From: Gammaproteobacteria bacterium
Lineage (GTDB): Bacteria; Pseudomonadota; Gammaproteobacteria; SZUA-229
Reading direction: 5' to 3'
NCBI GenBank assembly: GCA_015488295.1
Contig: WFOC01000010.1
Coordinates: 1-37,789, forward strand
DNA length: 37,789 nucleotides
A program made the position numbers and the translations under genes. Positions 1 through 37,789 of the stretch are shown piece after piece; position 1 is the stretch's first letter, and every line of letters begins with the position of its first letter. The notes under the pieces were generated by a model. The model was given only the letters and a program-made list of their open reading frames with translations. It did no database searches and was not told where the DNA came from.

Positions 1-251
1 CATCATTGACCGACAATCCAATTATCGCCGCCATGAGCACCTTTGGCCTGTTACTATTTTTATGGCTGCTCAATAACAACACCGGCGACGGCGGCGCAAA
101 TGTTTTAAATTATCTGTCACTGCACACGCACTTCGCACCTTTGTTGCGCGGCATTTTAAATACAAGTGATATCGCTTACTTTTTATTGTTTATTGTTGGT
201 TTTATTGTATTAACGGTAAGACAACTTGAAACGCAACGCTTGCAGTCATGA
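1..251 (+). CDS. ABC transporter permease, GldF-like, C-terminal end (5' truncated)
   Basis: The reading frame is open to the left edge of the window, so only about the last 83 residues are present. Two hydrophobic stretches are visible, one at the start (FGLLLFLWLL) and one near the end (IAYFLLFIVGFIVL). They are followed by a short basic/polar tail, RQLETQRLQ, as is usual for ABC-2 type permeases of the Gld class. The stop codon overlaps the start of the next gene (ATGA at 248-251), so the two are translationally coupled. The next gene is GldG-like, which supports the call: these permeases work with an ATPase and a GldG-like periplasmic partner as an inner-membrane ABC system of unknown cargo. 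The ATPase should lie upstream, outside the window. A TTG at 6 or ATG at 34 could be taken for a start, but the continuation to the edge argues for truncation. Confidence 0.75.
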   Translation, partial: SLTDNPIIAAMSTFGLLLFLWLLNNNTGDGGANVLNYLSLHTHFAPLLRGILNTSDIAYFLLFIVGFIVLTVRQLETQRLQS

Positions 252-1621
252 AACTATCCAGCCAGTCACGTTTACAACTCAGCGTTCAGAGGTTTATTTT
301 TCTGCTGCTGTTCCTCAGCATCATCGGTATGCTGGCCTGGGTCAGCAACCACTACAACCAGCAGTTTGACCTGACGGCGAACAAACGCCACTCCCTGTCC
401 GAAGGCAGCGTCGAGTTACTCAACAAACTGGACAAACCGGTAACGATTAACGCCTACACCACTGACGATGTCACCCGCCAGGCGATACAGGAAATCATCG
501 CACGCTATCAACGCATCAAACCTGATTTTCACCTGCGATTGCTGAACCCCGACATCGACATCGATCAGATTCAGAAAGACGGCGTGGTGATGAACAAACC
601 GTTTGCCTTTGTTGTGCATTACAATAATCGTCTGGAGATCATCGACTCGCTGAGCGAGCAGGCAATCAGCAATGCCCTGTTAAGATTAAACCGGCGCGAC
701 AACCAGCAGGTGGTTTTTTTAAGCGGCCACGGTGAGCGTGATATCAACGGCACAGACAACCGGGCTTATTCCACTCTAAAACAGAAACTGGTCGAGATGG
801 GTTTCAACCTGCAAAGCGTCAACCTGCTGGAACAACCGCTGCCCGAAAACACAAAACTTCTGGTCATCGCTGCGCCTTCACATCAATATCTGGAAGGCGA
901 AGTCAAACACGTCACAGACTTTATCGATAACGGCGGCAATGTTTTGTGGCTGGTCGATCCGGGAAAACTTTATGGTCTGGATAAAATCGCCACTTCACTC
1001 GGCCTGCAATTACAGAGCGGCATCATCATCGACAACGATACCGAGCTGCGCAAGACGCTCAACATTCAGCACCCCGGCATCATCCCGGTGACCGCTTATT
1101 TCCCGCACATTATTACTCAGACCATTCGTTACAACACACTGTTTCCGCTGGCGCGCGGCATCAGCCCTTTAAGCAACGACAACACAGTCAACAACTGGCA
1201 GGCCGAAGCCTTGTTCAGCTCCGGCGCAAAAAGCTGGTCGGAAACCGGTGGTTTGCAGGAAGAGATGGTTTTTGATTCCAGCGCGGGCGATGTCGCCGGG
1301 CCGGTTGCTATCGCAGTAGCACTGCATCGTGAAAAAGAAAACCAGGCCGGCTCACAACGTGTCGTGGTTATCGGCGACAGTGATTTTCTGTCTGATGCCT
1401 ACATCGGCGCTGGCGCAAACCTTAACCTCGGCCTGAACATTTTTAACTGGCTGATCGGCGATGATGATTTTATTTCGGTCGAAGTAAAACCGGCTGCCGA
1501 CACCAGACTTAACCTGAGTGAAACACAGCTGGTTGTCATCGGCTTTGGTTTCCTGTTGGTTATTCCGCTGCTGCTTCTGGTCGCCGGTTTTCGCATCTGG
1601 TACGTTCGCAAGAACCGCTAA
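248..1621 (+). CDS. GldG-like ABC transporter auxiliary protein
   Basis: This 457-residue protein belongs to the family annotated as Gldg or ABC-type uncharacterized transport system substrate-binding protein. It has one membrane segment near the N-terminus (about residues 15-33), a large periplasmic part, and a second membrane segment at about 428-450 ending in a basic tail (YVRKNR). The periplasmic part starts with the family-typical stretch FDLTANKRHSLSEGS and contains VVFLSGHGERD and LLVIAAPSHQYLEGE, as expected for the Rossmann-like GldG domain. It overlaps the permease gene by 4 bases and is followed 15 bases later by a DUF4340 gene, the order seen in other gammaproteobacteria. In Bacteroidetes the homologue supports gliding; here gliding should not be assumed. 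The transported substrate is unknown. Confidence 0.8.
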   Translation: MKLSSQSRLQLSVQRFIFLLLFLSIIGMLAWVSNHYNQQFDLTANKRHSLSEGSVELLNKLDKPVTINAYTTDDVTRQAIQEIIARYQRIKPDFHLRLLNPDIDIDQIQKDGVVMNKPFAFVVHYNNRLEIIDSLSEQAISNALLRLNRRDNQQVVFLSGHGERDINGTDNRAYSTLKQKLVEMGFNLQSVNLLEQPLPENTKLLVIAAPSHQYLEGEVKHVTDFIDNGGNVLWLVDPGKLYGLDKIATSLGLQLQSGIIIDNDTELRKTLNIQHPGIIPVTAYFPHIITQTIRYNTLFPLARGISPLSNDNTVNNWQAEALFSSGAKSWSETGGLQEEMVFDSSAGDVAGPVAIAVALHREKENQAGSQRVVVIGDSDFLSDAYIGAGANLNLGLNIFNWLIGDDDFISVEVKPAADTRLNLSETQLVVIGFGFLLVIPLLLLVAGFRIWYVRKNR

Positions 1622-1636
1622 CCCTCACGCTTTACC

Positions 1637-2458
1637 ATGCTGAAAAAAAACATCCTCAATCTGGTTCTTTTAATCTTTGTTGCGGCGCTGACATCGATTA
1701 TTTATTTCAGCGAAGAAAAAAACTTTGAGCTAAACAAACTCAGCACCACCAGTATTTCAGACATTCACCGCATCACCATACAACACAATAAAAATACCAC
1801 CGAACTTGTTAAACAGGCTGATCAGCACTGGCAGATCACACAACCGGTGTCGGTCGCCGCCAATGACTTTCGTATCAAGTCGGTACTAAAACTGATCAAC
1901 GCACCGGTGCACAACCAGTACAGCAGCGATGAAATCGATCTGAAAAAAATCGGCCTCGACAAGCCGGACACCACAATAAAATTCAACGACGAAGAAATTG
2001 CTTTTGGCATCACCAACCCGGCGACCAATCTTCGCTATGTAAAAAAAGGCGAGCACATCTATACCATCGAAGATGTTTATTACCCGCTGTTAAGCTCAAG
2101 CTTTGGCACCCTGGTTTCACTCAATATGCTTCCAGCAAACAGCGAGATCACAAAACTCATTCTGATCAACCAGACCATCAGCAAAGATGAAAATGGTTTG
2201 TGGCGGAGCAACATCGACATCAGTGCTGACAACATCAACAAAACCATCGAGCACTGGCAGAACGATCAGGCTTTTGGCGTACACAGCTACATGCAGCGCA
2301 AGTCACTCGGTGAAGTATTTATCTATCTGAAAGATAAGCCGAGTATCACTTATGTGATCACCGATACCGATCCCTGGCTGATTCTGGCACGCCCGGAACT
2401 CGGACTGGAGTATCATCTTGATATCGAAGCCTATAATAACCTCATCACACCACAATAA
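1637..2458 (+). CDS. DUF4340 domain-containing protein
   Basis: This 273-residue protein has one N-terminal hydrophobic anchor (about residues 5-24, ILNLVLLIFVAALTSIIYFS) and a mostly beta-rich exported region. Segments such as KQADQHWQITQPVSVAANDFRIKSVLKLI match the usual DUF4340 pattern, in which a side-chain binding strand is followed by an aspartate-rich helix. DUF4340 proteins are typically encoded next to GldF/GldG-type ABC genes, as here, and probably form part of that envelope complex; the biochemical role is unknown. There is no strong ribosome binding site before the ATG, and the short 15-base gap to the previous gene suggests translation by coupling. It is followed after 5 bases by mutM, so the whole group is probably one transcript. 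Confidence 0.75.
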   Translation: MLKKNILNLVLLIFVAALTSIIYFSEEKNFELNKLSTTSISDIHRITIQHNKNTTELVKQADQHWQITQPVSVAANDFRIKSVLKLINAPVHNQYSSDEIDLKKIGLDKPDTTIKFNDEEIAFGITNPATNLRYVKKGEHIYTIEDVYYPLLSSSFGTLVSLNMLPANSEITKLILINQTISKDENGLWRSNIDISADNINKTIEHWQNDQAFGVHSYMQRKSLGEVFIYLKDKPSITYVITDTDPWLILARPELGLEYHLDIEAYNNLITPQ

Positions 2459-2463
2459 AACAA

Positions 2464-3279
2464 ATGCCCGAATTACCCGAAGTTGAAACCAGCCGCTGCG
2501 GCATCGAACCGTATCTGCTCAATAAAAAAATTACCGGGATAGTCATCCGTCAGCACAAACTGCGCTGGCCGATTCCAAAAAACCTGCCGACACTGGCGAC
2601 CGGTAAAAAAGTACTCGCTGTCTCACGCCGCGCCAAGTACATCTATCTGCAACTTGAGAACGGCAACATCATCATTCATCTCGGCATGTCGGGCAGCCTA
2701 CGCATTTGCACAAAAAAAACGCCACCGGAAAAACACGACCACATCGACATCATCGTTACCGGCAATAAAGTACTGCGCCTGCGTGACCCCCGAAAATTTG
2801 GCTGTGTGTTATGGGCGGCAAACAACATCAATCAACACCGATTGATCAAACCGCTGGGGCCGGAACCACTGGAAGCCGACTTCGACACCAACTACCTGAA
2901 AACAAAAGCGACCAATCGAACCTGTTCAATAAAGGCACTGATCATGAACAGTCACATCGTGGTCGGTGTCGGCAATATCTACGCCAGCGAAGCACTGTTT
3001 CGTGCCGGCATCAATCCGAAAGTCAAAGCCGGAAAAATATCCCGACCGCGATTACAGAAACTGGTTGATGCCATCAAACAAACATTGAGCGAAGCCATCA
3101 AAGCCGGCGGCACCACCCTGCGTGATTTCACCGCCAGTGACGGACAGCCGGGATATTTTGCACAGGAACTACTGGTCTACGGCAGAGAAGGCGAAGCTTG
3201 CAGACAATGTGGTGCGACAATAAAACAGTTTACCCAGCAGGCGCGTTCGACTTTTTATTGTGCGAAATGTCAAAAGTGA
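2464..3279 (+). CDS. mutM: formamidopyrimidine-DNA glycosylase (Fpg)
   Basis: This bifunctional glycosylase/AP lyase removes 8-oxoguanine and formamidopyrimidines from DNA. The protein is 271 residues, the usual length. It begins MPELPEVET, giving the catalytic Pro2 and Glu3 after Met removal. Lys58 lies in RRAKYI, matching the conserved beta-hairpin lysine, and HLGMSG and VGVGNIYASEALFRAGI are the standard helix-two-turn-helix region signatures. The C-terminus carries a complete zinc finger, Cys246-x2-Cys249-x16-Cys266-x2-Cys269. It starts 5 bases after the DUF4340 stop with no clear Shine-Dalgarno, so it is probably coupled to the ABC genes. A repeat element follows it directly. Nei is excluded by the N-terminus and the GNIYASE motif. 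Confidence 0.96.
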   Translation: MPELPEVETSRCGIEPYLLNKKITGIVIRQHKLRWPIPKNLPTLATGKKVLAVSRRAKYIYLQLENGNIIIHLGMSGSLRICTKKTPPEKHDHIDIIVTGNKVLRLRDPRKFGCVLWAANNINQHRLIKPLGPEPLEADFDTNYLKTKATNRTCSIKALIMNSHIVVGVGNIYASEALFRAGINPKVKAGKISRPRLQKLVDAIKQTLSEAIKAGGTTLRDFTASDGQPGYFAQELLVYGREGEACRQCGATIKQFTQQARSTFYCAKCQK

Positions 3280-3288
3280 AAAATTTTT

Positions 3289-3339
3289 CACCACAGAGGG
3301 CACAATAAAAAACTCTGTGCCCTCTGCGCCTCTGTGGTG
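3289..3339. repeat. palindromic intergenic repeat of the CACCACAGAGG type
   Basis: Inverted arms CACCACAGAGG (3289-3299) and CCTCTGTGGTG (3329-3339) flank an inner pair made of GGGCACA and TGTGCCC around an AT-rich loop. The structure lies in the 127-base gap between mutM and purT. This sequence type is a dispersed intergenic repeat seen in many environmental gammaproteobacteria. As RNA it could act as a weak terminator or processing site for mutM, but no T-run follows. Confidence 0.7.
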
Positions 3340-3406
3340 AGTCGCTTTTAAGTTTCTAAAATATCACAACAACGATATACTTCAAAAAATAATTATAGAG
3401 AGCAAC

Positions 3407-4588
3407 ATGACATCCATCGGCACCCCCCTATCAAACACAGCAACCAAAGTTTTATTCTGCGGCGGCGGTGAACTCGGCAAAGAAGTCGTCATCGAACTGC
3501 AGCGTTACGGTGTCGAAGTCATCGTGGTCGACCGTTATGAAAACTCACCGGCGATGCAGGTAGCGCATCGCAGCCACGTTATATCGATGCTAGACGGCGA
3601 TGCCCTGCGTCATATTATCGAAAGCGAAAAACCGGATTACATCGTACCTGAAATTGAAGCCATCGCTACTGACACCCTGGTCGAACTGGAGGCCGAAGGT
3701 TTTACTGTTATCCCGACTGCGCGCGCGGCAAAGCTGACCATGAACCGCGAAGGCATACGCCGCCTCGCCGCTGAAGAACTCGGCCTGAAAACCTCCCCTT
3801 ATCAGTTTGCCAGCACACGCGAAGAGCTCGATGCCGCCGTCAGAAACATCGGCCTGCCCTGCGTAATCAAACCCATCATGAGTTCTTCCGGCAAAGGCCA
3901 GAGCACCATCAAAACATCTACCGATATCGACACCGCCTGGCACTACGCACAGGAAGGCGGCCGTAGCGGTGCCGGCAAAGTCATCGTCGAAGGTTTTGTG
4001 GATTTTGATTATGAGATAACGCAGCTTACTGTTCGCCACATTGATGGCACCAGTTTCTGCAAGCCTATCGGTCACGTACAGATCAACGGTGATTATCGCC
4101 AGTCGTGGCAACCGCAGGCTATGTCTGACAGCGCCATCAAAAAAGCCCGCGACATGGCAACGAAAATCACCGACGCACTCGGTGGTCGCGGTATTTTTGG
4201 TGTTGAATTATTTATTAAAGATGATGATGTTATTTTCAGCGAAGTTTCACCGCGTCCGCACGACACCGGCATGGTCACCATGATATCCCAGGATCTTTCA
4301 CAGTTCGCTCTGCATGCACGGGCAATCCTTGGTCTGCCGATTCCGGACATTCATTTTCACGGCCCAAGCGCCAGCAGCGTTATCCTTGTCGCTGGCGAAT
4401 CGCATAATGTAGTATTCAACAACATCGAGCAGGCATTAAAACTGCCGGACACGCAAATACGTTTGTTTGGTAAACCGGAAGTCAGCGGTCAGCGCCGCAT
4501 GGGCGTAGCACTGGCAAGAGATAAATCAGTCGATGCGGCAAAACAAAAAGCGATGAAGGCATCAGACAGCATCACCACAAAACTATAA
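3407..4588 (+). CDS. purT: formate-dependent phosphoribosylglycinamide formyltransferase
   Basis: PurT makes formyl-GAR from GAR, formate and ATP, the tetrahydrofolate-independent version of the third step of purine synthesis. The protein is 393 residues, as in E. coli. The N-terminal pre-ATP-grasp domain contains [21 protein letters not shown] (about residues 15-35) and HVISMLDGD. The ATP-grasp domain follows with the substrate-binding stretch [24 protein letters not shown] and [30 protein letters not shown], which gives the metal-binding glutamates. The start is a plain ATG with GAGAG just upstream. A related ATP-grasp, PurK, is excluded by length and by the RPHDTGMVT segment. The gene is not linked to other pur genes here; purC lies about 10 kb away. 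The outer-membrane barrel gene follows after 16 bases. Confidence 0.95.
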
Positions 4589-4604
4589 AAATATTTTAAA
4601 AGCC

Positions 4605-5219
4605 ATGAAAATAATTAATACCGCTGTTCTTTCATCCCTGCTTTTTTTCAGTAGCAGCAGTCAAGCAGTAGAGGTCATCCCCTTATTCGGCTTACGCGGC
4701 GGTGGTGAATTTATCGATGTACAAACAAATGAAAAGCGTACACTGGAAAGTGTGGATATTTATGGCCTGATACTCAGCTTTCCTTATGAGCGCGGCAAAA
4801 CAATTGAGGTTTACTACAGCCATCAATCCACCCAACTCAATTCATTAACACTAACCACGCCTTCTCCTGCCAGCATCGTCAACATCCCGGTCACCATCGA
4901 TTATTTACATTTTGGTGGCACCGCGCCAATCTCTGAAGACAAAAACCTGCAGACCTTTGCCAGCGGTGGACTCGGCTTTACTTACCTTAGCCCGGATTTT
5001 CCTGACACACAATCTGACCTGCGCGCATCTTTGAGCATCGGCTTTGGCCTGAAGTGGCCAATGACAGAACGAATTGCTTTACGACTGGAAGCACGTGGCC
5101 TGGCAACTTTATATAACAATAATTCTGCCATCTTCTGCAACGGCGGTTGCACCATAAAAATCAATGGTAACTTCTTCCTGCAAGGCGAAGTGTTTGCCGG
5201 GTTAGGTTTTACCTTCTAG
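4605..5219 (+). CDS. small outer-membrane beta-barrel protein
   Basis: This 204-residue exported protein has a clear signal peptide (residues 1-21, cut after SSSQA). The mature part is about 183 residues with alternating polar and aromatic strands, glycine-rich turns (FGLRGGGEF, ASGGLGFTYLSP, SIGFGLKWPM) and a terminal aromatic residue in FAGLGFTF, the usual signal for outer-membrane insertion. This fits an eight-stranded OmpA/OmpW-like or PF13505-type barrel. A Cys pair (FCNGGCTIK) sits in a probable loop near residues 178-182. It is read 16 bases after purT, so it may be cotranscribed, although no functional link is obvious. A bidirectional terminator follows. The exact family is not recognised. 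Confidence 0.65.
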   Translation: MKIINTAVLSSLLFFSSSSQAVEVIPLFGLRGGGEFIDVQTNEKRTLESVDIYGLILSFPYERGKTIEVYYSHQSTQLNSLTLTTPSPASIVNIPVTIDYLHFGGTAPISEDKNLQTFASGGLGFTYLSPDFPDTQSDLRASLSIGFGLKWPMTERIALRLEARGLATLYNNNSAIFCNGGCTIKINGNFFLQGEVFAGLGFTF

Positions 5220-5267
5220 GCAGGCAAACAGAATTTTTCTCCTGCATACCACCAGGCGCAGACTCAT

Positions 5268-5296
5268 AAAAAAGCACTCATAAAGAGTGCTTTTTT
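5268..5296. terminator. bidirectional intrinsic terminator
   Basis: A perfect stem GCACTC (5274-5279) / GAGTGC (5285-5290) with a 5-base loop is flanked by six A before and six T after. It therefore works on both strands, ending the purT/outer-membrane protein transcript and the convergent DUF481 gene. Confidence 0.9.
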
Positions 5297-5318
5297 ATCA
5301 ACTGAAATAACGGATGCT

Positions 5319-6068
5319 TTAGAAACTATACACCAGGGTCATCGCTGTTTCAGTATCCAGCTTCTCATTACCCTGGGGTACTTTTGTTTTATGACGAAGG
5401 GTATAGGTAAATTTCAGTGCCAGCGTACTATTGATATTCGCCTGCACACCGGTGATCGACTGGCTTGATGTAATTGCCTCACCTATCTCGGTATTCAGTT
5501 CCTGGGTAAACTTTGAATTACCGGTAATCGCCCACCAGTATTTACCTGACATACGCAAAACAGCTTCGGTTTCACCGCTGACTTCCGGTGTTGCATCCAC
5601 TTTAAAAATTCGCGCACCAGGGCCGAGCTCAACATCCAGTTCCATATCATCCTGTTTGATCAGCTTGCGGCCATAACCAGCAGAAACAATGTGATCATAA
5701 ACATAACCACTGAACCTGTCTTTCTGCAACTTCAATAAACCAAACGCATAATCAAGCTCACTGAACTTGTAATCAGTCTTGCCGGACAACTCGTAACGTT
5801 CGGCAGAAACCACCGTTTCACCTGCATCACCTTTTGACTGCTGACCGTAACCTTCGGCATGTGCATTATGTCGCCATTTATCAACCTCATAAGTTGCATC
5901 AGCTTTTATCGAAGTGGTCTGCGTTTCGGTATTACCAGTGGTGCGGATAAAGCCTAGCTCCACTTCACTTTTCCACGGTGATTCATCGGCCTTGTCTGCT
6001 TCTGCAGCCTGAGCACTTGTTATCATTACCAGCGAAGCGGCCAGCATTAACATAAAACTTTTTTTCAT
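5319..6068 (-). CDS. DUF481 (YdiY-like) outer-membrane protein
   Basis: The product is 249 residues if started at the ATG at 6068, which has GAGACGAGAAA directly upstream and opens with a clean signal peptide (MKKSFMLML...TSAQA, about 21 residues). An in-frame ATG six codons earlier, at 6086, lacks a good ribosome site. The mature part begins WKSEVELGFIRTTGNTETQT, the hallmark of DUF481 proteins, in which a strand is followed by TGNT. It continues as many amphipathic strands, ending MTLVYSF with a terminal Phe. DUF481/YdiY proteins are thought to be salt- or acid-inducible outer-membrane barrels; no substrate is known. The gene is convergent with the preceding barrel gene and follows mscS on the same strand with a 68-base gap. 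Confidence 0.85.
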   Translation of the reverse strand: MKKSFMLMLAASLVMITSAQAAEADKADESPWKSEVELGFIRTTGNTETQTTSIKADATYEVDKWRHNAHAEGYGQQSKGDAGETVVSAERYELSGKTDYKFSELDYAFGLLKLQKDRFSGYVYDHIVSAGYGRKLIKQDDMELDVELGPGARIFKVDATPEVSGETEAVLRMSGKYWWAITGNSKFTQELNTEIGEAITSSQSITGVQANINSTLALKFTYTLRHKTKVPQGNEKLDTETAMTLVYSF

Positions 6069-6136
6069 TTTCTCGTCTCTTAACATTAAAAATTATAATA
6101 AATCAACAACACCCTTCCTGTACGACAGAGCTATTA

Positions 6137-7003
6137 TCAGGCAGCCCTGTCCTGATGTATTTGTTGATGTATATCCATCTGCGGATAAGGAATGGAAATA
6201 CCCTCGGCATCAAACGCCAGTTTTACTTTTTCGTGGGTATCCGCATAAACGTTCCAGTATTCGCCAGTCGCACACCAGGGCCGCACATTAAAGTTCACAC
6301 TACTGTCAGCCAGCTCGCCAACAGCAACCGTCGGCGCAGGATCTTTCAGAACGCGCTCATCTTCATCAAGTATTCTGCTGATAATTTCTTTGGCTTTTTT
6401 GATGTCGTCATCGTAGCCGATGCCAAAAACCATATCGACGCGTCGCGTACTGCGTTTTGAATAGTTGGTGATAGTGCCGCCAAAAATTTTACCATTGGGA
6501 ATAATGATTTCACGATTATCACCGGTACGCATGGTGGTGGTGAATATCCCGATCTCTTCAACCGTGCCGGAAACACCCCCCGCATCGATAAAATCACCAT
6601 CATTAAATGGACGAAAGATAATAAGCATAACGCCGGAAGCAAGGTTCTGTAGTGTGCCCTGCAGCGCCAGACCAATAGCTAAACCGGCGGCACCGATTAA
6701 TGCGATCAATGAAGTGGTTTCTACGCCCAGTTGATCTAATGCTGCGATAACAACAAAAAGCAAAAGAATAGCGTTAATGATCGAGCCAATAAAATTAACA
6801 AGGATGTTATCGATTTTTGCTTTAGTCATGACCTTTTTAGCAAATCGAACCAGAATTTTAACGATAAATTTACCGATTAAAAATATCGCCAGCGCCATCA
6901 CGATGTTTATGCCCCAGGGCAAAACATAGGTTTCGATCAATTGCTGGATATCAATATTTTCTAACACCGACAGTGTTTTATTTACATCTGGATTTTCTGG
7001 CAT
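6137..7003 (-). CDS. mscS: small-conductance mechanosensitive channel, MscS family
   Basis: At 288 residues this is the same size as E. coli MscS (286). Three membrane segments are visible: about 30-50 (WGINIVMALAIFLIGKFIV), about 70-88 (IGSIINAILLLFVVIAAL) and the pore helix TM3, about 98-128. TM3 has the Gly/Ala-packed pattern AAGLAIGLALQGTLQNLASG followed by FRPFNDGDFI, the classical MscS signature. A soluble beta and alpha/beta vestibule follows (GTVEEIGIFTTTMRTGDNREIIIPN). The channel opens under membrane tension to release solutes on hypo-osmotic shock. The start has a strong AAGGGAG ribosome site. The gene is divergent from the PilZ gene, with 233 bases between them, and precedes the DUF481 gene, so envelope or osmotic stress may be the common theme. 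Confidence 0.92.
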   Translation of the reverse strand: MPENPDVNKTLSVLENIDIQQLIETYVLPWGINIVMALAIFLIGKFIVKILVRFAKKVMTKAKIDNILVNFIGSIINAILLLFVVIAALDQLGVETTSLIALIGAAGLAIGLALQGTLQNLASGVMLIIFRPFNDGDFIDAGGVSGTVEEIGIFTTTMRTGDNREIIIPNGKIFGGTITNYSKRSTRRVDMVFGIGYDDDIKKAKEIISRILDEDERVLKDPAPTVAVGELADSSVNFNVRPWCATGEYWNVYADTHEKVKLAFDAEGISIPYPQMDIHQQIHQDRAA

Positions 7004-7165
7004 GACAAGCTCCCTTTATATACGTTTGATATTGAACAGCAAAAAAACTCACGACGTGATGATCTGTCCAGACAAAGCAGGCGGATAATATCATATTAGA
7101 ATCGGAATAATAACTTTGCCGGCTGCCTTACACATGACCATTTGTCAGAAACGTCGGCTATTTTG

Positions 7166-7193
7166 TTGATAAGATGGCAATATCCGCTATATT
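7166..7193 (+). promoter_or_regulatory. candidate sigma-70 promoter for the PilZ gene
   Basis: TTGATA (7166-7171) and TATATT (7188-7193) match the -35 and -10 consensus at 5 of 6 positions each, with a 16-base spacer. Transcription would begin near 7200, giving a leader of about 37 bases before the ATG at 7237. This rests on sequence match only. Confidence 0.45.
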
Positions 7194-7236
7194 TTCACTA
7201 AACCAGTATTCACAGGCAACTTGAACTCAAACAATC

Positions 7237-7656
7237 ATGATCCTAGATATTCCAGGTGTCTCTGACAGAAGGCAGACACCACGTTACGAAATAGAACTTG
7301 CTGTTGATCTGGTATTGTCAGATGGCAGCATTCTTTCTGTGTCTTCACGAAATATTTCCAGCAGCGGCTTGCAGATTATCTGCGACACATGGGTGACTGA
7401 CTCTATCGAACCACGCGGCATCCAGAGCCACGCGGTCAGCCACGTACGCATCAAGGCCGTAACAGAACTACCCATTGCTGATGATAAACACAAGCTGTAC
7501 GCCAACTGCCGCATCATGTCAGTGCAAAGATTATCGCAGGATGAATACACGCTGAACCTGGCGTTCATCGATTTTGAAAACGGTACCGAGCAGACACTGA
7601 ATAAATTTCTTGATCAGTTCGAGCAAAAAAAAACGATAATTAATGTCAACGCTTGA
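7237..7656 (+). CDS. single-domain PilZ protein (predicted c-di-GMP binding)
   Basis: This 139-residue protein consists of essentially one PilZ domain. The two c-di-GMP binding motifs are intact: RxxxR at Arg12-x3-Arg16 (RRQTPRY) and N-x-S-x-x-G at Asn39-Ser41-Gly44 (NISSSG). There is no signal peptide or membrane segment, so it should be a cytoplasmic c-di-GMP effector, perhaps acting on motility, pili or polysaccharide synthesis; the partner is unknown. No good Shine-Dalgarno precedes the ATG. It is transcribed alone, with a candidate promoter upstream and a strong terminator downstream. A second, larger PilZ protein is encoded at 33116-33844. Confidence 0.85.
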   Translation: MILDIPGVSDRRQTPRYEIELAVDLVLSDGSILSVSSRNISSSGLQIICDTWVTDSIEPRGIQSHAVSHVRIKAVTELPIADDKHKLYANCRIMSVQRLSQDEYTLNLAFIDFENGTEQTLNKFLDQFEQKKTIINVNA

Positions 7657-7680
7657 AATTTAATTTATTTTTTCCATAAA

Positions 7681-7709
7681 AAAAGCGACATATAACATGT
7701 CGCTTTTTT
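7681..7709. terminator. bidirectional intrinsic terminator
   Basis: The stem GCGACAT (7685-7691) / ATGTCGC (7697-7703) has a 5-base loop, with A residues before and six T after. It lies between the convergent PilZ gene and gltD and can serve both. Confidence 0.9.
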
Positions 7710-7734
7710 GTTTTCAGCCTGCGGCCAAAAATTT

Positions 7735-9210
7735 TTATGGCAACAAACTGTCGCCCATCAGATAACGATCAATCTCACGCGCGGCTTCACGGCCTTCATT
7801 GATTCCCCACACGACCAGAGACTGGCCACGACGACAATCACCTGCAGCAAAAACACCTTCAACATTTGTTGTGTACACGCCGTGATCGGCTTTGTAATTT
7901 GAACGCGCATCGTATTCGATATTGATAGCATCACTGGCGTAATGCTCCGGCCCAAGAAAACCCATGGATAACAGCACAAGGTCGGCATCCCAGATTTTTT
8001 CTGTGCCTTCAATTTCTTCCATCGACCACTGGCCATCCACTTTCTGCCAGCGCACGTGAACAATTTTCACACCGGCAACATTGCCGTTGCCGTCATCGAT
8101 AAATTCTTTGGTTAAAATCTGATACTCACGCGGGTCGCGACCAAAACGTTCGATACTTTCTTCGTGGCCATAATCAACACGGTGAATCAACGGCCACTGC
8201 GGCCAGGGATTATCTTCTGCACGCTCGCCTGGCGATTGCGGCAATAATTCAAAGTTAACTATCGACTTGCAACCGTGACGTATCGATGTGCCGATGCAGT
8301 CAGTACCGGTATCACCACCACCGATGACAACCACGTTTTTATCCCGGGCCGAAATGTAGTTTCCGTCTTCCAGGTTTGAGTCCAGCAGACTCTTTGTATT
8401 TGCCGTTAAAAATTCCATGGCGAAATGTACGCCATTTAAATCGCGCCCCGGAATTTCCAGATCACGTGGTCGTGTTGCACCCGTGGTATATAACAGGGCA
8501 TCATTTTCTTTTTGCAGCTGTTTGACATCAACCGCATTGTCACCACTGCCACCGACATCAGCATTGGTGACAAAAGTAACACCTTCTTCAGCCAGCAGGT
8601 CAACCCGGCGCTGCACAACATCTTTACCCAGCTTCATGTTCGGAATGCCGTACATCAGCAAACCACCGATGCGATCAGCGCGTTCATAAACTGTCACGCT
8701 GTGACCGACTTTATTTAACTGTGCCGCTGCCGCCATGCCAGCCGGGCCGGAGCCGATAACCGCGACTTTTTTACCGGTGCGTTTCTCTGGCGATTTTGCA
8801 GTAATCCAGCCTTCGCTAAAACCTCGATCAACAATCGCATTCTCGATATTTTTAATAGTGACCGCAGGATTAGTGATTCCCAAAACACAGGAACCTTCAC
8901 AGGGTGCCGGACAAACTCGACCGGTAAATTCGGGGAAGTTATTGGTTTTGTGCAAACGGTTTAATGCGGTCTGCCACTGTTCGGTGTAGACCAGGTGATT
9001 CCATTCAGGAATCAGGTTATGCACCGGGCAGCCATTATCTGACTGACAGAACGGAACGCCACAGTCCATGCAACGCGCACCCTGATTTTTAAGATGCTCG
9101 ATATCATGTTTGCCGGTAAAGATTTCACCATAGTCTTTCACCCGCAGGCTGACATCACGATAATCTTCTGTCTTGCGCTTAAACTCTTTAAAACCTGTAG
9201 GTTTACCCAT
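7735..9210 (-). CDS. gltD: glutamate synthase (NADPH) small subunit
   Basis: GltD takes electrons from NADPH through FAD and passes them to GltB, which converts 2-oxoglutarate and glutamine to two glutamates. The 491-residue protein has the N-terminal cysteine motifs for the 4Fe-4S clusters ([23 protein letters not shown] and [12 protein letters not shown]). It then has an FAD-binding Rossmann motif, [13 protein letters not shown], with [16 protein letters not shown], and an NADPH motif, [10 protein letters not shown]. The C-terminus has the second FAD signature [19 protein letters not shown]. The gene follows gltB on the same strand, but with an unusually long 201-base spacer that carries a repeat element. 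The start at 9210 has GAGAAC upstream. Confidence 0.96.
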
Positions 9211-9239
9211 CTTTGTTCTCTTTTCAATCGAAAATGAAA

Positions 9240-9404
9240 AATGAAAAATGAAAAGTGAAAAATTTAAAAAGCTCGCTTCGCATCGTCATGATTCATTAAT
9301 TACTTATTGTTTAGTTATCCAGCGCGGGCATCAGTTTGCAATACGCCATCCGCATCAAATGAATCAATGAATAATTTTTCGTTATTCACTTTTCATTTTT
9401 CATT
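9240..9404. repeat. 165-bp element bounded by perfect 20-bp inverted repeats between gltB and gltD
   Basis: The left end, AATGAAAAATGAAAAGTGAA (9240-9259), is the exact reverse complement of 9385-9404. A nested inverted pair, TGATTCATT (9289-9297) and AATGAATCA (9358-9366), lies inside. The left end also continues as a short tandem of GAAAAAT units (about 9231-9263). No protein is encoded. The element fills nearly all of the gltB-gltD spacer. It resembles a non-coding miniature repeat or a folded RNA processing site rather than a gene; no target duplication was identified. Confidence 0.75.
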
Positions 9405-9411
9405 GCGCGTT

Positions 9412-12400
9412 TTACGCAACTTCTTTTTGCTGCGCCAGTTCCTGCAAAACGCGCTTATAGTCCGTCGGCATCACCTTAACAAACTGCGTCACCGTTTCAT
9501 CCCAGTTATCAAGCGCGGCTTTCGCTACGTCAGAACCAGTGTATTTAAAATGATTTTCAATCAGCGTTTTAACTTCATTAATATCTTCTTCAACATCCAG
9601 TGATTCCAGCTCGACCATACCCATATTACACAATGCCGGGAAAGTGTTATTTTTATCCCAGATATACGCGATGCCGCCACTCATGCCAGCAGCAAAGTTA
9701 CGGCCGGTTTCACCAAGCACAACCACTCGACCACCGGTCATGTATTCACAACCGTGATCACCGACACCTTCCACAACGGTTAAAGCACCGCTGTTACGCA
9801 CACAGAAACGTTCAGCTGCAACACCTCTGAAATAAGCTTCGCCCGAAGTCGCGCCATATAAAACCGTGTTGCCGACAATAATATTTTCTTCCGCAACAAA
9901 GCTGGCCTGCTTCGACGGATACATAATCAAACGACCACCGGATAAACCTTTGCCCGCATAATCATTGGCATCACCTTCCAGTTCAATGGTAACCCCTTCA
10001 TACAGCCAGGCACCCAGACTCTGACCGGCTGAACCTGTCAGTTTGATGTGCAGCGTGTCGTCCGCCAGCGGTTTACCCAGATGCGCTTTGGCCAGCTCAT
10101 GCGACAGCATGGTGCCAACAACACGATTGGTGTTGACCACCGGCAGCTCCATGGAAACTTTTTCACCGCTGTCGATAGTGGCTTTGGCGCGTTTGATAAT
10201 CTCGTTATCCAGCGCTTTTTCCAGACCGTGATCCTGTGCCTGGGTACGATACACTTCAACATTTTCATGCGGCTTAACCGCCGGTGTCAGCAACGCAGTC
10301 AGGTCGATGCCGCTGGCTTTCCAGTGGTCGATAGCATTGGCTGCTTCCAGCACGTCAACACGGCCGATCATTTCATTCACTGTGCGAAAGCCAAGCGAGG
10401 CCATGTGCTCACGCATATCTTCGGCAACCATGAACAGGTAATTCACCACGTGCTCGGGCTTGCCCTTGAATTTTTTACGCAGTTCTTTGTCCTGCGTGGC
10501 GATACCAACCGGGCAGGTATTCAAGTGACACTTGCGCATCATGATACAACCCAGGGTAATCAAGGGCGCGGTGGAGAAACCAAATTCTTCTGCGCCAAGT
10601 AATGCTGCAATCGTAATGTCGCGGCCGGTTTTTAACTGGCCGTCAGTCTGTAATACCACACGCGAACGCAGATCGTTCATCACCAGTGTCTGGTGCGTTT
10701 CAGCCACACCCAGTTCCCACGGCAGACCAGCGTGTTTTACTGAAGTTAATGGCGAGGCACCGGTACCGCCGTCATGACCGGCGATAACGATGTGATCAGA
10801 AAACGCTTTGGTAACACCGGCGGCGATGGTGCCGACACCGATCTCTGCCACCAGCTTCACACTGATGCGGGCAGACGGGTTGGCATTTTTAAGATCGTGA
10901 ATCAGCTGCGCCAGATCTTCGATAGAATAAATATCGTGATGCGGTGGCGGACTAATCAAACCCACGCCCGGTGTCGAGTGACGGATGCGCGCGATGTTGA
11001 CATCGACTTTGCCGCCCGGCAGCTCGCCGCCTTCACCAGGCTTCGCGCCCTGTGAAACCTTGATCTGTAATTCATCAGCGTTGGTCAGATACCAGTTGGT
11101 GACACCGAAACGCCCGGAGGCAATCTGCTTGATGGCCGAACGTTTTGAATCACCGTTTTCCATCGGTGTGAAACGTGACGCGTCTTCACCGCCTTCACCG
11201 GTGTTGGACTTGCCACCCATACGGTTCATGGCAATGGCCAGGGCTTCATGACTTTCCGCCGAAATTGAACCGAAGCTCATGGCACCGGTAACAAAACGTT
11301 TGACGATTTCTTTTGCCGGCTCCACTTCGTCCAGTGGAATTGCACCGCCATTGGCACCTTCTTTGAAGTTTAATAAACCACGCAAAGTGGCACGACGTGT
11401 TGAGTCATCATCCGAGACTTTGGCAAACTGCTTGTAAGCTTCTTTGCTGTTGGTGCGCGCGGCCAGCTGGATGTTGGCCAGTGTGTCCGGGTTCCACATG
11501 TGAACCTCGCCGCCGCTGCGCCAGTGGAAATCGCCCGGATTATCCAGCACCGGCAAGCGCACCAGGTCACGTGGCGGGTAAGCCTTTTTGTGACGGCGTA
11601 AAGATTCTTCGGCCAGCACTTCAAGATTCACACCCTTGATACGACTGGCCGTGCCTTTGAAACAACGTGAAATAATGTCTTCACCCAGACCGACCGCTTC
11701 AAAAATCTGCGCCCCTTTATAAGAGTGCAGTGTCGAGATGCCGATTTTCGCCATCACTTTCAGCATGCCTTTGGCAACGCCTTTGCGATAGGCGGCAACA
11801 ATTTTATCGTCGTCATATTGCTCGGCATCCAGCAGACCTTCGCGCTGCGACTGGAACAATGCTTCAAAAGCGAGATAAGGGTTAATCGCATCCGCACCGT
11901 AACCGATCAGCAGACAGTGCTGATGCACTTCACGTGCTTCACCAGTTTCCAGCACGATGCCGATGCGCGTGCGCTCCTGATTTTTCACCAGATGGTGGTG
12001 CACGGCACCGGTCGCTAACAAAGTGCTGACCGGTACGCGCTGTGCAGAAATATTTCTGTCGGACAACACCACCAGACTGTAGCCATCCTTGATGGCGGTG
12101 CTGGCTTCAGTACAAATCTCGTCCAGACGTTTACCCAGGCCGGAAACACCTTCCGACTTGTCGTAGGTAATGTCGATGGTTTTTGTTTTCCAGCCGCGAT
12201 GGTCCAGATGTTTTAACGCGGCCAGTTCTTCATTGGTCAGAATCGGGTGCGGTACCCGCAGACGATGCGCATGCTGCTCGGTGGTTTCCAGCAGGTTGCC
12301 TTCCGGACCGATGTAGCATTCCAGCGACATCACCACTTCTTCACGAATGGAATCGATGGCCGGATTCGTTACCTGTGCGAACAGCTGTTTGAAATAATCG

Positions 12401-13992
12401 TAGATCATGCGCGGCTTGTCGGACAAACAGGCCAGCGCCGAATCATTGCCCATGGAACCAACCGGGTCGCGCAGTTCGCGCACCAGCGGCAGCAACATAA
12501 ATTGCATGGTCTCAACGGTGTAACCGAAGGCCTGCATACGCGGAATGATGGTGTCGGGATCAAAACCGTGTGGTTCCTGCTCACAACCCAGTTCCGATAA
12601 TTTTATTTCCTGTCGCTCCAGCCACTCACCATAAGGACGGCGCGTCGAAAAATCTTTCTTCAGCTCTTCATCCGAAATCAGCTCGCCTTTATCAAAATCG
12701 ATGAGGAACATCTTGCCCGGCTGCAAACGACCCTTGAACTTTACATCGGCCGGATCGACATCAACTACGCCAACTTCCGAAGCCATGATGACGCGGTCGT
12801 CTTTGGTCAGATAATAACGGCTGGGACGCAGACCATTGCGATCAAGCACCGCGCCGATGTAATGGCCATCGGTGAAAGCAATTGATGCCGGGCCGTCCCA
12901 CGGCTCCATCATCGCCGAGTTGAAGCGGTAAAAATCTTTTTTCGCCTGATCCATATTTTCGTCAGACTGCCAGGCTTCCGGCACCATCAACATCACCGCT
13001 TCCTGCAGGCTGCGGCCGGACATCAATAAAAATTCCAGCACGTTATCGAAGTTACCGGAGTCGGAACAGTCATTCTCTGCTATCGGGAACAGTTGGTTTA
13101 TTTCACAATCGTAGGCATCGCATTCCACCATGCCCTGACGCGCCATCATCCAGTTGCGGTTACCCAGCAGAGTGTTGATCTCGCCATTGTGGCTCATGTA
13201 GCGATTGGGCTGGGCGCGATCCCATGACGGGAAGGTATTAGTGGAAAAACGTGAATGCACCATGGCGATGTGTGAAGCGTAATCACTGTCCTGCAAATCC
13301 AGGTAAAAGGTTTTTACCTGCAGCGCATTGAGCATGCCTTTGTAAATAATGATGCGCGGCGACAACGAGCAGATGTAAAACATTTTGCGCTGCGATAAAG
13401 ATTTGTCGTAACGCAGCAGGTGCGTACAACGTTTGCGAATAACGTAAAGCTGGCGCTCAAAATCTTTGCCTTCGTCACCATTTGCTGCGATATACAGCTG
13501 CAAAATAACCGGCTGCGACTGACGCGCGGTAGGGCCGATGCAGGCACCTTCGGTATCGACCGGCACTTCGCGCCAGCCAAGAAATTTCTGCCCCTGTTCA
13601 TCAATAATTTTTTCTACTGCCGCCATACACTGCTGGCGCTGCTTATCATCGGTCGGCAGAAACACGTTACCGGCAGCAAACTGGCCGGCAGCAGGCAGAT
13701 CAACACCCAGATCTTTTTTCGCTACTTTCACACAGAAATCATGCGGCATGCCGGTAAGAATGCCCGCGCCGTCACCGGTGGTTGGCTCACAGCCACAGCC
13801 GCCACGATGCTCCATGCGCTGCAGCATGATTTCAGCATCAACCACGATCTGATGACTGGGCTTACCCTTGATATGCGCGACAAAACCCACACCACAGCTG
13901 TCTTTTTCAAACGCCGGGTCATATAAACCCTGCTTCTCTGGTAGTGTTTTAAGGTTTGCGATTTCTGTCTGTTCTTGCAATGTAACGCTCAT
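9412..13992 (-). CDS. gltB: glutamate synthase (NADPH) large subunit
   Basis: GltB hydrolyses glutamine and transfers the ammonia through an internal tunnel to 2-oxoglutarate. The protein is 1526 residues, full length for the bacterial NADPH enzyme. A 32-residue propeptide precedes the catalytic cysteine Cys33 in DSCGVGFVAHI, the class II amidotransferase nucleophile. The central FMN/synthase region contains GGKSNTGEGGED and GHDGGTGASPLTSVKHAG. The 3Fe-4S cysteines lie in CIMMRKCHLNTCPVG, around residues 1147-1158. The C-terminal GXGXG beta-helix domain is visible as GGRLIMYPS, GATSGEAYFRGVAAERF and GGRVVVLGETGRNFAAGMSGG. No frameshift is present. The gene is first in a gltB-gltD unit, with a possible promoter at 14063-14068 and a moderate GGG ribosome site. 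Confidence 0.97.
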   Translation of the reverse strand: MSVTLQEQTEIANLKTLPEKQGLYDPAFEKDSCGVGFVAHIKGKPSHQIVVDAEIMLQRMEHRGGCGCEPTTGDGAGILTGMPHDFCVKVAKKDLGVDLPAAGQFAAGNVFLPTDDKQRQQCMAAVEKIIDEQGQKFLGWREVPVDTEGACIGPTARQSQPVILQLYIAANGDEGKDFERQLYVIRKRCTHLLRYDKSLSQRKMFYICSLSPRIIIYKGMLNALQVKTFYLDLQDSDYASHIAMVHSRFSTNTFPSWDRAQPNRYMSHNGEINTLLGNRNWMMARQGMVECDAYDCEINQLFPIAENDCSDSGNFDNVLEFLLMSGRSLQEAVMLMVPEAWQSDENMDQAKKDFYRFNSAMMEPWDGPASIAFTDGHYIGAVLDRNGLRPSRYYLTKDDRVIMASEVGVVDVDPADVKFKGRLQPGKMFLIDFDKGELISDEELKKDFSTRRPYGEWLERQEIKLSELGCEQEPHGFDPDTIIPRMQAFGYTVETMQFMLLPLVRELRDPVGSMGNDSALACLSDKPRMIYDYFKQLFAQVTNPAIDSIREEVVMSLECYIGPEGNLLETTEQHAHRLRVPHPILTNEELAALKHLDHRGWKTKTIDITYDKSEGVSGLGKRLDEICTEASTAIKDGYSLVVLSDRNISAQRVPVSTLLATGAVHHHLVKNQERTRIGIVLETGEAREVHQHCLLIGYGADAINPYLAFEALFQSQREGLLDAEQYDDDKIVAAYRKGVAKGMLKVMAKIGISTLHSYKGAQIFEAVGLGEDIISRCFKGTASRIKGVNLEVLAEESLRRHKKAYPPRDLVRLPVLDNPGDFHWRSGGEVHMWNPDTLANIQLAARTNSKEAYKQFAKVSDDDSTRRATLRGLLNFKEGANGGAIPLDEVEPAKEIVKRFVTGAMSFGSISAESHEALAIAMNRMGGKSNTGEGGEDASRFTPMENGDSKRSAIKQIASGRFGVTNWYLTNADELQIKVSQGAKPGEGGELPGGKVDVNIARIRHSTPGVGLISPPPHHDIYSIEDLAQLIHDLKNANPSARISVKLVAEIGVGTIAAGVTKAFSDHIVIAGHDGGTGASPLTSVKHAGLPWELGVAETHQTLVMNDLRSRVVLQTDGQLKTGRDITIAALLGAEEFGFSTAPLITLGCIMMRKCHLNTCPVGIATQDKELRKKFKGKPEHVVNYLFMVAEDMREHMASLGFRTVNEMIGRVDVLEAANAIDHWKASGIDLTALLTPAVKPHENVEVYRTQAQDHGLEKALDNEIIKRAKATIDSGEKVSMELPVVNTNRVVGTMLSHELAKAHLGKPLADDTLHIKLTGSAGQSLGAWLYEGVTIELEGDANDYAGKGLSGGRLIMYPSKQASFVAEENIIVGNTVLYGATSGEAYFRGVAAERFCVRNSGALTVVEGVGDHGCEYMTGGRVVVLGETGRNFAAGMSGGIAYIWDKNNTFPALCNMGMVELESLDVEEDINEVKTLIENHFKYTGSDVAKAALDNWDETVTQFVKVMPTDYKRVLQELAQQKEVA

Positions 13993-14062
13993 ATTTGACC
14001 CGTAACCATCCGCACAGCGAAGCTGCTGGAATTCTTTTAATGAAATCAGGTAATTAGCGCAG

Positions 14063-14068
14063 ATTATA
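14063..14068 (-). promoter_or_regulatory. candidate -10 element for gltB
   Basis: On the - strand the hexamer is a perfect TATAAT, about 70 bases before the gltB start codon. No good -35 hexamer is found at 15-18 bases, so if used it may depend on an activator. The remainder of the 258-base gap 13993-14250 shows no gene or clear repeat. Confidence 0.35.
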
Positions 14069-14250
14069 TGGAAAGCGCCTTTGTTTTACCGACTAGCCTC
14101 GCCTGAAATTTATCTGATGAATTTGCACGCCCGCAAGGACTGTCACAAATGACCGACAAGGCCGGCTATTTTAGCGAAAATAAGGCACTATTGAAAGCGC
14201 AGACGGACGCTGTCCAGAGCATATCAGGCAACATCGACACAAAGCCGGCA

Positions 14251-14979
14251 CTAAACAACCTCATTAAACCAGCTGTTAAAAAACAGCTCACCCTGCATTT
14301 CCAGCTGGTTGGCAAACTGTTGCGTGTCTTTTCGCAACTGCATCACGCTAATACCTTCAGTTTGCATGATTTCACCAATGTGGCCGATAAACCATTTTTC
14401 CATGCCACGCTGGGTGATTTCCGGGTGAAATTGCAGGGCAAGAATATTTTTTCCATAACGAAAGGCCTGATTTTCGTACCGCTCAGTGGAAGCCAGCAAT
14501 ACCGCGCCATCCGGCAGATCAAAGGTTTCACCGTGCCAGTGCAACATGGAACAATGCTCGGAACCCAGATAACGCAGTGGCGAGCTTTTTCCAGCCTCGG
14601 TCAGATCAAGCGGATACCAGCCAATTTCTTTGGTATTGCCCGAATAAACTGTCGCACCCAATGCGGCGGCAATCAACTGCGCGCCCAGGCAGATACCCAG
14701 CGTGGGCCTGTCAGCAGCGATGCGCTGCTTCAGCAAATCAAGCTCGGCTCCGAGAAAAGGAAACATCTCACCATCATTGACGCTGATCGGACCACCAAGA
14801 ATGACCAGCAATTCATCAGACAGGGCATCGACCTGGGATAACTCGTCCGGCTTCAATGCAAAATCGGCGGCTTCGATATAATTTATCTCAATATTCTTCG
14901 CCTGCAACACCGGGGCAAAACTGCCCAGGTCTTCAAACGCCAGGTGGCGAATCACGTTTACTACCTTCTTGTTTGCCAT
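14251..14979 (-). CDS. class I glutamine amidotransferase (GMP synthase amidotransferase-like)
   Basis: This 242-residue stand-alone amidotransferase domain has the nucleophile Cys97 in GICLGAQLIAAALG and the His185/Glu187 dyad in LQFHPEITQ, so the triad is intact. LVILGGPISVND is the usual oxyanion segment. The family (COG0518) resembles the GuaA amidotransferase but lacks the ATP pyrophosphatase domain. Members often act on small glutamyl compounds, and the acceptor here is unknown. I chose the ATG at 14979 because AGGAAA precedes it. The open frame continues upstream to 15129, but those starts lack ribosome sites and would overlap purC, which is divergent. Proximity to purC hints at purine or nucleotide metabolism but is not proof. 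Confidence 0.8.
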   Translation of the reverse strand: MANKKVVNVIRHLAFEDLGSFAPVLQAKNIEINYIEAADFALKPDELSQVDALSDELLVILGGPISVNDGEMFPFLGAELDLLKQRIAADRPTLGICLGAQLIAAALGATVYSGNTKEIGWYPLDLTEAGKSSPLRYLGSEHCSMLHWHGETFDLPDGAVLLASTERYENQAFRYGKNILALQFHPEITQRGMEKWFIGHIGEIMQTEGISVMQLRKDTQQFANQLEMQGELFFNSWFNEVV

Positions 14980-15058
14980 GTTTTTTCCTATTGTTTCAGC
15001 CATTAGCGTAAAATGCGATTTTTGAAATACGCTCATTAAGCACAAGAAGTTTACCAAC

Positions 15059-15946
15059 ATGTCTGCCACATTACACACCAGCCACATAAAATCCCTGCCC
15101 CTGCTGCACAGCGGAAAAGTTCGCGACATCTACGATATTGATGACAACCACATGCTGATTGTCACCACCGACCGCATCTCGGCATTTGACGTGATCATGC
15201 CCACCCCCGTGCCCGGCAAAGGCATTATTCTGAACCGGGTAACACAGTTCTGGATGGAGAAGTTATCACACATCATTCCCAACCAGATGTGCGACATGAA
15301 GCTGGAAGACGTGCTGCCCGATGCCACCGAGCGCGCTGAAGTTGCCGACCACGCCATGATCGTCAAAAAACTCAAGGCGCTGCCCATCGAAGCCATCGTG
15401 CGTGGTTACATCATCGGTTCCGGCTGGAAAGACTACCAGGCCAGCGGCACTATCTGCGGTATCAAACTGCCTGATAATCTGCAACTGGCCGACAAATTAC
15501 CCGAGCCGATTTACACGCCATCAACAAAAGCGGCTGTCGGCGCACATGATGAAAACATCGACTATACTCAGTCACAGAAACTGCTGGGCGAAGCACTTGC
15601 ACAGCAGGTGCGCGATGTCAGCCTGCAGCTTTACAGCGAAGCTGCCGACTACGCGCTGCAACGCGGCATCATCATTGCCGATACCAAGTTCGAATTCGGA
15701 CTGGACAAAGATGGCCAGCTGACGCTGATTGACGAGGTTTTAACGCCGGACTCATCGCGCTTCTGGCCTCAGGATGAATACCAGCCTAGCAGCAGCCCGG
15801 TCAGTTTCGACAAACAGTTCGTACGCGACTACCTCGAAACACTGGACTGGAACAAGACGGCCCCGGGGCCTGAACTGCCAGACTCAATTGTGACAAAAAC
15901 TGCCGAAAAATATAAATATGCCCAAAAACTGCTTTTGGAGCCATAG
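15059..15946 (+). CDS. purC: phosphoribosylaminoimidazole-succinocarboxamide synthase (SAICAR synthase)
   Basis: PurC joins CAIR and aspartate using ATP in purine synthesis. The protein is 295 residues, the longer yeast-like form rather than the short form of about 237 residues in E. coli. Motifs include HSGKVRDIYDID near the N-terminus (ATP binding), TTDRISAFDVIMPTPVPGKG, VRGYIIGSGWKDYQ, IADTKFEFGLD and IDEVLTPDSSRFWP. The ATG at 15059 has AAGAAG eleven bases upstream. It is divergent from the glutamine amidotransferase gene, whose chosen start is only 79 bases away, so the two share one short control region. bioD follows after 15 bases and is probably cotranscribed. Confidence 0.96.
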   Translation: MSATLHTSHIKSLPLLHSGKVRDIYDIDDNHMLIVTTDRISAFDVIMPTPVPGKGIILNRVTQFWMEKLSHIIPNQMCDMKLEDVLPDATERAEVADHAMIVKKLKALPIEAIVRGYIIGSGWKDYQASGTICGIKLPDNLQLADKLPEPIYTPSTKAAVGAHDENIDYTQSQKLLGEALAQQVRDVSLQLYSEAADYALQRGIIIADTKFEFGLDKDGQLTLIDEVLTPDSSRFWPQDEYQPSSSPVSFDKQFVRDYLETLDWNKTAPGPELPDSIVTKTAEKYKYAQKLLLEP

Positions 15947-15961
15947 AAGAGGACATGTTAC

Positions 15962-16663
15962 ATGCAAGGTGTTTTTATCACAGGAACCAGCACAGAGGTA
16001 GGAAAAACCTTTGTCGGAACCGCTCTGGCCCGCGCGCTTACTCAACGCAATATTAAAGTTATTCCCCGAAAACCAATTGAGTCCGGTTGCACCAAACACA
16101 ACGGCGAACTCATCCCACAGGATGCGGTTGCGCTAAAAGAAGCAGCCGATTATCCCGGCCTGTTATCCGATGTCTGCCCTTACCGTTTTGAACCGCCGAT
16201 TTCACCGGTGCGTGCGGCACACCTCGCCAATAAGATTTTAACCACCGAGCAACTGGTCAATATTTGCCTGCAGGGCAGCGAAGAAGGTTTTGTACTGGTG
16301 GAAGGTGCTGGTGGTTTTTATTCACCACTGGCAGAAAACGGCCTGAACGCCGACCTTGCTGTGGCGCTGCAGCTACCGGTATTGCTGGTCGCTGACGACA
16401 AGCTGGGCACGCTCAGTCAGGTGTTGCTCAATGTCGAAGCCATACAGATGCGTGGCCTGCCACTGGCCGGGGTGGTGCTGAACACAATAAATGAAGTACA
16501 GAATGACTACATGGACAATACCGCTGATTTGCGTGAGCGCATCAGTTGCCCGGTATACACCAACCCTTATCTTAACGGGGGACAGGTACAACTATCTGAA
16601 ACACTGATCGACTCGTTAATCAACAATCCCGGCTCAAACAAACCGCTCCGGATTGTGCGCTAA
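15962..16663 (+). CDS. bioD: dethiobiotin synthetase
   Basis: BioD closes the ureido ring of dethiobiotin from 7,8-diaminononanoate, CO2 and ATP, the step before biotin synthase. The 233-residue protein starts MQGVFITGTSTEVGKT, giving the P-loop at residues 8-16. It then shows KPIESGC (substrate lysine and serine), VEGAGGFYSPL (the Mg/substrate glutamate and glycine-rich loop) and the late adenine-binding region around VYTNPYL. A strong ribosome site, AGAGGA, precedes the start. It lies 15 bases after purC and not with bioA, B, F or C, which are absent from the window. A strong terminator follows. CobB/CbiA-like relatives are less likely given the length and motifs. Confidence 0.93.
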   Translation: MQGVFITGTSTEVGKTFVGTALARALTQRNIKVIPRKPIESGCTKHNGELIPQDAVALKEAADYPGLLSDVCPYRFEPPISPVRAAHLANKILTTEQLVNICLQGSEEGFVLVEGAGGFYSPLAENGLNADLAVALQLPVLLVADDKLGTLSQVLLNVEAIQMRGLPLAGVVLNTINEVQNDYMDNTADLRERISCPVYTNPYLNGGQVQLSETLIDSLINNPGSNKPLRIVR

Positions 16664-16684
16664 ATTCTCTTTGGATTAAAAAAC

Positions 16685-16718
16685 AAAAAAGCCCGCTGCA
16701 ATAACAGCGGGCTTTTTT
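16685..16718. terminator. bidirectional intrinsic terminator
   Basis: The stem GCCCGCTG (16691-16698) / CAGCGGGC (16705-16712) has the loop CAATAA, with A-rich sequence before and six T after. It ends purC-bioD and also the convergent FKBP gene. Confidence 0.93.
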
Positions 16719-16765
16719 ATTTACGGGTTATTATTCCGCAGGGCGAGCCGTTTGACTCAGGCTAT

Positions 16766-17092
16766 TTAACTCAGGCCAATTAACTCGACTTTAAATACCA
16801 GTGTCGCATTCGGTGGAATCACACCACCGGCACCGCGCTCACCATAACCCAGCTCTGGTGGAATTGTCAGTTTGCGTGCACCGCCGACTTTCATGCCAGC
16901 AACACCCTGGTCCCAACCCGCAATAACCTGACCACCGCCCAGTTTAAAACTGAACGTCTGATCACGGTCGTGACTGGAATCAAATTTTGTACCGTCGGTT
17001 AACCAGCCGGTGTAATGCACTTCGACTGTCTGCCCAGCAACGGCTTCTTCACCATCACCAACAATCTGATCTTCAATTTCTAGTTCAGCCAT
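16766..17092 (-). CDS. FKBP-type peptidyl-prolyl cis-trans isomerase
   Basis: This is a 108-residue single FKBP domain with no signal peptide, so it should be cytoplasmic. The active-site and core motifs are complete: [16 protein letters not shown], the [19 protein letters not shown] stretch, [32 protein letters not shown]. Unlike SlyD it has no insert-in-flap domain or metal-binding tail, so it is a minimal FKBP12-like folding helper. A strong AGAGGT ribosome site precedes the start. It lies downstream of fba on the same strand, but a terminator (17224-17247) and a long inverted repeat (17139-17207) separate them, so it is probably transcribed independently. Confidence 0.93.
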
Positions 17093-17138
17093 AATTATTA
17101 CCTCTTGTTTATCTGTTTACTACTTAAAAATTACTACC

Positions 17139-17207
17139 GGGGTCGGAGTCGGTTTTAACGGCTAGCGTGAATCCAAAAACGACAAGCCTGAAAACCGACT
17201 CCACCCC
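17139..17207. repeat. long inverted repeat, REP-like, between fba and the FKBP gene
   Basis: The left arm 17139-17156 (GGGGTCGGAGTCGGTTTT) and right arm 17191-17207 (AAAACCGACTCCACCCC) pair along their length, with one extra C in the left arm. The 34-base loop has its own short GGCT/AGCC pair. The GGGGTCGGAGTCGG core resembles repetitive extragenic palindromes of gammaproteobacteria. No transposase is nearby. Confidence 0.75.
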
Positions 17208-17223
17208 TACCTTTAAAATTTCT

Positions 17224-17247
17224 AAAAAAAAGGGGCACGAAGCCCCT
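17224..17247 (-). terminator. intrinsic terminator downstream of fba
   Basis: Read on the - strand this is a GGGGC / GCCCC stem closed by a short TTCGT loop and followed by eight T. It begins about 30 bases after the fba stop. T-rich sequence on the other side means it may also work on the + strand. Confidence 0.88.
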
Positions 17248-17276
17248 CTTTTTTTACTGCATCCTTACCTGTCGAC

Positions 17277-18314
17277 TTACTTATAAAAATCGATCATTTT
17301 CTCAAGAGATTTTGCTGTAATCTTGGAAGCATTACCCGCAGAACCAAAAGATTCGTAACGTGCTTTACAGATTTCTTTCATCGCATTGGTAGATTCCTTA
17401 AGGAATTTACGTGGATCAAAGTTTGATGTGTTTTCAGCCAGGTGCTTGCGAATAGAACCGGTTGAAGCCATACGCAGGTCAGTATCGATGTTCACTTTTG
17501 TTACACCGTGCTTGATGCCTTCCACGATTTCTTCGACAGGTACGCCATAAGTCTGACCCATATCACCACCGTATGAGTTAATGATTTTCAGCCATTCCTG
17601 TGGCACGGAAGATGAACCGTGCATAACCAGGTGGGTATTAGGCAGACGATCATGAATTTCTTTAATGCGGTCGATACGCAGGATTTCACCCGTTGGCTCC
17701 TGGGTAAATTTATAAGCACCGTGTGAAGTACCGATAGCAATCGCCAGCGCATCAACATTGGTTTGCTCAACAAACGCAGCTGCTTCTTCAACAGATGTCA
17801 GCAGCATGTCCAGATCAAGTTTACCTTCTGCGCCATGGCCGTCTTCTTCGCCCATTTCACCGGTTTCCAGTGAACCCAGACAACCCAGCTCACCCTCAAC
17901 AGATACACCACCCGCGTGTGCCATTTTCACAACTTCTTTGGTAACAGCAACGTTGTACTCAAAAGATGAAGGCGTTTTCATGTCAGCTTCCAGAGAGCCG
18001 TCCATCATGACTGATGAAAAACCTGACTGGATAGAACGCAGACATACAGCTGGCTCGCTGCCGTGATCCTGGTGCATAACAACAGGAATGTGCGGATACA
18101 TTTCGATAGCCGCAGAAATCAGGTGACGCAGGAACGGTTCGCCCGCATAAGAGCGCGCACCAGCAGAACCCTGCATAATAACAGGGCTGTCAGTTTCGTC
18201 AGCAGCCTGCATAATTGCATGCACCTGCTCCATGTTGTTAACGTTAAACGCTGGCATGCCGTAATTATTCTCAGCCGCATGATCCAGTAATTGTCTCAGT
18301 GAAATCAAAGCCAT
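17277..18314 (-). CDS. fba: class II fructose-bisphosphate aldolase (Calvin cycle subtype)
   Basis: This zinc-dependent aldolase joins or splits dihydroxyacetone phosphate and glyceraldehyde 3-phosphate, and in autotrophs also makes sedoheptulose bisphosphate. The 345-residue protein carries HQDHGS, with catalytic Asp83 and zinc ligand His84, together with [34 protein letters not shown] (second zinc His) and [12 protein letters not shown] (third zinc His and phosphate loop). [12 protein letters not shown] completes the set. The [15 protein letters not shown] form is the one usually called the Calvin cycle subtype. The ribosome site AGAGGAG is strong. It is the last gene of the central-carbon block and is followed by a terminator. 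It lies 92 bases after pyk with no terminator between, so the two may be cotranscribed. Confidence 0.95.
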
Positions 18315-18406
18315 TAGTAGCTCTCCTCTAAAATAAACTATTAAAATAAACTATCTTGAAATTAAAATTCTTCGCTCAAAGTTGCGCCATCAGATCACAT
18401 CCGAAA

Positions 18407-19828
18407 CTAATGCACACTCACAATCTTCATTATATTACTGCCACCCTGATCACCCAGATTATCACCACGGGTAAGCACGATACGGTCACCGCTTTCGACG
18501 ATACCTTTGCTCTTCAGCAAATCAACCACACCAATCGTTACATCCGCCGGTGCCATTTTTGTAAAGTCCGCACGCACCGGATAAACCCCGCGGTACAAAG
18601 TGACTTTACTCAAAGTTCTTATTCGCGGTGTCAGCGCATAAATCGGAATACCCGAACTGATACGTGACATCCATAACACGGTTGCACCCGACTCGGTCAT
18701 TGATGCAATCGCTTTCATCTTGAGATGATTGGCAGTGTACATTGTAGCCATTGCGATAGCTTCATCAACCCTACCAAAAACAAGGTCAACACGGTGATCG
18801 GAAACCATGGCTGCACGTTGTTTCTCGGCGTGTTCGCAAATGCGACCCATCGCCGCCACGGTTTTAGCCGGGTATTTACCAACTGCCGTTTCACCCGACA
18901 GCATCACCGCATCGGTGCCGTCGAGCACTGAGTTGGCCACGTCGAAAACTTCGGCACGGGTCGGAATCGGGCTGTCGATCATCGACTCCATCATCTGTGT
19001 CGCGGTGATCACCACCCTGTTCATGGCGCGGGCTTTTTTGATCAGGCTTTTCTGCAGAGCCGGCAATTCAGCATCACCCATCTCGACACCCAGATCACCA
19101 CGTGCCACCATAATGACATCAGAGGCTTCGACGATCTCATCAATATTTTCGATAGCTTCGGCACGTTCAACCTTGGTGACGATGCTGGCATCACTACCCT
19201 CAGCAACCACCAGCTCGCGACACTGTTCAACATCGGCCGCTGTGCGGGCAAACGACAGCGCGACAAAATCAACATTCATCGCCACCGCGGCTTTCAAATC
19301 TTCCTTATCTTTATCGGTCAACGCCGGCGCGGACAGACCACCACCTTTCAGGTTGATGCCCTTGTTGTTCGACAGCTCGCAGGTGTAAACCACTTTGCAG
19401 CGAACCTCGTCGCCGACAACTTCGTTCACTTCCAGTTCGACACGACCATCATCGAGCAGCAGAACATCACCGTGTTTTACATCTTTTGGCAAATCTTTAT
19501 AGGCCAGACCAACACGCTCCTGCGTGCCTTCATCTTTACCCAGCGCCGCGTCCAGAATAAACGTCTCACCGCGAATCAACTGCACCACACCGTCCTTGAA
19601 CTTGTGGGTGCGAATTTTCGGCCCCTGCAAGTCGGCAAGGATGCCGACAATACGTCCGGTGCTCTCGCTGCATTCGCGAATCAGATCAACGCGATGTTTT
19701 TGTTCTTCATGTGAGCCGTGTGAAAAGTTCAGACGGAACACATCAACACCTGCCCGGATCATCTCAAGAATTACTTCAGATGAACTGGAACCCGGCCCCA
19801 AAGTCGCAACAATCTTCGTTCTGCGCAT
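18407..19828 (-). CDS. pyk: pyruvate kinase
   Basis: Pyruvate kinase converts phosphoenolpyruvate and ADP to pyruvate and ATP. At 473 residues it resembles the shorter PykA form. It starts MRRTKIVATLGPGSSS, followed by FRLNFSHGSHEEQ, DLQGPKIRTHKF, LLDDGRVELEV, the catalytic block VMVARGDLGVEMGDAELPALQK and ITATQMMESMIDSPIPTRAEVFDVANSVLDGTDAVMLSGETAVGKYP. The C-terminal domain ends RIVLTRGDNLGDQGGSNIMKIV. No good ribosome site is visible before the ATG, which is unlike its neighbours; an alternative upstream start is not supported. It is located between pgk and fba, with a terminator separating it from pgk, so it should have its own promoter. Confidence 0.95.
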   Translation of the reverse strand: MRRTKIVATLGPGSSSSEVILEMIRAGVDVFRLNFSHGSHEEQKHRVDLIRECSESTGRIVGILADLQGPKIRTHKFKDGVVQLIRGETFILDAALGKDEGTQERVGLAYKDLPKDVKHGDVLLLDDGRVELEVNEVVGDEVRCKVVYTCELSNNKGINLKGGGLSAPALTDKDKEDLKAAVAMNVDFVALSFARTAADVEQCRELVVAEGSDASIVTKVERAEAIENIDEIVEASDVIMVARGDLGVEMGDAELPALQKSLIKKARAMNRVVITATQMMESMIDSPIPTRAEVFDVANSVLDGTDAVMLSGETAVGKYPAKTVAAMGRICEHAEKQRAAMVSDHRVDLVFGRVDEAIAMATMYTANHLKMKAIASMTESGATVLWMSRISSGIPIYALTPRIRTLSKVTLYRGVYPVRADFTKMAPADVTIGVVDLLKSKGIVESGDRIVLTRGDNLGDQGGSNIMKIVSVH

Positions 19829-19864
19829 GGATGTTTTGTTTTTAACCCCGATATATTAATGTAT

Positions 19865-19895
19865 AAAAAAACGAGGCCTGAAAGACAAGCCTCGT
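19865..19895 (-). terminator. intrinsic terminator downstream of pgk
   Basis: The stem ACGAGGC (19871-19877) / GCCTCGT (19889-19895) is perfect. On the - strand it is followed by a run of seven T. It starts 8 bases past the pgk stop and separates pgk from pyk. Confidence 0.9.
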
Positions 19896-19903
19896 AATTC
19901 TAA

Positions 19904-21091
19904 TTATGATTGTTTAGCCGCACACTCTTCTAACATGGCAACCGCTGGTAGTGTTTTGCCTTCCAGGTATTCCAGGAAAGCGCCGCCGGCGGTTGAGATG
20001 TAAGAGACTTTGTCGTAAATGTCGTATTTCTGGATTGCCGCGATAGTGTCACCGCCGCCAGCCAGACTGAAACCCGGTGAGTTGGCAATCGCCATGGAAA
20101 CTGTTTTTGTGCCTTCGCCAAACTGGTCGAATTCAAATACACCAACCGGACCGTTCCAGATGATGGTGCCGGCTTTCTCGATAATGTCGGCCAGTTCTTT
20201 TGCAGACTCAGGACCGATGTCAAAAATCATGTCGTCGTCCAGTACTTCGTCCGCCTTTTTCAAAGCTGCTTCAGCGTCTTCAGCAAATTCTTTGGCACAA
20301 ACAACATCTGTCGCAATCGGAATACTTGCACCGCGCGCGTTCATTTTTTCGATCAGCGCTTTTGCGGTATCAACCAGGTCATCTTCACACAAAGATTTAC
20401 CAACGTTGTGCCCCATGGCTTTCAGGAAAGTGTTGGCGATACCGCCGCCGACAACCAGCTGGTCAACTTTTTCAGACAGTGCTTCCAGCACGGTCAGCTT
20501 GGTAGAAACTTTTGAACCACCAACAATTGCCACCATCGGACGCGCAGGTTCCGCCAGTGCTTTTGCCAGGCTATCCAGTTCGCCAGAAAGCAATATGCCA
20601 GCACAGGCAATCGGTGCAAACTTACCCGCGCCGTGTGTTGAAGCCTGGGCACGATGCGCCGTACCAAACGCATCCATGACAAACACGTCACATAAAGCGG
20701 CGTACTTTTTAGACAGCTCTTCGTCGTCTTTTTTCTCGCCCGCATTAAAACGAACATTTTCCAGCAGCACGACTTCACCGGCTGCAACCTGTGGTGCGTT
20801 ATCCAGGTAGTCTTTAACCAGACGCACTTCGGTGCCCAGCTTTTCAGACATCACTGTCGCAATTGGTGCCATTGAGTTTTCCTCATCCACCTTGCCCTCT
20901 TCAGGACGACCGCGATGAGACATCACCATCACAGAAGCGCCCGCTTTCATGCAGTGCTCAACAGTGGGCATCGATGCAGTAATACGCGCATCAGAAGTTA
21001 CTTTGCCATCTTTTACAGGCACGTTAAGGTCCGAGCGAATTAAAACGCGCTTACCGGCTAAATCTAGATCTGTCAGCTTGATGAATGCCAT
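19904..21091 (-). CDS. pgk: phosphoglycerate kinase
   Basis: Phosphoglycerate kinase transfers phosphate between 1,3-bisphosphoglycerate and ADP in glycolysis, or the reverse in the Calvin cycle. The 395-residue protein shows the N-terminal substrate signature [51 protein letters not shown] and [18 protein letters not shown]. The nucleotide domain follows with [41 protein letters not shown] and [17 protein letters not shown] ribosome site precedes the ATG. It lies downstream of gap but is separated from it by 324 bases containing a terminator and two repeat elements, so it is probably expressed from its own promoter. A terminator follows immediately. Confidence 0.96.
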
Positions 21092-21190
21092 GATTAAAAC
21101 TCCAAAATTTTTTAAATATAAATATTAAATACAGTTTGTTAAAAATTGATTAACATTTAACAAACAATACTTACCAATCAAAAACTATTT

Positions 21191-21226
21191 TTATCCACAG
21201 ATGAACGCAGATTCACACAGATAAAA
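21191..21226. repeat. dispersed intergenic repeat of the TTATCCACAGATGAACGCAG type
   Basis: The stretch is made of loosely repeated CACAGAT(G/A) units: TTATCCACAG, ATGAACGCAG, ATTCACACAG, ATAAA. The type is a familiar non-coding intergenic repeat in environmental proteobacteria. It lies in the 324-base gap between gap and pgk; the bases between it and pgk (21092-21190) are AT-rich with no gene seen. Confidence 0.55.
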
Positions 21227-21249
21227 ACAAAACCTTAATTTTTTATAAA

Positions 21250-21284
21250 AACACCAGCCCAGTTTTAGTAACCGGGCTGTGTTT
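21250..21284 (-). terminator. likely terminator for the tkt-gap segment
   Basis: CAGCCC (21255-21260) pairs with GGGCTG (21274-21279), and outer AAACA/TGTTT bases extend the stem with one bulge. On the - strand the hairpin is followed by TTTTTAT. It lies about 140 bases downstream of gap, past the palindromic element at 21312-21400. Confidence 0.7.
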
Positions 21285-21311
21285 AACTATCTCATTCTAT
21301 AAATGAGGAGA

Positions 21312-21400
21312 TTTTGTTCGAGAGCAAGGCGCGGGATCAATTTGAGCGCGGAGCGTACACGCAGTACGTGAGCACTCAAATTGATTCCGCAACGCCGCTA
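21312..21400. repeat. 89-bp imperfect palindromic element
   Basis: Terminal TTTTGT (21312-21317) and ACAAAA (21395-21400) bound a long inverted repeat. Its best pair is ATCAATTTGAG against CTCAAATTGAT, with further pairing of AGGCG to CGCC. The centre holds GCGTACACGCAGTACGTGAGC, itself partly palindromic. It starts 15 bases downstream of the gap stop codon. The type resembles dispersed palindromic repeats in gammaproteobacteria; no transposase or target duplication is visible. Confidence 0.75.
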
Positions 21401-21415
21401 TCGGACAAAAGATCC

Positions 21416-22435
<1,020 letters not shown>

Positions 22436-22468
22436 TTAAAACTTAAAAAATAAATTCTTACCAAATAC

Positions 22469-24442
22469 TTACAATACAGATTCAACCGTCTTAACAACGT
22501 TTTCTACGGTGAAACCAAATTCTTTAAACAGCTGGTCAGCAGGTGCAGATTCACCGAAGTGATCGATACCAACTACTGCATCAGCGTACTTGTACCATGC
22601 ATCAGTAACAGCCGCCTCAACAGCAACTGTCGGAACACCCTTGATTAATACTGAAGATTTATAAGCGTCATCCTGCGCATCAAACAAATTAGTTGAAGGC
22701 ATAGAGACTACACGAATCTTCTTGTCAGACATCGCTTCCGCCGCACCTGTTGCCAGCGCTACTTCAGAACCAGTACCGATGATGATTGCATCCGGTGTGC
22801 CTTCACAATCTCTCAGGATGTAACCACCCTTTGAAATTTCAGCAATCTGTGCATCAGTACGTTCCTGATGAGGCAGACCCTGACGCGAGAAGATCAGGGT
22901 AGAAGGACCATCTTTACGCTCGATTGCCTGCGCCCAGCATACAGCTGATTCAACAGCATCACATGGTCGCCACACAGCCATGTTAGGAATCATGCGCAGT
23001 GTAGGAATCTGCTCAACTGGCTGGTGCGTAGGACCATCTTCACCCAGACCGATTGAGTCATGAGAAAAGACGAAGATGCTCTGGATTTTCATCAGTGCTG
23101 CCATACGCAATGCGTTGCGTGCATACTCAGAGAACATCAGGAAGGTTGCGCCGAAAGGAATCAGGCCGCCGTGCAGCGTCATGCCATTCATGATGGCAGA
23201 CATACCGAATTCACGAACACCGTAGTTCAGGTAGTTCGGCTCGTCATTGCTGATCATTGGCTTGTAACCAGACCACTCAGTCAGGTTTGAACAACCAAGG
23301 TCAGCTGAACCACCAAACATTTCAGGCACTATCGGTGAATAAGCTTCGATAGCCGCTAATGATGCCTGACGTGTCGCAGGGCTTTTTGCTTCAGCATTAA
23401 CAGAAGCAATATATTCAGCAGATTTGGCAGCCCAGTCCGCAGGCAGTTCGCCGGCCATGCGGCGCTCATATTCAGCTGCCAGCTCCGGGAATTCTGCTTT
23501 ATATGCTGCAAATTTTTCGTTCCATGCTGCTTCGGCTTTAGCGCCTTTCTCTTTCGCGTCCCAGCCGGCATAAATGTCAGCAGGTACTTCAAATGCAGCA
23601 TGATCCCAACCCAAAGCCGCTTTGGTCAGGTTGATTTCTTCTTCACCCAGTGGCGCACCGTGACAGGCGTGGCTACCCGCTTTATTTGGTGAACCAAAAC
23701 CAATGGTTGTTTTACAGCAGATCATTGTTGGTTTGTCAGTCATTGCTTTCGCTGTTGCAATTGCCGCAGCAATCGCTTCAGGATCATGACCATCAACGTC
23801 AGCAATCACATGCCAGCCGTATGATTCAAAACGCTTGGGTGTGTCATCAGTAAACCAGCCTTCAACGTGACCGTCGATAGAAATACCGTTGTCATCCCAG
23901 AACGCAATCAGTTTGCCCAGACCTAAAGTACCCGCCAGTGAACACGCTTCGTGAGAGATGCCTTCCATCAAGCAGCCGTCACCAAGAAACACATAAGTGT
24001 GGTGATCAACAATGTCGTGACCTTTTTGATTGAATGTGCCAGCCAGTGCTTTTTCAGCAATCGCCATACCAACACCGTTGGTAATACCCTGACCCAAAGG
24101 ACCCGTTGTGGTTTCAACACCTGGAGCATAACCGTACTCAGGGTGACCCGGCGTTTTAGAGTGCAGCTGACGGAAGTTTTTCAGATCGTCAATTGAGAGG
24201 TCGTAACCTGTCAGGTGCAACAATGAATAAATCAACATCGAGCCATGACCATTGGACAAAATAAAACGGTCGCGGTTACTCCAGTTAGGGTTGGCAGGGT
24301 TGTGCATCATATTGTCATTCCACAATACTTCAGCGATATCAGCCATACCCATAGGTGCACCGGGATGACCGGAATTGGCTTTTTGTACAGCGTCCATACT
24401 CAAGGCACGAACGGCATTTGCAAGGTCTTTACGTGAAGGCAT
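22469..24442 (-). CDS. tkt: transketolase
   Basis: Transketolase moves two-carbon ketol units between sugar phosphates in the pentose phosphate pathway and, where present, the Calvin cycle. The protein is 657 residues, full length. The thiamine diphosphate domain shows [55 protein letters not shown] and the GDG motif at residues 154-156 ([15 protein letters not shown]). The pyrimidine-binding domain contains RYGVREF-like [33 protein letters not shown] in the form [17 protein letters not shown], and [12 protein letters not shown]. Both halves are intact. A GGAG ribosome site precedes the ATG. It is first in the - strand central-carbon block, before gap. Confidence 0.96.
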
Positions 24443-24795
24443 AGTGCTCTCCGATTAAGTTTTTGTAACTGAAAAAGCCACCACAACAGACTCAAAAAAA
24501 GAACCTGCGAAGCGACAAAAATTCTATTGAGATCAACGACTAAGACACCCCAAACAGCTTGTTAACCACTGTGCCAGAGATCATTGAAAGGCGCGTATTT
24601 TCCCTTAATTCAGCACAATGAGCAAGCTGCACGAAGAGATAACGAATAACCCTTCAATAACTCCGCTTTTCACAAGCGCCAGACATACACCGTAAATACC
24701 TGATATTAAAAAGACATTGTTTTATTAATACATCAATTAAATTTATAAAATTTGGACTATATACATAAAACAAATACAGAAACGAGAGCAGATTC
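24443..24795. other. 353-bp divergent intergenic region, tkt / PhnD-like gene
   Basis: No gene, terminator or strong repeat was found. It becomes very AT-rich towards the + strand gene (about 24700-24780). It must contain both promoters, but I could not assign convincing -35/-10 pairs. TTGAGATCAA at about 24525-24534 is a short near-palindrome, without the 4-base spacer of an FNR site. A LysR-type (CbbR) site is possible for a tkt promoter but not demonstrable here. Confidence 0.5.
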
Positions 24796-25632
24796 ATGCC
24801 CACACGGAATGCCACTTCAGCATCGGTGATTTTTTTCTTTGTCACACTTTTTACGACGCTAGTATATAGCGCCGCAAGTCGAGCAGCGGAATACACCCTG
24901 GCCATCCAGCCCATCCTGCCACAGGACGAGCTCAAAAAACGCTTCCAGCCGCTTGCCGATTACCTGTCGCAGGAAACCGGCCAGACCATCACCATCACCA
25001 CGCAGCGCAACTTTCTTTTCTACTGGACAAAAATGCGCAAACAAAAGAAAGGGTTTGACCTGGTACTGGATGCTGCGCACTTTACCGACTACCGCGTAAA
25101 AGCACAGGGCTACACCGTGCTGGCCAAACTGCCCGACACCGTCAGCTTTTCCATCGTCACCAGTGAAGATAATTTCATCCTTGACAAAGAAGAACTTATC
25201 AGCCTTCGGGTCGCAACCATGCCTTCTCCCAGTCTGGGCGCTTTACGACTGGAAGAGCTTTTCCCCAACCCGGTACGCACACCGTTTTACATCTGGGAAC
25301 GCAACACCACAGTCGCCGTGGAAAACATCCTGTCCGGAAAAATTGATGCCGCCATCATCCCGACACGCCTGGCCTCGACCTACAGCAACCTGAACATTGT
25401 ACTGACCACCGAGCCCGTGCCCCACATGGGCCTGTCGGCCTCCCCCGATGTGCCCGCAGAAGTCACCGAAAAAATCCGCCAGGCGCTACTGACAGCCAGC
25501 AACAATGAAAGCGGCAAACAGATGCTTGCCAGACTTCGAATAAACAACTTTGAACCCGCCAGCAGTGAAGTCTACGACGGTTATTCCGACCTGTTAAAAG
25601 AGGTTTTCGGCTACAAAATACCCGCGCAATAA
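24796..25632 (+). CDS. PhnD-like periplasmic substrate-binding protein
   Basis: This 278-residue protein has an N-terminal signal segment (about residues 10-30, ending SRAA) and then YTLAIQPILPQDELKKRFQPLADYLSQETGQTI. That is the standard opening of phosphate/phosphite/phosphonate binding proteins of the PhnD superfamily. Later segments, FDLVLDAAHFTDYRVKAQGY, LRVATMPSPSLGALRLEEL and VENILSGKIDAAIIPT, fit the two-lobed fold. No ABC permease or ATPase is next to it, so it may be a stand-alone sensor-type binding protein or work with a distant transporter. The ligand is not evident; phosphonate use should not be assumed. It converges with the thioredoxin-fold gene, with 22 bases between them. 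Confidence 0.75.
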   Translation: MPTRNATSASVIFFFVTLFTTLVYSAASRAAEYTLAIQPILPQDELKKRFQPLADYLSQETGQTITITTQRNFLFYWTKMRKQKKGFDLVLDAAHFTDYRVKAQGYTVLAKLPDTVSFSIVTSEDNFILDKEELISLRVATMPSPSLGALRLEELFPNPVRTPFYIWERNTTVAVENILSGKIDAAIIPTRLASTYSNLNIVLTTEPVPHMGLSASPDVPAEVTEKIRQALLTASNNESGKQMLARLRINNFEPASSEVYDGYSDLLKEVFGYKIPAQ

Positions 25633-25654
25633 AACGCCATATCAAAGCAGAAAC

Positions 25655-26212
25655 TCAATCCGCCTTCCATTTAATCGAGCAACCCATACTCGGAATTTGC
25701 TGCACCGGCCCGCGACCCGTTTCAGCCACCTGCTTCATGGCATCAAATAAATCACGCTTCACATCTTCTGCCGCAGCTTCTTTTCGACTGGCATCCAGCC
25801 GCCCGCGATACTGCAGCTGCAGGTCTTTGTTATAACCAAAAAAATCCGGCGTACACACCGCACCATAGGCTTTCGCCACCTCCTGCGTTTCGTCCAGCAG
25901 GTAAGGAAACGGAAAACCAAATTCCGCCGCCACCTTCTGCATGTTCTCAAACGAATCTTCCTCATATTCCGCCGGATCATTCGACATAATCGCCACACTG
26001 TTAACGCCGTAATCCATTAACTCGCGGGTGTCGCGTACCAGGCGATCACGGATCGATTTCACATAGGGGCAGTGATTGCAAATAAACATCACCAGCAGAC
26101 CATTTTCACCACGCGCTTTTTCCGGTGTCCAGACTTTGCCATCAATACCGGGCAGGGAAAAATCCACAATGGGCGCATCAAATTCACATACCGGGGTTTC
26201 CAGTGATACCAT
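25655..26212 (-). CDS. thioredoxin-fold protein (AhpC/TSA-like, CNHCP motif)
   Basis: This 185-residue cytoplasmic protein (no signal peptide) begins with a peroxiredoxin-like opening, IVDFSLPGIDGKVWTPEKARGENGLLVMFICNHCPYVKSI. Cys45-Asn-His-Cys48 followed by Pro is a CxxC redox pair at the thioredoxin position. SVAIMSNDPAEYEEDSFENM, FPFPYLLDETQEVAKAYGAVCTPDFFGYN (with the cis-Pro segment) and LQYRGRLD complete the fold. This subgroup is conserved and usually annotated simply as thioredoxin family; whether it acts as a peroxidase, reductase or chaperone is unknown. AGAGAG lies upstream of the start. It is divergent from rpoD, with 290 bases between them. Confidence 0.85.
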   Translation of the reverse strand: MVSLETPVCEFDAPIVDFSLPGIDGKVWTPEKARGENGLLVMFICNHCPYVKSIRDRLVRDTRELMDYGVNSVAIMSNDPAEYEEDSFENMQKVAAEFGFPFPYLLDETQEVAKAYGAVCTPDFFGYNKDLQLQYRGRLDASRKEAAAEDVKRDLFDAMKQVAETGRGPVQQIPSMGCSIKWKAD

Positions 26213-26338
26213 TTTTACTCTCTTTTGATAATTAACGTTTTATTATTTTTACTGTAAAAACCACTGCTTAGCGGCGCTATCCGGAGAAAACCATGCCAAC
26301 TCCGTGACGCATTACACCCTATTTAAACCTTGAAATCG

Positions 26339-26367
26339 TGGAAACAGCCCCCACATACTGGTACAAT
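26339..26367 (+). promoter_or_regulatory. candidate rpoD promoter
   Basis: TACAAT (26362-26367) matches the -10 consensus at 5 of 6 positions. TGGAAA (26339-26344) is a weaker -35 at the optimal 17-base spacing. The leader would be about 130 bases and would contain the GC-rich hairpin at 26403-26434. Confidence 0.35.
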
Positions 26368-26402
26368 GGTCAGTTCGGTTCGCGCTTTCAATCTGCTGGT
26401 TT

Positions 26403-26434
26403 TTAGTCAGCCTCCGCCGCAGGCGGGCGACTAA
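26403..26434. repeat. GC-rich hairpin in the rpoD leader
   Basis: Outer arms TTAGTC (26403-26408) and GACTAA (26429-26434) and inner arms CCGCC and GGCGG form a hairpin with small bulges around a GCA loop. No T-run follows, so a terminator is unlikely. It may be a dispersed repeat unit or a leader-RNA structure. Confidence 0.6.
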
Positions 26435-26502
26435 ACAGAACAGCATAGCGAACTCGCTAAAGCTCGGTTAAAACATTTTTCAGGTATTAAACAGGTAATT
26501 CT

Positions 26503-28356
26503 ATGGCAACTCCCCTACAGGAACAAGACAAACAATCACGTCTTAAAATGCTCATCGCCAAAGGCAAAGAACAGGGTTACCTCACCTACGCCGAAGTAAA
26601 CGACCACATTCCCGAAGGCATCGTCGACCCTTCACAGATCGAAGACATCATCAACACCATTACCGACATGGGCATCCGCGTGCTGGAAACTGCACCCGAT
26701 GCCGAATCACGCGTACTGACCGATGCCTCTGTCAGCGAAGCCGATGACGAGACCACCGAAGAAGCCGTTGCCGCACTGGCATCCATCGAAACCGAGCTCG
26801 GCCGCACCACCGACCCGGTACGCATGTACATGCGTGAAATGGGCAGCGTCGAACTGCTGACCCGTGAAGGCGAAATCGAAATCGCCAAACGCATCGAAGA
26901 AGGCCTGAAACAGGTTCTGCAGGCGCTGGCCACCAATCCGAACACCGTGCTCAACACCATCGAGTGCTGGGAAAAAGTCCAGGAAGGCGAAATGCGCCTT
27001 AATGAACTGATCGTTGATTTCCACAAATCAGATGAAGAGCTGGACCAGCTTGCGGCAGAAGCATTATTACGCGCAGCAAAAGAAGCCGAGCTTGCCGCCG
27101 CCGGCAAAGCCTCTCAAAAAGAAGAAGTAGTTGATACCGGCCCGGACCTCGAAAGAGTCAAAAAAGTTTTTTCCAAAATCAAACGCGCGCACACTCGCTG
27201 CGTCAATGTCATCGAGAAAAAAGACAGCACCAGCGAAGAAATTTCAAAAGCACGCGCCTCCATGGCCGCTGCTTTTCTTGAGTTTAAATACACACCAATA
27301 CTGGTCACACGTTTAACTCGCGAACTGCACACCACCATCAACCGCGTGCGCCAGCTGGAACGCCACATCCTGCACCTTGCTGTCAACAAGGCACACATGC
27401 CGCGCAAGATCATGATCACCACCTTCCCGCAGAACGAAGTCAACACCAAGTGGATCGACAAGTACTGCAAGGGTCACGAGTACTCAGAAAAGCTTAAAGA
27501 GCTGGCACCTGAAATCAAAATCACCCAGCAGAAACTGGCGGTTATCGAAAAAGAATTCGGCCTTACCGTCTCCGACATCAAAGAGATCAACCGCAAGATG
27601 TCCATCGGCGAAGCCAAGGCACGTCGCGCCAAGAAAGAAATGGTGGAAGCTAACCTGCGCCTGGTTATTTCGATTGCGAAAAAATACACCAACCGCGGCT
27701 TGCAGTTCCTCGACTTAATCCAGGAAGGCAACATCGGCCTGATGAAAGCCGTCGACAAGTTTGAATACCGTCGTGGTTACAAATTTTCTACCTACGCAAC
27801 ATGGTGGATTCGCCAGGCGATCACCCGCTCCATTGCTGACCAGGCTCGCACCATCCGTATCCCGGTTCACATGATCGAGACCATCAACAAACTCAACCGC
27901 ATCTTCCGTCAGATGCTGCAGGAAATGGGTCGCGAACCGACACCGGAAGAACTCGCAGAAAAAATGGAAATGCCGGAAGACAAGGTACGTAAAGTACTCA
28001 AGATTGCGAAAGAACCAATCTCCATGGAAACCCCGATTGGTGATGACGAAGATTCACACCTCGGTGATTTCATCGAAGACGTAAACATCATCGCACCGAT
28101 GGAATCGGCAACAGGCGAGTCACTGCGCGAATCAACCCGCGACATCCTCACCACGCTGACCGCACGTGAAGCCAAGGTACTGTGCATGCGTTTCGGCATC
28201 GACATGAACACCGACCACACACTGGAAGAAGTCGGCAAACAGTTCGACGTAACCCGCGAACGTATTCGCCAGATTGAAGCAAAGGCACTGCGCAAGCTGC
28301 GCCACCCAAGCCGCGCCGAAAACCTGCGCAGCTTCCTGGGCGACGGCGAAGAATAA
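26503..28356 (+). CDS. rpoD: RNA polymerase primary sigma factor, sigma-70
   Basis: The 617-residue protein has the full primary sigma layout. Region 1.1 is at about residues 6-70 ([24 protein letters not shown]) and region 1.2 is [21 protein letters not shown]. An acidic non-conserved insert follows, then region 2 ([39 protein letters not shown] and [29 protein letters not shown]), which opens DNA and reads the -10. Region 3 follows, and region 4 has the helix-turn-helix [30 protein letters not shown] that reads the -35. RpoS is excluded by region 1.1 and the length. A good AGGTAA ribosome site precedes the ATG. The usual upstream partner dnaG (and rpsU) is not adjacent; a divergent thioredoxin-fold gene takes its place. 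Confidence 0.97.
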
Positions 28357-28368
28357 ACACACTTGCCG

Positions 28369-28396
28369 TTGATGTCGAAATTACTACTGACATCAA
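28369..28396 (+). terminator. weak inverted repeat after rpoD
   Basis: TTGATGTC (28369-28376) pairs perfectly with GACATCAA (28389-28396), 13 bases past the rpoD stop. There is no T-run, so termination is uncertain; it could instead protect the transcript end. Confidence 0.4.
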
Positions 28397-28420
28397 ACTT
28401 AAACACCGTTAGAATACGCC

Positions 28421-28491
28421 ACTTCGCAGGGCAGGCACCGCCCGCCTCTACAACTGCGAAGCAGCGCCACCCCGGCGGGCAATGCCCGCCC
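28421..28491. repeat. clustered GC-rich palindromic repeats between rpoD and tRNA-Ile2
   Basis: CTTCGCAG (28422-28429) pairs with CTGCGAAG (28454-28461) around GGGCAGGCACCGCCCGCC. A separate perfect palindrome, GGCGGGC-AAT-GCCCGCC (28474-28490), follows. The GGCGGGCAATGCCCGCCCTACA type is a common dispersed extragenic palindrome in proteobacteria. The rest of the 302-base gap (28357-28658) holds no protein gene that I can support. Confidence 0.7.
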
Positions 28492-28658
28492 TACACCTGC
28501 AATTCACACAGTGCAAAAAAAGCACATACCGCAGGGCGCGAACACAATCACTGCCTGTAGCGGGGCGCGATAACACAGGGTTTGAGCATTTGAGGCGACA
28601 GCCAAACTAGTAGACCGCAATAGTCTATATAACAATTTAGAAATCACCCATGATTAAT

Positions 28659-28735
28659 GGGCCTGTAGCTCAGTTGGTTAGAGCATCCGACTCATAATCG
28701 GCAGGTCGACAGTTCGAGTCTGTCCAGGCCCACCA
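28659..28735 (+). tRNA. tRNA-Ile2 (CAU anticodon, lysidine type)
   Basis: This is a complete 77-base cloverleaf with encoded CCA at 28733-28735. The acceptor stem is GGGCCTG / CAGGCCC, the D arm is GCTCAGTTGGTTAGAGC, the anticodon loop is CTCATAA giving CAU, and the T arm contains GTTCGAGTC. CAU could mean elongator Met. However, the acceptor stem carries C4-G69 and C5-G68, the pairs used by TilS to choose tRNA-Ile2, and the position next to rpoD matches ileX-like tRNA genes in other gammaproteobacteria. After lysidine modification it would read AUA codons. The top pair of the anticodon stem (T27-C43) is mismatched. Confidence 0.9.
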
Positions 28736-28759
28736 TTTATTTTTTCCTTCTGACGGCCA

Positions 28760-29557
28760 TCAACCCTCTTCTTTTAAACCTTCGTACAGATGCGTTGTAT
28801 CATTCATTAAAACCAGTAATTTGTCGGCCGACATTTTTACCATCAAAGGAATGTATTCACCATTTTTATGGTGCGAGCTGCGCTCAAACATGCCAAATTC
28901 TCTTTTTGCCTTATCAAGATTTTTGTTTATCTCTTCAGTGTTCAGGACCGATGCCCTTAGCTCCGCCAGCGCACCTTTAAACTCATTCATGGCGCGTGAA
29001 TAATCATCCGAATATTCCGAGCTGGTAAACCCCCAGCTTTGCAAGGTGTACAAATTTGCCAGCCTTTGTGAAAGCATGCGCTGACGACCAGAGATATTTA
29101 CCAGCTGACCTTTTTTTGTTTGCGACTCATCCTGTAACATTATCACCACACGGTGAGATTCCCGCAGCACATCTTCTGCCAGCATTCTGACTTCCTCGGC
29201 ATTCGAACGCTGCACCGGTGCACTAACAATATCTTTCAACGGCTCCCACACCTGCCTGACACGCTGAAGCTGGCGATGAATTTTTCCGGTCGGGCGAAAG
29301 GCATAAAGTTCTTCCAACTGCTCATCAAACAGGTCAATCGCTCTGCGCAGCTGGTGCCTGCTTTTTCGTGTCTGTATTTCCATGCCGATCTGGCTATAGG
29401 TCGCAACAATGCGCTGCGAAAGCATACGCTGCCGCCCTGCCTTATTTATTGCAGAAGAGATATCATAAATACCGGAAAAACCGGTCGAGGGCAAAAGTAT
29501 CAGCAGAGATAATATCGACAGCGAAAGGAAGCGTTTGACTATAACCATAAGTAACAT
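28760..29557 (-). CDS. stand-alone twin P-box (PilJ/NarX-type sensor domain) exported protein
   Basis: This 265-residue protein has an N-terminal signal segment (about residues 7-28). It contains two copies of the P-box-like motif, INKAGRQRMLSQR (residues 37-49) and VNISGRQRMLSQR (153-165), each starting a four-helix PilJ-type domain (PF13675 family). In NarX/NarQ this motif binds nitrate or nitrite, and in PilJ it is part of a chemoreceptor. Here there is no HAMP, histidine kinase or methyl-accepting domain, and no second membrane segment. It is therefore a soluble or once-anchored periplasmic protein that could bind a ligand but cannot signal on its own. No clear ribosome site precedes either ATG (29557 or 29548), so the start is uncertain by three codons. 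A possible FNR-like palindrome lies upstream. Confidence 0.8.
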   Translation of the reverse strand: MLLMVIVKRFLSLSILSLLILLPSTGFSGIYDISSAINKAGRQRMLSQRIVATYSQIGMEIQTRKSRHQLRRAIDLFDEQLEELYAFRPTGKIHRQLQRVRQVWEPLKDIVSAPVQRSNAEEVRMLAEDVLRESHRVVIMLQDESQTKKGQLVNISGRQRMLSQRLANLYTLQSWGFTSSEYSDDYSRAMNEFKGALAELRASVLNTEEINKNLDKAKREFGMFERSSHHKNGEYIPLMVKMSADKLLVLMNDTTHLYEGLKEEG

Positions 29558-29642
29558 ACATCAGTAATTGAAAAAACAGACACCATCTTGTGATGTCCGC
29601 AACTATTTTAGTATATGGTTATTAAATAATATGGTGACGCGA

Positions 29643-29656
29643 TTGACCTAACTCAA
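29643..29656. promoter_or_regulatory. weak FNR-like palindrome upstream of the P-box gene
   Basis: TTGACCTAACTCAA keeps the TTGA-N6-TCAA core of an FNR/DNR site but misses the inner T and A of TTGAT-N4-ATCAA. A TATACT -10 candidate on the - strand (29610-29615) would place the site centre near -46.5 rather than the usual -41.5. The call is therefore tentative. Confidence 0.25.
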
Positions 29657-29726
29657 CTTCACAGCATATTTATACAGCATGACTCTCCCGGCCATATCAA
29701 CTGACCAGCCATACCGCTCAGTTTTT

Positions 29727-31490
29727 TTAGTTAACGTAAGTATAAGCGCCGCTGTCAGGCACAGCCTGGTAAGTATTGCCAATATAATCCATTGTTATTC
29801 CTGTGCCACCAGAACCCAGATTACGACACGAAGAAATACTGCTCAAAGAAAAATCATCCTCAGCCGGCCCGGCCAGAGCAACCGGCATATTCCCGATGCC
29901 ATTACTTTCAAACGCTGTCGCATTATTAAAATCGACAACGGTTGAATACGGCAAACCGTTATAAGCAAACATGTTTACATAATCGTTATAACAATTGTAA
30001 TTAATCGTGGCACTGGAAAACGCTGTAGAAAAAAACAGGTGCGTCATTGAAGCGCTGCCATAAAAAACATTGTTCAGAATTTCCAGCATCGAAAGTGAAC
30101 TGAAAACCGCAAGATTAATACCTGCGTTATCAACAAACGTATTGCGTGCCAGACGCAGACCTGCTGCAAATGGCGCGTTATATGAAAGACCATAATCGTC
30201 ATTTTTATAGATAAGCGAGGTCAGCAGCTCCAGCTTCAAACCAGTCGCATCGGCATCCGCCAGCCGGATGCCGGAACCCGCATTGCGATGCACTGAGATA
30301 CTTCGCATGCTAACAGCGCCACTCTCTCCCGCCAGAAAAAAGCCATCACCCGCCGAATCGGTTACATCCAGTTGCGACACACTGACACCACTCAAAACAC
30401 CGGCACCTTTGTCAGCCTTGATACGAACACCATAACCTTCACTACCATAACGCCTGCCGCTCCAGCCCTTACCCGCCGATGTTATCGACAAAGCCGTCAA
30501 ACCAACCCCGTCTATTCTGCTTTCTGCAGCACCACCATTGGACAACACCGACAGTTCAACACCCGCAAAACCACAACGGCTTACCCGGCTGTTTGCAAAA
30601 CGGATATCCCCAGCCAGCTGCCCGCTTTCAAAAGTCTGCACAGTCAGGCACGAATCAAACACATCGCTCACATCAACATTATCAACAACCCCGGCCGAAG
30701 AGCTATTGGCAAACTCAATACCATTACCGGCATAAAGATAATCCGGTGGCGACACCGGACTGGCCGCAAACACCGCACCACCGATATTTTTTATGCTGAT
30801 ATTTTCTGCGCTGCAGCGCGTACAGTTATTGAACTGAATGCCGTGCAAGCTGTAACCCTGAACAGTAATATTGCGCACATGAATATCGGATAAATTATTT
30901 GCCCGGACAGCAATTAATTTTTTACTGATACGATAAGGATTGTTTAATGCGAGCGGCTTTATAAACAGCCGGTTCATACCGTAGTCATATGTGTAACTTC
31001 CCGGCGGCGCGATGCCCAGCGTTGTCGCAACATCTGACTGCCACGCAACAAACTTCATCATGCCCACGCTGTCTTTTACATTTCCCAAACCTTCTCCAGC
31101 AGCAAGCACAGCATCATAAGCATAAATACCACCGCCAATATCACTGGAAATCATTACCGGCACCGCACCATCAAGCAGTGGCTTCGCCCCCGTTCCATAG
31201 GCATCCAGCACAAAATCATTTCCCGGTATCACCAGCGATTCAGACCAGACCTCATTACGCTTTAGATAAACAGTAGCACCGGCTGAAAGATCCACGCTTT
31301 CAATCTTTGCCAGAGTACGCCAGGCAAGCGCCTGTGATCGCCCATCATTTGCATCATCACCAGCACTGGCATCAACATAATATTCAGCCCGCCCCGCGCC
31401 CACGCTGACACCATCACCAGATGAGCCGCCACAGGAAAGCAGAAACATGCTCACCAGCATCAATACCGCAATAAAAACCCTCTTTTCCAT
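29727..31490 (-). CDS. right-handed parallel beta-helix lipoprotein
   Basis: The product is 587 residues from the ATG at 31490, chosen because GAGG precedes it and it opens directly with a lipoprotein signal, MEKRVFIAVLMLVSMFLLSC. The lipobox cysteine is residue 20 and is followed by a GGSSGDG linker. An in-frame ATG 10 codons upstream is less likely. The mature part begins AEYYVDASAGDDANDGRSQALAWRTLAKI, typical of DUF1565/pectate-lyase-like beta-helix proteins. It continues with many short strand repeats such as NITVQGYSLHGIQFNNCT and GNGIEFANSSSAGVVDNV. Such proteins often bind or cleave polysaccharides, but no catalytic set could be identified. It should be anchored to the outer membrane. 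It is divergent from the cytochrome gene. Confidence 0.8.
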   Translation of the reverse strand: MEKRVFIAVLMLVSMFLLSCGGSSGDGVSVGAGRAEYYVDASAGDDANDGRSQALAWRTLAKIESVDLSAGATVYLKRNEVWSESLVIPGNDFVLDAYGTGAKPLLDGAVPVMISSDIGGGIYAYDAVLAAGEGLGNVKDSVGMMKFVAWQSDVATTLGIAPPGSYTYDYGMNRLFIKPLALNNPYRISKKLIAVRANNLSDIHVRNITVQGYSLHGIQFNNCTRCSAENISIKNIGGAVFAASPVSPPDYLYAGNGIEFANSSSAGVVDNVDVSDVFDSCLTVQTFESGQLAGDIRFANSRVSRCGFAGVELSVLSNGGAAESRIDGVGLTALSITSAGKGWSGRRYGSEGYGVRIKADKGAGVLSGVSVSQLDVTDSAGDGFFLAGESGAVSMRSISVHRNAGSGIRLADADATGLKLELLTSLIYKNDDYGLSYNAPFAAGLRLARNTFVDNAGINLAVFSSLSMLEILNNVFYGSASMTHLFFSTAFSSATINYNCYNDYVNMFAYNGLPYSTVVDFNNATAFESNGIGNMPVALAGPAEDDFSLSSISSCRNLGSGGTGITMDYIGNTYQAVPDSGAYTYVN

Positions 31491-31608
31491 CAACAACCTC
31501 ACTCCAGACTGTGCAAACACCTACTTTACAATAGCCCAGAAAACAGTTTTTACTTCACTTCAGCGACCGGAAACACCCGATTAACCCTGCCCGGATTAAG
31601 TCATTTAA

Positions 31609-31650
31609 TTGAGTTCGATCAAGTTTATTGCATACCAAATCGGGTAGATT
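31609..31650 (+). promoter_or_regulatory. FNR-type site and -10 element before the pentaheme cytochrome gene
   Basis: TTGAGTTCGATCAA (31609-31622) matches the FNR/ANR consensus TTGAT-N4-ATCAA with a single mismatch. TAGATT (31645-31650) matches the -10 consensus at 4 of 6 positions. A start point near 31657 would place the site centre at about -41.5, the class II activation position. Activation under oxygen limitation is the prediction. Confidence 0.55.
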
Positions 31651-31682
31651 GATAGCGTGGTTCGGTTTTTGCCCCTCTCACA

Positions 31683-31705
31683 GGGCGAGCATTCGGTGCG
31701 CGCCC
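31683..31705 (+). other. stable hairpin in the cytochrome leader
   Basis: GGGCG (31683-31687) pairs with CGCCC (31701-31705), then an A/G internal mismatch, then GCA with TGC around a TTCGG loop. It lies between the predicted start point and the ATG at 31727. It has no T-run, so it is not a terminator. No known riboswitch class was recognised. Confidence 0.45.
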
Positions 31706-31726
31706 GGCTTACGGACTGGTGACACA

Positions 31727-32347
31727 ATGAAAACAGCAGGCAACCTCTTTTTTAATGCCGGCCTGATATGCTTGTTTTTTTTCTTTACGGGAATAACATC
31801 TGTATTCGGCAGCATCGCTGGTTCGGCACATGATTTCTCTAGTCAGGGATGGTCGGGCGGAAGAATCTGTCAGGTCTGTCACGCACCACACACAGCCGAC
31901 AGCGCCGCCACAGATGCCCCTCTGTGGAACCACGAAATAACCACATCAACCTTCACTATGTATAGTAGTCCGAGCATGGTCGTACAACCTGAATCACAAC
32001 CACTGGGCATAACAAAACTCTGCCTCTCCTGCCACGACGGAACCATCGCCGTCGACAGCTTTGCCGACAACTGGGGCAGCACATATATTTCCGGTACAGC
32101 AAACCTTGCCACAGACCTGTCCGACGATCACCCGGTAAGCGTCCGCTGGAAGCACCAGAACCAGACACCGTCATGCACAAACTGCCACTTTACACACGGC
32201 CAGATGTTTTCTTCCGAACTGCCATTCTTCAGCGGCTTCGTAGAGTGCGCCACCTGTCATGACGTTCACAACACCCTTACCCTGCCCAAACTGTTACGCA
32301 AACCATTGCAGCAGTCTGAATTATGTTTTTACTGCCATGGCAAATAA
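31727..32347 (+). CDS. pentaheme c-type cytochrome (doubled CXXCH family)
   Basis: The product is 206 residues from the ATG at 31727, chosen because it opens directly with a signal segment (NLFFNAGLICLFFFFTGITSVFG). The open frame reaches back 33 codons further, but that part is non-hydrophobic and reads as a structured leader. Five heme motifs are present: CQVCH (48-52), CLSCH (99-103), CTNCH (150-154), CATCH (174-178) and CFYCH (200-204). The phrases GSAHDFSSQGWSGGRICQVCHAPHTA and LGITKLCLSCHDGTIAVDS are typical of the doubled CXXCH/cytochrome c3-like family. It should be a periplasmic electron carrier. An FNR-type site upstream suggests expression at low oxygen. The Sel1 gene follows after 55 bases. 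Confidence 0.9.
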   Translation: MKTAGNLFFNAGLICLFFFFTGITSVFGSIAGSAHDFSSQGWSGGRICQVCHAPHTADSAATDAPLWNHEITTSTFTMYSSPSMVVQPESQPLGITKLCLSCHDGTIAVDSFADNWGSTYISGTANLATDLSDDHPVSVRWKHQNQTPSCTNCHFTHGQMFSSELPFFSGFVECATCHDVHNTLTLPKLLRKPLQQSELCFYCHGK

Positions 32348-32402
32348 GCAAACACCCCGACTCTGTCACAACAACAAAACCCGTATCACACAAGGCTTTA
32401 TC

Positions 32403-33014
32403 ATGAAATCTATCTCTGTCATCGTATGCTTAACACTCCTTACACTCGCACCTGCAGCATTTGCCGACACCTTCGAAGACGGCATGGCTGCGTTTGAAGC
32501 CCGCGAATATCAAAAAGCCCTGAACCTGTGGCAAAACCTGGCCGAACAGGGCGATGTAAACAGCCAGGTAAATATTGGCGAAATGTACGCCAGGGGACTC
32601 GGCGTAACACGCAACGCGACCAAAGCGCTGGAGTGGTTCAAAAAAGCAGCCGCCCAAGGCAGCGCCACCGCTGAATTCAACCTGGGCGAAATGTATGGTT
32701 ACGGTCACGGCATTCCCGTCGACCACAAACGCTCCATCGAATGGTATCGCAAGGCCGCACAGCAGGGACACACCAGCGCACGCTACAAACTGGGCGCAAA
32801 ATATTTCAAAGGAGAGGGCGTAGCTATGGATTACCTGATGGCTTACGCCTGGATGGACATGGCGGCCAAACAGGGATCAGGCCTTGCCGCCAACTACCGC
32901 GACCTGATCGCCTCGATACTCAAACCGGACGAACTGAAAAAAGCCACCGCTCTTGCCGACGAACTAAGCAAGCAGCTCACCGACCCGGTAAGTCACCAGC
33001 CAGACAACAATTAA
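32403..33014 (+). CDS. periplasmic Sel1-repeat protein
   Basis: The product is 203 residues from the ATG at 32403, selected because AAGG precedes it and a signal peptide follows (MKSISVIVCLTLLTLAPAAFA, 21 residues). The open frame upstream overlaps the cytochrome gene in another frame and is not used. Three Sel1-like repeats of about 36 residues are visible at about 53-88, 89-124 and 125-160. They are marked by NIGEMYARGLGV, NLGEMYGYGHGI and KLGAKYFKGEGV, each with a WFKKAA/WYRKAA helix. Sel1 repeats form alpha solenoids for protein-protein contact, so this is probably a periplasmic scaffold. It lies between the cytochrome and YcgR-like genes and is probably cotranscribed with them. Confidence 0.87.
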   Translation: MKSISVIVCLTLLTLAPAAFADTFEDGMAAFEAREYQKALNLWQNLAEQGDVNSQVNIGEMYARGLGVTRNATKALEWFKKAAAQGSATAEFNLGEMYGYGHGIPVDHKRSIEWYRKAAQQGHTSARYKLGAKYFKGEGVAMDYLMAYAWMDMAAKQGSGLAANYRDLIASILKPDELKKATALADELSKQLTDPVSHQPDNN

Positions 33015-33115
33015 AATTTCAGCAAAAACACCCGCACAGAAAAAATGTTTGGCTGGACTTTTTCCGAAAGCACTTCTATTCTTGCCCTATCTTTATACAG
33101 CCAGACAAGAAGCAC

Positions 33116-33844
33116 ATGGGCGCAAAAACACAAATCGACACATACCCGCCACTACCCGACAGCGATCACATAACCGGCACAGAAAAAATATCAAAATTTC
33201 TTCAGCGTTTTACCAAACACTACACGCCTCTCACCGTAAGAATACCGAACCACAAGCAGCACTATACCAGCTGCATTGTAAGCGTCGAGCAGGACCACCT
33301 TCTACTCGATGAGCTGCTGCCATCAACAGGCCACCAGCAACTGATCGAAGAACGCGCACTTATTGCCAGAGGCAAACTTGATGGCGTTGATATTCAGTTT
33401 GCCACAACCCTGCAGCATGCCGGCAACAAAGACAATCTGGTCACTTACTACATGGACATACCCAGTCTGGTGGAACACCGGCAGCGTCGCGAAACATTCA
33501 GGGCGCGCATTCCCGTGACAATGAAGCTACCGGTCTTCGTTGAAAACAAAAAAGGCGAGAAAGTTAAAGGCGAACTGCACAACCTGTCCTACGGTGGCGC
33601 AGGCATGATTATGTTACCGGACAAAACCATCATGGAAAAAGGTGCCATGCATAAATGTACCATCCAGCTTGCCAAAGATGAATGGATAGACTGCACCGTC
33701 GAACTGCGATTCGCGAAAAGTATTCCGGCACGCAACACGCAGTTTATCGGCACCCAGTTTATCGATCTTTCAGCAACTCAGTCGCGACTGATCGGTCGCT
33801 GCATCAACGAACTGGAACGAAGGCGTATCAGACAGGGGGTTTAA
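33116..33844 (+). CDS. YcgR-like flagellar brake / PilZ protein
   Basis: The product is 242 residues from the ATG at 33116, with AAGAAG upstream. An earlier open frame overlaps the Sel1 gene and has no support. The N-terminal half (about 20-118) resembles the YcgR split-barrel domain (HYTPLTVRIPNHKQHYTSCIVSVEQDHLLLDELLP). The C-terminal half is a PilZ domain with the c-di-GMP motifs intact: Arg125-x3-Arg129 (RRETFR) and Asn156-x-Ser158-x-x-Gly161 (NLSYGG). There is no signal peptide. YcgR-type proteins bind c-di-GMP and slow the flagellar motor or control other outputs; no flagellar gene is in the window. It is convergent with the metalloprotease gene and the two coding regions abut with no base between. 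Confidence 0.85.
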   Translation: MGAKTQIDTYPPLPDSDHITGTEKISKFLQRFTKHYTPLTVRIPNHKQHYTSCIVSVEQDHLLLDELLPSTGHQQLIEERALIARGKLDGVDIQFATTLQHAGNKDNLVTYYMDIPSLVEHRQRRETFRARIPVTMKLPVFVENKKGEKVKGELHNLSYGGAGMIMLPDKTIMEKGAMHKCTIQLAKDEWIDCTVELRFAKSIPARNTQFIGTQFIDLSATQSRLIGRCINELERRRIRQGV

Positions 33845-34627
33845 TCAGATGCGCTTGCGCCTGTAAAAACCCAGAACACCCAGCCCCGATAAAAACAGCA
33901 CTAGCGCCGGCGGCACAGGTACAACCGCCACCGAAAAATCGCTGGCAAGCGCTGTTGAAATCTGACTCGCATTTAAAAGCTGCCCGTCACTGCCAGAGTT
34001 CAGTAAATTATCTGTTTCAGTTGTATGACCCAGACCAAGGTTATGGCCGATTTCATGCGCCACCACACTGGCAATAACTTCCTGCCCGCCGGTAAAACCT
34101 AACAGATTACTGCCGACATACTGGGTAATACCATTATCATTAACAAATGCCAGACCGGCCGCCGAGTTTTCACTCAAAAGACTGAATCCAGCCGCAACAT
34201 TCACAAAATACATATTGATAACATTGGGGTCGGCACTCGCCACACCCGCAGCAATACCGTCAGCAACAATAGTATTCAAATCAGACGTTGGCCTGGTCAC
34301 TGTCGAAGAGCCTGAGCCGCTATTAGCAAAACTGCTGTTCCATGTATTCGCCGGCAAGAAATTAATATCAATACCAGCCTGCGCCCAGATATCATCGATA
34401 AAACCTTCAATAATTGATTGCTGAATATTATCGCCAAAAAATTCTGCGGTATTTGCGCCGCCATCATCAGAAACAATAATCGCCTGGACATTTACAGCTT
34501 CGGTAATCGGTAAGGAGGAACCAACCAGCAACGCGGCTGCCGCAGAAGAAACACTGCCGATGAAAAACAGTGCGCCTGCCAGAGAATTTTTAACCAGACT
34601 GCACTTAACCTGCTTTTTAGTATTCAT
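33845..34627 (-). CDS. secreted zinc metalloprotease with VPxPP-type C-terminal sorting signal
   Basis: This 260-residue protein has an N-terminal signal segment (about residues 14-33) and a metzincin-type zinc motif HEIGHNLGLGH (191-201). The residue after the zinc site that normally makes the Met-turn is not a methionine: the segment reads DNLLNSGSDG. The C-terminus is a tripartite sorting signal: VPVPP (236-240), a hydrophobic stretch ALVLFLSGLGVLGF, and the basic end YRRKRI. This resembles the VPLPA/PEP-CTERM class processed by exosortases. The protein is therefore predicted to be exported and then cut and released or linked to the cell surface. No exosortase is encoded in the window. AAGGGA precedes the ATG. 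The substrate is unknown. Confidence 0.82.
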   Translation of the reverse strand: MNTKKQVKCSLVKNSLAGALFFIGSVSSAAAALLVGSSLPITEAVNVQAIIVSDDGGANTAEFFGDNIQQSIIEGFIDDIWAQAGIDINFLPANTWNSSFANSGSGSSTVTRPTSDLNTIVADGIAAGVASADPNVINMYFVNVAAGFSLLSENSAAGLAFVNDNGITQYVGSNLLGFTGGQEVIASVVAHEIGHNLGLGHTTETDNLLNSGSDGQLLNASQISTALASDFSVAVVPVPPALVLFLSGLGVLGFYRRKRI

Positions 34628-34692
34628 ATATCGTCCCTTTCATTTGAACATTAATTAAATAATCTGATCGCACTGCGCTTATAAAAACCTTG

Positions 34693-35061
34693 TTACCTGC
34701 AAATTTTATTTTTATAGCGCATCACGATTTTAATTTCCTGCACAGGCGAATCGAGCAAGGCTTCACCATAATAAAGCTTCCAGCAGGAATCATCACCAGG
34801 CTCGACCACTGTCGTGTTTGCGGCGATAATTATCGCATCCGACCAGCCCTGCTTCAATAACCGTTCGTCACATCGATCATCAACACACTTAAGCTCAACC
34901 TTGTTGCCACGCTGCCCCGAATACCACCAGCGCACAATCTCGGCATTAAACGCTTTATCATTTTCATCAACAAAAACAATTCTTGTTTCACTATCAGTCG
35001 CGCAAGCATTCTCTGCAAAAAGAATAAAAGAAAACAACAGTATCAAAAAATAACAACGCAT
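34693..35061 (-). CDS. small exported protein of unknown function
   Basis: The product is 122 residues from the ATG at 35061, which gives a clean signal peptide (MRCYFLILLFSFILFAENACA). A GTG start seven codons earlier would overlap the end of the preceding gene and spoil the signal. The mature part (TDSETRIVFVDENDKAFNAEIVRWWYSGQRGNKVELKCVDDRCDERLL) contains four cysteines that could form disulfides, and WKLYYGEALLDSPVQEIKIVMRY near the end. I do not recognise a family. It starts 5 bases after the upstream gene, so the two are likely coupled. The metalloprotease gene follows after 65 bases on the same strand. Confidence 0.6.
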   Translation of the reverse strand: MRCYFLILLFSFILFAENACATDSETRIVFVDENDKAFNAEIVRWWYSGQRGNKVELKCVDDRCDERLLKQGWSDAIIIAANTTVVEPGDDSCWKLYYGEALLDSPVQEIKIVMRYKNKICR

Positions 35062-35066
35062 ATTTT

Positions 35067-35810
35067 TTATGACGCACGCCACCGGCTATCCATCACCAGC
35101 GAGTAAGGATTGATATTTGCCTTAATAAAATAGTGCTTCATATTACTCAGGCTACAAGAAAACAGGGCATTAAAGTGCGCCAGCGGATATGACAACTGCC
35201 ACTGCGCCAGATCATGAAACTCACTTCGCGTGTTTGAATAATAATTTGGCTGCGCATACTGAAACATTTCCATTACGCCACCGGTCTCGTTCAGATTATT
35301 TGCCTTGCAGTTTCTGTATTCATAAAACAATGAAAAATGCTGACTCTTTAAAATCAGCTGCTCTTCGTACTCGGTCTTTGCCAGCTCAAACAACGCCGCT
35401 GCCATAACATCAATGTCATCAATATGAAGAATTGCGCCATCACCCTTGTCTTCGTACTTTATCAGCCTGCGATGCAATGCATCGTACAATGCACCCTCTT
35501 TCAAATCTCGCCGCGCCAGTTGTTCAAATAAATATGGCACACTAACCAGCGGCCCGTTTTTCCATTCACCGAACTCGGCAATAAAGCGCACAAAACGTTT
35601 TTTGTTTTGCTGATTAAGTTCTCTGTAGTTTTCTCTGGTAAAACGAAGCCCGGCGAGAGTGTCGATGGCCGACATGACCAGGGATTTTTTATAGAGCAGA
35701 ATGTGCCCGCAGTCTTTTTCAGGAACAGACTCGGGCTTCAGACAATCTATGGCGGCCACCTGCGCCTCAAACGCGTCACAAAATCTTGCAATGTCGTAAA
35801 GCGTTGTCAT
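35067..35810 (-). CDS. conserved-looking cytoplasmic protein of unknown function
   Basis: This 247-residue protein has no signal peptide or membrane segment. It is rich in charged and aromatic residues and reads as mostly helical (YDIARFCDAFEAQVAAIDCLKPES, ENYRELNQQNKKRFVRFIAEFGEW, IDVMAAALFELAKTEYEEQ). I recognise no domain or catalytic motif. The ribosome site is weak (GGGG at about -13). It is the middle gene of a tight - strand group with the 88-residue gene 32 bases upstream and the small exported protein 5 bases downstream. The compact spacing and normal codon use support it as a real gene. Confidence 0.6.
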   Translation of the reverse strand: MTTLYDIARFCDAFEAQVAAIDCLKPESVPEKDCGHILLYKKSLVMSAIDTLAGLRFTRENYRELNQQNKKRFVRFIAEFGEWKNGPLVSVPYLFEQLARRDLKEGALYDALHRRLIKYEDKGDGAILHIDDIDVMAAALFELAKTEYEEQLILKSQHFSLFYEYRNCKANNLNETGGVMEMFQYAQPNYYSNTRSEFHDLAQWQLSYPLAHFNALFSCSLSNMKHYFIKANINPYSLVMDSRWRAS

Positions 35811-35842
35811 CTATGCTGACCCCACGGCAAAGCAAAGCCCAT

Positions 35843-36109
35843 TTAACGCCGCCTTGAATCACGGTAGTCATGGTTTTCCAGAACAAGATCCTGCTCTACT
35901 TCTTCGCGACGACGCTCGTAGACAATTTCACGTCCCATGGCAGAACCGGCATAGGCATTACCACTGGCATTAAGCACCAGCTCACATTTCACACTGTGCA
36001 CGCCTTCACCCAACACCACTTCAATCCTGTCCGCGCGTTTACTGAAAACGGTGACCGGCATAACCTGACCTGTCTCGGTTACACGCACCTCTATCTTTTG
36101 ATCGCTCAT
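35843..36109 (-). CDS. small protein of unknown function (88 aa)
   Basis: The ATG at 36109 is preceded by AAGGGA at a good distance, so the product is 88 residues, MSDQKIEVRVTETGQVMPVT onwards. Longer starts up to 36205 lack support. The sequence is polar with alternating beta-like stretches (RIEVVLGEGVHSVKCEL, NAYAGSAMGREIVYERRRE) and a charged helical tail (EEVEQDLVLENHDYRDSRRR). One cysteine is present. It has no signal peptide. I do not recognise the family. It lies 120 bases after the phosphopantetheinyl transferase gene and 32 bases before the 247-residue gene, all on the same strand. Confidence 0.6.
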   Translation of the reverse strand: MSDQKIEVRVTETGQVMPVTVFSKRADRIEVVLGEGVHSVKCELVLNASGNAYAGSAMGREIVYERRREEVEQDLVLENHDYRDSRRR

Positions 36110-36229
36110 TGAACACATCCCTTGGTTACACGCCACTTCATTGTATACTGAAACAGAGAAAAATAAACACCGCACACCGCCGCTTCCAATATTTAGAATC
36201 AGCACGAAATACAGCAGGATTATTAATGG

Positions 36230-36958
36230 TCAGGGAATCAGCTCACTCACCACAACCGGCACATCATCACTCGATTCAACACCAACCGCCAGCATATGCA
36301 CCGGTGTTGGCTCAAACAGGCTAAACCGCCAGTTTTCAGCACCACCGGATAAAGCATTCCTGCAACGCAACGCAGCGCCCGGCGGCTTTAGATCAAAATA
36401 AAAATCTTTCGAGGAAGCCGCCAGCCCGGTTCCCAGAGCTTTGAGATAAGCTTCTCTCAACGTCCAGAACGCATAAAACTGTGTTTCGGTATTTTTCTCA
36501 TCCAGCTGCGCCAGCTCCTCTTCAGCAAACATCCGGCGCGCAACCGCGTCCAGTTTATTTTTTCTGTGAATATTTTCTGCATCGATACCGCAGCGCCGGC
36601 CCGAGGAAATCACGCAGGCAGTTAAATCTTCGGTATGCGTCAGATTAAAGTGAAGATCCGGCAACACCGATGAATGCAACACCGGCTTGCCGTGCTCGCC
36701 AATATCAAACTGCCACTGCGAAGCCGGCAACCCGGCATACTTTGACAGAGCATGGCGCAACAGGGCGTGCGCAACAAGATAGCCGCGCCGGTCTTTATCA
36801 AATTGAAAACGCCGGTAGCGCTCGACTTCCCGGTTTGATAACACCGCTTCATATTCCGCCAGTTTCTGCGCGTCATGTATCAGCGACGGCTGGCAAAACC
36901 AGACATGCACCTGCGACTGCAGGCGATCATATAACTCTGTGGTAACAGGGCGAGCCAT
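36230..36958 (-). CDS. 4'-phosphopantetheinyl transferase, Sfp type
   Basis: The enzyme moves the phosphopantetheine arm from CoA to a serine of a carrier protein. The protein is 242 residues, the length of the Sfp/AcpT-like group and about twice that of AcpS. The motifs are in order: GEHGKPVL (88-94), FNLTHTEDL (104-112), CGIDAENI (123-130, with the Mg-binding Asp and Glu) and FWTLREAYLKALGTGL (164-179, catalytic Glu and Lys). No carrier protein, polyketide or peptide synthase gene is in the window, so the target is unknown. It could serve fatty acid ACP if acpS is absent, or a pathway elsewhere. It starts 12 bases after the AbiEi-like gene without a strong ribosome site, so the two are probably coupled. 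Confidence 0.9.
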   Translation of the reverse strand: MARPVTTELYDRLQSQVHVWFCQPSLIHDAQKLAEYEAVLSNREVERYRRFQFDKDRRGYLVAHALLRHALSKYAGLPASQWQFDIGEHGKPVLHSSVLPDLHFNLTHTEDLTACVISSGRRCGIDAENIHRKNKLDAVARRMFAEEELAQLDEKNTETQFYAFWTLREAYLKALGTGLAASSKDFYFDLKPPGAALRCRNALSGGAENWRFSLFEPTPVHMLAVGVESSDDVPVVVSELIP

Positions 36959-36970
36959 ACAGGGTCAGCG

Positions 36971-37789
36971 CTAATCCTGCAGCAGGTGTGCGATGGTTTC
37001 ACCATAAAAGGTCTTGGCCACATCCCAGCTGCCGGGGTTGATGGCATCGACAATGTCGGCATAAACAATCATCGGACTCAGGCCGTCTGCATTATCATCA
37101 CCGGCATAACTCGGCGACCAGAAATTTCGATAAACACAGATCTCACCCTCAATATCTTCACGCAGGCCGTAGAAATCAGCGAATTTTTTCTGCTGCACAT
37201 CCGAAGAGAAATACAGGCTGATGGTTTCCGGCACCATAAACGGCGTTGATTTTGCCACCACCACTTCACCACCCCACAGTCCGTGAAAATCAGCCGGACT
37301 GGCTTTTTTCCACCAGTTGGCATCATCACTGGTATAACAAGCCAGAATCTGTTTTGGCCGCAGCTTTTCCAGATAACCGTCCACCCAGCGTTCATACAGG
37401 CGTTTCTTGTTAACCAGCCGGCGCTCACCTTCATCCAGAATGTAACCTGAAGCGTAGAGATCATCAATCACCGGCCCGACGCTGCCGAGCGCAATATTGA
37501 CCTTGTTTGAAATCTCACGGTACGAGGCCTGAAGAAACTGCGGCTGGTTAAAAACTGCAAAAATCAGCTTCAGACCGGCGGCATTAAACGCCCGCCCACG
37601 CACACGCTTGCTGCGCAGCTGGGTTGATTTTTTGCCTTTTACATACAGCTGAAACGGCCCGTTTTTAAACGAGGCATTACCGGCACAGTCCACAAATGAA
37701 ATCGAACGACGGCGAAGCTTTCCCACCATCACCGGATTAATAAAATCAGCAAACAAAACCGCTGGCGATGGCAGCGCCTTCATCTGTGC
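36971..37789 (-). CDS. AbiEi-family antitoxin-like transcription regulator (5' truncated)
   Basis: The frame stays open to the right edge; an ATG at 37783 exists but the true start may lie outside. The visible 272 residues show a winged-helix segment, FLQASYREISNKVNIALGSVGPVIDDLYASGYI. The C-terminal region contains TPFMVPETISLYFSSDVQQ and LSPMIVYADIVDAINPGSWDVAKTFYGETI, where YAD plus a Trp/Ala helix is typical of the AbiEi antitoxin family (PF09952/COG4861). In type IV systems AbiEi represses its own operon and counteracts the AbiEii nucleotidyltransferase toxin. No AbiEii gene follows it: the next gene is the phosphopantetheinyl transferase, 12 bases on. Orphan members of this family are known, so a toxin-antitoxin role is not established here. 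Confidence 0.65.
   Translation of the reverse strand, partial: AQMKALPSPAVLFADFINPVMVGKLRRRSISFVDCAGNASFKNGPFQLYVKGKKSTQLRSKRVRGRAFNAAGLKLIFAVFNQPQFLQASYREISNKVNIALGSVGPVIDDLYASGYILDEGERRLVNKKRLYERWVDGYLEKLRPKQILACYTSDDANWWKKASPADFHGLWGGEVVVAKSTPFMVPETISLYFSSDVQQKKFADFYGLREDIEGEICVYRNFWSPSYAGDDNADGLSPMIVYADIVDAINPGSWDVAKTFYGETIAHLLQD

Follow-up and report, generated by a model that had tools for sequence, protein, structure and literature searches.

A predicted class II FNR-type promoter upstream of a five-heme OmcE/UetA-like cytochrome gene in a gammaproteobacterium

A gammaproteobacterial gene for a five-heme c-type cytochrome is preceded by an FNR-type box and, at class II spacing, by a −10-like hexamer. 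Box and spacing are conserved upstream of related cytochrome genes, the encoded protein is homologous to the OmcE/UetA family, and the genome encodes Fnr. We regard the gene as probably belonging to an OmcE/UetA-type regulon under Fnr control, as a five-heme member detached from the main cluster and expressed from a low-oxygen class II promoter. Features of the window (the whole 37,789-nt stretch of DNA analysed) and of one related locus are listed in Table 1.

Table 1. Positions of the principal features; positions are those of the window except in the last row.
Feature	Position	Strand	Remarks
FNR-type box TTGAGTTCGATCAA	31609-31622	+	pattern match; boxes also upstream of homologous genes
−10-like hexamer TAGATT	31645-31650	+	22 bp after the box, the class II spacing
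Predicted transcription start	31657	+	arithmetic: box centre 31615.5 + 41.5, by the E. coli rule in an excerpt of PMC3688515
Pentaheme c-type cytochrome, OmcE/UetA-like	31727-32347	+	206 aa, intact, five CXXCH
Sel1-repeat protein	32403-33014	+	likely co-transcribed partner; same order beside the decayed G179 gene
YcgR-like PilZN-PilZ protein	33116-33844	+	likely ATG 33116; operon membership not supported
Right-handed beta-helix lipoprotein-like gene, divergent	29727-31490	−	ATG 31490, alternative GTG 31520
Decayed five-heme cytochrome gene, G179	L125:8282-8784	−	beside intact Sel1 gene, near 24-heme gene

Promoter architecture

The initial annotation had proposed an FNR-type box with one mismatch, and a −10 hexamer at class II spacing from it. 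Both were recovered, and the same spacing was learned independently from nine other promoters. Specifically, TTGAGTTCGATCAA departs from TTGATN4ATCAA only at position 5 (G for T), giving the half-site TTGAG in place of TTGAT, and the best hexamer of the window promoter between gaps 10 and 39 lies at gap 22. From the hexamer at this gap we infer the transcription start, which would place the box centre at about −41.5. There is no TTGACA-like −35 element (AAGTTT, AGTTTA and GTTTAT lie at spacers of 18, 17 and 16 bp, respectively), as expected because the activator covers the −35 region in such promoters.

Of 23 E. coli promoters that FNR activates directly and whose starts are known, 19 have the site at −41.5 ± 4 (PMC3688515, in excerpt). 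With the class II FNR promoters narG, dmsA, nirB and nrfA, as they appear in the same excerpt, the window promoter has in common a −10 hexamer, a box centred about 41.5 bp upstream of the predicted start, and the lack of a good −35 element; it differs in its TTGAG half-site and in a start taken from sequence. The window promoter is thus predicted to be an ordinary promoter of the class II FNR type.

The presence of CACAGGGC in the leader suggested a possible riboswitch, which was rejected. The + strand of the leader matched no Rfam family at the gathering threshold or at a relaxed one, and the leader folds no better than its shuffles (z 0.26).

Conservation of the box and spacing

For 15 other UetA-like genes (16 promoters with the window) we inspected the 300 nt upstream. 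In 11 of the 15 this stretch holds a box with no more than one mismatch, compared with 0.41 expected from shuffles, and in seven it is a perfect TTGATN4ATCAA; because the promoters are related, independence is overstated and these and the following conservation figures are inflated. Two further promoters, L065 and that of the cluster in the same genome (L056), keep TTGA-N6-TCAA with two mismatches, while L127 and L131 contain neither box nor core in the 300 nt.

The spacing is likewise conserved. Leaving the window aside, −10 scores in nine promoters average 3.52 at gap 22 (z 4.8), compared with an average of −2.44 and a maximum of −0.15 for the other 39 gaps; drawing gaps at random 200,000 times never gave so high a mean. 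At L065 and L057 the fit to gap 22 is poor, and four gammaproteobacterial loci outside the family of the window (L126, L128, L129 and L130) have the box and no good hexamer at this gap.

Alphaproteobacterial and Gallionella-type loci, a set that does not include L024, were examined apart from the 16-promoter count. All three Kiloniellaceae loci (Alphaproteobacteria) carry the box with TCTAAA, TATTAA or TTTAAT at gap 22; L020, L021 and L022 have no box. Boxes also precede six of seven seven-heme genes and all three six-heme genes of uet-like clusters. At the same loci, a box lies within 300 nt upstream of 20 of 77 multiheme ORFs, compared with 5 of 133 non-cytochrome ORFs. The promoter layout thus appears, from these comparisons, to be common to many related electron-transfer gene clusters.

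The 16-promoter count did not include in-operon paralogues (L055, L060, the second copy in L061, and L066), four-heme genes in L072-L074 that follow other genes of their cluster or sit at the end of a contig, or class hits with lower scores (L108, L115 and L119 among them). Three of the four in-operon paralogues have no box, and L060 has two-mismatch sites only.

Chance occurrence of the box

Could the box be a chance match, with the cytochrome gene using an unrelated promoter? Taken alone, the box is no commoner in the window than expected. Three sites with at most one mismatch were found in the whole window, compared with a mean of 2.0 in 100 shuffles, 34 of which held at least three, so that the window is not enriched; in the 300 nt upstream of the pentaheme gene, such a site arose in 1.15% of 2,000 shuffles. 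With its one mismatch, the box is also the weakest match of its set. A model built from the 13 other boxes gives it 10.8, below the 14.4-22.2 of the other boxes, and two other sites in the window outscore it. Against a chance match stands the combination of box and hexamer at the spacing learned from the nine homologous promoters. Only 0.56% of the hexamers of the window score as well as TAGATT, and box plus hexamer at one fixed gap would arise by chance in about 6e-5 of promoters, if the two are independent. The box alone is insignificant, and conservation makes the case; we consider a chance match quite improbable and retain the reading of a class II FNR-type promoter.

Across the whole genome, 225 sites have at most one mismatch, compared with 27 for the reversed pattern, a weak control because the reversed pattern contains TAG; perfect boxes number 18, compared with one for the reversed control. 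Among the 15 of 18 perfect boxes read in context, one lies upstream of a gene for an NrdD-like protein (over the NCBIfam cut-off), one upstream of a gene for an NrdJ-like protein (below its NCBIfam cut-off) and another precedes the seven-heme gene in the genome's own uet-like cluster; several others fall within reading frames. The NrdJ-like ribonucleotide reductase gene (L001:1637-3013, +) also matches the intein N-terminal family TIGR01445.

The window holds just one more TTGA-N6-TCAA core, TTGAGTTAGGTCAA (29643-29656, −), which lies 86 bp upstream of a gene for a PilJ-domain protein (28760-29557, −); no good hexamer was found 22 bp behind this core.

Candidate regulators

The genome encodes, on contig C7, an Fnr with CxxC-x5-C cysteines and a VETVSRL recognition helix, which we take to match the cluster cysteines and helix of E. 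coli Fnr. Its score of 257.8 bits exceeds the cut-off of 228 (NCBIfam NF008365).

The same layout might instead serve a CRP/FNR-family activator that lacks the oxygen-sensing cluster, such as a DNR-like sensor of NO, in which case the signal would not be oxygen itself. Candidates are present, as the genome also encodes Crp and further CRP/FNR-family proteins, of which those with E..SR helices (L012, L013, L014 and L015) could use the window box, and some boxes, including that of the genome's own uet-like cluster, are TTGAC/GTCAA-like. The perfect boxes among the homologous promoters and the full Fnr nevertheless argue against such an activator, which we judge unlikely; Fnr is preferred.

Near the UetA-like cluster of one Kiloniellaceae genome, L018 encodes a CRP/FNR-type regulator with an N-terminal cysteine cluster identified by eye (1791-2537, −).

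A five-heme relative of OmcE and UetA

The pentaheme cytochrome gene named in the initial annotation is intact, and its homologues support the assignment. The protein has a hydrophobic, signal-peptide-like N-terminus (by eye), CXXCH motifs starting at residues 48, 99, 150, 174 and 200, and seven histidines outside these motifs, of which His 35, 55, 135 and 181 are invariant in a seven-row alignment. Pfam and NCBIfam return generic multiheme matches only. Two solved structures match in sequence over almost the full mature protein, 7TFS (E 3.9e-19, residues 28-206) and 9YUQ (E 3.3e-17). The first of these is the Geobacter OmcE nanowire (PMC12954529, in excerpt). Homology to this tetraheme nanowire cytochrome extends along the mature protein; unlike OmcE, the window protein carries an additional motif, CTNCH, at 150-154. 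In the tree it groups with UetA-like proteins, and whereas the 22 intact homologues have four CXXCH motifs, it has five. For the family trait of an extracellular filament with hemes ligated between subunits, structure prediction gave a model without confidence (pLDDT 35).

The other homologous places in the genome number three, all on contig C20; two of them are proteins with four hemes, and the third is a segment of an eleven-heme protein. The C20 cluster also contains a pair of NHL-like genes for six-bladed propellers (Pfam check on one of the two), a barrel-like gene of 664 aa with no Pfam family match, and further multiheme and cytochrome b-like genes. The Uet (undecaheme electron transfer) pathway, as outlined in an excerpt of PMC10734462, comprises tetraheme UetA, NHL proteins UetHI, the barrel UetC and undecaheme UetJ, and Uet-type conduits are described there in cathode-oxidising Tenderiales and iron-oxidising Gallionella. 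Set against this outline, C20 has tetraheme, NHL, membrane-barrel-like and undecaheme genes. The correspondence makes the window gene, as judged from sequence, a stand-alone, five-heme UetA/OmcE relative. Specifically, the window protein is 44% identical to the product of the UetA-type tetraheme first gene of C20; unlike UetA, it has five hemes and is encoded alone, away from the cluster, next to a Sel1 gene. The cytochrome presumably takes part in extracellular electron transfer.

A decayed copy and the Sel1 partner

No intact five-heme orthologue was found among 116 relatives, 54 family genomes, 369 and 375 class genomes, 114 relatives of genome G179 or 398 phylum genomes; these sets overlap, and all except the 114 relatives of G179 list the genome under study itself. 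Two five-motif relatives, L110 and L111, were rejected as orthologues by position, because their extra motif precedes the DHP segment.

G179, from another family, contains a decayed five-heme copy with in-frame stops and shifted frames, in which the extra motif is kept (CSNCHFVHG). In the tree, a 92-aa piece of this copy groups with the window protein (100/99, on a long branch). The Sel1 gene that follows it is 45% identical to the window Sel1 over 189 positions. The same order in another family supports the cytochrome–Sel1 pair, which therefore either predates both genomes or moved together, and the two window genes are likely co-transcribed. A two-mismatch box-like site lies some 400 nt upstream of the recognisable cytochrome remains in G179. 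The two promoters align no better than shuffled sequences do (the score is reached in 77 of 300 shuffles), and thus the G179 locus is uninformative on the box.

Proposed mechanism

In the proposed mechanism, the box is predicted to bind an activator of the FNR family, with the genome's own Fnr as the likeliest candidate. At low oxygen, Fnr would bind at about −41.5, where the box would cover the −35 region of a class II sigma-70-type promoter. Bound Fnr would recruit RNA polymerase to TAGATT, and transcription would start near 31657. The transcript would contain the five-heme cytochrome gene and probably the Sel1 gene. Fnr binding, the start point, the oxygen response, co-transcription and extracellular electron transfer are predictions, whereas the box, the hexamer and its spacing, their conservation, the presence of Fnr and the homology are read from sequence. 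Low-oxygen control would then be common to the detached cytochrome and to the genome's principal uet-like electron-conduit cluster, which lies elsewhere.

A wider, tentative extension, which we hold as rather doubtful, is that the OmcE/UetA-type conduit constitutes an ancestral Fnr regulon of Alpha- and Gammaproteobacteria, from which this lineage may have split off a five-heme subunit with a Sel1 partner, yielding a pentaheme nanowire under the same switch.

No paper on Tenderia and FNR was found in a literature search whose coverage did not extend to the main Tenderiales paper. For FNR, multiheme cytochromes and extracellular electron transfer together, one paper was listed, on a small RNA in Shewanella; in Shewanella, the mtr genes are under cAMP/CRP (PMC8314016, in excerpt). 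If FNR-type control is conserved, Uet-type conduits would belong to a low-oxygen programme, and this control would offer a direct handle on the timing and the direction of their electron flow. With a five-heme OmcE relative, one could also examine how an additional heme is accommodated in a nanowire subunit. Follow-up is best directed at the conserved regulon and at the five-heme variant of OmcE/UetA.

Neighbouring genes

The initial annotation had placed both the Sel1 gene and the YcgR-like gene under the control of this promoter. The gene order in G179 and the absence of terminator-like sites on the + strand in 31400-34100 bear out the Sel1 part. The YcgR-like part was not supported, because homologues of that gene sit elsewhere without a cytochrome or Sel1 gene. 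Its six closest homologues (in G011, G012, G013, G015, G017 and G037) have different neighbours, with no cytochrome or Sel1 gene within about 1.5 kb on either side. In the window, 101 bp separate the Sel1 gene from its likely ATG. Because of the same lack of terminator-like sites, read-through from Sel1 into the YcgR-like gene is possible, without comparative support.

On the other side, the box lies between two divergent genes, and it might act mainly on the beta-helix gene, or repress it. The minus strand, however, has no good −10-like hexamer 22 bp beyond the box toward that gene, and the box-bearing homologous genes are cytochromes; we consider this very improbable, and the cytochrome gene remains the preferred target.

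Two further minus-strand genes of the window encode a Reprolysin-like metalloprotease (33845-34627; Pfam) with a PEP-CTERM-like tail recognised by eye, and a protein with an AbiEi-like antitoxin or regulator domain (36971-37783; PF09952).
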